The position numbers and the translations under genes are program-made. Below, piece by piece: positions 1-64,000 of a stretch of DNA of 64,000 nucleotides. Origin of the DNA: Halopseudomonas salina (GTDB taxonomy: Bacteria; Pseudomonadota; Gammaproteobacteria; Pseudomonadales; Pseudomonadaceae); contig NZ_VTTI01000001.1 of NCBI RefSeq assembly GCF_008641105.1, forward strand, positions 536,375 through 600,374. The letters are read 5' to 3'. Each line of letters opens with the position of its first letter. Position 1 is the first letter of the stretch. Under the pieces are notes generated by a model, which was not told where the DNA came from, made no database searches, and saw only the letters and a list, made by a program, of their open reading frames with translations.

Positions 1-1
1 G

Positions 2-454
2 CAGGCTGTCCGATTGGCCGTTGAGTCCGTAGGCAAGGGAGGTGGACCCTTTGGCGCGTTGGTGGTTCGCAATGGCGAGGTTCTCGCTCAGGCGGCGAAC
101 CGGGTGACCCTGGACTGCGATCCCACTGCACACGCCGAGGTGCTGGCCATACGTCTGGCCGCCAGCGATCTGGCCAGTCCGCACCTGGAGGACACTACGC
201 TGTATGCCAGTTGTGAGCCCTGTCCCATGTGTCTGGCCGCCGCCCACTGGGCACGTATTCCGCGTATTGTTTTCGCCGCATCCCAGGAGACGGCGAACCT
301 TGCGGGCTTTGCTGACGGGAATATTGCCGAGCAGCTTTACGGCCAGACACACCCGGTGCGTATGCAAGAGTTGGGGCTGTCCCAGCTGGAGGTCGAAGAC
401 CCGGGCGCGCCTTTTCTGGCCTGGTTGGTCAAGCACGATCGGCAACCCTATTGA
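2..454 (+). CDS. Nucleoside deaminase, guanine-deaminase-like (5' end cut by window edge)
   Basis: Zinc-dependent deaminase of the cytidine/deoxycytidylate deaminase fold, most like the small bacterial guanine deaminases and related nucleoside deaminases. The reading frame is open to the left edge and reads QAVRLAVESV before GGGPFGALVV, which is the usual start region of this family, so only the first few residues are missing. A TTG lies at 14 but is internal. The zinc motifs are intact: HAEVLAIR (His ligand and proton-shuttling Glu) and PCPMCLAA (two Cys ligands). The C-terminus is of normal length. It could act on guanine, guanosine or a modified base; the sequence does not decide. The next gene runs towards it. 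Confidence 0.85.
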   Translation, partial: QAVRLAVESVGKGGGPFGALVVRNGEVLAQAANRVTLDCDPTAHAEVLAIRLAASDLASPHLEDTTLYASCEPCPMCLAAAHWARIPRIVFAASQETANLAGFADGNIAEQLYGQTHPVRMQELGLSQLEVEDPGAPFLAWLVKHDRQPY

Positions 455-501
455 TTGCCTGGCTGCGGCCGCGCGGATAAGCAGGGTGCAAGGCCTGCAG
501 A

Positions 502-1833
502 TCATAGCTGGCGCGGTAGCGGTTCTGCGCTGAGATCTTCCTCCCGCGTGTCCTTAGGCACCGCATCTGGTTCCGGTTTGTGCGGTTCCTGGTCAGTATT
601 TTCTTCAAACTCGGTATACCGTGGATCCAGCTCCGCCAGACCCAGTGCCGCCTCGGGTGAGAGGGTAATGAACTGTTGCTGATCGACGACAGCCGGGCGC
701 TTGCGACTGGGGCCGAACAGCATGAACAGGATCAGCCCGCCGAGAATCAGTGCATTGCTGATAAACAGACCGCGGGGGCCGAGCAGCTCCATGAAAAGCG
801 CACTGAGTGGCGCACCGATGCAGCTGCCGACGCCGTAGCTCAGGAGCAGGGCGGTGCTGGTAGCGGTGATCTGGTGGCTTTCCATCAGGTCGTTGGTAAT
901 GGCCACGGCAATAGGGTAGAGCGTGGCGGTAATGCCCATATACAAGCCGACAAAGATCACCAGCAAGGTCATGTTGAAATCGCCAACCAACGCCGCTGCC
1001 AAGCTGCAGATGGCGGCCACGCAAGAGGCCACCAGCATGACCTGGTGGCGGTCGTAACGGTCGCACAGGCGGCCCACGGGCCAGGCCAGAATCATTGCGG
1101 CAATGATGGATGCGGCCATGAAATTCGAGAGTTGCTTGATGTCCAGACCGATACGATTGGCAAACACCGGCCCCATGGCGTAGAAAGCGCTGATCAGCAG
1201 CCCGGCCACCAGTGCTCCCAAGGCGCCCTGTGGAGACGCCTTGTACAGTTTGCGCAGTGACATGCGCTCGCTCTGGGCGATGGTCGGGGAAGCTTCGCGC
1301 GTCAGGGACAGGGGTACCAGCGCAAGGGCGATCAGAATGGCCGCCAGGGAGAAGGGAATGAAGCCGCCCGGATCACTGACCCGTATAAGCACCTGCCCGC
1401 CAGCTGTGGAAAGAAAGAACACCAACTGATATACCGCGAACAGAGTCGCGCGATTGCGGTTGTCGGCCTTGCTGCTGAACCAGCTTTCCATGACGATCAT
1501 CAGGCCGGCCATGACAAAGCCGCCCAGCGCGCGTAGCAGCCCCCATAGTTCAGCCTGCACGGCCATCGGATACACCAGGATCGACGCGGAGAGGATGGCG
1601 GCAAACACGGCAAAGGCACGGATGTGTCCGACCTTTTCGATGATACGTCCAGCCCATAGGGTTCCGGCGACAAAGCCGAGGGAGTAGAACACCAGAATCC
1701 AGCCGATCAGGCTGGCGCTGAACTCCTCCATGCTCAGGCGCAGGCCGAGCAGAGTCATCAGGAAGGCGTTACCGCTGATCAGCAAAATGATACTGGTAAT
1801 CAGCGATGACAGGGTCAGGGCGGTTCGTTGCAT
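502..1833 (-). CDS. MFS transporter, YcaD-like
   Basis: Major facilitator superfamily permease of about 443 residues with twelve predicted membrane segments in two halves. The first loop carries GRIIEKVGHIR, a version of the MFS loop motif between helices 2 and 3, and WPVGRLCDRYDRH is the matching loop in the second half. The sequence most resembles YcaD-type MFS proteins, whose substrates are poorly known. A longer frame reaches 1905, but the ATG at 1833 has a GGAG motif five bases upstream and begins MQRTALTLSS, so I take that start. The last 45 residues are acidic and Pro/Glu-rich and probably form a cytoplasmic tail. It stands alone, tail to tail with the deaminase gene. Confidence 0.8.
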   Translation of the reverse strand: MQRTALTLSSLITSIILLISGNAFLMTLLGLRLSMEEFSASLIGWILVFYSLGFVAGTLWAGRIIEKVGHIRAFAVFAAILSASILVYPMAVQAELWGLLRALGGFVMAGLMIVMESWFSSKADNRNRATLFAVYQLVFFLSTAGGQVLIRVSDPGGFIPFSLAAILIALALVPLSLTREASPTIAQSERMSLRKLYKASPQGALGALVAGLLISAFYAMGPVFANRIGLDIKQLSNFMAASIIAAMILAWPVGRLCDRYDRHQVMLVASCVAAICSLAAALVGDFNMTLLVIFVGLYMGITATLYPIAVAITNDLMESHQITATSTALLLSYGVGSCIGAPLSALFMELLGPRGLFISNALILGGLILFMLFGPSRKRPAVVDQQQFITLSPEAALGLAELDPRYTEFEENTDQEPHKPEPDAVPKDTREEDLSAEPLPRQL

Positions 1834-1980
1834 TGAAACTCCGGGGACGTGCTGGGCGTATAGACATACCTTGAAGCGGTATCTCGCTGCCTGGGACAAA
1901 CACAAAACGTTGCCGTTCCCCTTGCAGGATAGCTAAGCCTCAATCGACCGGATTTTGCTCCGTTCTGACGTAAAAAATGG

Positions 1981-3348
1981 CTAGAGAACGCCCGGCAGCC
2001 AGGTGACCAGGCCAGGCCACAGGGCCACGATCACTAGCATCAGGATCTGGATGGCTATGAACGGCAGCACCCCGCGATAGATTGCCGAGGTCGGCACGTC
2101 GGGGTGTGTGACCCCGCGCAGGTAGAACAGGGCAAAGCCGAAGGGGGGAGTCAGAAAGGATGTTTGCAGATTGAGGGCGATCATGACCCCCAACCAGATA
2201 GGATCGATGCCCATCATCAACAGCACCGGACCGACAATGGGAACGACCACGAATGTGATCTCGATAAAATCAAGAATGAAGCCGAGCAGGAAGATGACCA
2301 GCATGACCAGCAGCGTTGCGGTAAAGGCGCCGCCCGGTAGCTGTTGAAACAGGTTGTGGATCATCTCTTCGCCACCAAAGCCGCGAAACACCAGGGAGAA
2401 TATCGAAGCGCCGATAAGGATCATGAACACCATGGCACTGATCTCGGTAGTCGCGCGGCTGACCTCGCGAAGTCGTGCAATGGACAACTGGCCGTTGGCC
2501 AGCGCCAGCAACATCGCGCCGATGGCTCCTACCGCCGCGGCTTCTGTTGGTGTGGCTATGCCGGCAAGTATCGAGCCGAGTACCGCAGCGATGAGCAGTA
2601 GGGGTGGGAACAGGCTACCGAGTAGGCCGATGATACTCACCTGGCCACGCTCTTCGACCGGTAGTGCCGGCATCTTTTCGGGTTGCCAGAGCGCTACGGC
2701 GATCAGGTACAGCAGGTAGAGTCCAACCAACAGCAGCCCGGGCAACAGGGAGCCAATGAACAGGTCGCCTACCGTGACTGTTTCGGGTGAGAAGATCCCC
2801 ATGCGCAGCTGTGCCTGTTGGTAGGCATTGGAGAGCACATCGCCGAGCAGTACGAGAATGATCGAGGGCGGAATGATCTGACCCAACGTACCAGTAGCGG
2901 CCAGGGTTCCTGTGGCCAGGGCAGGATCATAGCCGCGGCGCAGCATTGTTGGTAATGCCAACAGGCCGAGCGTGACCACAGTGGCGCCGACAATACCGGT
3001 GCTGGCCGCCAGCAATGCCCCGACCAGCAAGACAGAAAACGCGAGACCGCCGCGCAGGCCCCCGAACAGTTGTGACATGGACTCCAGCAGCTTCTCGGCC
3101 ACCCGGGATTTCTCCAGCATGACCCCCATGAAAACAAACAATGGCACTGCCAGCAGTGTCTGATTGTTCATCGTGCCGAACAGTCGGCTGGGCAGTGCGC
3201 CGAAGAAGCTTGGGTCAAACAGGCCGAGCATTACGCCGGCCCCGGCAAACAGCAGGGAGATGCCTCCCAGGGTAAAGGCGACAGGGTAGCCGAGCATCAA
3301 AGCCAGGCAGAGACAGACAAACAGCGCGATGGCCATCAGCTCGGGCAT
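1981..3348 (-). CDS. dctM: TRAP transporter large permease (DctM type)
   Basis: Large membrane subunit of a tripartite ATP-independent periplasmic transporter, which uses an ion gradient to drive uptake of a solute handed over by a periplasmic binding protein. It has 455 residues and about a dozen hydrophobic helices, with family features such as the N-terminal LMLGYPVAFTLGG, the TGIVGATVVTLGLLALP segment and LGFILDFIEITFVVVPI. The stretch LRMGIFSPETVTVGDLF resembles the mannitol/chloroaromatic branch. It overlaps the small permease gene by one base (TAATG), so the two are translationally coupled. The substrate cannot be read from the sequence, and no binding-protein gene lies next to it. Confidence 0.9.
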   Translation of the reverse strand: MPELMAIALFVCLCLALMLGYPVAFTLGGISLLFAGAGVMLGLFDPSFFGALPSRLFGTMNNQTLLAVPLFVFMGVMLEKSRVAEKLLESMSQLFGGLRGGLAFSVLLVGALLAASTGIVGATVVTLGLLALPTMLRRGYDPALATGTLAATGTLGQIIPPSIILVLLGDVLSNAYQQAQLRMGIFSPETVTVGDLFIGSLLPGLLLVGLYLLYLIAVALWQPEKMPALPVEERGQVSIIGLLGSLFPPLLLIAAVLGSILAGIATPTEAAAVGAIGAMLLALANGQLSIARLREVSRATTEISAMVFMILIGASIFSLVFRGFGGEEMIHNLFQQLPGGAFTATLLVMLVIFLLGFILDFIEITFVVVPIVGPVLLMMGIDPIWLGVMIALNLQTSFLTPPFGFALFYLRGVTHPDVPTSAIYRGVLPFIAIQILMLVIVALWPGLVTWLPGVL

Positions 3349-3908
3349 TACAGGTGCTCTCCGTGCTTCGCTGGCAAATGGCTGGGTAGTGCTCCGGTAA
3401 GTACGCAGAGCGTTTTGATGATCTGTGCCAGAGCCTGGAGCAGCAAGGTGGACACCAGTAGCAGGATGATGCTTTTTTGCAGATACACCCAGGACAGGCC
3501 TCCGGCATCAGCCGAGCGTTCCTGGCGTGCCCAGGACACTGCTACGTAATCCCAGCAATTCCATGCCAGAAACAGACAGACCGGAAGCATAAAGAACAGA
3601 CTGCCGGTGAGATCGACCAGCGCCTGGCGCCGCGGCGACATGCGCCTGAAGAAAATGTCGACCCGCACATGGGCATCGCGCTGCAGAGCCCAGGCTGCGG
3701 CGCCCATGAAAACCAGGGCGTGTGCGTATAGAACCAGCTCCTGCATGGCGGTGGCGCCAACGCCGAAAGCATACCGCAGCAGCACTACCGCACCGGTCAG
3801 CAGAACCATCAGCAGGGTCAGCCACGACAGGGTGCGACCCAGCCAGCCTGTCAGGTGATCAATGGCGCTGGCTATCGTCAAACAGCGGGTTGCAGGGCGG
3901 CCTGGCAT
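3348..3908 (-). CDS. dctQ: TRAP transporter small permease (DctQ type)
   Basis: Four-helix small membrane subunit of the same TRAP transporter. In its 186 residues the helices fall near positions 25-50, 58-78, 98-120 and 140-163. The pattern WALQRDAHVRVDIFFRRMSPRRQA after helix 2 is typical of DctQ proteins. The start at 3908 has only a weak ribosome site, and a TTG 27 bases downstream is possible. The gene is first in a two-gene unit with dctM. The binding protein that normally completes the system (DctP or TAXI type) is absent from this neighbourhood; the next gene upstream is a thioesterase. Confidence 0.85.
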   Translation of the reverse strand: MPGRPATRCLTIASAIDHLTGWLGRTLSWLTLLMVLLTGAVVLLRYAFGVGATAMQELVLYAHALVFMGAAAWALQRDAHVRVDIFFRRMSPRRQALVDLTGSLFFMLPVCLFLAWNCWDYVAVSWARQERSADAGGLSWVYLQKSIILLLVSTLLLQALAQIIKTLCVLTGALPSHLPAKHGEHL

Positions 3909-3946
3909 GGCTTGTCCGTGGTTGGTGCGCCGGAAAACCCGGCGTA

Positions 3947-4339
3947 TCAGGAAGGGATTACCCGCGTCCGGCCCCGATCATCGATAGCAACGAACACAAA
4001 GATTGCTTCGGTGACCTTGCGACTGCCCTCATGTGCGAGGTCCTCACTCCAGACCTCCACCAGCATCTTCACCGAACTGCGGCCGACTTCGAGCACATGG
4101 GAGTGAAAGGCCAGCTGGGCGCCCACAGGCACCGGGACCATGAAGCCCATGCGGTCTATTGCCACTGTGGCTACCCGACCCCGGGCCAGCCGCGAGGCGG
4201 TGCTGGTGCCGGCCACGTCCATCTGGGAGACCAGCCAGCCGCCATAAATGTCACCAAAGCTGTTGCTGTCGCGTGGCAATGCGGTGATTTTCAGCGCCAA
4301 CTCCCCCGTTGGCACCGGATCCTTGTCTATCTCTTGCAT
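3947..4339 (-). CDS. Acyl-CoA thioesterase, YciA family
   Basis: Single hotdog-fold protein of 130 residues that would hydrolyse acyl-CoA to free acid and CoA in the cytoplasm. The YciA signature is clear: DSNSFGDIYGGWLVSQMDVAGTS, holding the Asn/Asp pocket and the GG turn on the central helix, followed by VATVAIDRMGFMVPVPVG. Length and end are normal for the family. There is no strong Shine-Dalgarno motif before the ATG. It is 38 bases upstream of dctQ on the same strand and may be read through into it, but a functional link is not evident. Confidence 0.85.
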   Translation of the reverse strand: MQEIDKDPVPTGELALKITALPRDSNSFGDIYGGWLVSQMDVAGTSTASRLARGRVATVAIDRMGFMVPVPVGAQLAFHSHVLEVGRSSVKMLVEVWSEDLAHEGSRKVTEAIFVFVAIDDRGRTRVIPS

Positions 4340-4634
4340 GGGATACTCGAATAAGGGTCTGTTGTAATTGTTTTATCCGCTTGCGTGCTGCGTCTATTGA
4401 CATTCGCAAAGCCTGTCTATGGTAAGAGATTGCGGGCCGTGTCTCAATGCTTGTGTGCCGGGCAATGTGCCACAGACCGGCACGGGCAGAGGGTTCTCTG
4501 CAGGCGACTCGCAAGATGGTCACACAATTGTCCTATTCCGGCAGTACGGTTGACGCATGTCTGTTATGTGGTGGCAGGTGAGCCTTCGCCGCCTGATGAC
4601 GGTTTTCTCGACAATCAGCAGGAAGACAAAAGTG
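4340..4634. other. Divergent intergenic region between thioesterase and phoU
   Basis: No supported gene lies in these 295 bases; the reading frames here are overlaps from other frames. On the plus strand a TTGACA at 4397-4402 could be a -35 element for phoU, but the best -10 candidate (TATGGT at 4418) gives only a 15-base spacer, so the promoter is doubtful. I saw no pst genes and no convincing Pho box. Confidence 0.3.
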
Positions 4635-5357
4635 ATGAAGGAAGACAACGAGGTCTTTACCCAGCACATATCCACGCAGTTCAACGAGGATCTGGAGGGC
4701 ATCCGCACCCAGACGCTGGAGATGGGCGGTCTGGTCGAGAAGCAGATCAATGACGCCATCACCGCGCTGATTGAGGGAGACGCGGTCCTCGGTGAACAGG
4801 TGCGCGCCGCTGATGATCTGGTTAACCAGATGGAGCGCAAGATTGACGAGGAGTGCATGCGCATACTCGCGCGGCGCCAGCCCGCCGCCAGCGATTTGCG
4901 CCTGATAATGTGCATAACCAAGATCGTTGTGGACCTGGAGCGTATTGGTGATGAAGCGTCGAAGATCGCCAAACGGGCCCTGCTGCTGGTTGACGAAGGC
5001 CAGTCGCCACAGGGTTATGTCGAATGCCGCCATATCGGTGCCCATGTGCGGCAAATGGTACAGGACGCATTGAGCGCTTTTGCGCGGCTCGACAGCGACC
5101 AGGCTTTATTGGTGGCCCGCGAGGACAAGATCGTGGACAAGGAGTACAAGAGCGCCATGCGCGAGATGGTTACCTACATGATGGAAGACCCTCGATCCAT
5201 AAGTCGCGTACTGAGTATCCTCTGGGTGCTGCGCTCACTTGAGCGGGTGGGTGACCATGCGCGAAACGTAGCAGAGCAGGTCATATTTCTGGTCAAGGGC
5301 ACCGACGTGCGTTATCAGGGACTCGAGCGCATGCAGGAAACGGTCAGGAAGGATTAG
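4635..5357 (+). CDS. phoU: Phosphate signalling protein PhoU
   Basis: PhoU of 240 residues, which restrains the phosphate two-component system (PhoR/PhoB) when phosphate is plentiful by acting between the Pst transporter and PhoR. It is built of two three-helix repeats, each with the metal-binding pattern: ERIGDEASKIAK in the first half and ERVGDHARNVAEQV in the second. The frame extends back to 4557, but the ATG at 4635 begins MKEDNEVFTQHIS, the usual start, and follows an AGGAAGAC motif. The pst genes that often precede phoU are not here. phoR and phoB lie 12-15 kb to the right, beyond the unusual gene cluster. Confidence 0.95.
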   Translation: MKEDNEVFTQHISTQFNEDLEGIRTQTLEMGGLVEKQINDAITALIEGDAVLGEQVRAADDLVNQMERKIDEECMRILARRQPAASDLRLIMCITKIVVDLERIGDEASKIAKRALLLVDEGQSPQGYVECRHIGAHVRQMVQDALSAFARLDSDQALLVAREDKIVDKEYKSAMREMVTYMMEDPRSISRVLSILWVLRSLERVGDHARNVAEQVIFLVKGTDVRYQGLERMQETVRKD

Positions 5358-5497
5358 GAGAAGCTTTTCTCGCGTTTGGGGCATAGACGCGACGCCCGGT
5401 TTTGGGTATGTTTTGGGACACTGAAGCTAACTGTATCTCTGCTGGGCAGTAGAGTCATGTGACGCTTGCGATTCCTCTTCCCAACTCTGGAGCTTCC

Positions 5498-6652
5498 ATG
5501 GAGATCACTTCCTACAGTATGAATTGGCACTACCCGACCGCGATGCGTGTGGGTGCAGGTCGCATTCGTGAACTCGGCAAATCCTGTAAACAGCTGGGCA
5601 TGAAGGCACCATTGCTGGTCACCGATCCAGGCTTGGCGGCGATGACCATGGTTGAAGAGGCATTGCAGAATTGCCGCGACGCTGGTTTGCAGGTAGGACT
5701 GTTCAGCAGCATCAAGGGCAATCCCACCGGTGGCAACGTGGCCGACGGGGTAGCAGCGCTGAAGGCCGGGGGGCACGATGGCGTGATTGCCTTTGGTGGT
5801 GGCTCCGCCATCGACGCAGCCAAGGCCGTGGCGCTGATCGCACATCAGACCTGCACCCTGTGGGAAGCCGGTCCGGCTACAGTGGACGCAAGCAAGATGC
5901 TGCCGGTAGTTGCCGTGCCCACCACTGCCGGTACCGGGTCGGAAGTCGGCCAGGCGGTAGTGATCACCGACGATGAGAACCACGTCAAGCGGCCCATTTT
6001 TCACCTCAAGATGGTTCCAGGTATCGTTATCCTTGACCCGGAGCTGACCCTGGGCCTGCCGGCCAAGCTCACTGCAGCAACCGGGATGGACGCCCTGGCG
6101 CACAACCTCGAAGCCTATTGCACACCGGTCTACCATCCAATGGCAGAGGGCGTAGCTCTGGAGGGTATGCGGCTGGTCAAGGAGTTTCTGCCCCGTGCAA
6201 CGGCCAACGGTCAGGACGTGGATGCCCGTCAACAGATGTTGGTGGCGTCGAGCATGGGGGCGGTTGCCTTCCAGCGGGGCCTCGGCGCCATTCACGCGGT
6301 ATCGCACAGCCTTGGCGCTCTGTATGACAGCCACCACGGTTTGTTGAACGCTATTGTCATGCCCTATGTTCTGGTAGCCAATCGAGCGGCCATCGAGCCG
6401 GAAATGCAGCGGTTGGCACGTTACCTGGACTTGCCTACTGCCGGTTTTGAGGGCGTTCTGGAGTGGGTTCTGGCACTGCGCGCGGAACTGCAAATCCCCC
6501 ACACGCTGGCCGAGATCGGCATGGACGACACCCAGGCAGAACTGGTCGGCAAGATGTCAGCCAAGGATGTCGCAGCCAGAACCAACGCTCTCAAGTTTGA
6601 TGCCGGCCAGTATCAGCAGCTGTTTCTCAATGCCCTGCGCGGGGTGCTCTAG
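5498..6652 (+). CDS. Iron-containing alcohol dehydrogenase
   Basis: Group III (Fe-dependent) alcohol dehydrogenase of 384 residues that oxidises or reduces alcohols/aldehydes with NAD(P). The nucleotide loop GGGSAIDAAK lies near residues 100-109, followed by PTTAGTGSEV. The metal ligands fit Asp198, His202, His266 and His280, and His270 corresponds to the conserved second histidine of the HxxxH motif. The ATG at 5498 has GGAG five bases upstream, preferred over an earlier GTG at 5459. Substrate cannot be told. It sits between phoU and the accessory cluster and may belong to the inserted segment rather than the conserved backbone. A long antisense frame (5354-6502) is a shadow. Confidence 0.92.
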   Translation: MEITSYSMNWHYPTAMRVGAGRIRELGKSCKQLGMKAPLLVTDPGLAAMTMVEEALQNCRDAGLQVGLFSSIKGNPTGGNVADGVAALKAGGHDGVIAFGGGSAIDAAKAVALIAHQTCTLWEAGPATVDASKMLPVVAVPTTAGTGSEVGQAVVITDDENHVKRPIFHLKMVPGIVILDPELTLGLPAKLTAATGMDALAHNLEAYCTPVYHPMAEGVALEGMRLVKEFLPRATANGQDVDARQQMLVASSMGAVAFQRGLGAIHAVSHSLGALYDSHHGLLNAIVMPYVLVANRAAIEPEMQRLARYLDLPTAGFEGVLEWVLALRAELQIPHTLAEIGMDDTQAELVGKMSAKDVAARTNALKFDAGQYQQLFLNALRGVL

Positions 6653-6683
6653 GATATTTCTCAAACTTCACTATCAAGATGCA

Positions 6684-6715
6684 AGCCGCGGCATGGACCA
6701 GTTCCTGCCGCGGCT
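6684..6715. terminator. Strong hairpin between convergent genes
   Basis: A perfect 10-base inverted repeat, AGCCGCGGCA and TGCCGCGGCT, separated by 12 bases in which GGA/TCC can pair further. It lies in the 68-base gap between the alcohol dehydrogenase stop and the last gene of the minus-strand cluster, so it could end both transcripts. There is no T-run on either side, so it is not a textbook intrinsic terminator. Confidence 0.5.
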
Positions 6716-6720
6716 CGTCC

Positions 6721-7407
6721 TCAGGCCAGGGTAACCTCAATGCCGGCACCGACCATAACTATGCTGCCTGCTTCCGGCTCCTGCATGGTGATTTTCCTCT
6801 TGGCTGCAGGTGCGTCTACGGCGTTGCCCTGTTTGTCTACGGCCGAGAGTTCCTGATCCAGCAACTCGGCAAGCTGTAGTGCCTCTTCCCAATTTTTGTC
6901 TATCAGGGCGGGTACCACACGAATCTCGCTGGCGCGTGCCGGCGCGGGCACCGGCACGATCTTGAAAGTCACCTTGGCGGCGGCACTGGACTGAAAACCG
7001 TAGCGATTGGTCAGGTCCGCATTGACTGGTGCCGCATAAAGCCGTGCTGCCGGCAGCTGGGAATGTACCAGCCTCGAGCTGTTCAGGTCGCTCAGGTTCA
7101 ACTGCGCGATCTTTCCCTTCGCTGGTATAGGGGCGGGTGGCTGGGTACGGGTGTCGCCGCTGATGCTCAGTGCTACCTGAATCTCACCTGTGGTTTCTGG
7201 CAGGGCATAGAAAGTTGGTTGATATCCAATCTCCTGCAGCAAGCGCAGTTCAGCATCCCCCCCTTCGCTGTAGATCGCCAGTACCTTGGCCAGCGAGCCC
7301 TGGTCCAGAGCTTCCTGGGCCTGGGCGACCCCCTGCCCGACGGCTGCAATTATTTCACCGATGGGTGCTGCCATCACGTCGCTGACCAGATTCTTGATGG
7401 TTGTCAT
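6721..7407 (-). CDS. Cluster protein: scaffold paralogue with C-terminal PASTA-like domain
   Basis: Function unknown; 228 residues with no signal peptide or membrane helix. It carries the three blocks shared by six proteins of this cluster: block A at about 12-36 (GVAQAQEALD), block B at 56-83 (EIGYQPTFYALPE followed by a strand) and a diverged block C at 131-156 (NRYGFQSSAAAKV then VPVPAP). The last 65 residues (about 164-228) look like a PASTA domain, with an N-terminal VPALI, a helix EEALQLAELL and the ending QEPEAGSIVMVGAGIEVTLA. PASTA domains usually bind peptidoglycan or beta-lactams outside the cell, so a cytoplasmic-looking protein with one is odd. It is the last gene of the cluster, with an AGGA site eight bases before its ATG and an 18-base gap to the gene before it. 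Confidence 0.75.
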   Translation of the reverse strand: MTTIKNLVSDVMAAPIGEIIAAVGQGVAQAQEALDQGSLAKVLAIYSEGGDAELRLLQEIGYQPTFYALPETTGEIQVALSISGDTRTQPPAPIPAKGKIAQLNLSDLNSSRLVHSQLPAARLYAAPVNADLTNRYGFQSSAAAKVTFKIVPVPAPARASEIRVVPALIDKNWEEALQLAELLDQELSAVDKQGNAVDAPAAKRKITMQEPEAGSIVMVGAGIEVTLA

Positions 7408-7425
7408 TGCGTTTATCCTGTGTGC

Positions 7426-8811
7426 TTAGGCTTGGGTGAAAACCACCATGATGCTCTCGCCGGGGCTTACCTGCGTGCCCTTGGCGGGTAGCTGACGTAT
7501 GGCCTGACCAATCGGCAGGCTGGAGTTGGTAACGCTCTGATAGGCAGCATCCATGTTCAACCCCATATCTCTGGCCAGACGTCGGGCCAGCGTTTCGGTG
7601 AGTTCGGTGAAGTCGGGTACGCTGATCAGCCCCTCGTCTTCGCTCACGGCGGCGTCGGGCAAGAACTCCAGGTTTACATCGGTGAACATGCCTGCTGCGC
7701 CCTTGTTGTTCAGATCCGCCAGGGTCGGCATGGTCAACTGGTTACCCGAGACCAGGGTCTTGAGGTTGAGGGACACCTTGCCCAGTCGGTATGGCACCGC
7801 TTCGTTGTTGAGTGCCATCTGCGCCTCCTGCAACTGTTTACCGATATTGGCATACAGCTCACCAGCACCTACCTGGGTATTCATCTGCTGCTTCAGCTGT
7901 TCGGCTTCGTCCTTGGCCTTGGCGGCTTCCTCCATTGCAGCACTCGACACCTTGGCCATTTCCTTCAGGCGCTCGGTATAGCTGGTCAGTTCCAGGTTCT
8001 TGGCATTGATGGTCTGTTGCAGTTGCATTGCACGTATGTCGTAGTCTGCTGCCTGACGGATGATCTGCTCGTTCAGGTTTAGCTTCATGGTTTCGGTAGC
8101 CAGGGTGAATTGCTCGTTTACCGGTTTGCTCGAGGCAGTGGTGGCGGGCTTTGCCTTGAGCTCCCTCTCCAGCGTCGCAATCCTGCTCTGCGCCAGACGC
8201 AGCTCCTGTGTGGTCTTGAGGTTGTTCTGCTCGAGCTGCACCATCTGCATCTGTTTCTGGTTCAGCTCGGTATCCTGTAGCTCTATGCGCTTGGTCAGGT
8301 CGGCATTCATGCGCAACTGCGCGGTGCTCGGTTGTTCCACAATCTGCGGCTTTACGAAGGCTGTAATAGGCGCGCCAGCCATGGTCATGCGGGCGGTCGC
8401 AGCGCTAACTTGGGGTGCAGGCGGACGGGGTACACCGGCTATCAGGTAGTCATCTGTCTGGCTGAAGGGAGCTGTGTGGTCGCTGCGCGCGATGGCGTTA
8501 TTGGCCAGACGTTGTATCTGTCCGAAGGATAGGTGAGCGGAGGTAGCCGACGCGACCTGCACCAGGCCACCTTCAGCAAGGACCCGGGCAGGCTGCCCCG
8601 AGACGCTGGCTTCACACAGGCGCATGGCCGGCAGTATTTCACCGCCGGAAGTCAGTTTGGTTTTCAGAGAAAAGCGACCCTGGGCGTTCAGTGCAGCCTT
8701 GGCCTGGGCGCGCCAGGCCTTGCGGGTCAGATCATAGATCTGCACCTGTACTGTACCGGTGGCGGGTTTGCCGTCGGCTTCCAGCACGACGCCAGTGATA
8801 CTCCATTGCAT
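7426..8811 (-). CDS. Cluster protein: Ig-like N-terminus, coiled coil, C-terminal PASTA domain
   Basis: Function unknown; 461 residues, no signal peptide or membrane helix. Residues 1-60 resemble a carboxypeptidase-regulatory/transthyretin-like beta sandwich (ITGVVLEADGKPATGTVQVQ, then LNAQGRFSLK). Residues about 165-320 are a long heptad-rich coiled coil with many Gln, Glu and Lys. Residues about 325-355 (EAQMALNNEAVPYRLGKVSL) recall block A of its neighbours followed by strands. Residues about 395-461 are a good PASTA domain: VPDFTELTETLARRLARDMG, then IRQLPAKGTQVSPGESIMVV. Such a layout suggests a rod with wall-binding or self-assembling ends. An AGGA motif lies before the ATG. It is ten bases downstream of the preceding gene. 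Confidence 0.75.
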   Translation of the reverse strand: MQWSITGVVLEADGKPATGTVQVQIYDLTRKAWRAQAKAALNAQGRFSLKTKLTSGGEILPAMRLCEASVSGQPARVLAEGGLVQVASATSAHLSFGQIQRLANNAIARSDHTAPFSQTDDYLIAGVPRPPAPQVSAATARMTMAGAPITAFVKPQIVEQPSTAQLRMNADLTKRIELQDTELNQKQMQMVQLEQNNLKTTQELRLAQSRIATLERELKAKPATTASSKPVNEQFTLATETMKLNLNEQIIRQAADYDIRAMQLQQTINAKNLELTSYTERLKEMAKVSSAAMEEAAKAKDEAEQLKQQMNTQVGAGELYANIGKQLQEAQMALNNEAVPYRLGKVSLNLKTLVSGNQLTMPTLADLNNKGAAGMFTDVNLEFLPDAAVSEDEGLISVPDFTELTETLARRLARDMGLNMDAAYQSVTNSSLPIGQAIRQLPAKGTQVSPGESIMVVFTQA

Positions 8812-8821
8812 GAAGGTGTTC

Positions 8822-9547
8822 CTACGGGCTGAGAATGAGTTGGGTCAGGGTTGGGCCGCTGCTGATCAGCAGCACGATATTGGCGTTCGCCGGGACCTTG
8901 TTGGTCAGTTCGACATCAACCTCGGCATTGCCTTGTTCGTCCGTTTCTACCACACGCTGGCTGAACTGCACCGCCGTTCTGATCTTGTCTTCGCTGAAGC
9001 TGGCTGGCGCACCAGCCAGCTCGCTAAGCTTCTGACTGGCTTCAATATCCAGATTGAACTCGATCATCGCCCCGCTGATCAGGTCGCCGGCAGTATTGCT
9101 CAAGTTGACCAGGATTTGGCGGATGCGCGGCTTGTCGGTGTTGCTCATGGCTCGCGTAACCAACCGGTTCGTGGGCAGGTTGTTGCTCGGCGGTACCGAC
9201 ACCAGCCGACCGCTGAAGGTACTGGTCAGCTCGGTGGAACTGCTGCTCGGTTCGGAGTTGGCGTTCAGGCTGGGCATTTTCAGACGCAGCATGGGGATTT
9301 TCTGAATCTTGGCACTGGTCGCACCCATAGCCCGCGTTGGCGCAGCCGGAGCGGCCTGCTCGGTGGTCTCCATGGTCGCCTTGATGGTGAAGTCCAGATA
9401 GGGCAGGTGGTAGCTGCTGCGCGGTCGCCCATAGTTGTCGGTGGGCGGCATCTCGTCGAGTACGGCCTGGGCATCGCGCAGTCCCCGGGCCAGCCCGAGT
9501 AATACCTGTTCGATGGAGCTGGAAACGAATTGGCTGGATTTGCTCAT
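8822..9547 (-). CDS. Cluster protein: short scaffold paralogue with Ig-like tail
   Basis: Function unknown; 241 residues, no export signal. The N-terminus keeps a form of block A (IEQVLLGLARGLRDAQAVLD, about 12-31) followed by a strand pair (YHLPYLDFTIKATME). Around residues 109-120 STFSGRLVSVPP matches the end of block C. Block B is missing or beyond recognition. From about 140 to the end the alternating hydrophobic pattern, with ETDEQGNAEVDVELTNKVPA, fits a bacterial Ig-like or transthyretin-type beta domain. Its ATG lies two bases after the stop of the preceding gene with no clear Shine-Dalgarno motif, so translation is probably coupled. Confidence 0.7.
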   Translation of the reverse strand: MSKSSQFVSSSIEQVLLGLARGLRDAQAVLDEMPPTDNYGRPRSSYHLPYLDFTIKATMETTEQAAPAAPTRAMGATSAKIQKIPMLRLKMPSLNANSEPSSSSTELTSTFSGRLVSVPPSNNLPTNRLVTRAMSNTDKPRIRQILVNLSNTAGDLISGAMIEFNLDIEASQKLSELAGAPASFSEDKIRTAVQFSQRVVETDEQGNAEVDVELTNKVPANANIVLLISSGPTLTQLILSP

Positions 9548-9549
9548 GG

Positions 9550-10371
9550 TCAGTCGGTACTCAATTGAGGTCGTTGGGCGCGGCGTTCCTGGGCTCGCTC
9601 ACGCTTCATCATGTCCTGGCGTTCAGCCTGTCGTTCGGCCCGGCGCGCTTCCAGGCGCTCTGCGCGCTGTTGCTCGCGTTGTCGGTCACGGCGCTGCGCC
9701 AGGTCGTCGGTGGAGCCCGGGGCGATACCAAGCAGTTTTTCCGTGCGTTGCTTATAGCGCTGGTCGAAACTCTCCCGCGTGGTGGCGCGTTCGGTCCGGG
9801 TAGGATGCCGGGCCGCATCCAGCCGCTGTGTCAGGGGTGCCTCGACGGGTCGGGAAAGGGGTGCCTGGATGGTCTCCCTACGGCTGTTTCGCAGACGTTC
9901 CTGCGCCTTGTTGCGGGCATCGTTGACGCGCTGATCGAGGCGCTGCATCAGGCTTTGCTTCTGGGCGAGCAGCTGGCGTGCCCGATCCTCGGCCTGGCCT
10001 GCCTGGCTGTCGCGCAACGCTTGCCAGCCATCGCGGGGGGCTTGCCGAGGCCGTTGATCCAGAGCTGCGGCAGGTTCGGTCTTGCACTGTTCGTGCTGGC
10101 GCGCCCAGCGTTCCAGCTCGGCGCGGCGTTCAGCCATGCTGGCAACCGGAAAGCGCGGATCCTCCCCGGGGGTTTGCCCTGCGCGTGTGGGGCTCGACCC
10201 CAGCTCTTGCATGCGGGCCTCCAGCGCCTTGCGCTTTTCCAGCAGTGACTGCAGAGCAGGCAGCTGCTCGGCAACGCTGGCAAGATCGGCTGGTGGGGCG
10301 CGCTGTGCCTCCCGCGTGCGTCGCCCTCCAGTCTGTTGCCGGGCCAGGTCGCGCCAGGTCTTGCGACTCAT
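9550..10371 (-). CDS. Cluster protein: basic Arg/Gln-rich helical protein
   Basis: Not recognised. It has 273 residues, is exceptionally rich in Arg, Gln, Ala and Glu, and is predicted to be almost wholly helical or disordered, with coiled-coil character near 35-60, 125-165 and 215-265. The C-terminal third is a run of short RxE/QRAER-type repeats with strong positive charge, which could bind nucleic acid or an acidic partner such as its Glu-rich neighbours. There is no membrane segment, enzyme motif or Cys. The ATG overlaps the stop of the preceding gene by four bases (ATGA), and the upstream GAGGAGGAAGG supplies a ribosome site. High GC and open shadow frames make the exact start less sure. 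Confidence 0.65.
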   Translation of the reverse strand: MSRKTWRDLARQQTGGRRTREAQRAPPADLASVAEQLPALQSLLEKRKALEARMQELGSSPTRAGQTPGEDPRFPVASMAERRAELERWARQHEQCKTEPAAALDQRPRQAPRDGWQALRDSQAGQAEDRARQLLAQKQSLMQRLDQRVNDARNKAQERLRNSRRETIQAPLSRPVEAPLTQRLDAARHPTRTERATTRESFDQRYKQRTEKLLGIAPGSTDDLAQRRDRQREQQRAERLEARRAERQAERQDMMKRERAQERRAQRPQLSTD

Positions 10372-10901
10372 TCTTCGCCTTCCTCCTCAATCATCTTGCG
10401 GATGCGTTCCTCGAGAATCGCCGGAGGCGGCACGGTTACCAGCTTGGTCCGCATGACCGAACTGCCCTCCGCGGAATACTGATACTTGCTGGCGAAACTG
10501 GCGGATACCGAGCTGGCTGTCATCGAGCCGGCGGCGAAGAAAGGCAACGCGCCGCCCTTGGCACTGGCTTTGACCTGATTGCGTTTGAAGGTCGAGCTGC
10601 GTTCACTGCTGACGCTGATCGATATCTTCAGCTCGATGACGGTGTCGACGAACTGATAAAACGTTGGCATGAACCCGAGTTCGAGCAGGCTGTAGGACTT
10701 GCCGTTACTGAACTCGACCTTGTAGGTCTGCTCGCTGCCACCGTCTTCGTCCTCATCAGTGCCGCTGGCGTAGCCGGCCATCATGCGCGCGATACGCAGG
10801 GACACCAGGTCCAGTTCGAGCTGCGCCTCGGCAATACCCACGCCCAGATTGCGCACCATCATCGGAAACGGGACGTTCATTAATTCCGTGCCTACAGACA
10901 T
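10368..10901 (-). CDS. Cluster protein: scaffold family, short acidic member
   Basis: Function unknown; 177 residues and clearly a paralogue of the next gene upstream (10932-11636). Block A is at about 4-33 (ELMNVPFPMMVRNLGVGIAE, then AQLELD), block B at 71-97 (LLELGFMPTFYQFVDTVIEL) and block C at 136-172 (YSAEGSSVMRTKLVTVPPPA followed by ILEERIRKMIEEE). Between A and B lies an acidic DEDEDGG stretch; between B and C is a low-complexity Ser/Ala region. The pattern is loosely like DUF2589 proteins, but I am not certain of that assignment. AGGAGG lies before the ATG. The end overlaps the Arg-rich gene. Confidence 0.75.
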   Translation of the reverse strand: MSVGTELMNVPFPMMVRNLGVGIAEAQLELDLVSLRIARMMAGYASGTDEDEDGGSEQTYKVEFSNGKSYSLLELGFMPTFYQFVDTVIELKISISVSSERSSTFKRNQVKASAKGGALPFFAAGSMTASSVSASFASKYQYSAEGSSVMRTKLVTVPPPAILEERIRKMIEEEGEE

Positions 10902-10931
10902 GGTCGATCCTCCTGTTCAGGCTGTGGGCAC

Positions 10932-11636
10932 TCAGGCGTCTTCTTCCGCTTCGGCCGGCTGACGGCGCGCTGCGGCTTCTTCCATCATCGCGCGGATTCG
11001 TTCTTCCAGAATCGGCGGCGGCGGGACCGGCGCCAGCTTGGTACGCAACAGGCTCGACCCCTCGGCTGAATAGGAGTACTTGGACGAATAGGTGGCGTCT
11101 ACCTGGCTGGTGGCCACGGTCGATGAACCACTATTCTTGCCGCCGAAAACCTTGCCGAACAGGCCGCTGGTCTTGTTCTTCTTCGAGTTCTCGGTTTTCT
11201 TGTTGCTGCGGGTGCTGGTGAACTCGCGGGTGCGGGTGATCTTGATGGCGATCTTCACCTCGATGATGGTGTCCACGAAGTTGTAGAAGACCGGCGTGAA
11301 GCCCAGCTCCAGCATCGACAGTCGCGTCGGCACGCGGACCATGCCGTCAGCGTCCTTGTGCTTGACCGCTTCGGTCACGACCTTGGCGTAGCCGGTATCA
11401 ATGGCAGCGAGCGAATTGGCCGCGTTTTCGGTCATGTATTCGTGACCAAAGAAGATCCGGCTGTCATCGAAGGTGATGTTGCCTTCGTCATCGTAAATGG
11501 TGCGCAGGCCGCCCATCATTTCGGCGACGTCAATCGAGGCTTCGTCGAGCTTGACCTGGGCTTCGGCGATGGCGAATGCCATCTGCCGGATCATGTCGCC
11601 CATGGGGACATTAAGTAGTTCCTGACCGATACTCAT
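10932..11636 (-). CDS. Cluster protein: scaffold family, mid-size member
   Basis: Function unknown; 234 residues without signal peptide or membrane helix. Block A: residues 4-33 (ELLNVPMGDMIRQMAFAIAE, then AQVKLD). Block B: 107-132 (LELGFTPVFYNFVDTIIEVK). Block C: 181-218 (YSAEGSSLLRTKLAPVPPPP, then EERIRAMMEE). A Lys/Ser/Asn-rich linker (about 140-175) separates B from C. The near identity of blocks B and C with the 177-residue neighbour points to a local gene duplication. The first block, with a PxxDMI turn and an AxAEAQ helix, is what suggests a link to DUF2589. An AAGGAG site precedes the ATG, and 30 bases separate it from the following gene. Confidence 0.75.
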   Translation of the reverse strand: MSIGQELLNVPMGDMIRQMAFAIAEAQVKLDEASIDVAEMMGGLRTIYDDEGNITFDDSRIFFGHEYMTENAANSLAAIDTGYAKVVTEAVKHKDADGMVRVPTRLSMLELGFTPVFYNFVDTIIEVKIAIKITRTREFTSTRSNKKTENSKKNKTSGLFGKVFGGKNSGSSTVATSQVDATYSSKYSYSAEGSSLLRTKLAPVPPPPILEERIRAMMEEAAARRQPAEAEEDA

Positions 11637-11654
11637 TGTGCAGCTCCTTTGAAC

Positions 11655-12134
11655 TTAGTCATCCTGATTCTGCAGGCCCTTGTCGTGCAGCCGGCGCAGT
11701 ACTTCGCTGAAAGCCTCCGGGGCGGGCAGCGATACCAGCCGGGCGGCGATTGAACTGGTGCCCTCGGCGGACACCGAAAATTTGCGCGCATAGGACACAT
11801 CCACGCTTGCCGCAACCATGACCACGCCGTAATTGACCCGTGCCGTCACGCCGGCTGAAACCGAGGTCTCGGTGGTTTCCGACATGCTGAATGACAGCTT
11901 TGCCTCCACTGTGGCCTCGGTGAAGGCGTAGAAGCTGGGCGCAAAGCCCAGAGTCAGCAGGTTGTAGGTTTCACCGTTGAGCTCCACCGGTGTCTCGGCC
12001 ATCTGTTTGGCGACCTCGACCGAGTTGCTGTCCAGCGCCGACTGGGCCTGGGCAATGGCCAGACCGAGCCGCTCGATGATCTGCGGCAGCGGCGCACTGA
12101 CCAGGGAGCGGGTAACACTGACGGTTTCCGACAC
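11655..12134 (-). CDS. Cluster protein: scaffold family, minimal member (GTG start)
   Basis: Function unknown; 159 residues, the shortest version of the family and so probably close to the core fold: block A 13-36 (LPQIIERLGLAIAQAQSALD), block B 57-84 (LLTLGFAPSFYAFTEATVEA) and block C 113-150 (KFSVSAEGTSSIAARLVSLP). The middle is a series of alternating Ser/Val strands (about 84-113), suggesting a beta-rich body between two helical ends. It begins with GTG, with GGAGG eight bases upstream inside the end of the preceding gene, and starts three bases after that gene's stop, so translation is likely coupled to the OmpA-containing protein. Confidence 0.75.
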   Translation of the reverse strand: MSETVSVTRSLVSAPLPQIIERLGLAIAQAQSALDSNSVEVAKQMAETPVELNGETYNLLTLGFAPSFYAFTEATVEAKLSFSMSETTETSVSAGVTARVNYGVVMVAASVDVSYARKFSVSAEGTSSIAARLVSLPAPEAFSEVLRRLHDKGLQNQDD

Positions 12135-12137
12135 GGT

Positions 12138-13862
12138 CTATTCCTCCAGGAAGGTGCGGATGGTCTCGAGAAATTCCGGAGGGGCCGGAATCGAGACCAG
12201 CCGTGCTGAAATCGACGAGTTACCGGTCACGTCCAGCTCGAATTTCTTGCTTTCATGCATGCTGAATGTCGCGCCTACCGCCACGGTATGGTTGCCGGTA
12301 CGTCGTTGCGTCTCACGCTGGGCGGAGGTCCGTTCGAACTGTTCGGTAACCGTGATGCTTTCGCTGCTACTGACGCGCACATCACGGCTCGAGCGGGTGA
12401 TCAGGCGCAGGCTGACGGGGTCGGTTTCGCGGGCCAGGTTACAGATGGCGCCGCTGGCCGATGCGGCGATCTGGCTGGCGCTATCGGCGTTGATGCTGTT
12501 GCTCAGGTTCTTGGCGAAGGCCTGGGGGCTGTCAGCCTCGAGGCCGTCTATCGCAGCCCCGGACAACTCCCAGGTTTGTCCTTCAGCGGTGACGGTCTTG
12601 CCATTGACGCCTGTCAGGGTCTGGCTATCGAAGGTATGTATCCATCCATTGGTACCGGGCTCGGAGCCATCCCGTCGGTCCGGGCTGACGCCGCTGATGG
12701 GCTCGCCATTCTCGGCATCGACCCGGATCATCTCGATATCCAGCAGAATCTCCACTCTGCGATGGGCCTGGTCGTAAGGCAGACCTTCCCGATCCCCGGG
12801 GTTGGCGCTGATTTCGCCCTCGCCGGTGGTGGTGGTGATCTGGCTTTCCTGCACACCCATGCGGATCATCTGACGCTTGACCTCGTTGGCGCGCCGCTGG
12901 GACAGATCCAGGTTGTAATCAGGCGTCGCCGGCGGGTCCGCATGCCCGACGATCTTGAAATGCAGTGAGCTGCGCGCCAGCAGAAGGGCTACTTCCTGGA
13001 GCTTGTCCAGTTGATCAGCACGAATGTTGGCGCGGTTGATGTCGAACAGAATGTTCTCGATCGGGAAGCCAGGGGGGAAAAGCTTGGCATTGAACCCAGC
13101 GTCCTCAAAATGGGTTTTGACCTTCCGTGCATAGTTGCGGATGCTGTTGGAAACGGGCACCTGGACGGTGATGTCTGGATTGACCACAAAGTCGGTGGCT
13201 GAATTGGCTGCTATGCGAATGAAACCGCAGGCGTAGCCGAAGGCCTTGAAGGCCACCGCGTTGGCTGTGCATTCGACCAGCGCGGCACTGGCGTTGGAGG
13301 TTGGATTGATGGGGGTTTCCGTGCGGTCGAAAGCCACTGCGTCGATATCTGCATTGCCTGCCAGGGCATCCACCAGATTGTTCAGACGCGCTTCGAGATC
13401 GGGGCCGTTGACGCCAATGCGCTCATTGTTGACCACGACTTCACCGGCTGACTGGCTGGTGATCTGCAGTTTGGCCTCGCGGGTGCGGGTTTCGTTGCTG
13501 GTGCCACTCTCGCTAGTCGTTTCGCTGTTCTCTGACGACGCCTCGTTGCCGAATGTGCCGTCGTAGGCGGCGTTTACACCCAGGTCCCATCCTGAGTTCT
13601 CTTCGACCTTCAAGCGCAGGTTCATCGAGCAACTGATGTCGGCATGCTGATAGTGGTAAAACGCCGGGCTGAAGCCCATTTCGATCAGCGTCTTGCCTCC
13701 CAGGCCGGGAATGGGCGAGATAAAGCTGTCCAACTGTTCGATGGAATTGGCATCCAGTGCCTGTTGCGCCTTCGCGATACCCAGGCCGAGACTGGAAATG
13801 AACTCGGCGACACTGGCATCGGCGAGTACCTCGCCCGGCTTTAACCCATTGTATTGACTCAT
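12138..13862 (-). CDS. Cluster protein: scaffold family with inserted OmpA-like domain
   Basis: 574 residues, function unknown. Block A (16-46, SLGLGIAKAQQALD) and block B (57-85, IEMGFSPAFYHYQ) are at the N-terminus and block C (538-574, then SSISARLVSIPAPPEFLETI) at the C-terminus, so the usual scaffold is split by about 440 residues. Within that insert, residues about 268-375 are a full OmpA C-terminal-like domain: ILFDINRANIRADQ, GHADPP, YNLDLSQRRANEVKRQ and HRRVEILL. Asp315 and Arg324 fit the pair that binds diaminopimelate in peptidoglycan. Residues about 190-260 hold two Cys and a helical stretch; 380-535 are Ser/Thr-rich strands. There is no signal peptide or lipobox, unlike ordinary OmpA-domain proteins. 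AAGGAGCT precedes the ATG. Confidence 0.8.
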   Translation of the reverse strand: MSQYNGLKPGEVLADASVAEFISSLGLGIAKAQQALDANSIEQLDSFISPIPGLGGKTLIEMGFSPAFYHYQHADISCSMNLRLKVEENSGWDLGVNAAYDGTFGNEASSENSETTSESGTSNETRTREAKLQITSQSAGEVVVNNERIGVNGPDLEARLNNLVDALAGNADIDAVAFDRTETPINPTSNASAALVECTANAVAFKAFGYACGFIRIAANSATDFVVNPDITVQVPVSNSIRNYARKVKTHFEDAGFNAKLFPPGFPIENILFDINRANIRADQLDKLQEVALLLARSSLHFKIVGHADPPATPDYNLDLSQRRANEVKRQMIRMGVQESQITTTTGEGEISANPGDREGLPYDQAHRRVEILLDIEMIRVDAENGEPISGVSPDRRDGSEPGTNGWIHTFDSQTLTGVNGKTVTAEGQTWELSGAAIDGLEADSPQAFAKNLSNSINADSASQIAASASGAICNLARETDPVSLRLITRSSRDVRVSSSESITVTEQFERTSAQRETQRRTGNHTVAVGATFSMHESKKFELDVTGNSSISARLVSIPAPPEFLETIRTFLEE

Positions 13863-13876
13863 TTGTATAGCTCCTT

Positions 13877-14455
13877 TCAGAGAGGCGAGGCCATGCCGCT
13901 GGCGTGCAGGCGTTCGGCGGGTAGGGCAATGGCACGGGCCGGATCAACCAGCTCCTTGCGAACGATGTAGTAGTGGTGACGGCGCTGGGCTTCATCCAGT
14001 TGTCTGACTCCCACGCTGAGTCCGCGACGTATCCAGCCGAGGACCTCACGAGCCATGGGTAGCGGATGATCCCCGGCGGTAGCCAGGGCCTGCTCGATTG
14101 CTTCAACGGCGTCGTTCTGACGACCCATGCGCAGCAGAATGCTTGCGCGTCGCTGGTGGTTTTCGGCGCGGTCCCGGGCTACCAGGGCCAGCGGGGAGGC
14201 AATACGCTGGTAGTGGGACTCTGCCTCGTCGCAATAACGCAGCACGGCTTCCAGGCTGCCACTGCGTTCCAGGCTTTCCATCACGCATTGGGTGTAATGG
14301 CGGAAGAAAACTTCCGGAGCGGAGCTGCTGACGGCCATGCGCAGGGCTTCCCGGTAATGCGCGAGAGCGGACTCGTGCTGGCCTTTGAGCGCGAGCAGCT
14401 TGCCCTGTTCTGCAATTCCCAGATGCATTCCGACGTTGGCTGCGTTGGCGCTCAT
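13877..14455 (-). CDS. Cluster protein: TPR-like helical repeat protein
   Basis: 192 residues, all helical, with two or three tetratricopeptide-like units: LLALKGQHESALAHYREALR (about 19-38), a middle pair around the segment ALVARDRAENHQRRASILLR, and GRQNDAVEAIEQALATAGDH. TPR repeats usually bind other proteins, so this may be the assembly chaperone or adaptor of the cluster. There is no signal peptide. The start overlaps the stop of the preceding gene by four bases (ATGA), and the next gene follows after 14 bases. The exact partner is unknown. Confidence 0.7.
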   Translation of the reverse strand: MSANAANVGMHLGIAEQGKLLALKGQHESALAHYREALRMAVSSSAPEVFFRHYTQCVMESLERSGSLEAVLRYCDEAESHYQRIASPLALVARDRAENHQRRASILLRMGRQNDAVEAIEQALATAGDHPLPMAREVLGWIRRGLSVGVRQLDEAQRRHHYYIVRKELVDPARAIALPAERLHASGMASPL

Positions 14456-15558
14456 GGAGAGGTCTCCTCGAATCGGTACTCGGCTTCCAGGGCGTCGAGG
14501 CCGCTTTGCAGCCAGCGTGGCAGCAGTTCGCCGAAGAGCATGTCGGAAATCCAGGGCAGGGTGGCTAGCTGCCCGGCATGCTCGATCAGCCCGCCGGTCT
14601 GCAGCAGCTCGCGGCAGCGCTCAGGTTGGGGGCAGCTTTCAACGATCAGGCGGCAGCAGCGCAGGCTTGCAAGTTGCGGCCGCACTGTCATGCCTGCTGC
14701 GGACCAGGCAGCCAGCCGGTGTTGCAGCGAGTGGGCTGGCACGCCTTCTTCGACCACTATGGGCAGGTTCTCGATAACACAGGGCACCAGATCTGCGGGA
14801 AACCCGGCCAGGGCTGGTAGCTGTTCAAGGCAGCTATCGGAGCTGATTTGCTCCAGATTCAGGTCAAAGCGCATAAAGGCCTTGTCGACCAGCCGCAGAC
14901 CACCGGCCGACTGATGCCGACGCCAGAGGTACTGGCCCTGCTGGTAATCCAGCTCGGCGCCATCCAGGGTCCCCGTCGCGTCCGCATTGATGCCCATGCG
15001 TTGCAAGTCGCCGAGCAGGCTGCTCAATGCAGTACCGCGTTGGCGACTGATAAACAGTGCGTAGCGCGCTTGTTTACGTGCTGAACAGATCAATTCCACC
15101 GGTAGACCATCCAGCAGCTGCTGCAAGGCGTCGGCCGTGGCCTGGCTGACGTCGCCAAGAATAACGCTGGGGGGCGCCAACAACATGTTCTGTATGGCGG
15201 CGGCGGGGCAGCCGAGAAAACGCGACAGCCGCTCACAGCATGTAGCGAGGCAAGCCGGTTCACGCAGATACAGGGCAATATCCAGGCTATCTGCAGCTGT
15301 TGGTACGGGACTTTGACTGGGCTCTATACGGATGCCCAGGCCGGCCTGGCTGAGAATCTCGGCGAGACCCTGTGCATGGGGCATGGGCAGCTTGTCGAGC
15401 AATATTGCTGGGGCCTTGTACAGAGCGCTGGCCACCTGCGAAGCTGGCATGCCCAGCTGGCTCGCCAGGACACCCGCCAGACCGGGGCTGGCTGAGCCGA
15501 TGGACTCAACGATCAGACGTTGTTCGGCAGCTGGGCTGCGAAGGGTGGCTTCCTGCAT
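14452..15558 (-). CDS. Cluster protein: three ribosomal-L7/L12-C-terminal-like repeats
   Basis: 368 residues, function unknown. Three stretches follow the pattern of the L7/L12 C-terminal fold (helix, short PxxI loop, helix, Gly, strand): about 15-80 (ASALYKAPAILLDKLPMPHA, then LAEILSQAGLGIRI), 92-160 (MLLAPPSVILGDVSQATADA, then LLDGLPVELI) and 231-300 (VIENLPIVVEEGVPAHSLQH, then WSAAGMTVRP). In ribosomes this fold docks translation factors; elsewhere it is a generic protein-binding module. Several Cys pairs (such as CC at about 107-108 and 301-302) are present without a metal motif. It has a strong AGGAGG site six bases before the ATG and is the second gene of the cluster, 16 bases after the peptidase gene. 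Confidence 0.65.
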   Translation of the reverse strand: MQEATLRSPAAEQRLIVESIGSASPGLAGVLASQLGMPASQVASALYKAPAILLDKLPMPHAQGLAEILSQAGLGIRIEPSQSPVPTAADSLDIALYLREPACLATCCERLSRFLGCPAAAIQNMLLAPPSVILGDVSQATADALQQLLDGLPVELICSARKQARYALFISRQRGTALSSLLGDLQRMGINADATGTLDGAELDYQQGQYLWRRHQSAGGLRLVDKAFMRFDLNLEQISSDSCLEQLPALAGFPADLVPCVIENLPIVVEEGVPAHSLQHRLAAWSAAGMTVRPQLASLRCCRLIVESCPQPERCRELLQTGGLIEHAGQLATLPWISDMLFGELLPRWLQSGLDALEAEYRFEETSP

Positions 15559-15574
15559 GTTGGCCTCCTGCCAT

Positions 15575-16399
15575 TCAGTCCGGTACGCGCCCGAAACCGA
15601 GCAGATTGTTCATCCGTGAATAAACGTAATCGAACACTTTTACCGGCGCCGGGAACGGGCCTTTATTGCCCTCGATCACGTAAAGAATGCCGCCTTCGCT
15701 GAGCTCGACAACCATGCCGATATGTCCGGCGTGGGGGTTCCCGGGTACATCTCGGGTCCAGACCACGATATCGCCAGGTTCCGGTAGCTGCCCTTTGCGT
15801 GGGTCTATGCGCCAGCCGCGGCGGGTAAACTGATTAAGTATGTCGCGGGCACCCAGGCTGTAGTTGTACGGGCAACCCTGGGGGTGCTGGCTATAGCACC
15901 AACTGACGAAGCCGGCACACCATGGAAGGGGTGATTTACCGTTGGGATGCAGATACTTGCGCACGAACTCGCCGTTGTTATTGCTGCCGATTTCGCGGGC
16001 ACCGGCTTCGCGCTCTTTGAAAGCCATTTGCAGTGCTAGGCGGCCCCGAGCCGAGCCTCCACGTGCAAGTGTCGGGGTGCTGGCCACTGCATCCAGTGGT
16101 TCAGCCTGCGGTACAGGATCTTCGATGTGCACCAGGCGCCACGCTGTCAGGGCGCCAACCAGTCCGTCCACGGCCAGAGGTCTGCCGCGTTCGTCCAGCT
16201 GTGAGGCTTGAAAGGTGCGCACCGCGCGCTGGGTTGCCAGGTCGAATATAGCGCCGGGCTTGTCTACCAGGCCCAGGGTGTGGAGACGCTGGTTCAGATA
16301 GCTGACCATGTCGCCCCTGGAGCCACGACGCAACAGATTGCTGCGCACGTGATCGAGGAAAGCCTGGGCTGGCTGATCGATTTTGCGAGACTTCGTCAT
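15575..16399 (-). CDS. Peptidoglycan-binding domain plus CHAP-like cysteine peptidase
   Basis: 274 residues. Residues about 18-90 form a PG_binding_1 three-helix domain (RRGSRGDMVSYLNQRLHTLG, then TQRAVRTFQ and VDGLVGALT). Residues about 125-270 are a CHAP or NlpC/P60-related catalytic domain: PWCAGFVSWCY gives nucleophile Cys161, NPHAGHIGMV gives His226, and IEGN (Glu243/Asn245) can complete the site. GDIVVW before the His is typical. Such enzymes cut peptide bonds in peptidoglycan. No signal peptide is present; the N-terminus MTKSRKIDQPAQ is hydrophilic, so delivery to the wall would need lysis, another secretion route or a non-wall substrate. It is the first gene of the cluster, with a GGGGG-rich ribosome site. 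Confidence 0.8.
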   Translation of the reverse strand: MTKSRKIDQPAQAFLDHVRSNLLRRGSRGDMVSYLNQRLHTLGLVDKPGAIFDLATQRAVRTFQASQLDERGRPLAVDGLVGALTAWRLVHIEDPVPQAEPLDAVASTPTLARGGSARGRLALQMAFKEREAGAREIGSNNNGEFVRKYLHPNGKSPLPWCAGFVSWCYSQHPQGCPYNYSLGARDILNQFTRRGWRIDPRKGQLPEPGDIVVWTRDVPGNPHAGHIGMVVELSEGGILYVIEGNKGPFPAPVKVFDYVYSRMNNLLGFGRVPD

Positions 16400-16667
16400 A
16401 ATACCCCCACTCCGTGTGACGGGTATCGACGACTGCGACGCCAGACGGCGTCCTGACGATATAAAGGTCGCGAAATGCGACCTTGGAACATAAGATCAGC
16501 CAAGTTTTTGAGGCTGTCAATGATGGCCACAATGATGGCAGAGACATTTTTTCAGCTTTATCTCTCCTGCCTTCGCCGGAATGTGACCAAAAGGTCATTT
16601 ATTCATGGGTATGGTTTGCACTCGGTCTGAGCTAAGCTAGCCGAGTAACCAGGCGAAGAGAAACGAG
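16400..16667. promoter_or_regulatory. Divergent control region of the accessory cluster and response regulator
   Basis: 268 bases between two divergent start codons. It contains a perfect inverted repeat AAGGTCGC (16464-16471) / GCGACCTT (16477-16484), another TGACC (16584-16588) / GGTCA (16593-16597), a direct repeat of AATGATGGC at 16519 and 16531, and ACTCGG (16620-16625) / CCGAGT (16641-16646) just before the regulator gene. A TTGACA lies on the minus strand (16515-16520), but no -10 at normal spacing is evident. These repeats are plausible operator sites; the protein that binds them is unknown. Confidence 0.5.
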
Positions 16668-17600
16668 ATGGCTAGAGTGTCGGCCCTGGTAGTGGATGAC
16701 GCCCCTTTCATCCGCGACCTGGTAAAAAAAGCATTACGCAGCCAATTCCCCGGCTTGCAGATTGAAGAGGCCGTTAATGGCCGCAAGGCTCAGCAGGTGC
16801 TGAGTCGCGCGGCCTTTGACCTGATTCTGTGTGACTGGGAAATGCCGGAGATGAGCGGGCTCGAGCTGCTGCAATGGTTCCGTGGTCAGCCCGGTTCCGA
16901 GAAGACGCCCTTTATCATGGTGACCAGCCGCGGCGACAAGGAAAATGTCATCGAGGCCATTCAGGCCGGTGTGAGCGATTTTATCGGAAAGCCCTTCACC
17001 AACGAGCAACTGGCGGCCAAGGTTAAAAAGGCGTTGCATCGCAGCGGCAAACTACAGGTGCTGCAGGGCCGTCAGGCTCCGGCCAGCGGCGGAACTGCGC
17101 AGGATTCGGTCGCCAACCTGATGGGGGGGCGCAAGCCTGATAGCGGTTCGAATTCTGTTGCGGCCTCACCCGCAGCTCCGCCGGAGATCAAGCCCGCAAT
17201 CAGTGAAACCGGCGCTACGGACTCCGATACTACCGATGTGCAGGACCGCCCGGCCACCCAACAGGTGCGTGGCCAGGCGCAATTGCGCTTGGCCGGCGGT
17301 CAGTTTGCCTGTGTGGTCAAGACCTTGAGCCTGCGCGATGCGCTGGTAGTGGTCCGACGCAGCGAACATATGCCGCAAGTATTCGAGAGTGGAGTGCTTG
17401 ATCTGGAGCAGGACGCGGACAAGAGTGTCGCGCGCATCAACGCCTACGTGCACGCGGTAGCGTCGATGGAGCCGACAATGGATTGCGAATGGATCAAGGT
17501 TACCCTGAAGTTCGTCGATCAGGATCCGCAGAAATTGGACTACCTATCACGCCTGATCGCGTCCGGCAGTGCTCAACGGCACTATTCGCCAAGCGCCTGA
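16668..17600 (+). CDS. Response regulator: receiver domain with PilZ-like C-terminal domain
   Basis: 310 residues. The receiver domain (1-120) is intact: acidic pair Asp10/Asp11, phospho-acceptor Asp56 in CDWEMP, switch Thr86/Ser87 and Lys108 in GKPF. A Pro/Ala/Ser-rich linker (about 125-200) leads to a C-terminal beta domain (about 205-305: AQLRLAGGQFACVVKTLSLR, then MDCEWIKVTLKFVD) that resembles a PilZ barrel without an obvious RxxxR c-di-GMP motif. There is no DNA-binding helix-turn-helix, so the output is probably protein- or ligand-based. In PAO1 a response regulator (PA5364, from memory) lies next to phoU; here the two are 11 kb apart with the accessory cluster between. Its own sensor kinase is not evident; it converges with phoR. 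Confidence 0.8.
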   Translation: MARVSALVVDDAPFIRDLVKKALRSQFPGLQIEEAVNGRKAQQVLSRAAFDLILCDWEMPEMSGLELLQWFRGQPGSEKTPFIMVTSRGDKENVIEAIQAGVSDFIGKPFTNEQLAAKVKKALHRSGKLQVLQGRQAPASGGTAQDSVANLMGGRKPDSGSNSVAASPAAPPEIKPAISETGATDSDTTDVQDRPATQQVRGQAQLRLAGGQFACVVKTLSLRDALVVVRRSEHMPQVFESGVLDLEQDADKSVARINAYVHAVASMEPTMDCEWIKVTLKFVDQDPQKLDYLSRLIASGSAQRHYSPSA

Positions 17601-17617
17601 ATGAGCGGCCGGGCGGC

Positions 17618-18910
17618 TCAGGCGTCCCGGCTTGCGGGGAAATGACAGGTGAAGACGCTGCCCGTGCCCAGGGTACTTTTGATCTCCAGCCGCGCCCCAT
17701 GGCGTAACAGCACATGCTTGACAATAGCCAGCCCCAGACCTGTTCCGCCGGTATTGGTGCTACGGCTTGAATCCACGCGGTAGAAGCGCTCGGTCAAGCG
17801 GCTGATGTGCTCGGGGGCGATGCCCGTCCCGTTATCACTTACGCTTACATGGGTGCCGTTCTGATCCTGCCAGCAGCGAATACTGATCTCGCCCTGGTCG
17901 GACGTATATTTGACCGCATTGAAAACCAGGTTGGAAAATGCGCTGCGCAGCTCGGCATCGGCGCCAAGCAGGCGTATCGCCGGGTCTGTGTCCAGGTGAA
18001 TCTGATGCCCTCGCTCCGCTGACAGGGCCTGAGCGTCCTGGGATACCGACTTGAGCATCTGACTGATATCCACAGACTTTTTTTCGACAGCGCGATCGTC
18101 GTTTTCCAGGCGGGCCAGCATCAACAGGTCGTTGAGCAGATTCTGCATGCGCTTTGACTGCTGTTCCATCTGCTGCAAGGCTCGCTTCCAGCGCGGATTG
18201 ATAGGTTCATCGGAATCCTGAAGGGTTTCCAGATAACCCACCACAACGGTAAGCGGGGTGCGAAGTTCATGGGAAACGTTGGCAACGAAATCCTTGCGCA
18301 TCTGTTCAAGGTTATGCAGCCGAGTGGTGTCTCTGACCACTATCAGGCGTTCGCCCTGACCATAGTGCGTAATGGTGTACTGCAGCCAGGCGCTCGCGTT
18401 CAGATGGGATGCAATGTCCAGCGGCTCGCGAAAATGATCAGCTTCGAAATATTCGACGAATCGCGGATCACGCAACAGATTGGTCACGTGTTGGCCACTG
18501 TCATCAGGGGCACGAAAGCCCAACAGGCGTTCGGCCGCATGGTTCCACCATTCCAGCCGGCCCTTGGCATCCACCATGACCACAGCGTCACTCAGTGCTG
18601 CAGTTGATGCCTGAATCCGGTCGATCACCAGCTGCTGTTTTGCTCGCATGCGACTGTCGCGGCGTTGTATTCGGTAGATGTTATCGAATATCTCTCCCCA
18701 CAGACCCCGGGTATCCGGTGGGGGATCATTGCGCTGCACACTCAACCATTGCACGAAGCGCGTCATCTGTCGCAGATGCCAGGCTACATACAGGCTCAGT
18801 CCGACTACCAGGCCCCAGGCAATCTGACCGACCAGCATGCCTCCCAGAACACCTGCCAGTAACAGCCAGAACAATAATTTGAACACGCTACCTGTCAAGT
18901 GTGTGCGCAA
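17618..18910 (-). CDS. phoR: Phosphate regulon sensor histidine kinase PhoR
   Basis: 430-residue membrane kinase that autophosphorylates and passes phosphate to PhoB under phosphate limitation. Two close N-terminal helices (about 8-45) with no real periplasmic domain, a charged linker, a PAS domain (about 95-195), the dimerisation domain with phospho-His214 in NVSHELRTP, then the ATPase domain with NLVFNAVKYT, DNGTGI and GTGLGLAIVKH. This layout is typical of PhoR, which senses through the Pst/PhoU complex. It follows phoB on the same strand with a 73-base gap. Confidence 0.95.
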   Translation of the reverse strand: MRTHLTGSVFKLLFWLLLAGVLGGMLVGQIAWGLVVGLSLYVAWHLRQMTRFVQWLSVQRNDPPPDTRGLWGEIFDNIYRIQRRDSRMRAKQQLVIDRIQASTAALSDAVVMVDAKGRLEWWNHAAERLLGFRAPDDSGQHVTNLLRDPRFVEYFEADHFREPLDIASHLNASAWLQYTITHYGQGERLIVVRDTTRLHNLEQMRKDFVANVSHELRTPLTVVVGYLETLQDSDEPINPRWKRALQQMEQQSKRMQNLLNDLLMLARLENDDRAVEKKSVDISQMLKSVSQDAQALSAERGHQIHLDTDPAIRLLGADAELRSAFSNLVFNAVKYTSDQGEISIRCWQDQNGTHVSVSDNGTGIAPEHISRLTERFYRVDSSRSTNTGGTGLGLAIVKHVLLRHGARLEIKSTLGTGSVFTCHFPASRDA

Positions 18911-18983
18911 GACTTACATCCCCTTTTTCAACCCATTGCACTACTGCGCGGAGCGGTAGGCGTTGCACATCACGATACAGGAT

Positions 18984-19673
18984 TCAGGTCTTGGTCGAGA
19001 AGCGGTACCCGGTGCCACGTACAGTTTGCACCAGAGACTCATAATGTGTGCCCAATGCCTTGCGCAGGCGCCGGATATGCACGTCAACGGTGCGTTCCTC
19101 GACATAGACATTGCCACCCCATACCTGGTCGAGCAATTGACTGCGAGTATAAACGCGCTCCTGGTGAGTCATGAAGAACTGCAACAGACGGTATTCGGTT
19201 GGACCCATCTCTGCGGGGCGATCATCAATGGTGACCCTGTGGCTGGCTGGGTCCAGGTGCAACCCGTCGACCTCCAGTGGGGCATCATTGTCCGGAGGCC
19301 CGGCGCGACGCAGAACGGCCTTGAGTCGGGCTACCAGTTCCCGGGGTGAAAAAGGCTTGGTGATGTAATCATCCGCACCGACTTCCAGACCCTGGATCTT
19401 GTTGTCTTCCTCACCCTTGGCGGTAAGCATGATAATGGGGATATCAGCCGTCAGTTCATTGCGCTTCAGCCGTCTGGCCAGCTCTATGCCGGTAGTGCCG
19501 GGGAGCATCCAGTCGAGCAGAATGAGGTCGGGCTGCCGATCAATAATGCTGGCGTGGGCCTGCTGGGTGTTTTCTGCCTCGACACAATCGTATCCGGCCA
19601 TTTCCAACGCAACAGCGATCATCTCGCGGATCGGCGCTTCGTCATCGACTATCAGTATGGTCTTGCCTGCCAT
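18984..19673 (-). CDS. phoB: Phosphate regulon response regulator PhoB
   Basis: OmpR-type regulator of 229 residues that activates phosphate-starvation genes. The receiver has Asp10/Asp11, phospho-acceptor Asp54 in LLDWMLPG and KPFSPREL. The winged-helix DNA-binding domain (about 130-227) includes [20 protein letters not shown] and [16 protein letters not shown], as in PhoB. It is the first gene of the phoB-phoR pair. Confidence 0.96.
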
Positions 19674-19713
19674 GAATCACCATCCGTTGCTGAATCTCAG
19701 GTGCAACGATTAG

Positions 19714-19731
19714 ATAACACTTTTATTGCAG
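19714..19731 (-). promoter_or_regulatory. Possible degenerate Pho box before phoB
   Basis: On the minus strand the sequence reads CTGCAAT, four bases, GTGTTAT. Each half matches five of seven bases of the Pho box half-site CTGTCAT with the right four-base spacing, and it lies 41 bases before the phoB ATG, where autoregulation by PhoB would be expected. Confidence 0.4.
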
Positions 19732-19774
19732 TTGTGTGACTTTACGGTGGCAGCTCGGTGAATCAGTGCATTCT

Positions 19775-20650
19775 TCAGTCCAGCATGGTGTCCAGAGCCA
19801 GACCGATAAACACCAGCATACCGAGCCAATGGTTGGAGAGAAACGCGCGCAGGCACTGATCAGCCTCGCGATTGCGTATCAGGCGTTGCTGCCAGACGAA
19901 CCCACCCAGCATGCCGAGCAGCCCAAGATGGAAGTACAGACCCAGGTCGAAGCGGGCACCGACCATGAGCAGGCACAGCAGGGTGAGGCCTTGAAGTAGC
20001 CCGATGATTGTCCGGTCTGCTTCACCAAAGAGTATTGCGGTGGATTTGACCCCTATCTGCAGGTCATCCTCCCGGTCGCACATGGCGTATTCGGTATCGT
20101 AGGCCACTGTCCAGATCAGGTTGGCAAGATAGATGAGCCAGAGTATGTGGGGCAGCTCGCCGGTCTGCGCGGCGAACGCCATGGGGATGGCCCATGAAAA
20201 CGCTGCACCCAGCACCAGTTGCGGATAAAAGGTAAAGCGCTTGCAAAATGGATACAGCGCGGCGAGCGCCAGCCCGCCGAAAGCCAGGAGAATGGTCAGT
20301 CCGTTGGTCAGCAGTACCAGAAACGCACTTGTTGCGACCAGTATGCCGAAGGTGATCAGCGCCTCGCGCGGGCTGACCTTGCCGGTCGCCAGTGGGCGGG
20401 TGCGGGTCCGGCTGACGTGGCCGTCGATATTGCGGTCCGCGTAGTCATTGATGACACAGCCAGCGGCCCGCATCAGGAAAACGCCGAGTACGAAAACAAC
20501 CAGTACGCGCATGTCAGGCAGACCATCAGCTGCCAGCCATAGGGCCCACAAGGTCGGCCATAGCAGCAACCAGGTACCTATGGGGCGGTCCAGGCGCATC
20601 AGTTGCACGAAGTCGGGACCGCGGGGGTGGATGCGGGCGGCAATTTTCAT
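19775..20650 (-). CDS. ubiA: 4-hydroxybenzoate octaprenyltransferase UbiA
   Basis: Membrane prenyltransferase that joins a polyprenyl chain to 4-hydroxybenzoate in ubiquinone synthesis. Both Asp-rich magnesium/diphosphate motifs are present: [20 protein letters not shown] and [13 protein letters not shown], among about eight to nine hydrophobic helices. The ATG at 20650 gives 291 residues, the usual length. The frame stays open upstream, with other candidate starts at 20689 (ATG, three bases after the ubiC stop) and a GTG at 20665 behind AGGAG, so the start is uncertain by up to 13 residues. It follows ubiC on the same strand. Confidence 0.93.
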
Positions 20651-20693
20651 CGTCAGGCCTGGCACGGGGTGGGTTCTCCTTGATGACATGAGC

Positions 20694-21272
20694 TCAGGCT
20701 GGCGGCCAGCCTGGTAGAAATACTTCGCAAACCAGCAGTCGGAATTCGCCGTCACAAAATAATGATCGTCTGGCCCAGCAGCTATTGAGCTGGGCTTCTG
20801 GCGACACCTGGGATGGTAACCAGGAGGTCGGATAGAGGCTGATTTCTATGCTGCCCCGGCTGATCTCCGGCTTCCCAAACAGCAACTCGCCCAGGCTTCG
20901 TGTTCCCAGTTCCTGCAATTCCAGGGTCGAACGCTCCAGGGCGGCGAGTGGAGCTATGCTGCGCGCAAATACTCGGGCTTCGCCCGCGGTGTGCAGCAGG
21001 ACCTCGCGCACCCAGACCAGCTCTTCACACTGCAAACCCAGGGCCAGGACCTCATCTGGCCGAGCTGGTTCGCGCCCCTGGTGCAGAACCTCTACCGCAA
21101 AATCAGCGTTGCCGGCAGCGTCAAGGCGAGCCGTCAGCGAGCCTTCATCACTCAGCCAGTCAAGCAGCGGAGTCGGAGGTGGCGCAGGGTGAAGTGAAAC
21201 AGCGTACCAGTCAGGCAGGGTCACGGCAGGGCATCGTCGCAGAGCAGTTGATCGGAGGCGCAAGGTTAGCAT
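20694..21272 (-). CDS. ubiC: Chorismate lyase UbiC
   Basis: Makes 4-hydroxybenzoate and pyruvate from chorismate, the first committed step of ubiquinone synthesis and the substrate supply for UbiA beside it. Conserved features include [22 protein letters not shown] (active-site Arg), ARSIAPL and CWARRSLF near the end. I use the ATG at 21272 (192 residues); the open frame continues to 21320, but the extra residues [16 protein letters not shown] are not obviously part of the family. Its upstream region is shared with the rubredoxin gene on the other strand. Confidence 0.85.
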
Positions 21273-21370
21273 GAATGGGAGCTGGCCCGCTGCGGGTTGC
21301 AGCTTGGCGTATCGAGGCAATTCCGGTAGTGTCCATGTACTCTTTCTATACCCTTTTCCAGGAAAACTGC

Positions 21371-21538
21371 ATGAAGAAGTGGCAATGTGTTGTATGCGGA
21401 TTCATCTATGACGAGGCCGAAGGCTGGCCTGACGAAGGCATAGCCGCCGGTACCCGTTGGGAAGATGTCCCGGCTGATTGGCAATGCCCCGACTGTGGCG
21501 TAGGCAAAGAAGATTTCGAAATGATCGAGATGGGCTAA
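21371..21538 (+). CDS. rubA: Rubredoxin
   Basis: Small iron protein (55 residues) carrying electrons from rubredoxin reductase, as in alkane hydroxylation. Both iron-binding Cys pairs are present: [13 protein letters not shown] and [12 protein letters not shown], around the WEDVPADW core. The ATG at 21371 follows AGGAAAA. The reductase gene starts 24 bases downstream on the same strand. PAO1 has two tandem rubredoxins here; this window has one. Confidence 0.95.
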
Positions 21539-21561
21539 GCCCGCCATGAAGGAGTTCGAAC

Positions 21562-22716
21562 GTGTCTGATACCGGTCCGTTGATCATAGTTGGAACCGGC
21601 CTGGCCGGTTATAACCTGGCCAAGGAAGTGCGCAAGCTGGATAACCAGCGTGAGCTTATTCTGCTTACCGCCGATGACGGCCGATTCTACTCCAAGCCGC
21701 TGCTGTCCACTGGTTTTGCCAAGGGCAAACAGGCGGATGAGCTGGCGATGCAGGATGCCACCGCCATGGCCGCCCAACTGAACGCGCAGATAATGCCGTA
21801 TACCCGGGTGCTCCAGGTCGATCCTCAGTCGCGCACCATCCGGACCCAGAACGGCGAGTTGCATTACGGCGATCTGGTGCTGGCTTGTGGTGCCCACGCA
21901 AGACCCTTCCCGCTGGCCGAGGAAATGCATGAGCGGGTGCTTTCGATCAACGATCTTGGCGACTATGGCCGGTTCCGGGAGGCACTCCAGGGACGCAAGC
22001 GCATAGCTATCATCGGTGCTGGATTGATCGGCAGCGAGTTTGCCAATGATCTGGCATTGGGCGGACTGGAAGTGCAGGTGATTGCCCCGGATGAGCAGTT
22101 GATGCCTGGCCTGATCCCTGATCAGATCGCCGCTCCGGTACAAGCTGCTCTGCAGGAACTGGGCGTGCAGTTCCATCTGGGGCGATCGGTTGTTGCCGTG
22201 CATCCAGCCGACGCAGCGCTGAGTCTTGAGCTGGATGACGGCAGTCGTATCGAGGCTGATCAGGTATTGTCGGCTATCGGCCTGATTGCCAATACCACAC
22301 TGGCACACGAGGCGGGCCTGCTCTGTGGTCGCGGCATTCAGGTGGATCGCTATCTGCGCACGTCTGATCCGCATGTCTACGCGCTGGGCGATTGCGCCGA
22401 GGTCACGGGCATGCAGTTGATGTATGTGATGCCGCTGATGAGTTGCGCCCGGGCGCTGGCGCGGACCTTGGCGCAGGACCCCACCGAGGTCAGTTATCCG
22501 GTGATGCCGGTGATGGTCAAGACGCCTGCGTGCCCGCTTGTCGTTGCACCGCCAGTCACTACGACTAATGGACTGTGGACGGTCAGTGGCGAAGGTCAGA
22601 ATATGAAAGCACTTTTCCACGACGCCGATGGCATGCTCCACGGCTACGCGCTGACGGGTACCGCAGTGAGTGAGAAATTGCAGCTGAATCGCCAATTGCC
22701 GGCCTGGCTAGTCTGA
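21562..22716 (+). CDS. Rubredoxin-NAD(+) reductase (FAD-dependent)
   Basis: 384-residue FAD/NAD(P) oxidoreductase that reduces rubredoxin. The N-terminal FAD fold has VGTGLAGYNLAKEVRKL; the NAD-binding fold is IAIIGAGLIGSEFANDLALG (about 148-167); YALGDCAEV near 275 closes the FAD site. It begins with GTG preceded by GGAG at seven bases. It forms an electron-transfer pair with the rubredoxin gene just upstream. The long antisense frame 21535-22695 is a shadow. Confidence 0.93.
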   Translation: MSDTGPLIIVGTGLAGYNLAKEVRKLDNQRELILLTADDGRFYSKPLLSTGFAKGKQADELAMQDATAMAAQLNAQIMPYTRVLQVDPQSRTIRTQNGELHYGDLVLACGAHARPFPLAEEMHERVLSINDLGDYGRFREALQGRKRIAIIGAGLIGSEFANDLALGGLEVQVIAPDEQLMPGLIPDQIAAPVQAALQELGVQFHLGRSVVAVHPADAALSLELDDGSRIEADQVLSAIGLIANTTLAHEAGLLCGRGIQVDRYLRTSDPHVYALGDCAEVTGMQLMYVMPLMSCARALARTLAQDPTEVSYPVMPVMVKTPACPLVVAPPVTTTNGLWTVSGEGQNMKALFHDADGMLHGYALTGTAVSEKLQLNRQLPAWLV

Positions 22717-22838
22717 CAAATCGGGCAAACTGGCGGGCCATATTGCCTTTTGTCGGGAAAACGGTGAAACACCGCACAGGCCGCAGGCTATACGACTGGC
22801 ACAACATGCCAAGTCATGCGATGCTGCCCGAGCACTAG

Positions 22839-22891
22839 ACGCCCTGCCAGCCAGCTCTGGTCGGCGTGGCAATCGTTGCGAGGAAGCAACG
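22839..22891 (+). other. Leader hairpins before the HU-like gene
   Basis: In the 208-base gap before the HU-like gene two short inverted repeats occur: ACGCC around 22839 with GGCGT around 22863, and CGTTGC (22874-22879) with GCAACG (22886-22891). They may structure the 5' leader. No promoter is clear. Confidence 0.3.
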
Positions 22892-22924
22892 GTGAAAAAC
22901 AAAAACAACATGAAGAGGCTTCAT

Positions 22925-23197
22925 ATGCGTAAACCGGATCTCGCTGCAGCTATCGCTGACAAGGCTGACCTGACCAAAGACCAGGCAAATCGAGTACTTA
23001 ACGCTGTTCTTGATGAAATCACCCAGGCACTGAGCCGCAAAGACACCGTTACTCTGGTGGGCTTTGGCACTTTTCTGCAACGCCACCGTGGTGCCCGCAC
23101 GGGTAAAAACCCGCAAACCGGTGCTCCCGTCGATATCAAGGCCAGCAATACTGTTTCCTTCAAGCCGGGCAAGAGCCTGAAAGAATCAATCAACTGA
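22925..23197 (+). CDS. HU-family DNA-binding protein
   Basis: 90-residue nucleoid protein of the HU/IHF family: N-terminal helices (MRKPDLAAAIADKADLTKDQ), then the body with VTLVGFGTFLQRHRGARTGK, the arm containing NPQTGAPV (the intercalating Pro) and the ending VSFKPGKSLKESI. It corresponds to the extra HU-like gene at the same place in PAO1 rather than hupB. The ATG at 22925 has GAAGAGG upstream; an earlier in-frame GTG at 22892 lies within a small hairpin. Confidence 0.9.
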   Translation: MRKPDLAAAIADKADLTKDQANRVLNAVLDEITQALSRKDTVTLVGFGTFLQRHRGARTGKNPQTGAPVDIKASNTVSFKPGKSLKESIN

Positions 23198-23214
23198 GAT
23201 ATGGCCGACGTGTG

Positions 23215-23241
23215 GGTGGCCCCTTTTTTGCGGGGGCCGCC
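23215..23241. terminator. Hairpin after the HU-like gene
   Basis: A nine-base stem GGTGGCCCC / GGGGCCGCC (one G-T pair) with a T-rich nine-base loop (TTTTTTGCG). It lies 17 bases after the HU-like gene stop, between it and the converging HDOD gene. The T-run is in the loop rather than after the stem, so it is not a standard terminator. Confidence 0.45.
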
Positions 23242-23312
23242 TGCGCAATCAGTGCGCCATGGCCAAACTTTGCCCGGTCAGGGCGTTGGGCATAACGCTC
23301 ATTGCGGCTACA

Positions 23313-24716
23313 TCAGCCGTGCTGGTACTGGGTGACCAGCAGCCGCAGCGCTTCCCGCGCATCCAGAACCTTGTGAACCACCTCAGACGCTTTTTCGCTA
23401 CTCAATTCCAGACGCGCCAGTAACGCTTCAGGTATCGGCATTGGCGCGCCTTCGCCAATATTCTGCTCCTGGAGAAGCGCCTGGGCGAGATACACGAGGT
23501 TGGCATACACGTGATCCTCACCAGCGTAATCGGGATCGTGCTGATAGCGCATCGCTGTGGAAATTTCCGAAGGCATATCCCAGAAACGCATCAGCCAGCT
23601 ACCGATCTGATCGCGAGTCACACCCAATAGATGCTGGTCGATCAGATGTGGCTGCACATGTGGGTTGGCTTCCTGGTGGCGACAGATGGTATGGAAATAG
23701 GGCGGAAAGATATAGGCGAGAACCAGGTAGCCGAAATTGTGCAGCAAACCGGCAAGGTAATTCAGGCCTAGCTCGGGCCGCTTGTTGCGCGGTATGGCCT
23801 TGGCCAGTCCTTCGATCACTGCCGCGCTATAGATCGCCTGCTCCCAGTAGCCGGTAGCGCCCTCAGGTGCGTCCTTGGGGAGCGTGAAAGTCTTGCCTAG
23901 CGCAAGGCCAACCGCCAGGTTGATGACGAGGTCGAATCCAAGCACCCGTCCGATGGCATCCTCCACAGAGCGTATCTTGCCGGGCGCCGCGTAGAAGGGC
24001 GATGAGGCCCAGCTGACGACCTGAGCAGCAAGGCTGGGGTCGGTTTCCACCAGATCCGCCAACTCCATGAGATCGGCATCGGGTTTGCTGCGCAGTTTCA
24101 TGATTTTCTGTGCGGTGGCAGGCAGCGGGGGGATCTCGATGGTTTCTTCCAGCCGCTGACGCATGCGCAGGGCGGTGAAGTTGCTGACCGCACGGCTCAG
24201 ATCCTGTCCGTCCTGGGCAGGATCCGCAGATAGGCTGTTCAGCCCATCCAGGGGTACTGCAAAATGGGCTGCGCTGGCTTTTGACAATAGCAGGTGCGCG
24301 GATTTCTGGTCGAGCTCAAGGCTCCAGCCGGCCAGCCCACTATCCAGCCACAGGCTTTGCTGCGCCAGTAGACTCTGCTCCACGATGCAGGGGGAACTGA
24401 ACAGAATGGGCAAGCCGGGCAGCTGGTTGAGCTGATGCTTGGCGAGAATCCGCTGCAGTTGGGCCGCGCGCACCGGCTCAAGCTCCCGGCCGAGAAGTGC
24501 TCCGGCTTTTTTCAGGTCCAGCAGGTGGTCAGTCGGAAAGAGCGCCAGTACGGTACCTATCGAATCGCAGAGAAGGCAGGCCTGTACCTGTTGCTTGCCG
24601 GGAACTGTGTGTGGTGTCGGTCGCAACTTGTAATCTATGGCCTGTTGCTGAAGTAATTTCTCGATCAGGTGGGGCAGGCCTGCGCTGGTTTCCGGGGTAG
24701 GAGCAGAACTGTTCAT
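23313..24716 (-). CDS. YbaK-like domain plus HDOD domain signalling protein
   Basis: 467 residues. The N-terminal part (about 15-150) resembles the YbaK/aminoacyl-tRNA deacylase fold (HTVPGKQQVQACLLCDSIGT; then TDHLLDLKKAGALLGRELEP). From about 195 to 410 it is an HDOD domain (IPPLPATAQKIMKLRSKPDA, LVETDPSLAAQVVSWASSPF), the HD-related fold found in regulators of motility and stress that usually lacks catalysis. The N-terminal domain lacks an evident catalytic Lys pattern and may only bind ligand. An HDOD gene is at the same place in PAO1. It lies 137 bases after recG on the same strand. Confidence 0.8.
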   Translation of the reverse strand: MNSSAPTPETSAGLPHLIEKLLQQQAIDYKLRPTPHTVPGKQQVQACLLCDSIGTVLALFPTDHLLDLKKAGALLGRELEPVRAAQLQRILAKHQLNQLPGLPILFSSPCIVEQSLLAQQSLWLDSGLAGWSLELDQKSAHLLLSKASAAHFAVPLDGLNSLSADPAQDGQDLSRAVSNFTALRMRQRLEETIEIPPLPATAQKIMKLRSKPDADLMELADLVETDPSLAAQVVSWASSPFYAAPGKIRSVEDAIGRVLGFDLVINLAVGLALGKTFTLPKDAPEGATGYWEQAIYSAAVIEGLAKAIPRNKRPELGLNYLAGLLHNFGYLVLAYIFPPYFHTICRHQEANPHVQPHLIDQHLLGVTRDQIGSWLMRFWDMPSEISTAMRYQHDPDYAGEDHVYANLVYLAQALLQEQNIGEGAPMPIPEALLARLELSSEKASEVVHKVLDAREALRLLVTQYQHG

Positions 24717-24853
24717 CGGCAGGTTCCTTTATTGTTCAGCGTTCACCGACGCGAACTGCCTTGGCGTCTTGGTGAACCTGGATCGTCTGTTTAGGCTATC
24801 GGGATATTAGCACGGGCGCATACAAGGTGCTTCTTACAGGGGCGTGCATCGGA

Positions 24854-26929
24854 TCACACTCGGGCGAACTGCTGGCCCACAGCCAGCCATCGATCAATCA
24901 GCGGCTGACACTGTTGCGGGTACTGCTGTTGCATCAGACTGGCTGCTTCCTGCACCCGTGGTAGTAGATCGGCATCGCGTAGCAGGTCGGCAACCCGGAA
25001 CTGCACCACCCCGGTTTGACGGGTGCCCAGTACTTCACCAGGTCCGCGCAGTTGCAGATCCTTTTCTGCGATCACAAAGCCATCGGTGCTTTCACGCATT
25101 ATACCCAGCCGCTCGCGACCAAGATGTGACAGGGGCGCGTGGTAAAGCAGAACACAGTGGCTGGCCGTGCTGCCCCGTCCAACTCGGCCACGCAGCTGAT
25201 GCAGTTGCGCCAGCCCGAGTCGCTCGGGATTTTCGATTACCATCAGGCTGGCATTGGGAACATCCACCCCGACCTCAATGACAGTGGTGGCCACCAGCAG
25301 GTGCAGATCACCACCTTTGAAGGCTGCCATGATCTCGGCCTTTTCCATCGGTTTCATGCGACCGTGAATCAAACCGATGGAAAGTTGCGGAAGGCTTTCA
25401 CAGAGCATCTCCCATGTGCCTTCGGCAGCCTGAGCTTGCAACTGCTCTGACTCCTCGATCAACGTACAGACCCAGTAGGCTTGGCGTCCCTCGGCGCAGC
25501 CCATCTTGACCCGCTCGATTACTTCCTCGCGACGGCTGTCGGACACCAGAACGGTATTTACCGGCGTGCGGCCGGGTGGTAACTCATCCAGTACCGAGGT
25601 ATCCAGGTCTGCGTAGGCGCTCATTGCCAGCGTGCGTGGTATTGGTGTGGCGGTCATGATCAACTGATGGGGTGAGAACTGTCCGGCAGCACCCTTGTCG
25701 CGCAAAGCCAGGCGCTGCTGCACGCCAAAGCGGTGCTGTTCGTCGATGATTGCCAGCCCCAGGTTGTGGAATTGTACTTCCCCCTGAAACAGCGCATGGG
25801 TACCAACCACCATGGCTGCATCGCCGGTCTCGATCATCTGCAGCTGGTTCTGACGCGTCTTGCCCTTGAGTTTGCCCGCCAGCCAGGCTACGGATATACC
25901 CAGCGGTGCGAGCCAGGCGCTGAAATTGTTGAAATGCTGCTCGGCGAGAATTTCGGTAGGTGCCATCAGCGCTACCTGCCAGCCTGCTTCCAATGCCTGC
26001 AGTGCGGCCATCGCCGCTACCAAGGTCTTGCCGGAGCCAACATCGCCCTGAATCAGGCGCAGCATGGGTTGGCGCTGTTGCAGGTCGCGGGCAATTTCGC
26101 TGCCTACGCGTTGCTGGGCGCCGGTCAGGTTAAAGCCCAGTCGCGCCAGAAACAGCCCAGCCAGCTCCTTGCCGGGGGGCATCGCCGGAGCCTCGTGGCT
26201 GCGGATCTGAGCGCGCAGGTTGAGCATGGCCAACTGATGGGCCAGCAGCTCTTCAAACGCAAGACGATGCTGGGCCCAGTGCCGGCCCTCTTCCAGTGCT
26301 TCAAGGTCAACTGAGGGTGGCGGGCGGTGCAGGGTATGAATGGCCTCGCGCAGGGGGGCCAGCTGATACTCTTCGAGTATGTTCGCAGGCAGTAACTCGG
26401 TGAGGCTGTTGCCCTGGTCCAGCCAGGCCAGTGCGGCCTCGCTCAGGCTGCGCAAACGTTGCTGTGACAGCCCTTCGGTGCTCGGATAGATGGGCGTCAG
26501 TGTTTCGGCGACCGGTAGCGGCGTTATGGAGTCGAGGCTCTGCAGTTCCGGGTGATAAATCTCCAACCCCGACGCGCCAGGCCTTACCTCGCCATAACAG
26601 CGCCACTGGCTGCCTCGCTCCAGGTTGGCTTTCAGCGCACCGGAAAAGTAATAGAAGCGCAGACTCAATCCACCGGTCCCGTCATGCAATCGGCAGAGCA
26701 GACTCCGACGCCGCCCCATGACCACGTCGGTACCCTGCACTGTGCCCTCGACCACGGCATCCATGCCTGGGCGAAGGGCGCCGATGGGGGTGACGCGTGT
26801 ACGGTCCTGGTAGCGCAGTGGCAGGTGAAAGAGCACATCCTGCACGGAGCTGAGCCCAAGCTTGTGCAGTTTCTCGGCCAAAGCCGGGCCAACGCCCTTG
26901 AACACCGTCAGCGCGGTTTTCTCGGGCAT
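24854..26929 (-). CDS. recG: ATP-dependent DNA helicase RecG
   Basis: Branched-DNA helicase that remodels stalled forks and recombination intermediates. An N-terminal wedge (OB) domain is followed by helicase motifs: Walker A GDVGSGKTLVA, DEQH box IIDEQHRFGVQQR, TATPIPRTLAMS, and ending motifs ATTVIEVGVDVP and QLRGRVGRG. The ATG at 26929 gives 691 residues, the length I recall for Pseudomonas RecG; a GTG at 26947 would add six. It directly follows oxyR (21 bases), as in PAO1. Confidence 0.97.
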   Translation of the reverse strand: MPEKTALTVFKGVGPALAEKLHKLGLSSVQDVLFHLPLRYQDRTRVTPIGALRPGMDAVVEGTVQGTDVVMGRRRSLLCRLHDGTGGLSLRFYYFSGALKANLERGSQWRCYGEVRPGASGLEIYHPELQSLDSITPLPVAETLTPIYPSTEGLSQQRLRSLSEAALAWLDQGNSLTELLPANILEEYQLAPLREAIHTLHRPPPSVDLEALEEGRHWAQHRLAFEELLAHQLAMLNLRAQIRSHEAPAMPPGKELAGLFLARLGFNLTGAQQRVGSEIARDLQQRQPMLRLIQGDVGSGKTLVAAMAALQALEAGWQVALMAPTEILAEQHFNNFSAWLAPLGISVAWLAGKLKGKTRQNQLQMIETGDAAMVVGTHALFQGEVQFHNLGLAIIDEQHRFGVQQRLALRDKGAAGQFSPHQLIMTATPIPRTLAMSAYADLDTSVLDELPPGRTPVNTVLVSDSRREEVIERVKMGCAEGRQAYWVCTLIEESEQLQAQAAEGTWEMLCESLPQLSIGLIHGRMKPMEKAEIMAAFKGGDLHLLVATTVIEVGVDVPNASLMVIENPERLGLAQLHQLRGRVGRGSTASHCVLLYHAPLSHLGRERLGIMRESTDGFVIAEKDLQLRGPGEVLGTRQTGVVQFRVADLLRDADLLPRVQEAASLMQQQYPQQCQPLIDRWLAVGQQFARV

Positions 26930-26950
26930 GTTCAGGGGGCCTGGCACGGC

Positions 26951-27871
26951 TTACTTGCGCGTTTTCGGCTGGCCGACCGAGCACAGCCGGATGGAATCGC
27001 TGAGAATTTCGATCGCCTTGGGTCGTGGGAAACTGGCGCGCCAGGCGATGGCCACGGTGCGGTAGGGCGCGGGCGTCTTGAATGCCTTGGTGACCAGCAG
27101 CTCGGAACTGTAATAGCGATCGTCCGCCGCGGACATTGGCAGCACTGTCATGCCAATGCCGGATGCGACCATATGCCTGATGGTCTCCAGTGAACTGGAC
27201 TCGACTGTGGTATGACGGGTCTGTTCATCGCTCTTGCGTATGGTCGGGCAAGCCTCGAGTACCTGGTCACGGAAACAATGGCCCTCGCCCAATAGCAGTA
27301 ACTTGTTGTCGTCCAGTTCTTCCAGGCTCACGCTGTCACGCTGGGCCCAGGGGTGATTGGCTGGAATAAGCAGGCTGAAAGGTTCGTCGTACAAGGGACG
27401 AGTCAGTACATCCGGTTCATTGAATGGCAGTGCGATGATAATGGCATCCAGATCACCGTTGCGCAGCTTGTCACGCAGGACGTGGGTAAAGTTTTCTTCG
27501 ATATACAGCGGCATTTCCGGTGCCACGTTATGTAGCTGTGGTACCAGATGCGGGAACATGTATGGCCCGATAGTGTAGATTGCCCCTACCTTCAAGGGTG
27601 CAGAGAGCTGATTCTTGCCGGCAGTTGCCAGTTCCCGAATGGTCAGCGCCTCTTCGAGCACCTTTTGTGCCTGGGCGACAATGCGCTCGCCGATCGGGGT
27701 AACCCGCACGGCGCTCTTGCTGCGCTCGAAAATCATCACGCCTAGCTCGTCCTCCAGCTTCTTTACCCCCACGCTGAGTGTCGGCTGGGATACATGGCAA
27801 CGCTCGGCGGCGTGGCCAAAATGCTGTTCCTGGGCCAGGGTAACGATGTAGCGCAGTTCGGTCAGGGTCAT
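26951..27871 (-). CDS. oxyR: Hydrogen peroxide-sensing regulator OxyR
   Basis: LysR-type activator of 306 residues. N-terminal helix-turn-helix: FGHAAERCHVSQPTLSVGVK. The two redox cysteines are at positions Cys199 and Cys208 (GEGHCFRDQVLEAC), the same numbers as in E. coli OxyR, so it should form the peroxide-induced disulfide and switch on catalase and peroxidase genes. It is transcribed with recG downstream and is divergent from an NAD-dependent epimerase-like gene. Confidence 0.97.
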   Translation of the reverse strand: MTLTELRYIVTLAQEQHFGHAAERCHVSQPTLSVGVKKLEDELGVMIFERSKSAVRVTPIGERIVAQAQKVLEEALTIRELATAGKNQLSAPLKVGAIYTIGPYMFPHLVPQLHNVAPEMPLYIEENFTHVLRDKLRNGDLDAIIIALPFNEPDVLTRPLYDEPFSLLIPANHPWAQRDSVSLEELDDNKLLLLGEGHCFRDQVLEACPTIRKSDEQTRHTTVESSSLETIRHMVASGIGMTVLPMSAADDRYYSSELLVTKAFKTPAPYRTVAIAWRASFPRPKAIEILSDSIRLCSVGQPKTRK

Positions 27872-27940
27872 GGCGTATATACTGTTCCGGTGTTTAATCT
27901 GCCCAGCATAGCGGGTTGATCGATAGAGGAAAACAATCAG

Positions 27941-28795
27941 ATGAAACAGGTAGTGATAGCAGGATGTGGCGATCTAGGTACGGCTCTGGGCCTGCGCCTC
28001 AGGCAGCGTGGCTGGAAGGTGTTCGGCCTGCGCCGTGATACTTCGGCGTTGCCAGAGGGGATCGAGCCAATCATCGGCGATCTGACCTGCGTCGACAAAC
28101 CGGAACAATGGCCAGACAAGGTCGATTATCTGGTCTACTGCCCGGCTGCGGGCAAACGCGATGCACAGCTGTATCAACAGCTCTACGTCCAGGGTCTGGA
28201 GCATGTCCTTGGCTGGTTGAAGCAGGGTCGCAAGTTGCCGCGGCACCTGCTGCAAATCTCCAGTACCGGGGTCTATGCCCAGAAAGACGGCGAGTGGGTA
28301 ACCGAGAACAGCCGAGCCCTGCCCGAATCCGCTACCGGTCAGGCGCTGCTGCAGGCCGAGGACGTGGCTCTGCGCTGTGGCTTTCCCGCGTCAGTGGTGC
28401 GCTTGGCAGGTATCTATGGCCCTGGTCGAAACAGGTTGATCGACCAGGTGCGCAACGGCCTGCACGTTCCGCTCGAGCCGCCCCAGTACAGCAACCGGAT
28501 TCACCGCGACGACGCAGTAGCGCTGCTCGAGCATCTGTTGTTGGAGGCTGACAAGGACGAGTTGTTGGCACCTTGTTACCTTGGGGTGGATGACGAGCCG
28601 GCAAGCATGCATGAGGTGACCAGCTGGCTGGCTGAGCGGCTCGGCACGACGTTGCAGGAAAGTGGGCCGACGCCGGGTCGGGTCGGTAGCAAGCGCTGCA
28701 GCAACGCGCTGGCTCGCGAGAGCGGCTGGGCGCCCCGTTATCCGACTTTTCGCGAGGGGTATGGGGAGATGTTGCAAAGCGCCAGGCCCGACTAG
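27941..28795 (+). CDS. NAD(P)-dependent epimerase/dehydratase family protein
   Basis: 284-residue extended short-chain dehydrogenase-like protein (YeeZ-like). It starts with a Rossmann fold, VVIAGCGDLGTALGLRLRQR. In LLQISSTGVYAQKDGEWVTE the usual Tyr-x3-Lys is not obvious, so catalysis is uncertain, but VVRLAGIYGPGRNRL is the typical sugar-nucleotide epimerase motif. Substrate unknown. It is divergent from oxyR with a 69-base gap. Confidence 0.8.
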   Translation: MKQVVIAGCGDLGTALGLRLRQRGWKVFGLRRDTSALPEGIEPIIGDLTCVDKPEQWPDKVDYLVYCPAAGKRDAQLYQQLYVQGLEHVLGWLKQGRKLPRHLLQISSTGVYAQKDGEWVTENSRALPESATGQALLQAEDVALRCGFPASVVRLAGIYGPGRNRLIDQVRNGLHVPLEPPQYSNRIHRDDAVALLEHLLLEADKDELLAPCYLGVDDEPASMHEVTSWLAERLGTTLQESGPTPGRVGSKRCSNALARESGWAPRYPTFREGYGEMLQSARPD

Positions 28796-28871
28796 GGATC
28801 AAAGCCGCCTATCCGTTGTCCGAATACTGTAGGTAAATCACCTGCTGCATCGACATACAGGAGAAAGCGTG

Positions 28872-29303
28872 ATGAAAATCAACAAGACAGCTTCGGCACA
28901 CTGGGAAGGCGATCTCAAGCAGGGCAAGGGCAGCATTTCTACCGAAAGCGGTGTGCTTGATGCGCAACCCTACGGTTTCAATACCCGGTTTGAAGGCGGC
29001 AAGGGCACCAATCCCGAAGAGCTGATTGGTGCAGCCCATGCTGGCTGCTTCTCGATGGCCTTCTCCATGCTGCTCGGTGAAGAGGGTTTCACGCCCGATG
29101 GCATCGATACCAAAGCGACAGTTACCCTGGAAAAACAGGATGACGGATTTGCCGTTACCGCAGTCCATCTGGACATGCGAGCGCGTATACCGGGTATCGA
29201 CAAGGGGAAGTTCGAAGAGATCGCCAACAAGGCCAAGACGGGCTGTCCGATTTCCAAGCTGCTGAAAGCGGACATTACCCTGGATGCGGTTCTGGAAAGC
29301 TGA
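28872..29303 (+). CDS. osmC: OsmC-type peroxidase
   Basis: 143 residues. Thiol peroxidase of the OsmC/Ohr family that reduces organic hydroperoxides. The reactive Cys59 is in AAHAGCFSMAFS and the second Cys125 in KTGCPISK; PEELIGAAHA precedes the first. The sequence is nearer OsmC (YhfA/OsmC, with GKGTNPEELIGAAHAGCFSM) than Ohr. The start may be this ATG or the GTG three bases before it; AGGAG lies upstream. Its last codon and stop form half of a 19-base palindrome shared with ridA. Confidence 0.9.
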   Translation: MKINKTASAHWEGDLKQGKGSISTESGVLDAQPYGFNTRFEGGKGTNPEELIGAAHAGCFSMAFSMLLGEEGFTPDGIDTKATVTLEKQDDGFAVTAVHLDMRARIPGIDKGKFEEIANKAKTGCPISKLLKADITLDAVLES

Positions 29304-29316
29304 GTATTACTCAGCT
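29298..29316. terminator. Palindrome spanning two convergent stop codons
   Basis: AGCTGAGTA, one T, TACTCAGCT: a perfect nine-base inverted repeat that contains the TGA of osmC (29301-29303) and the TGA of ridA (29311-29313 on the other strand). It may fold in both transcripts and act as a shared 3' end, but no T-run follows. Confidence 0.45.
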
Positions 29317-29691
29317 GACAACCATAATGCCATCCATCTCTACCGGCACGCCCTTGGGCAGTGAAGCTACGCCAATGGCTGCGCGTGCCGGATAGGGCTG
29401 GCTGAAGTAACGCGCCATCACTTCGTTGACCAGGCTGAAGTGGCCCAGGTCGGTGAGGAAGATATTCAGTTTGACGATATCCTGCAGCGTACCGCCAGCC
29501 GCTTCGGCTACGGCGGTCAGGTTGTCGAACACCTGACAGATCTGCTGTTCCATTCCCTCGACCACTTCCATGGTCTCCGGGTCCAGTGGGATCTGACCTG
29601 ACAGGTATACCGTGTTGCCTACCTTGATGGCCTGGGAATATGGACCAATGGCAGCAGGTGCCCGGTCACTGGTAATGACTTGCTTGTTCAT
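29311..29691 (-). CDS. ridA: RidA family enamine/imine deaminase
   Basis: 126 residues. Hydrolyses reactive 2-aminoacrylate and similar enamines made by PLP enzymes. Family motifs: [30 protein letters not shown] and the active-site Arg in [20 protein letters not shown]. It follows spoT by 18 bases, as in many Pseudomonas and enteric relatives, and is the end of the gmk-rpoZ-spoT-ridA run. Confidence 0.95.
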
Positions 29692-29709
29692 TGAATCTCC
29701 GGAGTCGGA

Positions 29710-31863
29710 TCAGTTTTTAAGGCGGGTGATGCGCATCACGCCGCTGAGGGCCCGTATGCGCTTGATCAATTGTGAGAGGTGCAGGCGGTCGCGGACCCGT
29801 ACGACCAGTTGGACAACGCTGACACGCCCATCGCGCTCGTCGACACTTATCTTGTCGATACTCGCATCGGCCATGGTGATGCCGGTGGCCAGTTGAGCGA
29901 TGATGCCGCGCTCGTTGACTAGCTCGACCTTCAATTCCACAGTGAATTCGCCGCTGACGTCCTTGTCCCACGTCAGGTGCAGAGTTTTTTCGTTGCTGTG
30001 ACGATTCTCGGCCAGGTTGCTGCAGTTCTCCTGGTGGATCACCATACCCTTGCCAGATGACAAGTAGCCAACGATCGGGTCGCCGGGGATAGGATTGCAG
30101 CAGCGGGCAAAACTGACGACCAGGCCCTCGGTGCCCCGGATTGCCAGGGGCTTTTCCGCGGTGGACTCGGGCTCTGTGGCAGCCGGCTTTTTGGAAGCTG
30201 AGTCTGCAGAATCCACCGTGGGCTCGGTTGCCAGTAACCGACGGCCGACCACATAGGCCATGCGGTTTCCCAGTCCGATATCAGCCAGCAAGTCTTCCAT
30301 CAGCTCCATCTTGCAGTCCTTGAGTACCTGCTTGATGTTGCTTTCGGGAATCGCCCCCAGGTTGGTATCAAAACTGGCCAGGACCTTGTCCAGGAGACGC
30401 TCGCCCAGAGCAATCGACTCGGAATGGCGCTGGTGCTTGAGAAAGTGGCGGATGTTGCTGCGCGCCTTGCCGGTAATCACGAAGCTCAGCCAGGCGGGAT
30501 TGGGTCTGGCTCCGGGGGCGCGGATGACTTCGACCGTCTGGCCGCTTTCCAGAGGCTCGGACAGGGGCGCCAGGCGTCGATTGACCCTGCAGGCAATGCA
30601 ACTGTTGCCGACATCAGTGTGCACCGCGTAGGCAAAATCGACCGGTGTAGAGCCCTTGGGCAATTCCATGATGCGACCCTTGGGGGTAAAGATGTAAACC
30701 TCGTCAGGGAACAGGTCGATCTTTACGTTCTCGATGAACTCCAGCGAATTGCCGGCATTCTGCTGCAGTTCGAGTACGCCCTTGAGCCATTGACGGGTGC
30801 GGGCATGGTGACCGTTGATCACCTCGTCCTTGGACTTGTAGACCCAGTGTGCGGCAATACCATTGTTGGCCATCTCTTCCATTTCCTCGGTACGGATCTG
30901 GATCTCGATGGGCACACCATGCATGCCGAAGAGGGTCGTGTGCAGCGACTGGTAACCGTTCGCCTTGGGTATGGCGATATAATCCTTGAAACGTCCCGGG
31001 AAGGGCTTGTACAGACTGTGAATCGCACCGAGTACGCGGTAGCAGGTGTCGGGCTTGTCGACGATGATCCGGAAGGCATATACGTCCATGATCTCGTGGA
31101 ACGCCTTACGCTTGCCGCGCATCTTCTGGTAGATACCGAACAGGTGCTTCTCGCGGCCCATGACCTTGCCGGGCAGGCCCTCGCGCTCCAGGCAGTTCTG
31201 CAGGGAGTCGAGAATCTTGTTGAGCAGTTCCTTGCGATTGCCTCGGGCGGCACGCACAGCGCGGTGAATCAGGTCCGAACGCATCGGATGCATGGCCTTG
31301 AAGCCCAGATCCTCGAACTCGGTACTCAGACTATGCATACCTAGGCGATTGGCAATCGGCGCATAGATCTCCAGGGTTTCCTTGGCGATCCGCCGGCGTT
31401 TTTCCGGGGCCAGGGCGCCGAGGGTGCGCATGTTGTGCAAGCGGTCAGCCAACTTGACCAGGATTACGCGAATGTCGCGGGCCATGGCCAGCGCCATCTT
31501 CTGGAAGTTCTCGGCCTGGGCTTCAGCCTTGGTCTCGAAGGTCATTTGCGTGAGTTTGCTGACACCGTCGACCAGTTCGGCTACGGTTTCGCCAAACTGG
31601 GTAACCAGAGCGTCCTTGGGTATGCCGGTATCTTCAATCACGTCGTGCAACATGGCGGCCATCAGGCTCTGATGGTCCATGTGCATATCGGCCAGGATGT
31701 GGGCTACAGCCAGGGGATGGGTGACGTAGGCTTCACCGCTGCGCCGTGTTTGCCCATCGTGGGCCTGCTCGGCGTAATAATAAGCACGGCGGACCAGATT
31801 GATCTGGTCCGGCTCAAGATAGTTCTCCAGGCGCTCGGCGAACGCCTCGATGTCGGTCCCCAT
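29710..31863 (-). CDS. spoT: Bifunctional (p)ppGpp synthetase/hydrolase SpoT
   Basis: Makes and degrades the alarmone (p)ppGpp. Domains: HD hydrolase (about 20-170; HDVIEDTG), synthetase (about 210-330; RFKDYIAIPKANGYQSLHTT), TGS (about 355-415), helical and zinc-finger-like region with ARCCNPIPGD, and C-terminal ACT domain. A Ser/Ala/Pro/Glu-rich linker near 560-595 makes it slightly longer than typical. I use the ATG at 31863, matching the usual start; a TTG at 31956 with a GGAG site, and an ATG at 31944, would add about 30 residues. It follows rpoZ. Confidence 0.95.
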   Translation of the reverse strand: MGTDIEAFAERLENYLEPDQINLVRRAYYYAEQAHDGQTRRSGEAYVTHPLAVAHILADMHMDHQSLMAAMLHDVIEDTGIPKDALVTQFGETVAELVDGVSKLTQMTFETKAEAQAENFQKMALAMARDIRVILVKLADRLHNMRTLGALAPEKRRRIAKETLEIYAPIANRLGMHSLSTEFEDLGFKAMHPMRSDLIHRAVRAARGNRKELLNKILDSLQNCLEREGLPGKVMGREKHLFGIYQKMRGKRKAFHEIMDVYAFRIIVDKPDTCYRVLGAIHSLYKPFPGRFKDYIAIPKANGYQSLHTTLFGMHGVPIEIQIRTEEMEEMANNGIAAHWVYKSKDEVINGHHARTRQWLKGVLELQQNAGNSLEFIENVKIDLFPDEVYIFTPKGRIMELPKGSTPVDFAYAVHTDVGNSCIACRVNRRLAPLSEPLESGQTVEVIRAPGARPNPAWLSFVITGKARSNIRHFLKHQRHSESIALGERLLDKVLASFDTNLGAIPESNIKQVLKDCKMELMEDLLADIGLGNRMAYVVGRRLLATEPTVDSADSASKKPAATEPESTAEKPLAIRGTEGLVVSFARCCNPIPGDPIVGYLSSGKGMVIHQENCSNLAENRHSNEKTLHLTWDKDVSGEFTVELKVELVNERGIIAQLATGITMADASIDKISVDERDGRVSVVQLVVRVRDRLHLSQLIKRIRALSGVMRITRLKN

Positions 31864-31960
31864 GCCGCCTGCGAGGTGCTCCGGCTGAAAACGCTCAGCG
31901 GAGGTCTCCACGCCCTTGGCGGGCGTGCGGGTCTGGCCTGACATCGACCGGCCCAAGGAA

Positions 31961-32218
31961 TTACTCCTCCAGGTCGGATTCCATCGAGTACAGCGGCTCC
32001 TGCTGATCCTGAATCGCTTCCTGCGCCAGTATCTCGTTGGAAATCAGACCTGCAGCAATCTCCCGCAGTGCGACCACTGTGGGTTTGTCATTTTCCCAGG
32101 CAACCTTGGGCTCTTTGCCGCCGGTGGCTAGGAGGCGCGAACGCTTGGTGGCCAGCATGACCAGCTCAAAACGGTTTTCTACATTTTCCAGGCAGTCTTC
32201 AACGGTAACGCGGGCCAT
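31961..32218 (-). CDS. rpoZ: RNA polymerase omega subunit
   Basis: 85 residues. Small subunit that helps assemble RNA polymerase and forms part of a ppGpp site. [20 protein letters not shown] and LVALATKRSR-type helix 1 (here [15 protein letters not shown]) and [10 protein letters not shown] are diagnostic. It lies between gmk and spoT on the same strand. Confidence 0.97.
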
Positions 32219-32318
32219 GGTGTACTCCGGTACGGCTTGACGATCAAAAACGACGGGCGCCCATATTATGAACGCAGGACCACGTAGTGTACTGAATCGG
32301 TCAGCACCATGACAAGAA

Positions 32319-32942
<624 letters not shown>

Positions 32943-33045
32943 TCAGGATGTCCTGAAGATTAACGGCTAGAATGGATGCCACGATTATAGGGACATTGAG
33001 TCCTGCCGTCATGTTGCGTTGCTGACGGCCCCGAGGAGAAACAGC

Positions 33046-34308
33046 ATGTTTTCGAAGTGGCAGTGGTTGGTTACCCGGATTGCCCACACACTCTGGGTGC
33101 GCGCTGCACTGTTTGCTTTGCTGGGTATTGCGGCAGCGCTGATTGCCGCGGCGCTGCAGGGTAGCCTGCCGATCCAGCTGGATCTCAAGCTTGGCGAGAA
33201 CGCGGTGGGAACCATTCTGGAGATCCTTGCCTCCAGTATGCTTGCGGTAACCACCTTTTCACTCAGTGTCATGGTCATGGCCTATGGAGCAGCGACCAAT
33301 AATGTGACACCACGGGCAACACGCCTGTTGATGCAGGACACCACCACGCAGAACGTACTGGGTACCTTCATCGGCACCTTCTTGTTCAGTCTCGTGGGCA
33401 TAACCGCCCTGAGTACCGAAACCTACGATGAGCGTGGCAGGGCGATCCTGTTTCTGGTCACCCTGGTGGTGATCCTGCTGGTGGTGGTGACTATCCTGCG
33501 CTGGATTCAGCATTTGTCCCATTTTGGCCGGGTCGGCGATACCACCGGGCGGGTCGAGGCCGTGACGCTGGAGGCGTTGAAAGATCGCGTATGCCACCCG
33601 GGTCTGGGTGGCATCCCAATGAAAGCTGCCGACTTCTCGCCTCCGGCCTCCGCTCGCCCGATCCATACGCAATCCACGGGTCTTGTGCAGCACCTGGACA
33701 TGGTCGAACTGTCTGAACTGGCAGAGGAGAACGATTGGGAAGTCTGGGTGGCGACATTGCCTGGTGCTTTTGTCAGCAGTCCGCGGCCGCTCGCCTGGGT
33801 GGCGGGAGCCGAAGGGGATGCGGCAGACGAAAAGATACGCAAGGTATTTACCCTGGGCAACGACAGGTCTTTCGATCAGGATCCGCGGTTCGGTCTGTCC
33901 GTGCTCGCGGAAATCGCTTCCCGGGCGCTCTCGCCAGCGGTCAACGATCCTGGCACCGCTATTGATGTGCTGGGCCGTGCGGTGAGAATTCTGTCCTACT
34001 ATTCGCAACAGAGTATGGGTGAGCGAGAGTGCGCGCCTATTTATTCTCGGATCAAGGTACCCCGGCTCGAGCTGCACGATCTGTTCGACGACATGTTCGC
34101 ACCTATAGCCAGAGACGGCGCAAGCCTGATCGAAGTACAGCTACGTCTGCAAAAGGGCTTGCTACTACTGGCAGGGCAGGGCCCGGAGCTGGCTATTTGC
34201 GCGCATCGCCAGGCTCTGCTGGCATTGAAGCATGCCGAGGCGGGAATGACTCTGGAGGAAGATCGGCAACGTCTGCGCGAACTGGTGGCGGGTTACCAAG
34301 GGGGCTGA
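33046..34308 (+). CDS. DUF2254 membrane protein
   Basis: 420 residues; function unknown. The N-terminal third holds four membrane segments (about 12-35, 58-80, 103-125, 138-160), with the family stretch LAVTTFSLSVMVMAYGAATN. The rest is a soluble domain with LAEIASRALSPAVNDPGTAI, the conserved DUF2254 motif. The ATG at 33046 follows GAGGAGAAAC; the frame extends further back but without such a site. It lies between divergent gmk and convergent yicC. Confidence 0.85.
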   Translation: MFSKWQWLVTRIAHTLWVRAALFALLGIAAALIAAALQGSLPIQLDLKLGENAVGTILEILASSMLAVTTFSLSVMVMAYGAATNNVTPRATRLLMQDTTTQNVLGTFIGTFLFSLVGITALSTETYDERGRAILFLVTLVVILLVVVTILRWIQHLSHFGRVGDTTGRVEAVTLEALKDRVCHPGLGGIPMKAADFSPPASARPIHTQSTGLVQHLDMVELSELAEENDWEVWVATLPGAFVSSPRPLAWVAGAEGDAADEKIRKVFTLGNDRSFDQDPRFGLSVLAEIASRALSPAVNDPGTAIDVLGRAVRILSYYSQQSMGERECAPIYSRIKVPRLELHDLFDDMFAPIARDGASLIEVQLRLQKGLLLLAGQGPELAICAHRQALLALKHAEAGMTLEEDRQRLRELVAGYQGG

Positions 34309-34323
34309 TGGGCCCCTCTGGCG

Positions 34324-35190
34324 TTATTCTATGTTCTGGACCTGCTCGCGCATCTGCTCGATATAGACCTTCAGATCAACGGCTGCCTGGGTGCTGCGAC
34401 TGTCAATCGCCTTGGAACCGAGGGTGTTGGCTTCGCGGTTGAATTCCTGCATCAGGAAATCCAGGCGTCGTCCCATGGCCTTGGTGCCAGACAGTATATG
34501 ACGTGCCTCCGCGACATGGGTGTCGAGCCGGTCGAGCTCCTCGGCAACATCCATTTTCTGCGCCAGTAATACCAGTTCCTGCTCGATGCGGGTGGTGTCC
34601 AGTTCCAGGCGGGCCTCGTTGAAGCGATCGATCAGCTTCTGCCGATACGCTGTGAGCAGGCCGGGCATCATCTCACGCAGGCTGGCGACCCTCTCACTTA
34701 TTGCCTCCAACCGTTCTTCCAGGAGTCTTTTCAGCTCGCTGCCCTCCCGTGCTCTCTGCGTCTTCAGGGCGGTCACCGCGTCCTCGAACAGGGCGCTGGC
34801 CTGAGGAATCAACTGGCCGTCGTCCATCTTGCTACCGGCGAGCACGCCGGGCCAGGCGAGCACCTCAAGCGGATTCACCTGGCAGGGGGCGTCCATCTGC
34901 TGGCTGATGCGTCGGGCTGCGGTGAGCAGTTGGTCAATTAGCGGCTGGTTGACCTGCAATGTGCTGTCGCTGCCCGCTGACGGATTGAAGCGCAGGGTGA
35001 CTTCCAGCTTGCCGCGGGCGAATTCCTTGCGCAGACGTTCGCGCAAGGGCCCTTCAAGTGAGCGAAAGCTCTCTGGCAAGCGCAGACTGGGCTCCAGAAA
35101 GCGATGATTGACCGAGCGAATTTCCCAGGCGAGGTTGCCCTGATCTGTGCTCAGCTCGCAGCGTGAGAATGCCGTCATGCTGTAAACCAT
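34324..35190 (-). CDS. yicC: YicC family endoribonuclease-type protein
   Basis: 288 residues. YicC proteins act on RNA (reported endoribonuclease activity) and lie next to rph or gmk in many bacteria. N-terminal YicC domain: MVYSMTAFSRCELS and WEIRSVNHRFLEPSLRLPES; C-terminal DUF1732: DVAEELDRLDTHVAEARHIL, then GRRLDFLMQEFNREANTLGS. The ATG at 35190 has AGGAGG eight bases upstream, so the 66 additional upstream residues in the same frame are not used. It is divergent from rph. Confidence 0.93.
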   Translation of the reverse strand: MVYSMTAFSRCELSTDQGNLAWEIRSVNHRFLEPSLRLPESFRSLEGPLRERLRKEFARGKLEVTLRFNPSAGSDSTLQVNQPLIDQLLTAARRISQQMDAPCQVNPLEVLAWPGVLAGSKMDDGQLIPQASALFEDAVTALKTQRAREGSELKRLLEERLEAISERVASLREMMPGLLTAYRQKLIDRFNEARLELDTTRIEQELVLLAQKMDVAEELDRLDTHVAEARHILSGTKAMGRRLDFLMQEFNREANTLGSKAIDSRSTQAAVDLKVYIEQMREQVQNIE

Positions 35191-35316
35191 CGGTTGGCCT
35201 CCTGGCGCACTAGAATAATTGAAGCCGCATTCTACTCCGGTGGAGACGCAGGTGTCGCCCGCTTGGCTTGACCCGTATAATCCGGGGACACATACCCGCA
35301 GTACAAGGATTCCAAG

Positions 35317-36036
35317 ATGAAACGACCCAGTGGCCGCGAAGCCAACCAGATGCGTCAGGTAACACTGACCCGCCATTACACCAAACATGCCGAGGGGTCG
35401 GTTCTGGTCGAATTTGGCGATACCAAGGTGATCTGTACCGTGAGTGTCGAGGCTGGCGTGCCACGCTTCCTGCGCGGCTCAGGTCAGGGCTGGATAACCG
35501 CCGAATACGGCATGCTGCCGCGTTCAACCGGCTCGCGCATGCAGCGTGAAGCCAGCCGAGGCAAGCAAGGCGGGCGTACCCTCGAGATCCAGCGGCTGAT
35601 TGGTCGCTCCCTGCGCGCCGCGATTGACCTGAAAAGCCTGGGCGAGAACACCCTGTATATCGATTGCGATGTCATCCAGGCCGACGGTGGCACCCGCACA
35701 GCCTCGATCACCGGCGCCTGTGTGGCTCTGGTCGACGCCCTGCGCATCATGAAGCAGCGCGGCGCCATCAAGAAAATGCCTGAAGTGCAGATGATCTCTG
35801 CAATCTCCGTGGGTATTTACCAGGGTGAGCCCGTGCTCGATCTGGACTATCTTGAAGACTCTGCCGCGGAAACCGATCTGAACGTCGTGGTCACTGACAA
35901 GGGCGGTTTTATCGAGGTGCAGGGCACCGCTGAGGGCTCACCCTTCAGCCCTGACGAACTGAATGCCATGCTGGCGCTCGCCAGGCAGGGCGTTGATCAG
36001 TTGTTTGCCATGCAATTGGCGGCGCTGGAAGACTGA
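35317..36036 (+). CDS. rph: Ribonuclease PH
   Basis: 239 residues. Phosphate-dependent exoribonuclease that trims the 3' ends of tRNA precursors. It is conserved throughout: [55 protein letters not shown] and [20 protein letters not shown]. The length is full, so unlike the truncated rph of E. coli K-12 this copy looks active. AAGGA lies before the ATG. Confidence 0.97.
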
Positions 36037-36088
36037 GGTCGGCCGATCAGGCTGGCAGGTCCTTTAACGGAACAGGGAGTAGCGCAAC

Positions 36089-36466
36089 ATGATTGAACCA
36101 ACCCAGCCTATCGCAGAGCCGGGCATCCCCGGCCCCGAAGCCCGCAAATGGGCTCTGATTGCTCATCTGTCAGGTTTTCTCGGCTGTCTGATCCCGTTCG
36201 GTAGCCTGATCGGCCCACTGCTGGTGTGGCAATTGAAAAAGGATCAGGACGTTTTTATTGATGATCAGGGCAAGGAAGCCATGAACTTCCAGATCAGCGT
36301 GGCGCTTGCCTCGCTGCTTTGCGTATTGCTGATGGTCATCGTGATCGGGTTCTTGTTGATCTGGGTAGTCATCATCGGGGCAGTGATTCTGATGATCATT
36401 GCGGCGATCAAGGCCAACGAAGGTAAGGCTTACCGGTATCCGTTCTGCTGGCGGATCATTAAGTAG
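36089..36466 (+). CDS. DUF4870 small membrane protein
   Basis: 125 residues with three predicted membrane segments (about 24-47, 70-92, 95-112). The family motifs are present: KWALIAHLSGFLGCLIPFGS, then IGPLLVWQLKKDQDVFIDDQ and GKEAMNFQ. Function unknown. It follows rph by 52 bases and ends at the start of a tandem-repeat region. Confidence 0.88.
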   Translation: MIEPTQPIAEPGIPGPEARKWALIAHLSGFLGCLIPFGSLIGPLLVWQLKKDQDVFIDDQGKEAMNFQISVALASLLCVLLMVIVIGFLLIWVVIIGAVILMIIAAIKANEGKAYRYPFCWRIIK

Positions 36467-36610
36467 CGGCAAGCGGCAAGCGGCAAGCTACAAGCAACCC
36501 ACGTGGACGCAGCTTTCGACTTCGTTCTGGCACAGGCTTGATGGGATGCAGGTCCAGGCGCCAAGCTTTATTCCCTTGAAGCTTGAAGCTTGAAGCTTGA
36601 AGCTTGCGGC
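36465..36610. repeat. Paired heptanucleotide repeat arrays after DUF4870 and crc
   Basis: Two short arrays with a 7-base period fill most of this gap. Left (36467-36494): CGGCAAG three times then CTACAAG. Right (36575-36609): CTTGAAG four times then CTTGCGG, ending one base before the crc stop codon. The arms are partly complementary (GCAAGC with GCTTGC) and could form a long imperfect hairpin around an 80-base centre. The same kind of arrays flank the etfA 3' end at 62.1-62.3 kb. Confidence 0.75.
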
Positions 36611-37390
36611 TTAGATGCTCAGCGTCCAGTCGTAATCGATAATCACCGGCGCATGCTGTGAAAAGCGTGCGTCCCGGGGTATACGTGCGTCTCGGACGAA
36701 GCGGCGCAGGCCCGGGGTGAGTATCTGATAGTCGAAGCGCAGACCGAGGTTGAGACTCTCCGCCTGTTCGCTATCAGGCCACCAGCTGTACAGCTCGGCT
36801 TCGCGGGTGACTTCACGTAAGGCATCCACGTAGCCCAGGTTGCCGAAGATCTCATCCATCCACGCCCGCTCAGGTGCCATGAAGCCGGGCTCGTTCTGGC
36901 AGTCGCGCCAGTTCTTCACGTCCAGTTTCAGGTGTGATGTATACAGCGAGCCACAGTAGATGAACTCCCGGCGCTTGCGGCGCTGCTTGTTCAGATAGCC
37001 GGTGAAGTCGTTCATGAACTTGAATTTCTGGTTCAGTTCGGCGTCGCCGCCCCGTCCGGAAGGCAGCAGCAGGCAACCAATGCTGACCTTGTCGAAGTCG
37101 GCTTGAACGTAGCGGCCGTAGCGGTCGGCCAGTTCGAAGTCCAGGCCCATGATAATCGCCTTCGGGGCTGTACGGGTGTAGATCGCCACGCCGCCCTGAC
37201 TGGGAACCTCGGCTTCGAAACAATACTGCCAATAGTCGTCCAGCCAGTATTTATCCTGCTCCAGTTCGGGCGCGGTGACCCGGATATCCTGCAGGCAGAT
37301 CACGTCGGCATCCTGTGTGCGTAACCAGTCGAACAGGCCCCGGGCTGCCGCCGCCTCGATGCCGTTGACGTTCAGACTGATGATTCGCAT
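36611..37390 (-). CDS. crc: Catabolite repression control protein Crc
   Basis: 259 residues in the exonuclease III/AP-endonuclease fold, but in pseudomonads Crc works with Hfq to repress translation of mRNAs for less preferred carbon sources. It matches my memory of PAO1 Crc closely, including [40 protein letters not shown] and [10 protein letters not shown], and has the same length when started at the ATG at 37390 behind GGGGGAG. It is divergent from pyrE, as in PAO1. Confidence 0.95.
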
Positions 37391-37461
37391 ACATAGCTCC
37401 CCCAAAATCGAAAGTGTATGATACCCGAGCCAGCATTTATTTTGTAAAGAAGAGGAACCGG

Positions 37462-38115
37462 ATGCACGAATTTCAGCGCGAGTTCATACGTTTTGCCCTG
37501 GACCGCGAGGTTCTGCGTTTTGGTGAGTTTACCCTGAAGTCCGGCCGCAAGAGCCCGTACTTCTTCAATGCCGGTCTATTCAACACCGGATCGGCGCTCA
37601 GCCGGCTCGGGCGATTCTATGCGCAGGCTTTCGTGCACAGCTCGGTTGGTGAGGTGGACGTCATATTCGGACCTGCCTACAAGGGCATCCCATTGGCAGC
37701 CGTGACAGCGGTGGCGCTTGCTGATAGTTTTGATCGCAATATGCCATACTGCTTCAACCGCAAGGAAGCCAAGGATCACGGCGAAGGCGGGAGTCTGGTT
37801 GGCGCTCCGCTCAAAGGACGGGTATTGATCATTGATGATGTGATAACGGCGGGCACAGCTGTGCGCGAGGTCATGCAGATCATCAAGGCAGCGGGTGCCA
37901 CTCCGGCAGCGGTCATGATCGCGCTGGATCGCCAGGAACGGGGTCAGGGCGAACTGTCTGCCATTCAGGAGGTCGAGCGCGATTTCGACATTCCGGTCGT
38001 CAGTATCGTTTCCCTGGAACAGGTTTTGAGCTTCCTCGAAGAGGATGCCGAGTTGCGTCACCATCTGCCGGCGGTAGAAGCCTATCGTGCGGAGTATGGT
38101 ATCAAGGCGAAGTAG
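37462..38115 (+). CDS. pyrE: Orotate phosphoribosyltransferase
   Basis: 217 residues. Joins orotate and PRPP to orotidine monophosphate in pyrimidine synthesis. PRPP-binding loop [18 protein letters not shown] and the N-terminal [20 protein letters not shown] are diagnostic. The ATG at 37462 follows AGAGGAACC. Divergent from crc. Confidence 0.97.
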
Positions 38116-38179
38116 TCCTGACGGATTCGACCTTCGCCAAGTAACCGGAGTTATCGGCTCCAAGCAAGAGTTACCGTTT

Positions 38180-38767
38180 ATGCTTAGGTCGTTTTGTTTG
38201 ATTGTCGTCGCAACTGTCGGGCTTTCGCTACCGGCACAGGCTCAGTTGTACCGCTATCTGGATGAAAATGGCGTGACTGTTCTCGACAGTCGTGTGCCGG
38301 CTGAGTACGTCAAACACGGTTATGAGGTGCTCGATAGTCACGGTCGGGTTGTGGATACAGTAGCTGCGGCGCCCACTCCCAAGGAGTTGGCTGAGGTGCG
38401 TGCGGCACGGGCGGAGCAAGAGCGCCAGCTGCAGGAAGATAAAACCCTGTTGCGACTGTACAGCAGTGTGCCGGACCTGAAGCGTGCCAGGGGGCGTCAG
38501 CTGGAGCAGATCGAGAATTTGATTGCTGCTACCCGAACCAACATAGCGGTCCTGCAAGGTCAGCGCGAGGAGCTACAAAGTCGCGCAGCCGCCCAGCAGC
38601 GTGCCGGTCGTGAGGTGGAGGAGTCGATACTGCTGGAAATCACCCATGTGGATGCCGAGATGGACCGACTGGAGCGTCTGATTGCCGCAAAACAGCAGGA
38701 GATCGAAGCTGTTCATGCAACTTTCGAGCAAAGGCGCGCCAGACTCGAGCAACTGCTGAAGCGCTGA
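38180..38767 (+). CDS. DUF4124 periplasmic protein with coiled coil
   Basis: 195 residues. Signal peptide MLRSFCLIVVATVGLSLPAQ, cut probably after AQA, then a DUF4124 domain (LYRYLDENGVTVLDSRVPAE, about 23-60) and a long coiled coil (about 75-195) with many Gln, Glu and Arg. The role is unknown; DUF4124 is a small beta domain common in pseudomonad exported proteins, seen also at the N-terminus of the M23 peptidase at 46 kb. The frame is open back into pyrE, but the ATG at 38180 starts the signal peptide. Confidence 0.8.
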   Translation: MLRSFCLIVVATVGLSLPAQAQLYRYLDENGVTVLDSRVPAEYVKHGYEVLDSHGRVVDTVAAAPTPKELAEVRAARAEQERQLQEDKTLLRLYSSVPDLKRARGRQLEQIENLIAATRTNIAVLQGQREELQSRAAAQQRAGREVEESILLEITHVDAEMDRLERLIAAKQQEIEAVHATFEQRRARLEQLLKR

Positions 38768-38780
38768 TCCCCTGCCTCTT

Positions 38781-39224
38781 TCAGGCGGTTACACCCTCCG
38801 GCATCAAGCGTTCAAAAGAGACGACCGCCTCGCGGAATACCTGCGGGATTGGTGAAGGCCGGCGAGTGCTCTGGTCAGCATGTACGTAGACAATTTCCCC
38901 GTTGACCAGCAGTTCCTCATCGCGATAGATCCCGATCAGAAACTGCATGCTCGAATTGCCCAGGCGCGCAATGCGTACATGAACGTCGAGCATATCGTCG
39001 AAGCGGGCTGGCGAGCGATACTCCAGCAGGGTCTTCACAGCAAAGAAATCACTGCCATTGGCCCCTGTCTCCCCGCTGTAGGTCTGACCCATGGCGCGAA
39101 AGTACTCAGTGATGCCCACATCGGCAAAGGTCAGATAGTGTCCGTTGAAAACGATGCCTTGCATGTCGGCCTCGGCCCAGCGAACGCGTAGCGCGTGGCT
39201 GAAGCGGAAATCATCCGGTTGCAT
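38781..39224 (-). CDS. Acyl-CoA thioesterase, YbgC/FadM-like
   Basis: 147-residue hotdog protein. RVRWAEADMQGIVFNGHYLT carries the catalytic Asp region of 4-hydroxybenzoyl-CoA thioesterase-like enzymes (xxDxxGxxxNxxYL). It would hydrolyse acyl-CoA; substrate unknown. It lies three bases after argB on the same strand and closes the coaBC-dut-algC-argB run. Confidence 0.85.
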   Translation of the reverse strand: MQPDDFRFSHALRVRWAEADMQGIVFNGHYLTFADVGITEYFRAMGQTYSGETGANGSDFFAVKTLLEYRSPARFDDMLDVHVRIARLGNSSMQFLIGIYRDEELLVNGEIVYVHADQSTRRPSPIPQVFREAVVSFERLMPEGVTA

Positions 39225-39227
39225 GGG

Positions 39228-40157
<930 letters not shown>

Positions 40158-42680
40158 TCAGAATGTCGGTTGCAGATCGCTGGCTACCTGCGCCAGCTGA
40201 TCGCGGAATAACTGCTGGATTCGCTCCAGCTCGTCGGGCTTGTCAGCTTCAAACCGCAGTACCAGCATAGGTGTGGTGTTGGAGGCACGTATCAACCCCC
40301 AGCCATGGGGGAAGTCGACTCTAATCCCATCCAGCGTGGACACGCGCCCAGCACCCCAGTCAGCCTGTTTTTTCAGTGTCTCTATCAACTCGAATTTGCG
40401 CTGTTCACCCACCTTGAGGTTGATCTCCGGCGTGACTAACCCGGCGGGGTATTTGCTGAAGATATCTTTCTCGGGATCTTCTTCGGGTGGCTGGATCGAA
40501 ATCAGCTCCAGAAGTCGGCAGGCGCTGTAAAGGCCATCGTCGAAACCGAACCAGCGCTCCTTGAAGAACAGGTGCCCGCTCATCTCTCCGCCGAGCAAGG
40601 CCCCGGTCTCGATCATCTTGGCCTTGATCATGGAGTGCCCTGACTTCCACATGACCGGACGTCCGCCCATGCGGCTGATCAGCGCGGGCAAGCGACGGGT
40701 ACATTTAACGTCAAAAACGATATCCGCACCGGGGTGACGCGTCACGATATCTTCGGCGAACAGCATCATCAGGCGATCCGGATAGATCATTTCGCCGCTG
40801 CGGGTAACCACTCCCAGGCGATCGCCGTCGCCATCAAAGGCAATACCTATGTCAGCTCCGCTGCGCTTGACCTCGGCAATCAGGTCCTGCAGGTTCTCGA
40901 TATGCCCGGGGTCTGGATGGTGATTGGGGAAGTTGCCGTCCACCTCGCAGTAGAGCGGAATGACTTCGCAGCCCAGATCCTCCAGCAGGCCCTGGGCTAC
41001 CACGCCTGCAACGCCGTTGCCGCAATCCACTACCACCTTGAGTGATCGCACCAGCACCACGTCCTCGGCTATCTGGCGACGATAGGCGTCCAGCAGTTCC
41101 AACTGCTGTCGGCCGCCTGAGCCTTCGCTGAGATCGTTTTCCCGCAGACGCTGGTGCAAGGCCTGGATTCGCTGGTCGGCGAGGGTCTCGCCGGCTATGA
41201 CGACCTTCAGGCCGTTGTAGTCGGCCGGGTTGTGGCTGCCTGTGAGCATCACGCCGGAGGTGGCCTGTGTTGTGTGGGTCGCGTAGTAGAGCACGGGTGT
41301 CGGGACCATACCCAGATCAATTACCTGGCATCCGCTTTCCATGAGGCCGCGGATCAGCTGTTCCACCAGCACCGGGCCGGACAGACGTCCGTCACGGGCC
41401 ACGGCAACCTTGGCTTCGTTACGGGCGATGCTTTCGCTGCCGATTGCACGGCCCAGCCAATAGACGGTTTCCGCCGTCAGCGTGCGGTCAACCACGCCGC
41501 GAATGTCGTAGGCGCGGAAAATTTCAGCTGGAATCTCGGGTATCGCAGAGGTACCACTGGCAGCGTCTGCGGTTCCGAACATGTCATCACCGAGATCGTC
41601 CATGTTGTCGACAATATCGATATCGAGAATATCGTTGTCGGATAGGGCTGCTGTTGAAGGTGCTGGTGCTTTTTTACCCGGCCGGGCCTGCACGTCCTCG
41701 CGTTCTGGACTGGGCCCCAGTTTACGGCCATGGCCGGAGGCCAGCTGCATGATTTCCTGACCTACCGGAGTCAGCGGTCCGAGTCGCAAGCCGGCCACCT
41801 TGTGACCCTGGGCGAGCTGGCTGAGTACCGATGCATCTGATTTGACGTCGGCGCTCCAGCTGCGGTGCAACCACCAGAGTGCGATAAGAATGCCAAAGAG
41901 TGCGAGCAACACTGACCCCAGCAGGAGCAGCGGATTGGCCACGCCAGCGACCAGGGCGACGCCCGGCTGAAATTCGATACGCCAGGCAGGATTGTTCGAG
42001 GCTAGAGTCACGGTCTCGCCAAATCCGCTGCCAACCTGATACAGCGTTTGTACCGGAGCTCCCGGAAAGTTTTGCACCAGCTTCAACTGACCTGCGTCTT
42101 CATGCAGGGGTGGCAGGGCGCTCAGCACACGCTGCAACTCGAAGGCTGCGACCAGTGTGCCGCCAATCGGAGCGTTATCTGAAACGCGCAGTGGAGTCAC
42201 CACATGCAGTCGCCATTCACCATCCACGGGATGCGCTTCCATGGGTACCGGCATGTTTCGTTCGGCCCTGCGAATCATGTCCAGCACAGCGAAGCTGGGT
42301 ACTGCCTGCCCGTCTGCGGGGCTTTCCGCCTCACCAACGGCAAAAATGCGCATGGATTGGTTGTCAGCCAGGTAGTAGCGCAGCATGCGTTGCACGCTGG
42401 CACTGCCGCCCTGTTGCAGGGCGACCTGAAGTTGCGGGTTGGCAGCCAGCCGGGCCAGGTCGTTGCGCAATTGTGTTGTCGCCTGATTCAGCGCCCCGAG
42501 TTGCTGTGTGGCGTAGGCCTGAGCCAGATCGTCGCGGTAGCGGTCATTGTTCTGGGCAAAGACTGCCACCCAGATCAATCCGGCAGCCAGAGCCAAGCCG
42601 AGCAAGGCTATCAGCAATGGAACCAGTGTACCTGGTAGCGCCGAGGGGGATTTGGTCGGATCCTTGGTCTTGAATTTCAT
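40158..42680 (-). CDS. algC: Phosphomannomutase/phosphoglucomutase AlgC with long N-terminal membrane region
   Basis: 840 residues. The C-terminal 460 are AlgC: phosphoserine loop GVMLTGSHNPADYNG, metal loop FDGDGDRLG, sugar loop GGEMSGHLFF and phosphate-binding RASNTTPMLVLRFEA. It interconverts mannose or glucose 1- and 6-phosphates for alginate, LPS and rhamnolipid precursors. The first 380 residues hold one N-terminal membrane helix (about 20-42), an extracytoplasmic sensor-like domain (about 45-250), a second helix (about 257-280) and a low-complexity linker (about 330-375). Many annotated AlgC proteins lack this part; similar long forms are known in the genus. The ATG at 42680 has GGAGG eight bases before it. 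Confidence 0.92.
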   Translation of the reverse strand: MKFKTKDPTKSPSALPGTLVPLLIALLGLALAAGLIWVAVFAQNNDRYRDDLAQAYATQQLGALNQATTQLRNDLARLAANPQLQVALQQGGSASVQRMLRYYLADNQSMRIFAVGEAESPADGQAVPSFAVLDMIRRAERNMPVPMEAHPVDGEWRLHVVTPLRVSDNAPIGGTLVAAFELQRVLSALPPLHEDAGQLKLVQNFPGAPVQTLYQVGSGFGETVTLASNNPAWRIEFQPGVALVAGVANPLLLLGSVLLALFGILIALWWLHRSWSADVKSDASVLSQLAQGHKVAGLRLGPLTPVGQEIMQLASGHGRKLGPSPEREDVQARPGKKAPAPSTAALSDNDILDIDIVDNMDDLGDDMFGTADAASGTSAIPEIPAEIFRAYDIRGVVDRTLTAETVYWLGRAIGSESIARNEAKVAVARDGRLSGPVLVEQLIRGLMESGCQVIDLGMVPTPVLYYATHTTQATSGVMLTGSHNPADYNGLKVVIAGETLADQRIQALHQRLRENDLSEGSGGRQQLELLDAYRRQIAEDVVLVRSLKVVVDCGNGVAGVVAQGLLEDLGCEVIPLYCEVDGNFPNHHPDPGHIENLQDLIAEVKRSGADIGIAFDGDGDRLGVVTRSGEMIYPDRLMMLFAEDIVTRHPGADIVFDVKCTRRLPALISRMGGRPVMWKSGHSMIKAKMIETGALLGGEMSGHLFFKERWFGFDDGLYSACRLLELISIQPPEEDPEKDIFSKYPAGLVTPEINLKVGEQRKFELIETLKKQADWGAGRVSTLDGIRVDFPHGWGLIRASNTTPMLVLRFEADKPDELERIQQLFRDQLAQVASDLQPTF

Positions 42681-42716
42681 CACTGCTGCCTCCTTGCCAT
42701 TAGCGTCAAGTCCTGC

Positions 42717-43172
42717 TTAACGACTGCCTGTATGACCGAATCCGCCGACACCGCGCAGGCTGCCTTCGAACTCATCCACCACTTCCAGTTGTGCCTGTAG
42801 CACCGGCACCAGTACCAACTGCGCAATCCGCTCGCCTGGCTCTATGGTGAAGGGGCGGGCGCTACGGTTCCAGCAGGATACCATTAGCTGGCCCTGATAA
42901 TCAGAGTCGATAAGACCCACCAGGTTACCCAGGACTATGCCATGTTTATGGCCCATCCCCGAGCGCGGCAGAATCATCGCTGCCAGACCCGGATCGTTGA
43001 TATGAATGGCCAGACCGGTCGGTAGCAATTCGGTCTGACCGGGCTGCAGGGTCAGTGGCTCCTGGAGCAGAGCTCGCAGATCCAGCCCGGCAGAACCCTC
43101 GGTCGCGTAATGGGGCAGCGGCCACTCCTGACCCAGGCGAGGGTCGATTATCTTGGCTTGCAGTGTGTGCAT
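42717..43172 (-). CDS. dut: dUTP diphosphatase
   Basis: 151 residues. Hydrolyses dUTP to dUMP, keeping uracil out of DNA and feeding dTMP synthesis. Trimeric dUTPase motifs in order: [35 protein letters not shown] and the C-terminal [10 protein letters not shown]. Between coaBC and algC on the same strand, as in PAO1. Confidence 0.97.
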
Positions 43173-43183
43173 GGTTGTTCTCG

Positions 43184-44413
43184 TCAGAGTTTTCCGTTCA
43201 CGGCCTTGTCAGTGGCAAGACGACCGGCTACATGACTGATTATCTGCCGGGCAAGCTTGTTCTTGCTTGCCATGGGCAGGTGCTCCTCATGCAGGCTCCG
43301 GTCGATCAGCGTGACCGCGTTGTTATCGCTGTTGAAGCCGATGCCGGGCGCGCTGACATCGTTGGCGATGATCAGGTCCAGATTCTTGCGCTCGAGCTTG
43401 TCTGCAGCATACGCCAGTACATCATGGGTCTCGGCTGCGAAGCCGACACACCAGGGGCGCTGCGCATGGCGGGCAATACCGGCCAGAATGTCAGGGTTGG
43501 GTATGAGTTCGAGGGTCAGTCCGTTGCTGGACTTCGGGTCTTTTTTCATTTTATGGGTAGCACAATCTGCCGGGCGGTAATCGGCGACCGCTGCAGCGGC
43601 AATAAACAGATCGGCTGGCAGTGCAGATTCGCAGGCCGCCTGCATTTCCAGTGCGCTGACCACGTCGATTCGATTGACCCGGGGCGGGGTAGGCAGGTTG
43701 ACGGGCCCGGCTACCAGAGTCACACGTGCACCGGCTTCGGCTGCCGCTTCGGCCAGGGCAAAGCCCATCTTTCCCGAGCTGTGATTGGAGATGTAGCGTA
43801 CCGGGTCGATGGCCTCGCGTGTGGGGCCGGCGTTTATCAGTACGTGTCTTCCGGTCAACAGTCCATGCTCGAAGCACCCGCTGGCCAGCAGCGCAATCTC
43901 GGTAGGATCAAGCATCCGCCCGGGGCCTACGTCACCGCAGGCCTGTTCGCCGGAATCGGGGCCAAAGATTCGCACGCCACGATCACGTAATTGAGCAAGG
44001 TTGGCCTGGGTTGCCTGGTCGCGCCACATTGCCTGGTTCATCGCCGGTGCGAGCGCCAGGGGTGCATCAGAAGCCAGAACCAGGGTAGTCAACAGATCGT
44101 CTCCGCGTCCCTGGGCCAGCCGCGCCATCAAGTCGGCGGTGGCCGGCGCAATCAACACCAGATCGGCCCAGCGGGCCAGTTCGATGTGCCCCATCGCTGC
44201 TTCAGCGGCGGGGTCGAGCAGGTCACCGTGAACCGGGTGCCCGGAAAGGGCCTGCAGTGTGAGTGGGGTAATAAACTCCCGGGCTGCGTTGGTCATTACT
44301 ACCCGGACTTCTGCTCCTGCATCGCGCAGGCGGCGTACCAGCTCTGCGCTTTTATAGGCGGCAATGCCGCCGCTGACGCCCAGAAGGACTCTCTTGTTCA
44401 CCAACCGCTGCAT
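43184..44413 (-). CDS. coaBC: Phosphopantothenoylcysteine decarboxylase / phosphopantothenate-cysteine ligase
   Basis: 409 residues. Two steps of coenzyme A synthesis in one protein. CoaC part: [20 protein letters not shown] (FMN binding), APAMNQAMW and the active-site Cys in [12 protein letters not shown]. CoaB part from about 190: [20 protein letters not shown]. The ATG at 44413 has GGGAG five bases upstream; a TTG at 44428 is an alternative. Head of the coaBC-dut-algC-argB-thioesterase run and divergent from radC. Confidence 0.96.
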
Positions 44414-44585
44414 GCTGACTCCCGACAACTGCGCCCGGGGCGCTGTGTGTGCAAAACCCGATTAAAATAACATAGCATGGCCATGGTGCCTTCTGCCTCG
44501 ACCACCGTGTTTGAAGCTTCTATACTAGCCGGCCATATTACACCGCACGAACAGGAAGTACGTGCGCTAACGCAGGGATTTGCGC

Positions 44586-45260
44586 ATGCCCATCACCGAC
44601 TGGCCGGAGGCTGAACGCCCCCGGGAAAAACTGCTCAAACAGGGTGCCGCGGCACTCTCTGATGCTGAACTCCTGGCCATATTCCTGCGCACCGGCTTGC
44701 CGGGCATCAGCGCAGTGGATCTGGCCCGGCAGTTACTGAGCGCCTTCGGGAGTCTGCGCGCGTTGCTGCAGGCCGAACAGGTTGAATTCTGTCTGCATGC
44801 CGGCCTTGGTCCTGCCAAGTACGCGCAGCTGCAGGCGGTCATGGAAATGGGCCGACGGCATCTGTTCGAGGATCTCAAGCGCGGTACCGCGCTGACCTCT
44901 CCCGGCGCCGTTCGGCACTATCTGCGCAGTCGCATGGCGCATCTGCCCCACGAAGTCTTTGCCTGCCTGTTTCTGGACAACCAGCACAGGGTCATTACCT
45001 TCGAGGAGTTGTTCCGTGGCACCCTTGACAGCGCCAGCGTGTATCCCAGAGAAGTGGTCAAGCGTGCTTTGGCATGCAACGCTGCCGCATTGATTCTTAC
45101 CCACAACCATCCGTCGGGTGTCGCCGAGCCGAGTCAGGCGGATCAGATGCTTACCCGACGTCTGAAAGAGGCGCTGGCGCTCGTGGATATCCGCGTTCTT
45201 GACCACTTGGTTGTAGGGGACGGCGAGCCGGTTTCATTCGCCGAGCGGGGGCTGCTCTAA
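44586..45260 (+). CDS. radC: RadC family JAMM-domain protein
   Basis: 224 residues. N-terminal helix-hairpin region ([20 protein letters not shown]) and C-terminal JAMM/MPN+ metallo-domain with the zinc motif [16 protein letters not shown] and glutamate in [10 protein letters not shown]. The role in repair is debated. Start at the ATG at 44586 after AGGGA. Divergent from coaBC and upstream of the ribosomal protein pair. Confidence 0.93.
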
Positions 45261-45281
45261 GTAACCGGAAATTAAAAGTCG

Positions 45282-45310
45282 TTGCTTGCCGGAGCGTGTT
45301 TTGGTATAAA
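45282..45310 (+). promoter_or_regulatory. Sigma-70-type promoter for rpmB-rpmG
   Basis: TTGCTT (45282-45287), a 17-base spacer and TATAAA (45305-45310), with TG one base before the -10 as in an extended -10 element. It lies about 135 bases before rpmB, just after the radC stop. Confidence 0.65.
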
Positions 45311-45445
45311 GCTCCGCTCTTCTCGGGGCTGCGCCTGTACGGATTCGTTTGTCAGGTCTGCACGATGCTCGCCCCGGCTGGAAAACAAATTATTTTATGG
45401 CTTCCAACCAGTTCGGGTTGGGCAAGTGGTTGGAGAGGGTTAACC

Positions 45446-45682
45446 ATGTCTCGAGTATGTCAGGTGACCGGTAAAGGTCCAGTGACTGGGAACAACGTTT
45501 CCCACGCTAACAACAGAACCAAACGTCGTTTTCTGCCTAACCTGCAGCACCATCGCTTCTGGGTTGAGTCAGAGAAGCGTTTTGTACGTCTTCGTACGTC
45601 CACCAAGGGCATGCGTATCATCGACAAGCGCGGTATCGATGTTGTGCTTGCCGAAATGCGCGGTCGTGGCGAAAAAGTCTAA
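45446..45682 (+). CDS. rpmB: 50S ribosomal protein L28
   Basis: 78 residues, full length: [20 protein letters not shown], then [18 protein letters not shown] and IIDKRGID. The ATG at 45446 is preceded by GGAGAGGG. A longer frame to 45296 is leader sequence. It pairs with rpmG 11 bases downstream, as in most proteobacteria. Confidence 0.98.
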
Positions 45683-45693
45683 GGAGCAGTCCC

Positions 45694-45849
45694 ATGCGTG
45701 AATTGATTCGTTTGGTTTCTTCTGCCGGTACTGGTCACTTTTACACTACCGACAAGAATAAGCGTACTACTCCCGATAAGATCGAAATCAAGAAATTCGA
45801 TCCGGTGATTCGCAAGCACGTGAACTACAAGGAAGCCAAGATCAAGTAA
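45694..45849 (+). CDS. rpmG: 50S ribosomal protein L33
   Basis: 51 residues: [20 protein letters not shown], then [20 protein letters not shown] and [10 protein letters not shown]. No CxxC pairs, so it is the zinc-free (C-minus) type. AAGGAG lies eight bases before the ATG. It is followed by a strong terminator. Confidence 0.97.
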
Positions 45850-45860
45850 GGTCTGGCTTG

Positions 45861-45893
45861 CAACAAAAAACCCGCTTCGGCGGGTTTTTTGTT
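45861..45893. terminator. Intrinsic terminator after rpmG
   Basis: AAAAAACCCGC, loop TTCG, GCGGGTTTTTT. The A-run on the left and T-run on the right let it work in both directions, ending rpmB-rpmG and the converging M23 peptidase gene. Confidence 0.9.
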
Positions 45894-45913
45894 GTCTGCA
45901 TTCCGGCTGGTAT

Positions 45914-46804
45914 CTATTCGCCGCCAACCGCAAAGTTCGGCAGGCTGTCGACCGGCTGGGTGAAGGCGAATGGAATGGAGATCGTATCCAGCCCCACATT
46001 CTTCTGAACAACGAAGTGCAGGTGCGGACCGGTGCTGTTGCCGGTGTTCCCGGACTTGGCCAGCAGGGTGCCGGTGCGCACCCGCTGACCTTCGCCTACA
46101 ACGACTGAGCGGTGCTTGAGGTGCAAGTAGACACTCATGGTGCCGTCGTCATGCAGCACCCTGACAAAGTTTCCCGACGGATGAGTGCCGCGGCCGTTCT
46201 GATTGTTCTCGATCTTGACCACCACACCGGGCCTGGCTGCCAGGATAGGCGTACCCTCTGGCATGGCCACGTCGATAGCGTGCCGTCCCTTCGGTCCGGT
46301 ATGGCTATAGCGGCCCCCAGGGCCCTGCGTGACGCGGAATGGTCCGCCCTCCCAGGGCAATGGGTAATCCACCAGGGCATGCTTGGCGCGTGGATCTCCC
46401 AGGGCATGACGCAGTTTGTAGCTGTAACTGGGCGCACCGTTGCCTGTGGGGGAGAGCGTAAGCAGGCGAATGGTCTCGCGGGGCTGCAGAACCCAGCGCA
46501 CCGGTTTTTCCGGCACGCCAACAAGATTGCGTGCGGATTCGATACTCAGTTCCACTTCCACCGGAGCATACAATTCATTGTGCACTATGAGAGTTTCGCC
46601 ACCGGGATGCTTCTGGGTTGTGACATACACCTGCTTGTCGAAGGTTTCGACCATGGTGTCGGTAAAGACAAATACCTGTGCGCCCTTGACCTTCTGGTCG
46701 GTGTAGGTCACTACACCGTTGGCATCCGTGTATTTATAAATGGTGGAGGCAGACAGAATCGGGCTCGCCAACAACAGCGTCAGACCCAGCAAAAAGGTTC
46801 GCAT
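45914..46804 (-). CDS. M23 family peptidase with DUF4124 domain
   Basis: About 296 residues, exported (hydrophobic N-terminus MRTFLLGLTLLLASPILSAS). DUF4124 domain at about 22-60 (IYKYTDANGVVTYTDQK), a beta domain, then the LytM/M23 zinc peptidase (about 170-280): GRHAIDVAMPEGT with the first His and Asp ligands, and GPHLHF with the last. M23 enzymes cut peptidoglycan cross-links, and the zinc ligands here look complete. I prefer the ATG at 46804 over a TTG at 46813. Confidence 0.9.
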   Translation of the reverse strand: MRTFLLGLTLLLASPILSASTIYKYTDANGVVTYTDQKVKGAQVFVFTDTMVETFDKQVYVTTQKHPGGETLIVHNELYAPVEVELSIESARNLVGVPEKPVRWVLQPRETIRLLTLSPTGNGAPSYSYKLRHALGDPRAKHALVDYPLPWEGGPFRVTQGPGGRYSHTGPKGRHAIDVAMPEGTPILAARPGVVVKIENNQNGRGTHPSGNFVRVLHDDGTMSVYLHLKHRSVVVGEGQRVRTGTLLAKSGNTGNSTGPHLHFVVQKNVGLDTISIPFAFTQPVDSLPNFAVGGE

Positions 46805-46903
46805 CCTTTGCAACCCCTATGGTGAATTTTTGATCGATTCACAATCCTACCCGGATGTGTCGGTTCTGGCGAGCCGCACATCCGGGTTAGGTTCACTGCG
46901 GCG

Positions 46904-48094
46904 TCAATGTACCAGCGGCGCGGGTTGCAGCGAGTAGGTACGCAGGGTTGCAGCAAAATCCTGCAATGCCTTGATGCCGCTGGCCTCAGCCTGGCTGCAC
47001 CATTCCCGCAGGGCATGCAGCATGTCGTGGCCGTTGGCACTGGTTCGGGTCCAGATCTGCTGCAGCGCCAACCGTTTCTCGTAAATGATGCGCAGGCGCT
47101 GGCTGTGCTCAAGTACTTGCTGCAGGTTCTTCTCGTTATGGCTGTCCAACAGGCTGGTTTCACGACTGAGCAAGCGTTTGGCGCGGCGAAACAGATGCCG
47201 CACCGAATCATCCACCCGGTGCATCTCCTGGGCGACCAGAGGTTTTATCACCAGCTTGCGATATTGCGCCATGATCTGAAAGCGATTGTTCAGCACTGCC
47301 ATGGCGGTATCCATGTCCAGCGTCTGCTTGTCTTCAATCCGGTGGGCGATAGGTGCTGTGCGGCGCACCTTGGCCAGGCCCAGCAGGCTGAACAGACGTA
47401 TCCACATCCAGCCCATGTCGAACTCCCATTTCTTTACCGACAACTTGGCTGAATTGGGATAGGTGTGGTGATTGTTATGCAGCTCTTCTCCGCCGATCAG
47501 AATACCCCAGGGCAGTATATTGGTAGCAGCGTCGCGGCATTCAAAGTTGCGATAACCCACCGCGTGACCCAGGCCATTGACCACGCCGGCGGCAAATACC
47601 GGAATCCACATCATCTGGACTGCCCACACTGTCATGCCCAGTACGCCGAACAATGCGAGATCAATCAGTGCCATCAAGGTCACGCCGCCGATCGGGTAGC
47701 GCGAGTAGAGGTTACGCTCCATCCAGTCATCCGGACAGTTCTTGCCGTAGATACGCAGGGTCTCCTCATTCCGGGCCTCGGCCATATATAGCTCGGCGCC
47801 CTTGCGCAGCACGGTGGAAAGGCCCTTGTGAACGGGGCTGTGGGGGTCATCCGGCGTTTCGCATTTGGCGTGATGCTTGCGGTGAATCGCGGTCCACTCG
47901 CGGGTGTTCATGCCGGTTGTGAGCCATAACCAGAAACGGAAAAAGTGTTTCAAGGCGGGGTGCAGCTCGAGCGCACGATGGGCCGAATAACGATGCAGAT
48001 AGACAGTCACGCTGACGATGGTGATATGCGTCAGCAGGAGAATCACAGCCAGGATCTGCCAGCCGGATAATTGAAGTAAACCTTGGTACCACAT
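46904..48094 (-). CDS. Acyl-CoA delta-9 desaturase
   Basis: 396-residue membrane di-iron enzyme that places double bonds in fatty acyl chains. All three His boxes are present: HRYSAH, HRKHH and HNNHH. Four membrane helices lie in the first 200 residues. A helical C-terminal extension (about 290-396) with many Arg and Gln resembles the DesB type of P. aeruginosa. The frame is open to 48190, but the ATG at 48094 (MWYQGLLQLSGWQ) matches the family. Divergent from the fasciclin gene. Confidence 0.9.
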   Translation of the reverse strand: MWYQGLLQLSGWQILAVILLLTHITIVSVTVYLHRYSAHRALELHPALKHFFRFWLWLTTGMNTREWTAIHRKHHAKCETPDDPHSPVHKGLSTVLRKGAELYMAEARNEETLRIYGKNCPDDWMERNLYSRYPIGGVTLMALIDLALFGVLGMTVWAVQMMWIPVFAAGVVNGLGHAVGYRNFECRDAATNILPWGILIGGEELHNNHHTYPNSAKLSVKKWEFDMGWMWIRLFSLLGLAKVRRTAPIAHRIEDKQTLDMDTAMAVLNNRFQIMAQYRKLVIKPLVAQEMHRVDDSVRHLFRRAKRLLSRETSLLDSHNEKNLQQVLEHSQRLRIIYEKRLALQQIWTRTSANGHDMLHALREWCSQAEASGIKALQDFAATLRTYSLQPAPLVH

Positions 48095-48275
48095 GGATCG
48101 TTTGCACCTCTGTAATGAAACTTGAAGACAGGCTCGGCGGGTAACCGGTCCCTGATTATGGACCAGCATTGCCGGGAATAACACGACCACCAGTCACTTC
48201 GACCTTACAGGCCCATGGTCTGGCCTATCTGGTCACGAGCAGGTGTTTTCGGGTAAGGGCAGTGTGTAACTTGAG

Positions 48276-48303
48276 TTGTACAATTGAGACTATCCTGTAT
48301 AAG
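48276..48303 (+). promoter_or_regulatory. Promoter with TTGTACAA palindrome before the fasciclin gene
   Basis: TTGTAC (48276-48281), 16-base spacer and TATAAG (48298-48303), about 50 bases before the fasciclin ATG. The -35 lies inside the perfect eight-base palindrome TTGTACAA, which could be a repressor or MerR-type site. Confidence 0.5.
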
Positions 48304-48353
48304 TCATGTATTACTAATAGGGCAACCCACATAACGATCCTTTGGAGGATTTC

Positions 48354-48875
48354 ATGTTTGCATTTACTCAGAACTTCACTCGCAGTGCCCGACATCTCAT
48401 GCTGGCCGTCCTCGGCGCCGGGATGCTTGCAACTGTCCCAGCCCATGCCGATCATCATTCCGGTATGGCCAAAAAAGACATCGTCGACACAGCCGTCGAA
48501 GCAGGCAGCTTCACCACGCTGGTTGCAGCAGTACAGGCAGCAGGCCTGGTCGATACCCTGAAGGGTGAAGGTCCCTTCACTGTATTCGCACCTACCGACG
48601 AAGCCTTTGCCAAGATTCCAGCTGCAGATCTTGACGCACTGCTTGCCGACAAGGAAAAGCTGACGGCAGTCCTCACCTATCACGTGGTACCGGGTAAGGT
48701 AATGGCTGCAGACGTGGCCGGGCTTACCAGTGCTGAAACTGTGCAAGGTAGTGAGTTGAAGATTGATACCAGCAATGGCGTTATGGTCGACTCTGCCACT
48801 GTCGTCAAGACTGATATAAAAGCCAGCAATGGTGTGATCCATGTGATCGATTCGGTGCTAATGCCGGGCATGTAA
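48354..48875 (+). CDS. Exported fasciclin (FAS1) domain protein
   Basis: 173 residues: a signal peptide (about 1-31, ending VPAHA) and one FAS1 domain (about 40-172). FAS1 motifs: [35 protein letters not shown] (H1 box) and [11 protein letters not shown] with HVIDSVLMP (H2 box). FAS1 domains mediate adhesion or bind small hydrophobic molecules. Strong ribosome site GGAGG. It has its own promoter and terminator, so it is a single-gene unit. Confidence 0.92.
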
Positions 48876-48895
48876 TCTGTTGTCAGGGCAGCAGG

Positions 48896-48920
48896 AGGCA
48901 GACTTCGGTCTGCCTTTTTT
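48896..48920 (+). terminator. Intrinsic terminator after the fasciclin gene
   Basis: AGGCAGAC, loop TTCG, GTCTGCCT followed by a run of Ts. It lies 20 bases after the stop codon. Confidence 0.92.
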
Positions 48921-49038
48921 ATGACTGCACCATACCTTTGTCTAGCCATCCGGTTGCCGCATTTCTTGATCCGTATCAAAACGTTATCCGTTACAGACCC
49001 TAGAATGACCGCCCTTGTCATACTTGCGGGAGCGGGTA

Positions 49039-50850
49039 ATGCAGCTACAGCGTCAACTTCCGCTGCGCTATAAATTCTGGGCGGTCAATGGCGTGGCTTT
49101 TTTCAGCATTCTGGTGCTGGTGATCGTTGCCATGATTCTCGAGCAGCGCAGCGTCAATCAAACCCGCCAGCAACAGGCTCACAGTCTGCTGCAACTATGG
49201 CATGGAGAGTCCGCCTTACACTTGGAAGGTCCGCTGCAACCGCTGATTTTGCGTCCCGATGCCATGGCGGGTGTCGAACGCGAGCTGCTCGACGCCGCTG
49301 GCCCGGAAACACGCTGGGTAGAGCTGGGCGGTTTCACGCTGTGGGGTATTGAGCGTCCTGTGGGTGCCTGGGTTCTGGGGAGGGCCGATCCGGGTGCGCT
49401 TGCCGTCCTGGTTAGCGGCAAATCCTTCCAGCAGATATTCCTCGAGCGAGCGCCGATCTATGCTCTCGCCGTCCTGGTATTGATGCTCGTCGTTCTGACG
49501 GGCTCGCAGCTACTGATCAGATTCGTCGATACCTATCAGAACCGTTTACGCACCCTGGCGCACTTCGATCCGCTGACCGGGTTGCCGAACAGGGTGTTGG
49601 CGCGTGACCGCCTTGAACATGCCAAGGACCGGATTGATCGCCGGGGCGGCTGGTTGGCCGTCCTTTTCATCGATCTGGATAGGTTCAAGACGCTCAATGA
49701 CAGCTACGGCCATGATTTTGGTGATCTGGTTCTGCAAGGCGTTGCCCAGCGCCTGCAGGAACGTTGCCGTAGCGAAGATACCCTGGCGCGCCTGGGAGGC
49801 GACGAGTTTCTTATGATTCTCGAGCAGTTGCCCAGTCCCGGCGCAGCCAGTCAGGTGGCACGAGGCCTGCTCGATTCATTGAAGGTTCCGCTGCTACTCG
49901 ATGAGGCTCGCGAGCTGTACGTCGGCGCAAGCATCGGTATCGCGCTCTATCCCAAGGACGGCAGCAATGCCCATGAGCTCATTCGCAATGCTGATGCGGC
50001 CATGTACAGGGCAAAGGCTCAGGGCCGCAATACCTATAGTCACTATCTGCCCTGTCTAACAGAGGAGGCAAGGGCTCGCTTCGAGCTGGAGCGTTCCCTG
50101 CGCGGCGCTCTGCAAAATGATGAGCTCAGGCTGCACTATCAACCCCTGGTCGATCTGGCCAGTGGTCGGTGTATCGGCGCCGAAGCATTGCTGCGCTGGC
50201 AAAGCGCCGAGCATGGCACTGTGGGTCCGGATCGCTTTATTCCGCTGGCGGAGGAGAGCGGGCAGATCGTTGCTCTCGGGACCTGGGTTCTGCACCAGGC
50301 TTGTCAACAGGCGAGCCAGTGGCGGCGCGAAGGGGTCCTGCTCGATACGATCGCGGTTAACCTGTCGCCTATCCAGTTCATGCAGCGCAATATCGTGCAG
50401 ATTGTTCGCGATGCGCTGGATATCAGCGGTTTGCCTGCAGCATGCCTGGAACTGGAAATCACCGAGGGAGCTCTGATGCAGCATATTGCCCAGGCGGAAG
50501 AGACGCTCAAAGCGCTGAGGACGCTGGGCGTACGCATCTCCGTGGACGACTTCGGAACGGGCTACTCCTCACTGGCGTACCTGCGTCGTTTTGCGCTGGA
50601 CAAACTGAAGATCGACAAGAGCTTTCTGGCTGGTTTGCCCGAGGACCCCAGTGACAGTCAGCTGGTTCAGACCATTATCGCGCTGGCCAGAAACATGCAG
50701 TTGTCGGTGCTCGCCGAGGGAGTAGAAACCGGGGATCAGGAGGTCTGGCTGCGGCAGCATGGCTGTGACCAGTGCCAAGGCTACCTGCTGGGTCGGCCCA
50801 TGGCGGCTGCAGCATTCAGTGATCATTGGCAGGCACAGCAGCGTGGCTGA
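49039..50850 (+). CDS. Membrane GGDEF-EAL protein
   Basis: 603 residues. Two membrane helices (about 17-38 and 137-160) enclose a roughly 100-residue periplasmic part. The cytoplasmic half has a GGDEF domain with intact LGGDEFLMI and an inhibitory I-site RSED five residues before it, then an EAL domain with GAEALLRWQ and [11 protein letters not shown]. Both activities (making and breaking c-di-GMP) may be present; often one dominates. The ATG at 49039 has GGGAG at six bases. The PilZ-like regulator at 16.7 kb is another possible c-di-GMP-linked gene in the window. Confidence 0.93.
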
Positions 50851-50894
50851 GCGATCCGGAGTCGCTCTGGCACCCATCCTGTTTCAGGTTCTTG

Positions 50895-52232
50895 TCATGT
50901 TTTGGTCAGCAGGTTCTCCTCATCGGAGGACCGTAGCTCAGCAGCCACCTGACGATCGATAGTGTTATCAGCAGCCACATCCTCCGCTCTGGTAGGTGTT
51001 ACCAGGGCAGGCTTTTGCTGAGCTGCTTCTGGGGGCCGGTCAGAGGGCTCCGTCGACCGCTCTATGGCCGACGGGTTGCGCAGGTGTATGCGGTAGATTG
51101 GCTCGGGCATTTCGATGCCGGCCTTGTCATACGCCGCCTTGATCTGGCGAATGGCTTCACTGCGGGCCTTGAGAAAGTCACTGTCGTGTTGATTGATCCA
51201 GGCCAGAAAACGCAGCTGTACGGTGCTGTCGCCCAGTTCCGCTACCAGTACCTGGGGCCCGGGATCGGCAAGAATGCCGGTCATGGCTTGCAGGGTTTCG
51301 ATACCCAACTGGCGGGCCTGCTGCAGGTCGAGATCAACCGATACGCCGACTACGAACTCCAGCCTGCGTAGCGGATTGCGCGTGAAGTTGGTCATGGCCG
51401 AGGTGATGATCATACTGTTGGGAATCCGCAGATGGTTGCCGTCGCGGGTCATCAATACCGTGTCGCGGGAGGTCAGCCTCACTACTGTCCCGGTGAAGGT
51501 ACCTACCTCGATAACGTCGCCCACATCGAATGGGTTGCGTGCACTGAGAAGCACCCCGGCAAGATAGTTTTCAACGATATTGCGGAAGGCAAAGCCGACA
51601 GCGATACCTGCAACGCCGGCGACACCCAGCATGGCACCTACCAGCGCGGTGGCGTCGAGTATTTCCAGGGCAATCAAGATGCCAAGGCCGGTGATGGCCA
51701 GCCGTACAATTCGTTTGCCCAGATTGGAAGCCAGTTCGGACAAGCCGATTCGCCGTAACCAGGCGCCCCGCGAGCCAGCCCAGCGGCCGAGCAACCAGAA
51801 AGCGACAACCACCACCAGCGCAACCAGTACGACTGGCAGCATCTGCACCGCTGCAGCGCCCATCTCCTGGAACTTACGGGTAGCCGGGCGCACGCGGGCG
51901 GACACATCGGTTTCCTCGGTGAGTCGACTCTGTACATGGATCACGCCCTCGACTCGATTGGCGATCCCTTCCAGTTCACGGGCAGAGCGTGCATTGGGTA
52001 CATTGCCCTTGAGCGTGACTACACCCTGCTCGACGCCCACCTCTATTGCTGCGCCGCCGTCGAGTGCCGCCAATACCGCCTGTAACCGTTCGCGAATGGC
52101 CGTGTCACTGGGCACATCGGTGACCTGAATGATTGCCGCGGTCTCGGCGCTATCCTGCGCCAGCGCCTGATTAACCGAGCCTGGTAGCCACAGAAATAAA
52201 CACAGGATTGCGTAAACAAGCGGTTTGACCAT
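50895..52232 (-). CDS. MscS family mechanosensitive channel with BON domain
   Basis: 445 residues. Signal peptide (1-25), BON domain (about 42-105; IEVGVEQGVVTLKGNVPNAR), membrane helices (about 130-155, 172-195, 200-225) and the MscS core with AVGFAFRNIVENYLAGVLL and DVGDVIEVGTFTGTVVRLTS, then a C-terminal acidic tail with many Pro and Glu. It would open under membrane tension to release solutes. The periplasmic BON domain may attach it to phospholipid or the outer membrane. No gene nearby is clearly linked. Confidence 0.9.
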   Translation of the reverse strand: MVKPLVYAILCLFLWLPGSVNQALAQDSAETAAIIQVTDVPSDTAIRERLQAVLAALDGGAAIEVGVEQGVVTLKGNVPNARSARELEGIANRVEGVIHVQSRLTEETDVSARVRPATRKFQEMGAAAVQMLPVVLVALVVVVAFWLLGRWAGSRGAWLRRIGLSELASNLGKRIVRLAITGLGILIALEILDATALVGAMLGVAGVAGIAVGFAFRNIVENYLAGVLLSARNPFDVGDVIEVGTFTGTVVRLTSRDTVLMTRDGNHLRIPNSMIITSAMTNFTRNPLRRLEFVVGVSVDLDLQQARQLGIETLQAMTGILADPGPQVLVAELGDSTVQLRFLAWINQHDSDFLKARSEAIRQIKAAYDKAGIEMPEPIYRIHLRNPSAIERSTEPSDRPPEAAQQKPALVTPTRAEDVAADNTIDRQVAAELRSSDEENLLTKT

Positions 52233-52351
52233 CGGATGTTCCTTGCTCTGAGCCTTGTGGGTGTATCGACTCCGTGTGGCCGGGAGTAGTTCATGCGGCT
52301 ATGTTATGGTCATCGAGTAACCTGTGTCGCCTACTACCCAACAGCTGACGA

Positions 52352-53044
52352 ATGATCATGCAAACCGATACCGCTGCAGCGCCAAACTTCACGCCTCTGA
52401 ACATGGACCGTTGTCTCAAGGTCTGTATCCGCCCCGGCGATCAGCGTTGGCAGGACGCTCCCCAGGCCCCAGTGCGGCGTTGGCCGCTGGAGCGCGAAGC
52501 TCCTGAAAGCGGCCAAGTGACCAGCCTGGTTGAATACCTGCCCAAAGCGCAATTCCCGCAGCATGAGCATCCCAATGGCGAGGAGATCTACGTACTTGAA
52601 GGTGTTTTCAGCGATGAGAGCGGCGACTACCCGGCTGGCAGTTACCTGCGCAGCCCGGCGGGATCGCGGCACAGTCCTTTCTCCGAAGAGGGTTGTCTGA
52701 TTTTCGTCAAACTGAATCAGTTTGCGCCAAAGGACAGATCCCAGGTACGCCTGCGCCCCACCGAGCAGTCCTGGGGCAAGCGCGCAGATGGGGCCGTCAT
52801 AAGCGTGCTACACCGTTTTGCCGGCGAAGAGACAGTGTTGTACAGCTGTGCCGCCGGCCAGGGCCTCGACTTGCCGGCTGGTCCGGGCGAGCTGTTGGTG
52901 CTGGCAGGCAGCCTGCAGAGCGCCGGGGGTGACCTGCCAGCATTGACCTGGCTACGCCATCCCGAGCTTGCCGATCACGGTCTGGCCAGCCGCGAGGGCG
53001 CCGTGCTGCTGGTCAAATCCAGGGCGTCTGCCAGCGCTCTCTGA
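52352..53044 (+). CDS. ChrR-like two-cupin protein without anti-sigma domain
   Basis: 230 residues with two cupin units (about 40-120 and 140-225). The first has HEHPNGEEIYVLEGVFSDES and a later His (SRHSPF), a likely metal site; the second is degenerate. It resembles the cupin half of ChrR, the zinc anti-sigma factor of ECF RpoE-type systems, but the N-terminal anti-sigma part with HxxxCxxC is absent and no sigma factor gene is adjacent. It may be a free-standing sensor or enzyme. The start may be this ATG or a second ATG at 52358. Confidence 0.78.
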   Translation: MIMQTDTAAAPNFTPLNMDRCLKVCIRPGDQRWQDAPQAPVRRWPLEREAPESGQVTSLVEYLPKAQFPQHEHPNGEEIYVLEGVFSDESGDYPAGSYLRSPAGSRHSPFSEEGCLIFVKLNQFAPKDRSQVRLRPTEQSWGKRADGAVISVLHRFAGEETVLYSCAAGQGLDLPAGPGELLVLAGSLQSAGGDLPALTWLRHPELADHGLASREGAVLLVKSRASASAL

Positions 53045-53045
53045 T

Positions 53046-53843
53046 TCAGGCAAAGAGCCAGATCAGCGCAATACCCAGAATGATCCGGTAGATAACAAAT
53101 GGCTGCATGCCGATCCGGTTTATGAATACCAGAAAGAAGTGAATGCACAGAAAGGCGCTGATACCGGACATCACCACGCCGCCGGCCATGAATGCCCAGT
53201 CGATAGGTACCGTGGCGTTATACAGATCCCAGGATTTCAGAGCGCAGGCGATAACGATGACCGGAATGGAGAGCAGAAAGGAAAACCGGGCGGTGGCTTC
53301 ACGGCTCAAGCCGAGCAGCAGCCCGGCTGTCATGGTGATGCCCGAGCGCGATGTACCAGGAAACAGGGCGAGCGCCTGCGCCAGGCCGATCAGCAGCACA
53401 TCCTTCCAGTTCATCTGATTGACCTCGCGCTTGCCCCGATGCCGCCAGTCCGCCCAGCTTAGCACCAGACCGAATACGATCAGGCCCGCTGCGATATACA
53501 GCGGTGACCGTAGCTGCTCTTCAATCGCATCCTTGAAGAGCAGGCCCGCCAGGCCCACCGGAATGGTGGCGAACAGCACGCCCCAGGCCAATCGCGCGTC
53601 ATCGTTCACCTCACGGTGGGTGACCGACCGTGTCCAGCTGACGGTCATGGCGATCAGGTCGCGACGAAAATACAGCACCACTGCACTCAGGCTGCCCAGG
53701 TGCAGGGCAACATCGAATGCCAGCCCCTGATCCACCCAGCCGAATAGCACCGGGGCGAGAATCAGGTGGGCAGAGCTCGAAATCGGGAGAAATTCGGTGA
53801 GACCCTGTATTACTGCCAGAACCAAGACTTGCAGCCAATCCAT
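53046..53843 (-). CDS. uppP: Undecaprenyl-diphosphatase
   Basis: 265-residue membrane phosphatase that recycles the lipid carrier of cell-wall synthesis; extra copies give bacitracin resistance. Motifs: GLTEFLPISSSAHL with catalytic Glu and the FPGTSRSG loop with Arg, among eight or so helices. Tail to tail with the cupin gene, one base apart. Confidence 0.95.
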   Translation of the reverse strand: MDWLQVLVLAVIQGLTEFLPISSSAHLILAPVLFGWVDQGLAFDVALHLGSLSAVVLYFRRDLIAMTVSWTRSVTHREVNDDARLAWGVLFATIPVGLAGLLFKDAIEEQLRSPLYIAAGLIVFGLVLSWADWRHRGKREVNQMNWKDVLLIGLAQALALFPGTSRSGITMTAGLLLGLSREATARFSFLLSIPVIVIACALKSWDLYNATVPIDWAFMAGGVVMSGISAFLCIHFFLVFINRIGMQPFVIYRIILGIALIWLFA

Positions 53844-53920
53844 GAAGAGCTATCCATGTGCGAATGTGTCAGGCGGCAATTAAACCATGCCAGGATTACT
53901 CAGGCGACTCCTCGAGCGGC

Positions 53921-55225
53921 TCAGAGAGGAGAATTTTCCGCCTGCTCGGGGAGATAGCGCAGCAACAGGCCGAAAGCTATCGAGCCTTTTCCCTGCAGAG
54001 GTATTCTCACAATGTGCCCGTCGCCCGGAGCGACCTTGATCGGCTGGTTCCGGTCATTGTGCATCAGGTCAAGCTTGAAGATATGGTTACCCTCGGGCGT
54101 CATGAGCTCCAGCTGGTCACCAGGTGCGAAGCGGTTTTTCACCTCGATGCGCAACCAGCCATCGACGGTTTCCAGCACCTCCCCTACGAACTGATGCCTC
54201 TCCATGCGTGAGGCGCCGTGCTCGTAATTCTGATACACCCCTGGCGGATGCCGACGATAGAATCCCTCGGTATAGCCGCGGTTGGAAAGGCTCTCAAGGT
54301 CGTCCATCAAGCTCAGGTCAAAGGGTAAGCCGGCAACGGCGTCATCTATCGCACGACGATACGTCTGTACGGTTCGGGCGACGTAGAAATGCGATTTGGT
54401 CCGGCCTTCGATCTTCAGTGAGTCCAGCCCCATATCGACAAAGCGTTGCACGTGCTGCACCGCCCTCAGGTCCTTGGAGTTCATGATGTAGGTCCCGTGC
54501 TCGTCCTCCTCGATTGCCATGGGCTCATCCGGTTTATCGCTCTGGTTGATCACATGGACAGGGCGGGCAAGCGGCTCGATGTTGCCCTCAGGGGTTTCCA
54601 CCGCTGGTTGCAGATCATATTTCCAGCGGCAGGCATTGGTACAGGCGCCCTGGTTGGCATCGCGGTGGTTGAAGTAACCGGATAGCAGGCAGCGGCCCGA
54701 ATAGGCGATACACAAGGCGCCGTGCACAAACACTTCAAGCCCGATATCCGGGCATTGGCGGCGGATTTCTTCCACTTCATCAAGGGACAGTTCACGGGAG
54801 AGAATGACGCGTTCAAGGCCCATCTTCTGCCAGAATTTGATTGTCGCCCAGTTCACCGCATTGGCCTGTACCGAGAGGTGTACCGGCAACTCGGGCCAGC
54901 GTTCACGGACCAGCATGATCAGGCCCGGATCGGACATGATCAAAGCATCTGGCCCCATTGCCACCACCGGTTCAAGATCGCGCAGATAGGTTGCAACCTT
55001 GCTGTTGTGAGCGGCGATGTTACTGGCAAGGTAGAAGCGCTTGCCCAGCGCATGTGCCTCAGCAATGGCTGCGGCCATGACCTCGGGGTTGTGAAAATCG
55101 TTCTCGCGGACTCGCAGGCTGTAGCGGGGCTGCCCGGCGTACACCGCATCGGCGCCGTAGGCGAAGGCATAGCGCATGGCTTTCAGCGTGCCGGCAGGGG
55201 CAAGCAGCTCTGGGGCGTTGGGCAT
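53921..55225 (-). CDS. trhP: tRNA 5-hydroxyuridine synthesis protein TrhP (peptidase U32 family, YegQ)
   Basis: 434 residues. U32 family protein that uses prephenate-derived chemistry to hydroxylate U34 of some tRNAs. Features: PELLAPAGTLKAMRYAFAYG, the U32 signature EVFVHGALCIAYSGRCLLSG, the iron-sulfur Cys residues in RDANQGACTNACRWKY, and a C-terminal beta domain. It is not a peptidase despite the family name. It stands alone, divergent from the cyclase gene. Confidence 0.92.
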   Translation of the reverse strand: MPNAPELLAPAGTLKAMRYAFAYGADAVYAGQPRYSLRVRENDFHNPEVMAAAIAEAHALGKRFYLASNIAAHNSKVATYLRDLEPVVAMGPDALIMSDPGLIMLVRERWPELPVHLSVQANAVNWATIKFWQKMGLERVILSRELSLDEVEEIRRQCPDIGLEVFVHGALCIAYSGRCLLSGYFNHRDANQGACTNACRWKYDLQPAVETPEGNIEPLARPVHVINQSDKPDEPMAIEEDEHGTYIMNSKDLRAVQHVQRFVDMGLDSLKIEGRTKSHFYVARTVQTYRRAIDDAVAGLPFDLSLMDDLESLSNRGYTEGFYRRHPPGVYQNYEHGASRMERHQFVGEVLETVDGWLRIEVKNRFAPGDQLELMTPEGNHIFKLDLMHNDRNQPIKVAPGDGHIVRIPLQGKGSIAFGLLLRYLPEQAENSPL

Positions 55226-55422
55226 GGTTGGGCTCCGTCAGCGGGCAATAAAAGGCCGCAAGGGTAGCCTCGCGGTGCTGGGGCCGCATTGATCAAGATC
55301 ATGTTTGCTTTCTGCAGATGCTCTCGGGTCTATGCCTCGCCAACAGCGGCAGTGATCTGGATGACCAGACTTGTGGGGCATGGCATCTTAACGACTCCAA
55401 CAAGAACAACAGGGTGGCTGCC

Positions 55423-56442
55423 ATGCGCTGGAAAAATCGACCGGAAGGCTCCAACTGGGGCGACTTTGGCCCCGATGATGAACTGGGTCGGCTGAATCTG
55501 CTGACCCCGGAAAAGGTACTCCAGGGCGTAGCGGAGGTCCACGAGGGGCGGAGCTTCTGTCTCAGCCTGCCTCTGGACTATCCAGGCGGTAACGCTCTGA
55601 ACAAGCTGCGCCACGCGCCCCGGCGCTTTACCTCCGGACGCGGCGACAAGCTCAACTATAACTTTGCTCTAAACCGCCTCAATCCTGATTTTACCGACGT
55701 GGTCAGTGACGATGCAGTCCTGCTCTATACCCAGTACTCCACCCAGTGGGACGCGCTGGCGCACGTCGGCGGCCTGTTTGATGCCGACGGCGATGGTGAG
55801 GCGGAGCCTCTCTACTACAACGGTTGGCGTGCTGGGGAAGATATCCAGGGTCCCGCCGGGCACGAGGATGCACTGGAGGGCGTAAATGCCAGACGCCTGG
55901 GTATCGAGAAGATGGCCGAGACCGCCGTCAGCGGCCGGGCGGTGCTGATCGATCTGCAGCGTCACTGCGGCCACGAGCGCGTGCTGGTGGACCATGCGCG
56001 GCTGCAGCAGATCATGCGCGATGACGGTGTTACGGTAGAACCCGGCGACATGGTCTGCCTGTATACCGGCTTTGCCGATGTAATCCTGGGTATGCAGCAG
56101 CAGCCTGACGCCGAGGTTCTCGCGTCCAGCTGCGCAGTGCTGGACGGCCGCGATCCCGCGTTGTTGCAGTGGATCACCGATAGTGGCCTGAGCCTGCTGA
56201 TCGCCGATAACTATGCGGTAGAGGCCTATCCGGCCCGTGAAGGGCAGGGCTGTTGTGCGGCGCTGCCGCTGCACGAGCATTGTCTGTTCAAGCTCGGCAT
56301 CCATCTGGGTGAGCTCTGGTACCTGACTGAGCTCGCCGAGTACCTGCGGGCGGCCAAGCGTTGTCGCTTTATGCTGATCGCGCCACCGCTACGCCTGCCG
56401 GGAGCGGTGGGCTCACCCCTGACTCCGGTGGCGCTGGTCTGA
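55423..56442 (+). CDS. Cyclase-family hydrolase (kynurenine formamidase fold)
   Basis: 339 residues. PF04199-type metal hydrolase of the long bacterial branch. Near residue 110-120 the motif TQWDALAHVGGLFDADGDGE carries the first metal-site residues; VLIDLQRHCG and GDMVCLYTGF follow. Relatives hydrolyse amides or lactones. The substrate is unknown, but the gene lies beside a chemoreceptor and a TRAP importer. I use the ATG at 55423 (MRWKNRPEGSNWGDF); the frame goes back to 55318. Its stop abuts that of the chemoreceptor (TGATCA). Confidence 0.82.
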   Translation: MRWKNRPEGSNWGDFGPDDELGRLNLLTPEKVLQGVAEVHEGRSFCLSLPLDYPGGNALNKLRHAPRRFTSGRGDKLNYNFALNRLNPDFTDVVSDDAVLLYTQYSTQWDALAHVGGLFDADGDGEAEPLYYNGWRAGEDIQGPAGHEDALEGVNARRLGIEKMAETAVSGRAVLIDLQRHCGHERVLVDHARLQQIMRDDGVTVEPGDMVCLYTGFADVILGMQQQPDAEVLASSCAVLDGRDPALLQWITDSGLSLLIADNYAVEAYPAREGQGCCAALPLHEHCLFKLGIHLGELWYLTELAEYLRAAKRCRFMLIAPPLRLPGAVGSPLTPVALV

Positions 56443-58581
56443 TCAACGGTCGGCGCTGACCTGGAAACTGTCGGACAGCTGGTGCAGGCGAGTGGCTGTT
56501 TCCTTCACCTGACCCGAACTGGAGCGCAGCGTGCTGATGACCTTGGCCATGGACGCGGTCACTTCCGCCACGTGGCCGGCCTGGCGCCCGTGCTCCTTGC
56601 TGTTGGTGTCCATAACCGCAATCACTTCGAATAACTCTTCGACCGTCTGATGCAGGGTGTTGTTGTCATTGGCAGCGTTGTCAGCCTGGGTCAGTTGCTG
56701 GTCGACATCGCTGACCCCCTGCTCCATCAGATCAACCGCCTGGTGAGTGGCATCGCGTATCGCGTTGATGCCCTGATTGATTTCCGCCGCGGCACTGGCA
56801 GTGCGCGAGGCCAGCGCGCGTACCTCGTCGGCTACAACAGCAAAGCCCCGGCCATGCTCACCTGCGCGTGCCGCCTCGATAGCGGCGTTCAGGGCCAGCA
56901 GATTGGTCTGGCTGGTGATGTCGGTGATCATCGACACCATGCCGGCAATCTCGTTGGAGCGTTTGTCCACCTGCTGCACACTGGTGGCTGAGGTTTCAAC
57001 AATATCGCGGATCTTGCGTGTGCCGTCGGATACCGTTTCCAGTCGGCGCCCGGCCGACTCCACTACCTCGGCCATGGTGCGCTTCATCTGCGCCGCGGTA
57101 TTCGAGGCGCTGTCGATCGTCTGCACCTGGGCCTCGATCATCCCCAGCATCTGCTGGATGGTCACCGTTACCTCCTCGGCGGTGTCGCTGGCCTTCTGGT
57201 TGTGATCAAGCATCTGCTCGCTGTTTTGCAGGGCATGCCGGCTGGCCTGCTTGACGCGGCCAACTATGGTATCCAGGTTGTCGATAAAGCTGTTGGTCCA
57301 ACGGCCCAGCTCACCGGTTTCGTCGGCCACCAGCCGGCTGGTATCCATGCGCTGGCTCAGGTTGCCCTCGCCCTCGGCGATATTGCGGATGATTTCGGTC
57401 ATGCGCCCCATGCGTCTGGCCAACTTGCGCGTCCCCAGGCGCCAGAACCAGAAGGCGGAGAACGCCACCACCAGCACATTAAGCGCACTGGCGGCCGGCT
57501 GACCCAGGCCGGACCAGGCAATCGCAATCTGGCAACCGCTGATCACCAGCATCAGCAGCAGGAAAAGTTTCATCAGGCTGTAACTCAGTGAACGATAGCG
57601 GTACACCTCTTCCAGATCCGCCTCGCACATCATGCCCCAACGATCGGGGGAGCCGGTCAGGCTGAAGGTCACGCCCTTGCCGATCACCGGTATATGCCGA
57701 TAATCGGAGTAGCCAGGGTAGGTAACAAACAGGTTCTGCCCCTTGCGGATGGTTTCGCGTACCCCCGGGTGCAGCTGCTTGGTGGCAGGGTCGGTGAAGC
57801 GCACCTCGAATTCGGTATGCTCGCGCACGCTGACGGTACCGTAGCCGGTCACGATACCTTCCTTGAGATTACCGCCATGGCTGAAGGTGTTGTCTTCGAA
57901 GCGCGAGCGTGACAATGCACGACCCGGCTCGATGGCGGGGTCGAAGCGCGACTCCACCATGAACACGTAGTTGTCGCCGGATTCCTGATAGATGTGGCCG
58001 GCCTCGCGCTGGATCAGATCACCGAGTACATCGTTGGGTATCCGTGCGCACAGGCAGCATGGCTGATTCAGGTATTGCAGCGGCTGATAGAACATCAGCG
58101 TCACTGCATCGTGAAAGCTGGACGTTGAAGGCCCGAGCTCCCTGGTGCGCTGATCGATATAGGGGCCATGTAGGAACGGCGCTTGCAGGCCCTGCTGCAT
58201 GGCCTTGGAGTCCATAGGTGAGGCAGGTATTTGCTGTGCTGTGCTGATCAGGCAGCGGCCACTCGCGTCGACCAGGAACAACTCGCTGGCGTCGCTGATC
58301 TTGCGCATCAGCTTGAGCATTTGCTGGCGCTCGAGCGGGTTGCCGCTGATCTCCAGATCACGGGCGATGCTGTCCAGAGTGGTCCACTGGTTGTCGCACC
58401 ATTGCTGCAACAGGCGCATACGGGTGTCAGCCACGTTGTTGAAGATTTCTTCCAACTGCGCATAACGGTTGCTGTTGATCCGGCAGGCCCAGCCCATGCC
58501 GATCTTGCTTGCAGAACCGAACCAGGGTAGCCAGTTGCGCTCGGCCTCGGTGAGAGCCATTTCTTTACTACGAATGGTCAC
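56443..58581 (-). CDS. Methyl-accepting chemotaxis protein with unusual topology
   Basis: 712 residues. The signalling tip is intact: [20 protein letters not shown], then [20 protein letters not shown]. The N-terminal 330 residues look like a cache-type sensor (about 50-320; [26 protein letters not shown]), but no membrane helix precedes them; the two hydrophobic helices (about 336-356 and 364-381) come after, followed by HAMP. This would leave the sensor in the cytoplasm. The start is a GTG at 58581; an ATG at 58560 would make it seven residues shorter. Neighbours suggest it may respond to the TAXI-TRAP substrate. Confidence 0.85.
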
Positions 58582-58788
58582 AGGGAATCTCTCTGATGCA
58601 AATGAATAGTACTTCTCTTTGCAAGAAGCGCACCGATCAGAGTCATTAATGCAATTGTTACGAAAAAAGGACCTCTCTAAGCCGCGGGTCTGAGTGCAGA
58701 TTGCAGGCTATGGTCCATTATGGTGCGAATACGCCTCTCGCAAGGCGGATGTTCGCACCAGAATAATGCATGTCGAGATACGATTTTG

Positions 58789-60732
58789 TCAGGCGGGGGC
58801 CAGGCGGCGGTGCACCCAGGTCAGCCCGATTGCTGCAGCAATCAGCCCAAAGGAGAGAACAAAAAGCATGGTCTCGGTAATGGGCACATAGGGATTGTAT
58901 GGCATGGCCAGAAAGAGTCCGCCGATCACGAATAATGCGCGCAACGGCCAGTGCAGCAGTCCGCGCTCACTGAGGTCCCCAAGCTTTGGCAAATACCCTT
59001 GCAATCCGCCCGCGATCAGAATGATGCCACCGACTGCACAGGTAATAGCCACGATGATCTCCAGCGCGCTGCCCTGCAGCAGCAATGCCGGCTCGAGTAC
59101 GAAGAAGAAGGGAATGAAGTAGATGATGCTGCCCATCTGCATCGACACGAAGCTGGTTTTCATAGGACTGCTACCGGCCACCGATGCCGCAGCAAAGGCG
59201 CCGATTGCCACTGGCGGGGTGATAAAGCTGAGCATGCCCCAATAGAGAATGAACATGTGCACGGCCATCGGATTCATGCCGCCGTTGATGAGCGCGGGGG
59301 CCAGGGCGATAGCCAGGAAGATATACGCAGCCGTGACCGGCATACCGATGCCCAGGATAAAACTGGTCAGCGCACCCATGATCAACAAGACCAGCATGTC
59401 GCCGCCGGCGATGAATAGCAGGTCGTTGGCGATAGTGCCAGACATGCCGGATACAGCGAGCGCGCCCATGATCAGGCCGACGCCAGCCATCAGGCCGGTC
59501 AACTCTGCAAACAGGGCGCCGCAGGCCTCGGCAAACTCCTTGAAGTCCTTCCACTGCCAGCGACTGTGCTTGCGCAGCTGGTTGATCACCAGCAGCAAGG
59601 CTGTCGCGTAGAAGGGCGCTATAGCCTCCTGCTTCATGAACAGCAGCATCCAGATCAGAAACCCGAATACAAAGATGTAATGCCAACCCTCCTTCATGGT
59701 CTGCTTTATTTTCGGCAGATCTATCGCGGGCAGGCCCTTGAGGCGATTGCGCGCCGAATAGAAGTCGATCTGGATAAACAGGCCGAAGAAATACAGCGCC
59801 GAGGGGATCGCGGCAGCCAGTGCGATTTCACCGTAGGGTATATCCAGAAAGGTGGCCATCACGAATGCGGTTGCACCCATTACCGGAGGCATCAACACAC
59901 CACCGGTGGACGCACAGGTTTCCACGCCTGCGGCGTAGGTCTTGCTGAAGCCGACCTTGCGCATGGCCGGAATCGACAGGGGTCCAGTGGTCAATACGTT
60001 GGTGACCACGCTGCCGGACATGGAACCCATCAGGCCGCTAGAGAAGATTGATACCTTGGCCGGACCGCCACGCACCTTGCCGAGCAGGGCGAAGGCCAGA
60101 TCGATAAAGAACTTGCCGCCACCGGTACGCTGCAGCGCGATACCGAATAACAGAAAGCCGATAACCAGATTGGCGAATGCCTGAGAAGGAATGCCCAGCA
60201 GGCTTTCATCGCTGTTGGTGTGATAGATGGCGACCAGGTCGATCGGCGTGGAAATGCCGGCAAAGCTGTCCGGCAGATAGCCCGCCAGCATGGGAAACAG
60301 CGAGGCCGCGAATACCACGACGAAAATCGGCCAGCCACCGCAGCGACGGGTGGCTTCCAGGGCGATAGCCCAGGTCAGCAGGCTGATATACACCACGTGC
60401 TGCGGTGCCATGTACTCCCAGCCCTCATCAACCGCCTCATTGGAATGGACAATAAAGAATACGCAGCAGGCGATACTGGCCAGACCTAGCAGCCAATCGT
60501 ACCAGGGTGTGGGATCCACCCGCCGTCCACGGCCAGCGGGAATGGCCACAAAGACCATCGGCAGCATCATCGCCAGCAAGCCATAGATGTATTGGCTGGT
60601 CAGCATGGTAAAGCCGGTATAGGCACCCAGATTGAATATCTGGTAGATCGCCAGCGCCGCCGTGGCGACGGCGGTGATACGCAACAGACTGCCAGCCACT
60701 GGGTGACGGATGGATTCTTGTTCTTCGGACAT
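58789..60732 (-). CDS. TRAP transporter permease, fused 4TM/12TM (TAXI type)
   Basis: 647-residue membrane protein in which the small and large TRAP subunits are fused, as in TAXI systems. The N-terminal four or five helices are followed by DctM-like motifs: IFSSGLMGSMSGSVVTNVLT, TGGVLMPPVMGATAFVMATF, LGIGMPVTAAYIFLAIALAP and MLSFITPPVAIGAFAAASVA. The ATG at 60732 follows GAGG at seven bases. It lies 65 bases after its binding-protein gene and forms a complete transporter with it. Confidence 0.93.
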   Translation of the reverse strand: MSEEQESIRHPVAGSLLRITAVATAALAIYQIFNLGAYTGFTMLTSQYIYGLLAMMLPMVFVAIPAGRGRRVDPTPWYDWLLGLASIACCVFFIVHSNEAVDEGWEYMAPQHVVYISLLTWAIALEATRRCGGWPIFVVVFAASLFPMLAGYLPDSFAGISTPIDLVAIYHTNSDESLLGIPSQAFANLVIGFLLFGIALQRTGGGKFFIDLAFALLGKVRGGPAKVSIFSSGLMGSMSGSVVTNVLTTGPLSIPAMRKVGFSKTYAAGVETCASTGGVLMPPVMGATAFVMATFLDIPYGEIALAAAIPSALYFFGLFIQIDFYSARNRLKGLPAIDLPKIKQTMKEGWHYIFVFGFLIWMLLFMKQEAIAPFYATALLLVINQLRKHSRWQWKDFKEFAEACGALFAELTGLMAGVGLIMGALAVSGMSGTIANDLLFIAGGDMLVLLIMGALTSFILGIGMPVTAAYIFLAIALAPALINGGMNPMAVHMFILYWGMLSFITPPVAIGAFAAASVAGSSPMKTSFVSMQMGSIIYFIPFFFVLEPALLLQGSALEIIVAITCAVGGIILIAGGLQGYLPKLGDLSERGLLHWPLRALFVIGGLFLAMPYNPYVPITETMLFVLSFGLIAAAIGLTWVHRRLAPA

Positions 60733-60797
60733 GAGCTGCCTCTTGTGCAATCTTGATCGGTTCGGCCGTATAAGGTCGGCGTCGGAGGGGTGTCAGG

Positions 60798-61961
60798 CTA
60801 GCGGCTGAAGCCTGGATCGAATCCGGCGGCTGTCAGTGCCTCCGCCCGCCGCGCCATCCAGCTGCCCTGAAAGGATTGATCGGATTCCAGGGACTCAGAA
60901 AGCTGTTGCTCCCACGCATCGGCGAGAATTTGTTGACGCTCCAGCAACCGCTGGTTGTGCGCCTCATACTCCTCACTCCACACGCCCTGCTCGCGGAAAT
61001 AGCGCACAGCGCCTTCGTGGTAAGGCATGACCCAGTCGAATACCTGGCGGCTCAGCTCCCAGCCTTCGGCACCCGGGGCCAGGGTCTTGAAGCTGGCGTA
61101 GTGGTCCTCGACGAACTTGGTCAGGGCATAGACCTCATCGATGCTCCTGTCAGCATTGGTCACCAATATCGGCAGCGCATAACCGCCGCCATTCCAGGGA
61201 TCCTGTTCTGACACGCCTGCTCCACGGGTTTCGAACTGGGGCAGATAATAGGGGATAACGTTCTTGGCCCGAGCCCAGGCCGCCTTCTCATCGGCAGTTT
61301 CATTGGGCATGTCCAGCCAGTTGATACCCCGCGGACTGGCGGCAATACGCTCCATCAGGGGCGTGCGAGTTGACATGGGCATTACATCGGCATGACCGTT
61401 GATGATGGCCTCAATGGCTTCATTGGTGCCTGATGCATCCACGCGGCGCACGTCGTCCCAGGTCAGGCCACCATAGGCAAGAACGGCCGATGTGATCATG
61501 TTGATGGAATCAGCGCCGCGGATGAATATCACCTTCTGGCCTTTGAGGTCTCGGGGGTGCTCGAGATCGGTATCGGCTGCGGCGGCCAGACCAAAGCTCT
61601 GGGTTCCCTGAGAGGCGAGGACCATCCGGATAGGTTGGGGCCCCCAGTCGGGCTTGTTAAACAGGAAAATGCCTTCCTGGCCGAAGTAGCTTGCGATACC
61701 GCACAGGCAGTATCCGGCGCGCCCAGTCTTGAGGGGGATCATACGGGACACATCGTTGCGTCCAGGCAGAATACGAATATTGCTGCCTTCTTCGAATTTA
61801 AGCAGACCACCCAGGGCCGCGGCCTGGGCATAGCCGGCGGCGCCAGTACCGTAGGCAGTCCAGACCATGACGCGGGGAAGGGCAGATTCAGCTGCGGCAC
61901 TTGCGGGTAGAGCCAAGGCCAGAGCTAGGGTGGTGGCGAATCGGTATAGGGAGAATCGCAT
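60798..61961 (-). CDS. TAXI family TRAP substrate-binding protein
   Basis: 387 residues. Signal peptide (1-24, ending ASAAAE) and a periplasmic-binding fold of the TAXI family (VMVWTAYGTGAAGYAQAAAL; ILPGRNDVSRMIPLKTGRAG; DLKGQKVIFIRGADSINMIT). TAXI proteins bind C4-C6 carboxylates, amino acids or unknown solutes. First gene of the pair with the fused permease. Confidence 0.92.
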   Translation of the reverse strand: MRFSLYRFATTLALALALPASAAAESALPRVMVWTAYGTGAAGYAQAAALGGLLKFEEGSNIRILPGRNDVSRMIPLKTGRAGYCLCGIASYFGQEGIFLFNKPDWGPQPIRMVLASQGTQSFGLAAAADTDLEHPRDLKGQKVIFIRGADSINMITSAVLAYGGLTWDDVRRVDASGTNEAIEAIINGHADVMPMSTRTPLMERIAASPRGINWLDMPNETADEKAAWARAKNVIPYYLPQFETRGAGVSEQDPWNGGGYALPILVTNADRSIDEVYALTKFVEDHYASFKTLAPGAEGWELSRQVFDWVMPYHEGAVRYFREQGVWSEEYEAHNQRLLERQQILADAWEQQLSESLESDQSFQGSWMARRAEALTAAGFDPGFSR

Positions 61962-62197
61962 AGATTAGACCTTTTGTGTTTCGCTGTGCGGAACATTGTT
62001 GTATTTGTGTTTCGCTCATCAGAACAACATTTTACTTGTGGGGAGACACAATGCAAAAGGCTGTACGTAATGAAAGGTTAACCAGGCGGGGGAGAATGTT
62101 AATAAATGATACAGGCTGTTGCTGTCAGCAAGCTGCCAGCCGCAAGCCGCAAGCCGCAAGCCGCAAGCCGCAAGCTACAAGCTACAAGCTAACCCCC

Positions 62198-62239
62198 AAA
62201 TCTAAATCCAAATCCAAATCCAAATCCAAATCCAAATCC
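62198..62239. repeat. AAATCC hexanucleotide tandem repeat
   Basis: AAATCT followed by six perfect AAATCC units (42 bases). It is AT-rich against a GC-rich background and would be prone to slippage. It lies between the heptanucleotide array and the terminator. Confidence 0.85.
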
Positions 62240-62255
62240 GGAATTCAGGTCAAAA

Positions 62256-62285
62256 AAAACCCCGACTCTCGCGAATCGGGGTTTT
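62256..62285. terminator. Intrinsic terminator between etfA and the TAXI gene
   Basis: AAAACCCCGA (62256-62265), ten-base loop, TCGGGGTTTT (62276-62285), with further As to the left (from 62252). For etfB-etfA on the minus strand this gives a stem followed by a run of Us. Confidence 0.85.
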
Positions 62286-62320
62286 CTTGCAGCTTGAAGC
62301 TTGTCGCTTGCAGCTGATCC

Positions 62321-63250
62321 TTACACCTTGCTTTCCAGTTCCGGAATCGCTTCGAACAGGTCGGCAACCAGACCGTAGTCGGCAACGCCAAAGATAGGTG
62401 CTTCTTCATCCTTGTTGATCGCAACGATTACCTTGGAGTCTTTCATGCCAGCCAGGTGCTGAATGGCACCGGAGATACCAACGGCGATGTACAGCTGCGG
62501 CGCAACGATCTTGCCGGTCTGACCAACCTGCATGTCGTTGGGCACAAAGCCGGCATCGACGGCGGCACGGGATGCACCTACGGCGGCGCCAAGCTTGTCA
62601 GCGAGCGTGTAGAGCATCTCGAAGTTTTCGCCGTTCTGCATGCCGCGGCCGCCGGAAACGACGATCTTGGCACCAGCCAGCTCGGGACGGTCGGACTTGG
62701 CCAGTTCTTCGTTGACGAAGCTGGACACGCCTGCATCCTGCGCGCTGGATACGGCTTCAACGCTGGCGCTGCCGCCTTCGGCAGAAACCGGATCGAAACC
62801 GGTAGTACGTACGGTGATGACCTTGATCGCCGCATCGGACTGCACGGTAGCGATAGCGTTACCGGCATAGATCGGACGCTTGAAGGTATCGGCGCTTTCC
62901 ACGTCGGTGATCTCGGAGATCTGGTCGACGTCGAGCAGGGCAGCAACCCGCGGCATGTAGTTCTTGCCGTTGGTGCTGGCCGCGCAGATTACGTGGCTGT
63001 AGTTCTTGCCCAGTTCGGCAACCAGCAGCGCGATGTTCTCGGGCAGCTGGTGGCCATAGGCAGCGTTGTCTGCCAGCAGGACCTTGGTAACGCCTTCGAC
63101 CTTGCCTGCTTCGTCGGCAACGGCTGAGCAGCCTTCACCGGCTACCAGCAGATCGATATCGCCGCCAATGGCCTTGGCCGCAGCAACGGTATTCAGGGTC
63201 GCAGCATTCAGCGCGGCGTTGTTGTGTTCGGCAATAACCAAAATTGTCAT
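62321..63250 (-). CDS. etfA: Electron transfer flavoprotein alpha subunit
   Basis: 309 residues. With EtfB it carries electrons from acyl-CoA and other dehydrogenases to ETF-ubiquinone oxidoreductase. The C-terminal FAD-binding domain has [20 protein letters not shown], then [20 protein letters not shown] and [20 protein letters not shown]. Its start directly follows the etfB stop. Followed by a repeat array and terminator. Confidence 0.97.
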
Positions 63251-64000
63251 TTAGATCACCTTGGCTTGGTTCTTCAGTTTGTCGACCAACTCGTCCACAG
63301 AACCTACTTTGATACCGGCACTGCGAGCGGTGGGGGCTTCAACCTTGATAGTCTTGACCGTGGAAGCGGTGCTGACACCCAGATCATCGGGCTTGAGCAC
63401 TTCCATCGGCTTCTTCTTCGCTTTCATGATGTTCGGCAGCGAAGCATAACGCGGCTCGTTCAAGCGCAAATCGGTAGTCACAATGGCAGGCAATTTCAGA
63501 TCAACTGTCTGCAGGCCGCCGTCGATTTCACGGGTAACCTTTACGCTTTCACCGGAAACGTCTACGGCAGAAGCGAAAGTGCCCTGACCGTAACCGCTCA
63601 GTGCAGCGAGCATCTGACCGGTCTGATTGTTGTCAGAGTCGATAGCCTGCTTGCCGAGAATGACTAGCTGAGGCTGTTCCTTGTCGACTACTGCCTTGAG
63701 CAGTTTGGCAACCGCCAGCGAACTCAGGTCTTCGGCGCAATCAACCAGTATGGCGCGATCGGCACCCAGGGCCAGGGCGGTACGCAGCTGCTCCTGAGCA
63801 GCGGTCGGACCAATGGACACAGCGATAACTTCAGTCGCTACGCCTTTTTCTTTCAGGCGTACGGCCTCTTCCACAGCAATTTCGCAGAAGGGGTTCATGG
63901 ACATCTTGACGTTGGCGAGATCGACACCGGTATTGTCCGCTTTGACGCGAACCTTGACGTTGTAATCAACCACGCGCTTAACGGCGACGAGGATTTTCAT
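63251..64000 (-). CDS. etfB: Electron transfer flavoprotein beta subunit
   Basis: 249 residues, complete, with its ATG on the last three bases of the window. Motifs: [58 protein letters not shown] (AMP/FAD-contact loop) and the ETF-beta signature [20 protein letters not shown]. Adjacent to etfA and transcribed first. Its promoter and ribosome site lie outside the window. Confidence 0.97.

Follow-up and report, generated by a model that had tools for sequence, protein, structure and literature searches.

The described family closest to the subunit reported here is DUF2589 (PF11655), which is built from a helix, a central strand pair and a C-terminal helix, as is our scaffold; it has no assigned function, and its gene clusters are small, unlike the ten-gene unit described below. 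Long two-stranded hairpins of the same kind occur in ring and pore proteins (the FliF S-ring and the PA, iota and aerolysin stems), although their structural scores to the scaffold are weak and no PDB sequence matches it at E ≤ 5. Wall binding by OmpA, Pal and MotB relies on a domain that at this locus is instead housed within a hairpin protein lacking an evident signal peptide. Finally, small proteins of the Trypco2 family (PF19631) have been proposed as adaptors of MoxR-vWA-trypsin systems.

The locus is a single co-directional run of eleven minus-strand ORFs at positions 6721..16399 of the window (the whole stretch of DNA analysed, 64,000 nucleotides from Halopseudomonas salina), numbered G1 to G11, with spacings from G1–G2 through G10–G11 of 16, –4, 14, 3, 18, 30, –4, 2, 10 and 18 bases. 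A sequence-only reading had described eleven co-stranded genes with gaps of at most 30 bases and two ATGA overlaps, probably forming one operon; both 4-base overlaps are present, and the operon assignment is supported. A promoter and terminator scan was uninformative: it gave 1 and 5 sites, where shuffled sequence gave 2.4 and 9.2.

That eleven-gene unit stood for the ten genes G2–G11 and not for G1, whose ortholog was found in only two of 80 fetched genome loci, L002 (partial, at a contig edge) and L003; G2–G11 is a conserved unit, to which the CHAP gene G1 has been added locally. At least four unit genes were present in 58 of the 80 loci, on a single strand in every one of the 58. In an order-constrained chain, all of G2–G7, G9 and G11 were present in 45 of these loci, and best-hit labels assigned without any order constraint ascended strictly in 50, with median gaps between unit genes of –4 to 30 bases in the conserved loci. 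G2 was in the chain at 53 loci and its gene overlapped that of G3 in 37 of 51 (by 4 bases in the window), while G8 was detected in 26 of the 58 by single-sequence search and in 52 loci by iterated profile. The unit was found in Pseudomonadota, Bacteroidota, Myxococcota and MAGs titled Gemmatimonadales and Latescibacterota; the same neighbours do occur together elsewhere, a check that the sequence-only reading had proposed, and their order is kept across phyla beyond chance. Its distribution is patchy, with signs of transfer. Retention of a ten-gene order across phyla in such a pattern points to strong selection for the whole set; counting against the assembly proposed below, one locus (L024) has G4–G7 alone, though DNA was available on both sides. 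No further family accompanies G2–G11 in the flanks.

The minimal form of the shared scaffold is G5 (11655..12134, 159 aa, GTG start), for which we found 454 homologs at E ≤ 0.001. Its AF2 model comprises a helix (residues 16–47) and two strands (68–97 and 108–136) at a mean pLDDT of 68, with pTM 0.52 and the hairpin tip (88–117) under pLDDT 50. G6 (10932..11636, 234 aa; alignment A13), with an insert ahead of block B, and G7 (10368..10901, 177 aa; alignment A12) are paralogues, and G4 (12138..13862, 574 aa) adds to the helix and hairpin two further domains, X and Y, without mutual similarity (hhalign 6.5%), and an OmpA domain between the hairpin strands. Six paralogues had been proposed to share three sequence blocks, A–C; these are strong in G4–G7 and G11 (6721..7407, 228 aa; 99.7% by hhalign to the scaffold profile) and weak in G9 (8822..9547, 241 aa; 81.1% and 82.6%), but the count rises to seven, with G10 (7426..8811, 461 aa) joining through a profile match to G11 (96.8% over 148 columns, PASTA included). 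G10 comprises an N-terminal part that is very weakly transthyretin-like (0.25), a coiled coil by appearance, a scaffold-like segment and PASTA. The C-terminal part of G9 looks Ig-like, and Big_1-like by eye; Big_1 was matched by 3 of the 35 proteins, not named, in alignment A8, which holds G9, G10, the third genes of smaller clusters and relatives. These comparisons support the view that seven of the ten unit proteins carry one ancestral subunit, a helix plus a long beta-hairpin.

Searches of PDB sequences gave no match at E ≤ 5 for the scaffold profile and nothing useful for G9 or DUF2589, and BFVD gave one match at E < 0.001, the unnamed protein A0A516MP19 (TM 0.40). The core subunit of this gene order has no known function and a profile that no solved chain matched, and G5, G6 and G7 are small, expressible structure targets. 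With Foldseek, the best PDB rows for G5 were long hairpins of pore proteins and of ring proteins, all with weak structural scores. This likeness, together with the endolysin-like neighbours considered below, would fit a lysis or pore system in which the hairpin proteins insert into the membrane as a beta-barrel and admit a neighbouring hydrolase lacking an evident signal to the wall, an explanation that we consider improbable.

DUF2589 had been suggested as a comparison for the shared blocks, and it proved to be the right family: the scaffold profile (A3) aligned with that of DUF2589 (A4) end to end at 95.3% (E 2.2e–8), against 1.4% for the reversed profile. The corresponding values were 92.4% for G6, only 53.5% for G7 (reversed 4.0%) and 0.4% for G9. 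By this whole-domain similarity the scaffold is a distant member of the DUF2589 superfamily. Membership of DUF2589 proper was rejected, as no window protein passes the Pfam cut-off: the model matched none of the 11 at E ≤ 1, and an hmm search found it in none of eight genomes with unit loci, where the controls were also silent. Study of the unit could help to show what DUF2589 does.

DUF2589 matches lie paired side by side in 15 of the 20 archaeal genomes that have one, and the pair is joined by a third short gene at 4 of the 9 loci listed. A related cluster of fewer genes was present in Chlorobi, Clostridia, Chloroflexi and on a plasmid, and one archaeal MAG encodes a relative of the scaffold. 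Unifying the third genes by profile was tried and rejected (archaeal third gene vs. G9, 2.1%; small-cluster vs. archaeal third gene, 8.6%; scaffold vs. small-cluster third gene, 2.3%). Archaea lack murein, and their DUF2589 relatives make wall binding unlikely as the shared ancestral function. The same relatives, the TPR part of G3 and the lack of any membrane helix by hydropathy (no 19-residue Kyte–Doolittle stretch above 1.6 in any of the 11 proteins) would suit an object that stays wholly inside the cell, a scaffold or something like a compartment: a cytoplasmic filament or shell in which the OmpA, PASTA and Ig-like parts only adhere or act as spacers. We think this unlikely, given that the ligand residues of the OmpA domain persist in different phyla and that wall hydrolases turn up repeatedly next to the unit, if only at a minority of loci.

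The OmpA domain of G4 (Pfam 2.2e–14) retains, in 48 aligned rows, D309 in 41 and R324 and R368 in all 48, which we take to be the usual diaminopimelate-binding residues; by fold and by this ligand Asp/Arg set it qualifies as an OmpA-like peptidoglycan-binding domain. PASTA was detected in G10 by Pfam (1.4e–7); in G11 the single sequence falls below the Pfam cut-off, but the profile of its family matched a PASTA chain from a kinase (5e–8). G1 (15575..16399, 274 aa) combines a CHAP peptidase (Pfam 6e–12) with a PG_binding_1-like part just under cut-off (21.4 of 23 bits), and we regard it as a local accessory wall hydrolase outside the conserved unit. The CHAP and PASTA modules proposed earlier were recovered by Pfam or profile. 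OmpA and PASTA folds can serve roles other than wall binding.

Most of the 58 loci have no wall hydrolase adjoining the unit, and the minority that do have several types: CHAP in the window and L003, Amidase_2 with SH3_3 in L039 and L053, PG_binding_1 with M15 in L020, and PG_binding_1 in L041 and L078. Among the 89 nearest flanking ORFs PG_binding_1 had four members and Amidase_2 three, and neither appears in the list of 25 families drawn from 88 distant ORFs; this comparison (7 vs. 0 listed) is small, its rows are related and the list does not hold all single-member families.

The remaining unit genes were as the sequence-only reading had them. The G2 (14452..15558, 368 aa) ortholog profile matched L7/L12 at two places, residues 10–81 to the E. 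coli protein (1.3e–5) and residues 232–296 to a bL12 (0.002); its single sequence gave nothing useful against the PDB, and Pfam Ribosomal_L12 at E ≤ 0.1 matched 9 of 36 orthologs, the window copy being unmatched. G3 (13877..14455, 192 aa) has the expected TPR (TPR_2, 2.1e–7), and G8 (9550..10371, 273 aa) is 18.7% Arg.

We suggest that G2–G11 may, at a little under an even chance, be an operon for a hetero-oligomeric assembly that engages peptidoglycan. Contacts through helix and hairpin would join the subunits in a ring, a tube or a filament, with the most conserved, G5, G6 and G7, forming its body. OmpA displayed by G4 from between the hairpin strands, and PASTA supplied by G10 and G11, suggest that the object would hold the cell wall, and G2, G3 and G8 could aid assembly or recruitment. 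The parts, in none of which hydropathy shows a membrane helix, would be made in the cytoplasm and might reach the wall through lysis, an unknown exit or hairpins crossing the inner membrane, and lineage-specific endolysin-type hydrolases, where present, might help the object pass or release the wall. More tentatively, and with the odds rather against it, G2–G11 would represent a new class of wall-engaging machine derived from a duplicated helix and hairpin subunit, without evident secretion signals. In its simplest forms, the pairs of hairpin genes accompanied by one small partner in DUF2589 loci and the small clusters, it would extend across bacteria and archaea, and some bacteria would have added wall-binding modules and interchangeable wall hydrolases.

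The sequence-only reading named no described system with such a set. Pfam (all 11 proteins) and PHROGs, PADLOC and NCBIfam (the ten proteins other than G3) pointed to no known phage-tail, secretion or inclusion-body system beyond matches that the CHAP, OmpA and coiled-coil parts explain; searches of open-access literature gave no description of the unit and no mention of PF11655 or of two module combinations. No sheath, tube, baseplate or tape-measure Pfam family of contractile injection systems or phage tails was present in the 11 proteins, nor, by NCBIfam in 10, the Type VI secretion set (TssB/C, Hcp, VgrG, ClpV); the OmpA part of G4 alone gave matches, to models of DotU and, well short of the cut-off, of TssL-long. 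PHROGs found endolysins and tail lysozymes at the CHAP and PG-binding parts of G1 and OmpA-region families at G4, the rest having E ≥ 0.004.

An anti-phage or other conflict system, with small scaffold-like proteins as adaptors as proposed for Trypco2, would fit the patchy distribution and the weak Trypco2 matches in 7 of the 35 A8 proteins (E ≤ 1, best 5.5e–4). We hold it highly improbable: PADLOC (10 of 11 proteins) gave only MotB-like models, at the OmpA part, and coiled-coil matches on G10, with no system core protein; by Pfam the unit encodes neither a nucleotide-binding nor a nuclease domain; and the commonest Pfam families of its flanks are transport, metabolic and regulatory. The trypsin, MoxR and vWA families of Trypco2 systems are absent from G2–G11 by Pfam. 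Trypco2 was found in none of eight genomes and in 3 of 97 Myxococcota. At L115 a Trypco2-matching gene (3e–6) adjoins one with a hairpin-like C-terminus by eye; matches elsewhere were below the curated cut-off where shown, such as an extra gene at L054 (20.6 bits against 24.2).

Viral or plasmid origin was rejected: viral contigs held no relative of G5 or G7, phage records none of G5 or of the small-cluster scaffold, and plasmid records one of G5. DUF2589 itself occurs on one viral contig, one short phage record and five plasmids.

Positions 6721-16399 of the window carry eleven minus-strand ORFs with inter-gene spacing of -4 to 30 bases, numbered G1 to G11 as they are transcribed. Among the window proteins, Pfam matched G1 (CHAP), G3 (TPR), G4 (OmpA) and G10 (PASTA); the PASTA match of G11 fell below the cut-off, and G5-G9 had no Pfam match at E ≤ 1. 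PHROGs, PADLOC and NCBIfam, searched with ten of the eleven proteins (G3 left out), gave hits to hydrolases with G1, to OmpA-region families with G4 and to coiled-coil models with G10, other matches being weak. The nearest G5 homologs are from Halopseudomonas and related Pseudomonadaceae. Divergent from G1 is a response regulator gene with a weak PilZ-like match (16668-17600, plus strand), and Halopseudomonas loci such as L003 have a similar gene upstream of the unit.

Ten of these genes, G2-G11, recur together far beyond the window. When 84,980 species genomes were scanned with an alignment of G5 homologs and two proteins from a smaller related cluster (A2), 96 relatives emerged, the best 80 of which were taken to loci; 58 loci in which at least four genes formed an order-constrained chain were termed type I. 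Presence in these chains was 2 for G1, 53 for G2, 53 for G3, 58 for G4, 57 for G5, 58 for G6, 57 for G7, 26 for G8, 51 for G9, 38 for G10 and 51 for G11. With best single-sequence labels for all ORFs and order left unconstrained, 50 of the 58 loci showed a strictly ascending G2-to-G11 series, and labelled ORFs were on a single strand in every locus; the other eight look like cases of split ORFs, early-starting stop-to-stop ORFs, or label swaps between scaffold paralogues (the scaffold being the helix and beta-hairpin subunit of G5, G6, G7 and kin). Median gaps from G2-G3 through G10-G11 were -4, 19, 3, 30, 28, 3, -1, -1 and 13 bases, G2 and G3 overlapping in 37 of 51 loci. The complete set of G2-G7, G9 and G11 was found in 45 loci, where iterated profiles, which merge for the scaffold and so do not tell its paralogues apart, detected G8 in 43 and G10 in 45. 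Nine of the 13 incomplete loci stop at a contig edge, three prove to have the absent gene once iterated profiles are used, and the last, L024 (Mangrovicoccus ximenensis), has G4-G7 only, the other unit genes being absent despite contig DNA on both sides. When flanking ORFs were clustered, nothing tracked type I units apart from families of close relatives and widespread families, for example response regulators (13 loci, either side, either strand).

By origin, the loci belong to alpha-, beta- and gamma-proteobacteria, Bacteroidota and Myxococcota, along with MAGs that bear Gemmatimonadales and Latescibacterota in their titles. Between the window and a Bacteroidales locus (L053), G5-G7 are 49-58% identical, compared with 25-39% identity in G2-G4 and G9-G11. 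Seven proteins concatenated across 49 loci gave a quick tree, subject to a warning from the program about long branches and compositional unevenness, in which Bacteroidota formed a single group, as did Myxococcota; the alphaproteobacterial Paracoccaceae and Rhodobacter grouped with the gammaproteobacterial Marinobacterium and Saccharospirillum, and Halomonas with a Gemmatimonadales MAG (SH-aLRT 100 for each). The unit has likely moved by transfer, which MAG contamination could resemble. Its prevalence is low: the G7 profile, which may pick up small clusters too, matched 3 of 229 genomes in the class of the Marinobacterium genome that holds locus L020 (itself included, and another marginal at 7.7e-4), 3 of 8 in its genus, and 2 of 247 in a Bacteroidota phylum set, one being the centre genome.

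Profile comparison supports a distant relation of the scaffold to Pfam DUF2589: its alignment matched an 11-protein DUF2589 alignment end to end (95.3%, E 2.2e-8; reversed profile 1.4%). Profiles of G2, G3 and G8 reached at most 0.2% against the scaffold. Among paralogue profiles, G6 matched DUF2589 at 92.4%, G7 at just 53.5% (reversed 4.0%) and G9 at 0.4%. Pfam DUF2589 itself matched one of the 229 gammaproteobacterial genomes, as against 20 of 294 from the phylum of an archaeal MAG, with adjacent match pairs in 15 of those 20 and a short third gene after the pair in 4 of the 9 loci inspected. The DUF2589-related AF0414-AF0417 of Archaeoglobus fulgidus are reported to be up-regulated on lactate (PMC3949148). 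Among plasmids, that of Deltaproteobacteria bacterium Smac51 has two DUF2589 genes with an N-acetylmuramidase 2 kb beyond them (whole region L134:6116-10398), and that of Vibrio sp. 16 has one close to genes for an HlyD adaptor and an ABC exporter with a peptidase domain (region L138:921-5958).

Of 13 loci of the smaller related cluster whose gene content was covered throughout (L001, L058-L063, L072-L077), 11 run from a gene for ~100 residues through two scaffold genes and a ~160-residue third to a coiled-coil-looking protein; L076 has a longer third gene without the adjoining coiled-coil gene, and L077 runs out where its contig ends. Among the titles are Chlorobi, Clostridia, Anaerolineae, Rhodoferax and Pelovirga, and an archaeal MAG (L071) has at least one scaffold gene plus further relatives. 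The third-protein profile scored 88.2% against the C-terminal part of G10 and 52.9% against G9. Low scores between the archaeal third protein and G9 (2.1%) and between the small-cluster and archaeal third proteins (8.6%) speak against a wider unification. By eye, the first protein (L075:9628-9945, L073:9619-9915, L061:9628-9930 and equivalents) resembles the subtilisin-propeptide (I9) fold; the three tested had no convincing Pfam match. The longer third protein (L076:4118-5089) has, as judged by eye, PASTA-like and helix-hairpin-helix parts, and one member of a 35-protein alignment of G9, G10, third-gene proteins and relatives (A8) matched HHH_5 and DUF4332.

Profiles support a subunit shared among proteins of the unit. 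The genes form an operon, the wall-binding domain is present in both fold and residues, and hydrolase neighbours occur in a minority of loci. We tentatively read G2-G11 as a wall-engaging assembly, a reading that we favour over the others but about which we remain somewhat doubtful: the products would assemble jointly, G5-G7 making up the body and G2, G3 and G8 acting as helpers, and the assembly would engage the cell wall by a route that is likewise conjectural. A purely intracellular structure is an unlikely alternative reading of the same genes, and a pore or lysis system is improbable. The pore reading is weakened because significant hydrophobic alternation in G5, present over 68-88 in 63 of 76 rows, holds for all of strand 68-97 in 3 rows and for strand 108-136 in 1. 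A viral protein (BFVD A0A516MP19) is a weak full-length structural match to G5 (E 6.9e-5, TM 0.40).

The only prior names found to touch the unit are DUF2589 and, weakly, Trypco2, a trypsin-co-occurring domain described from conflict systems (PMC7159879, PMC10907252); that the unit is itself a conflict system is very improbable. No description of the ten-gene set was found in open-access PMC literature, a weak absence because most subscription papers and preprints lie outside that search. In a Myxococcota locus, a Trypco2-matching protein (3e-6) adjoins a long protein with a C-terminus resembling the scaffold hairpin by eye (L115:856-1761 and 2127-3146, both minus strand).
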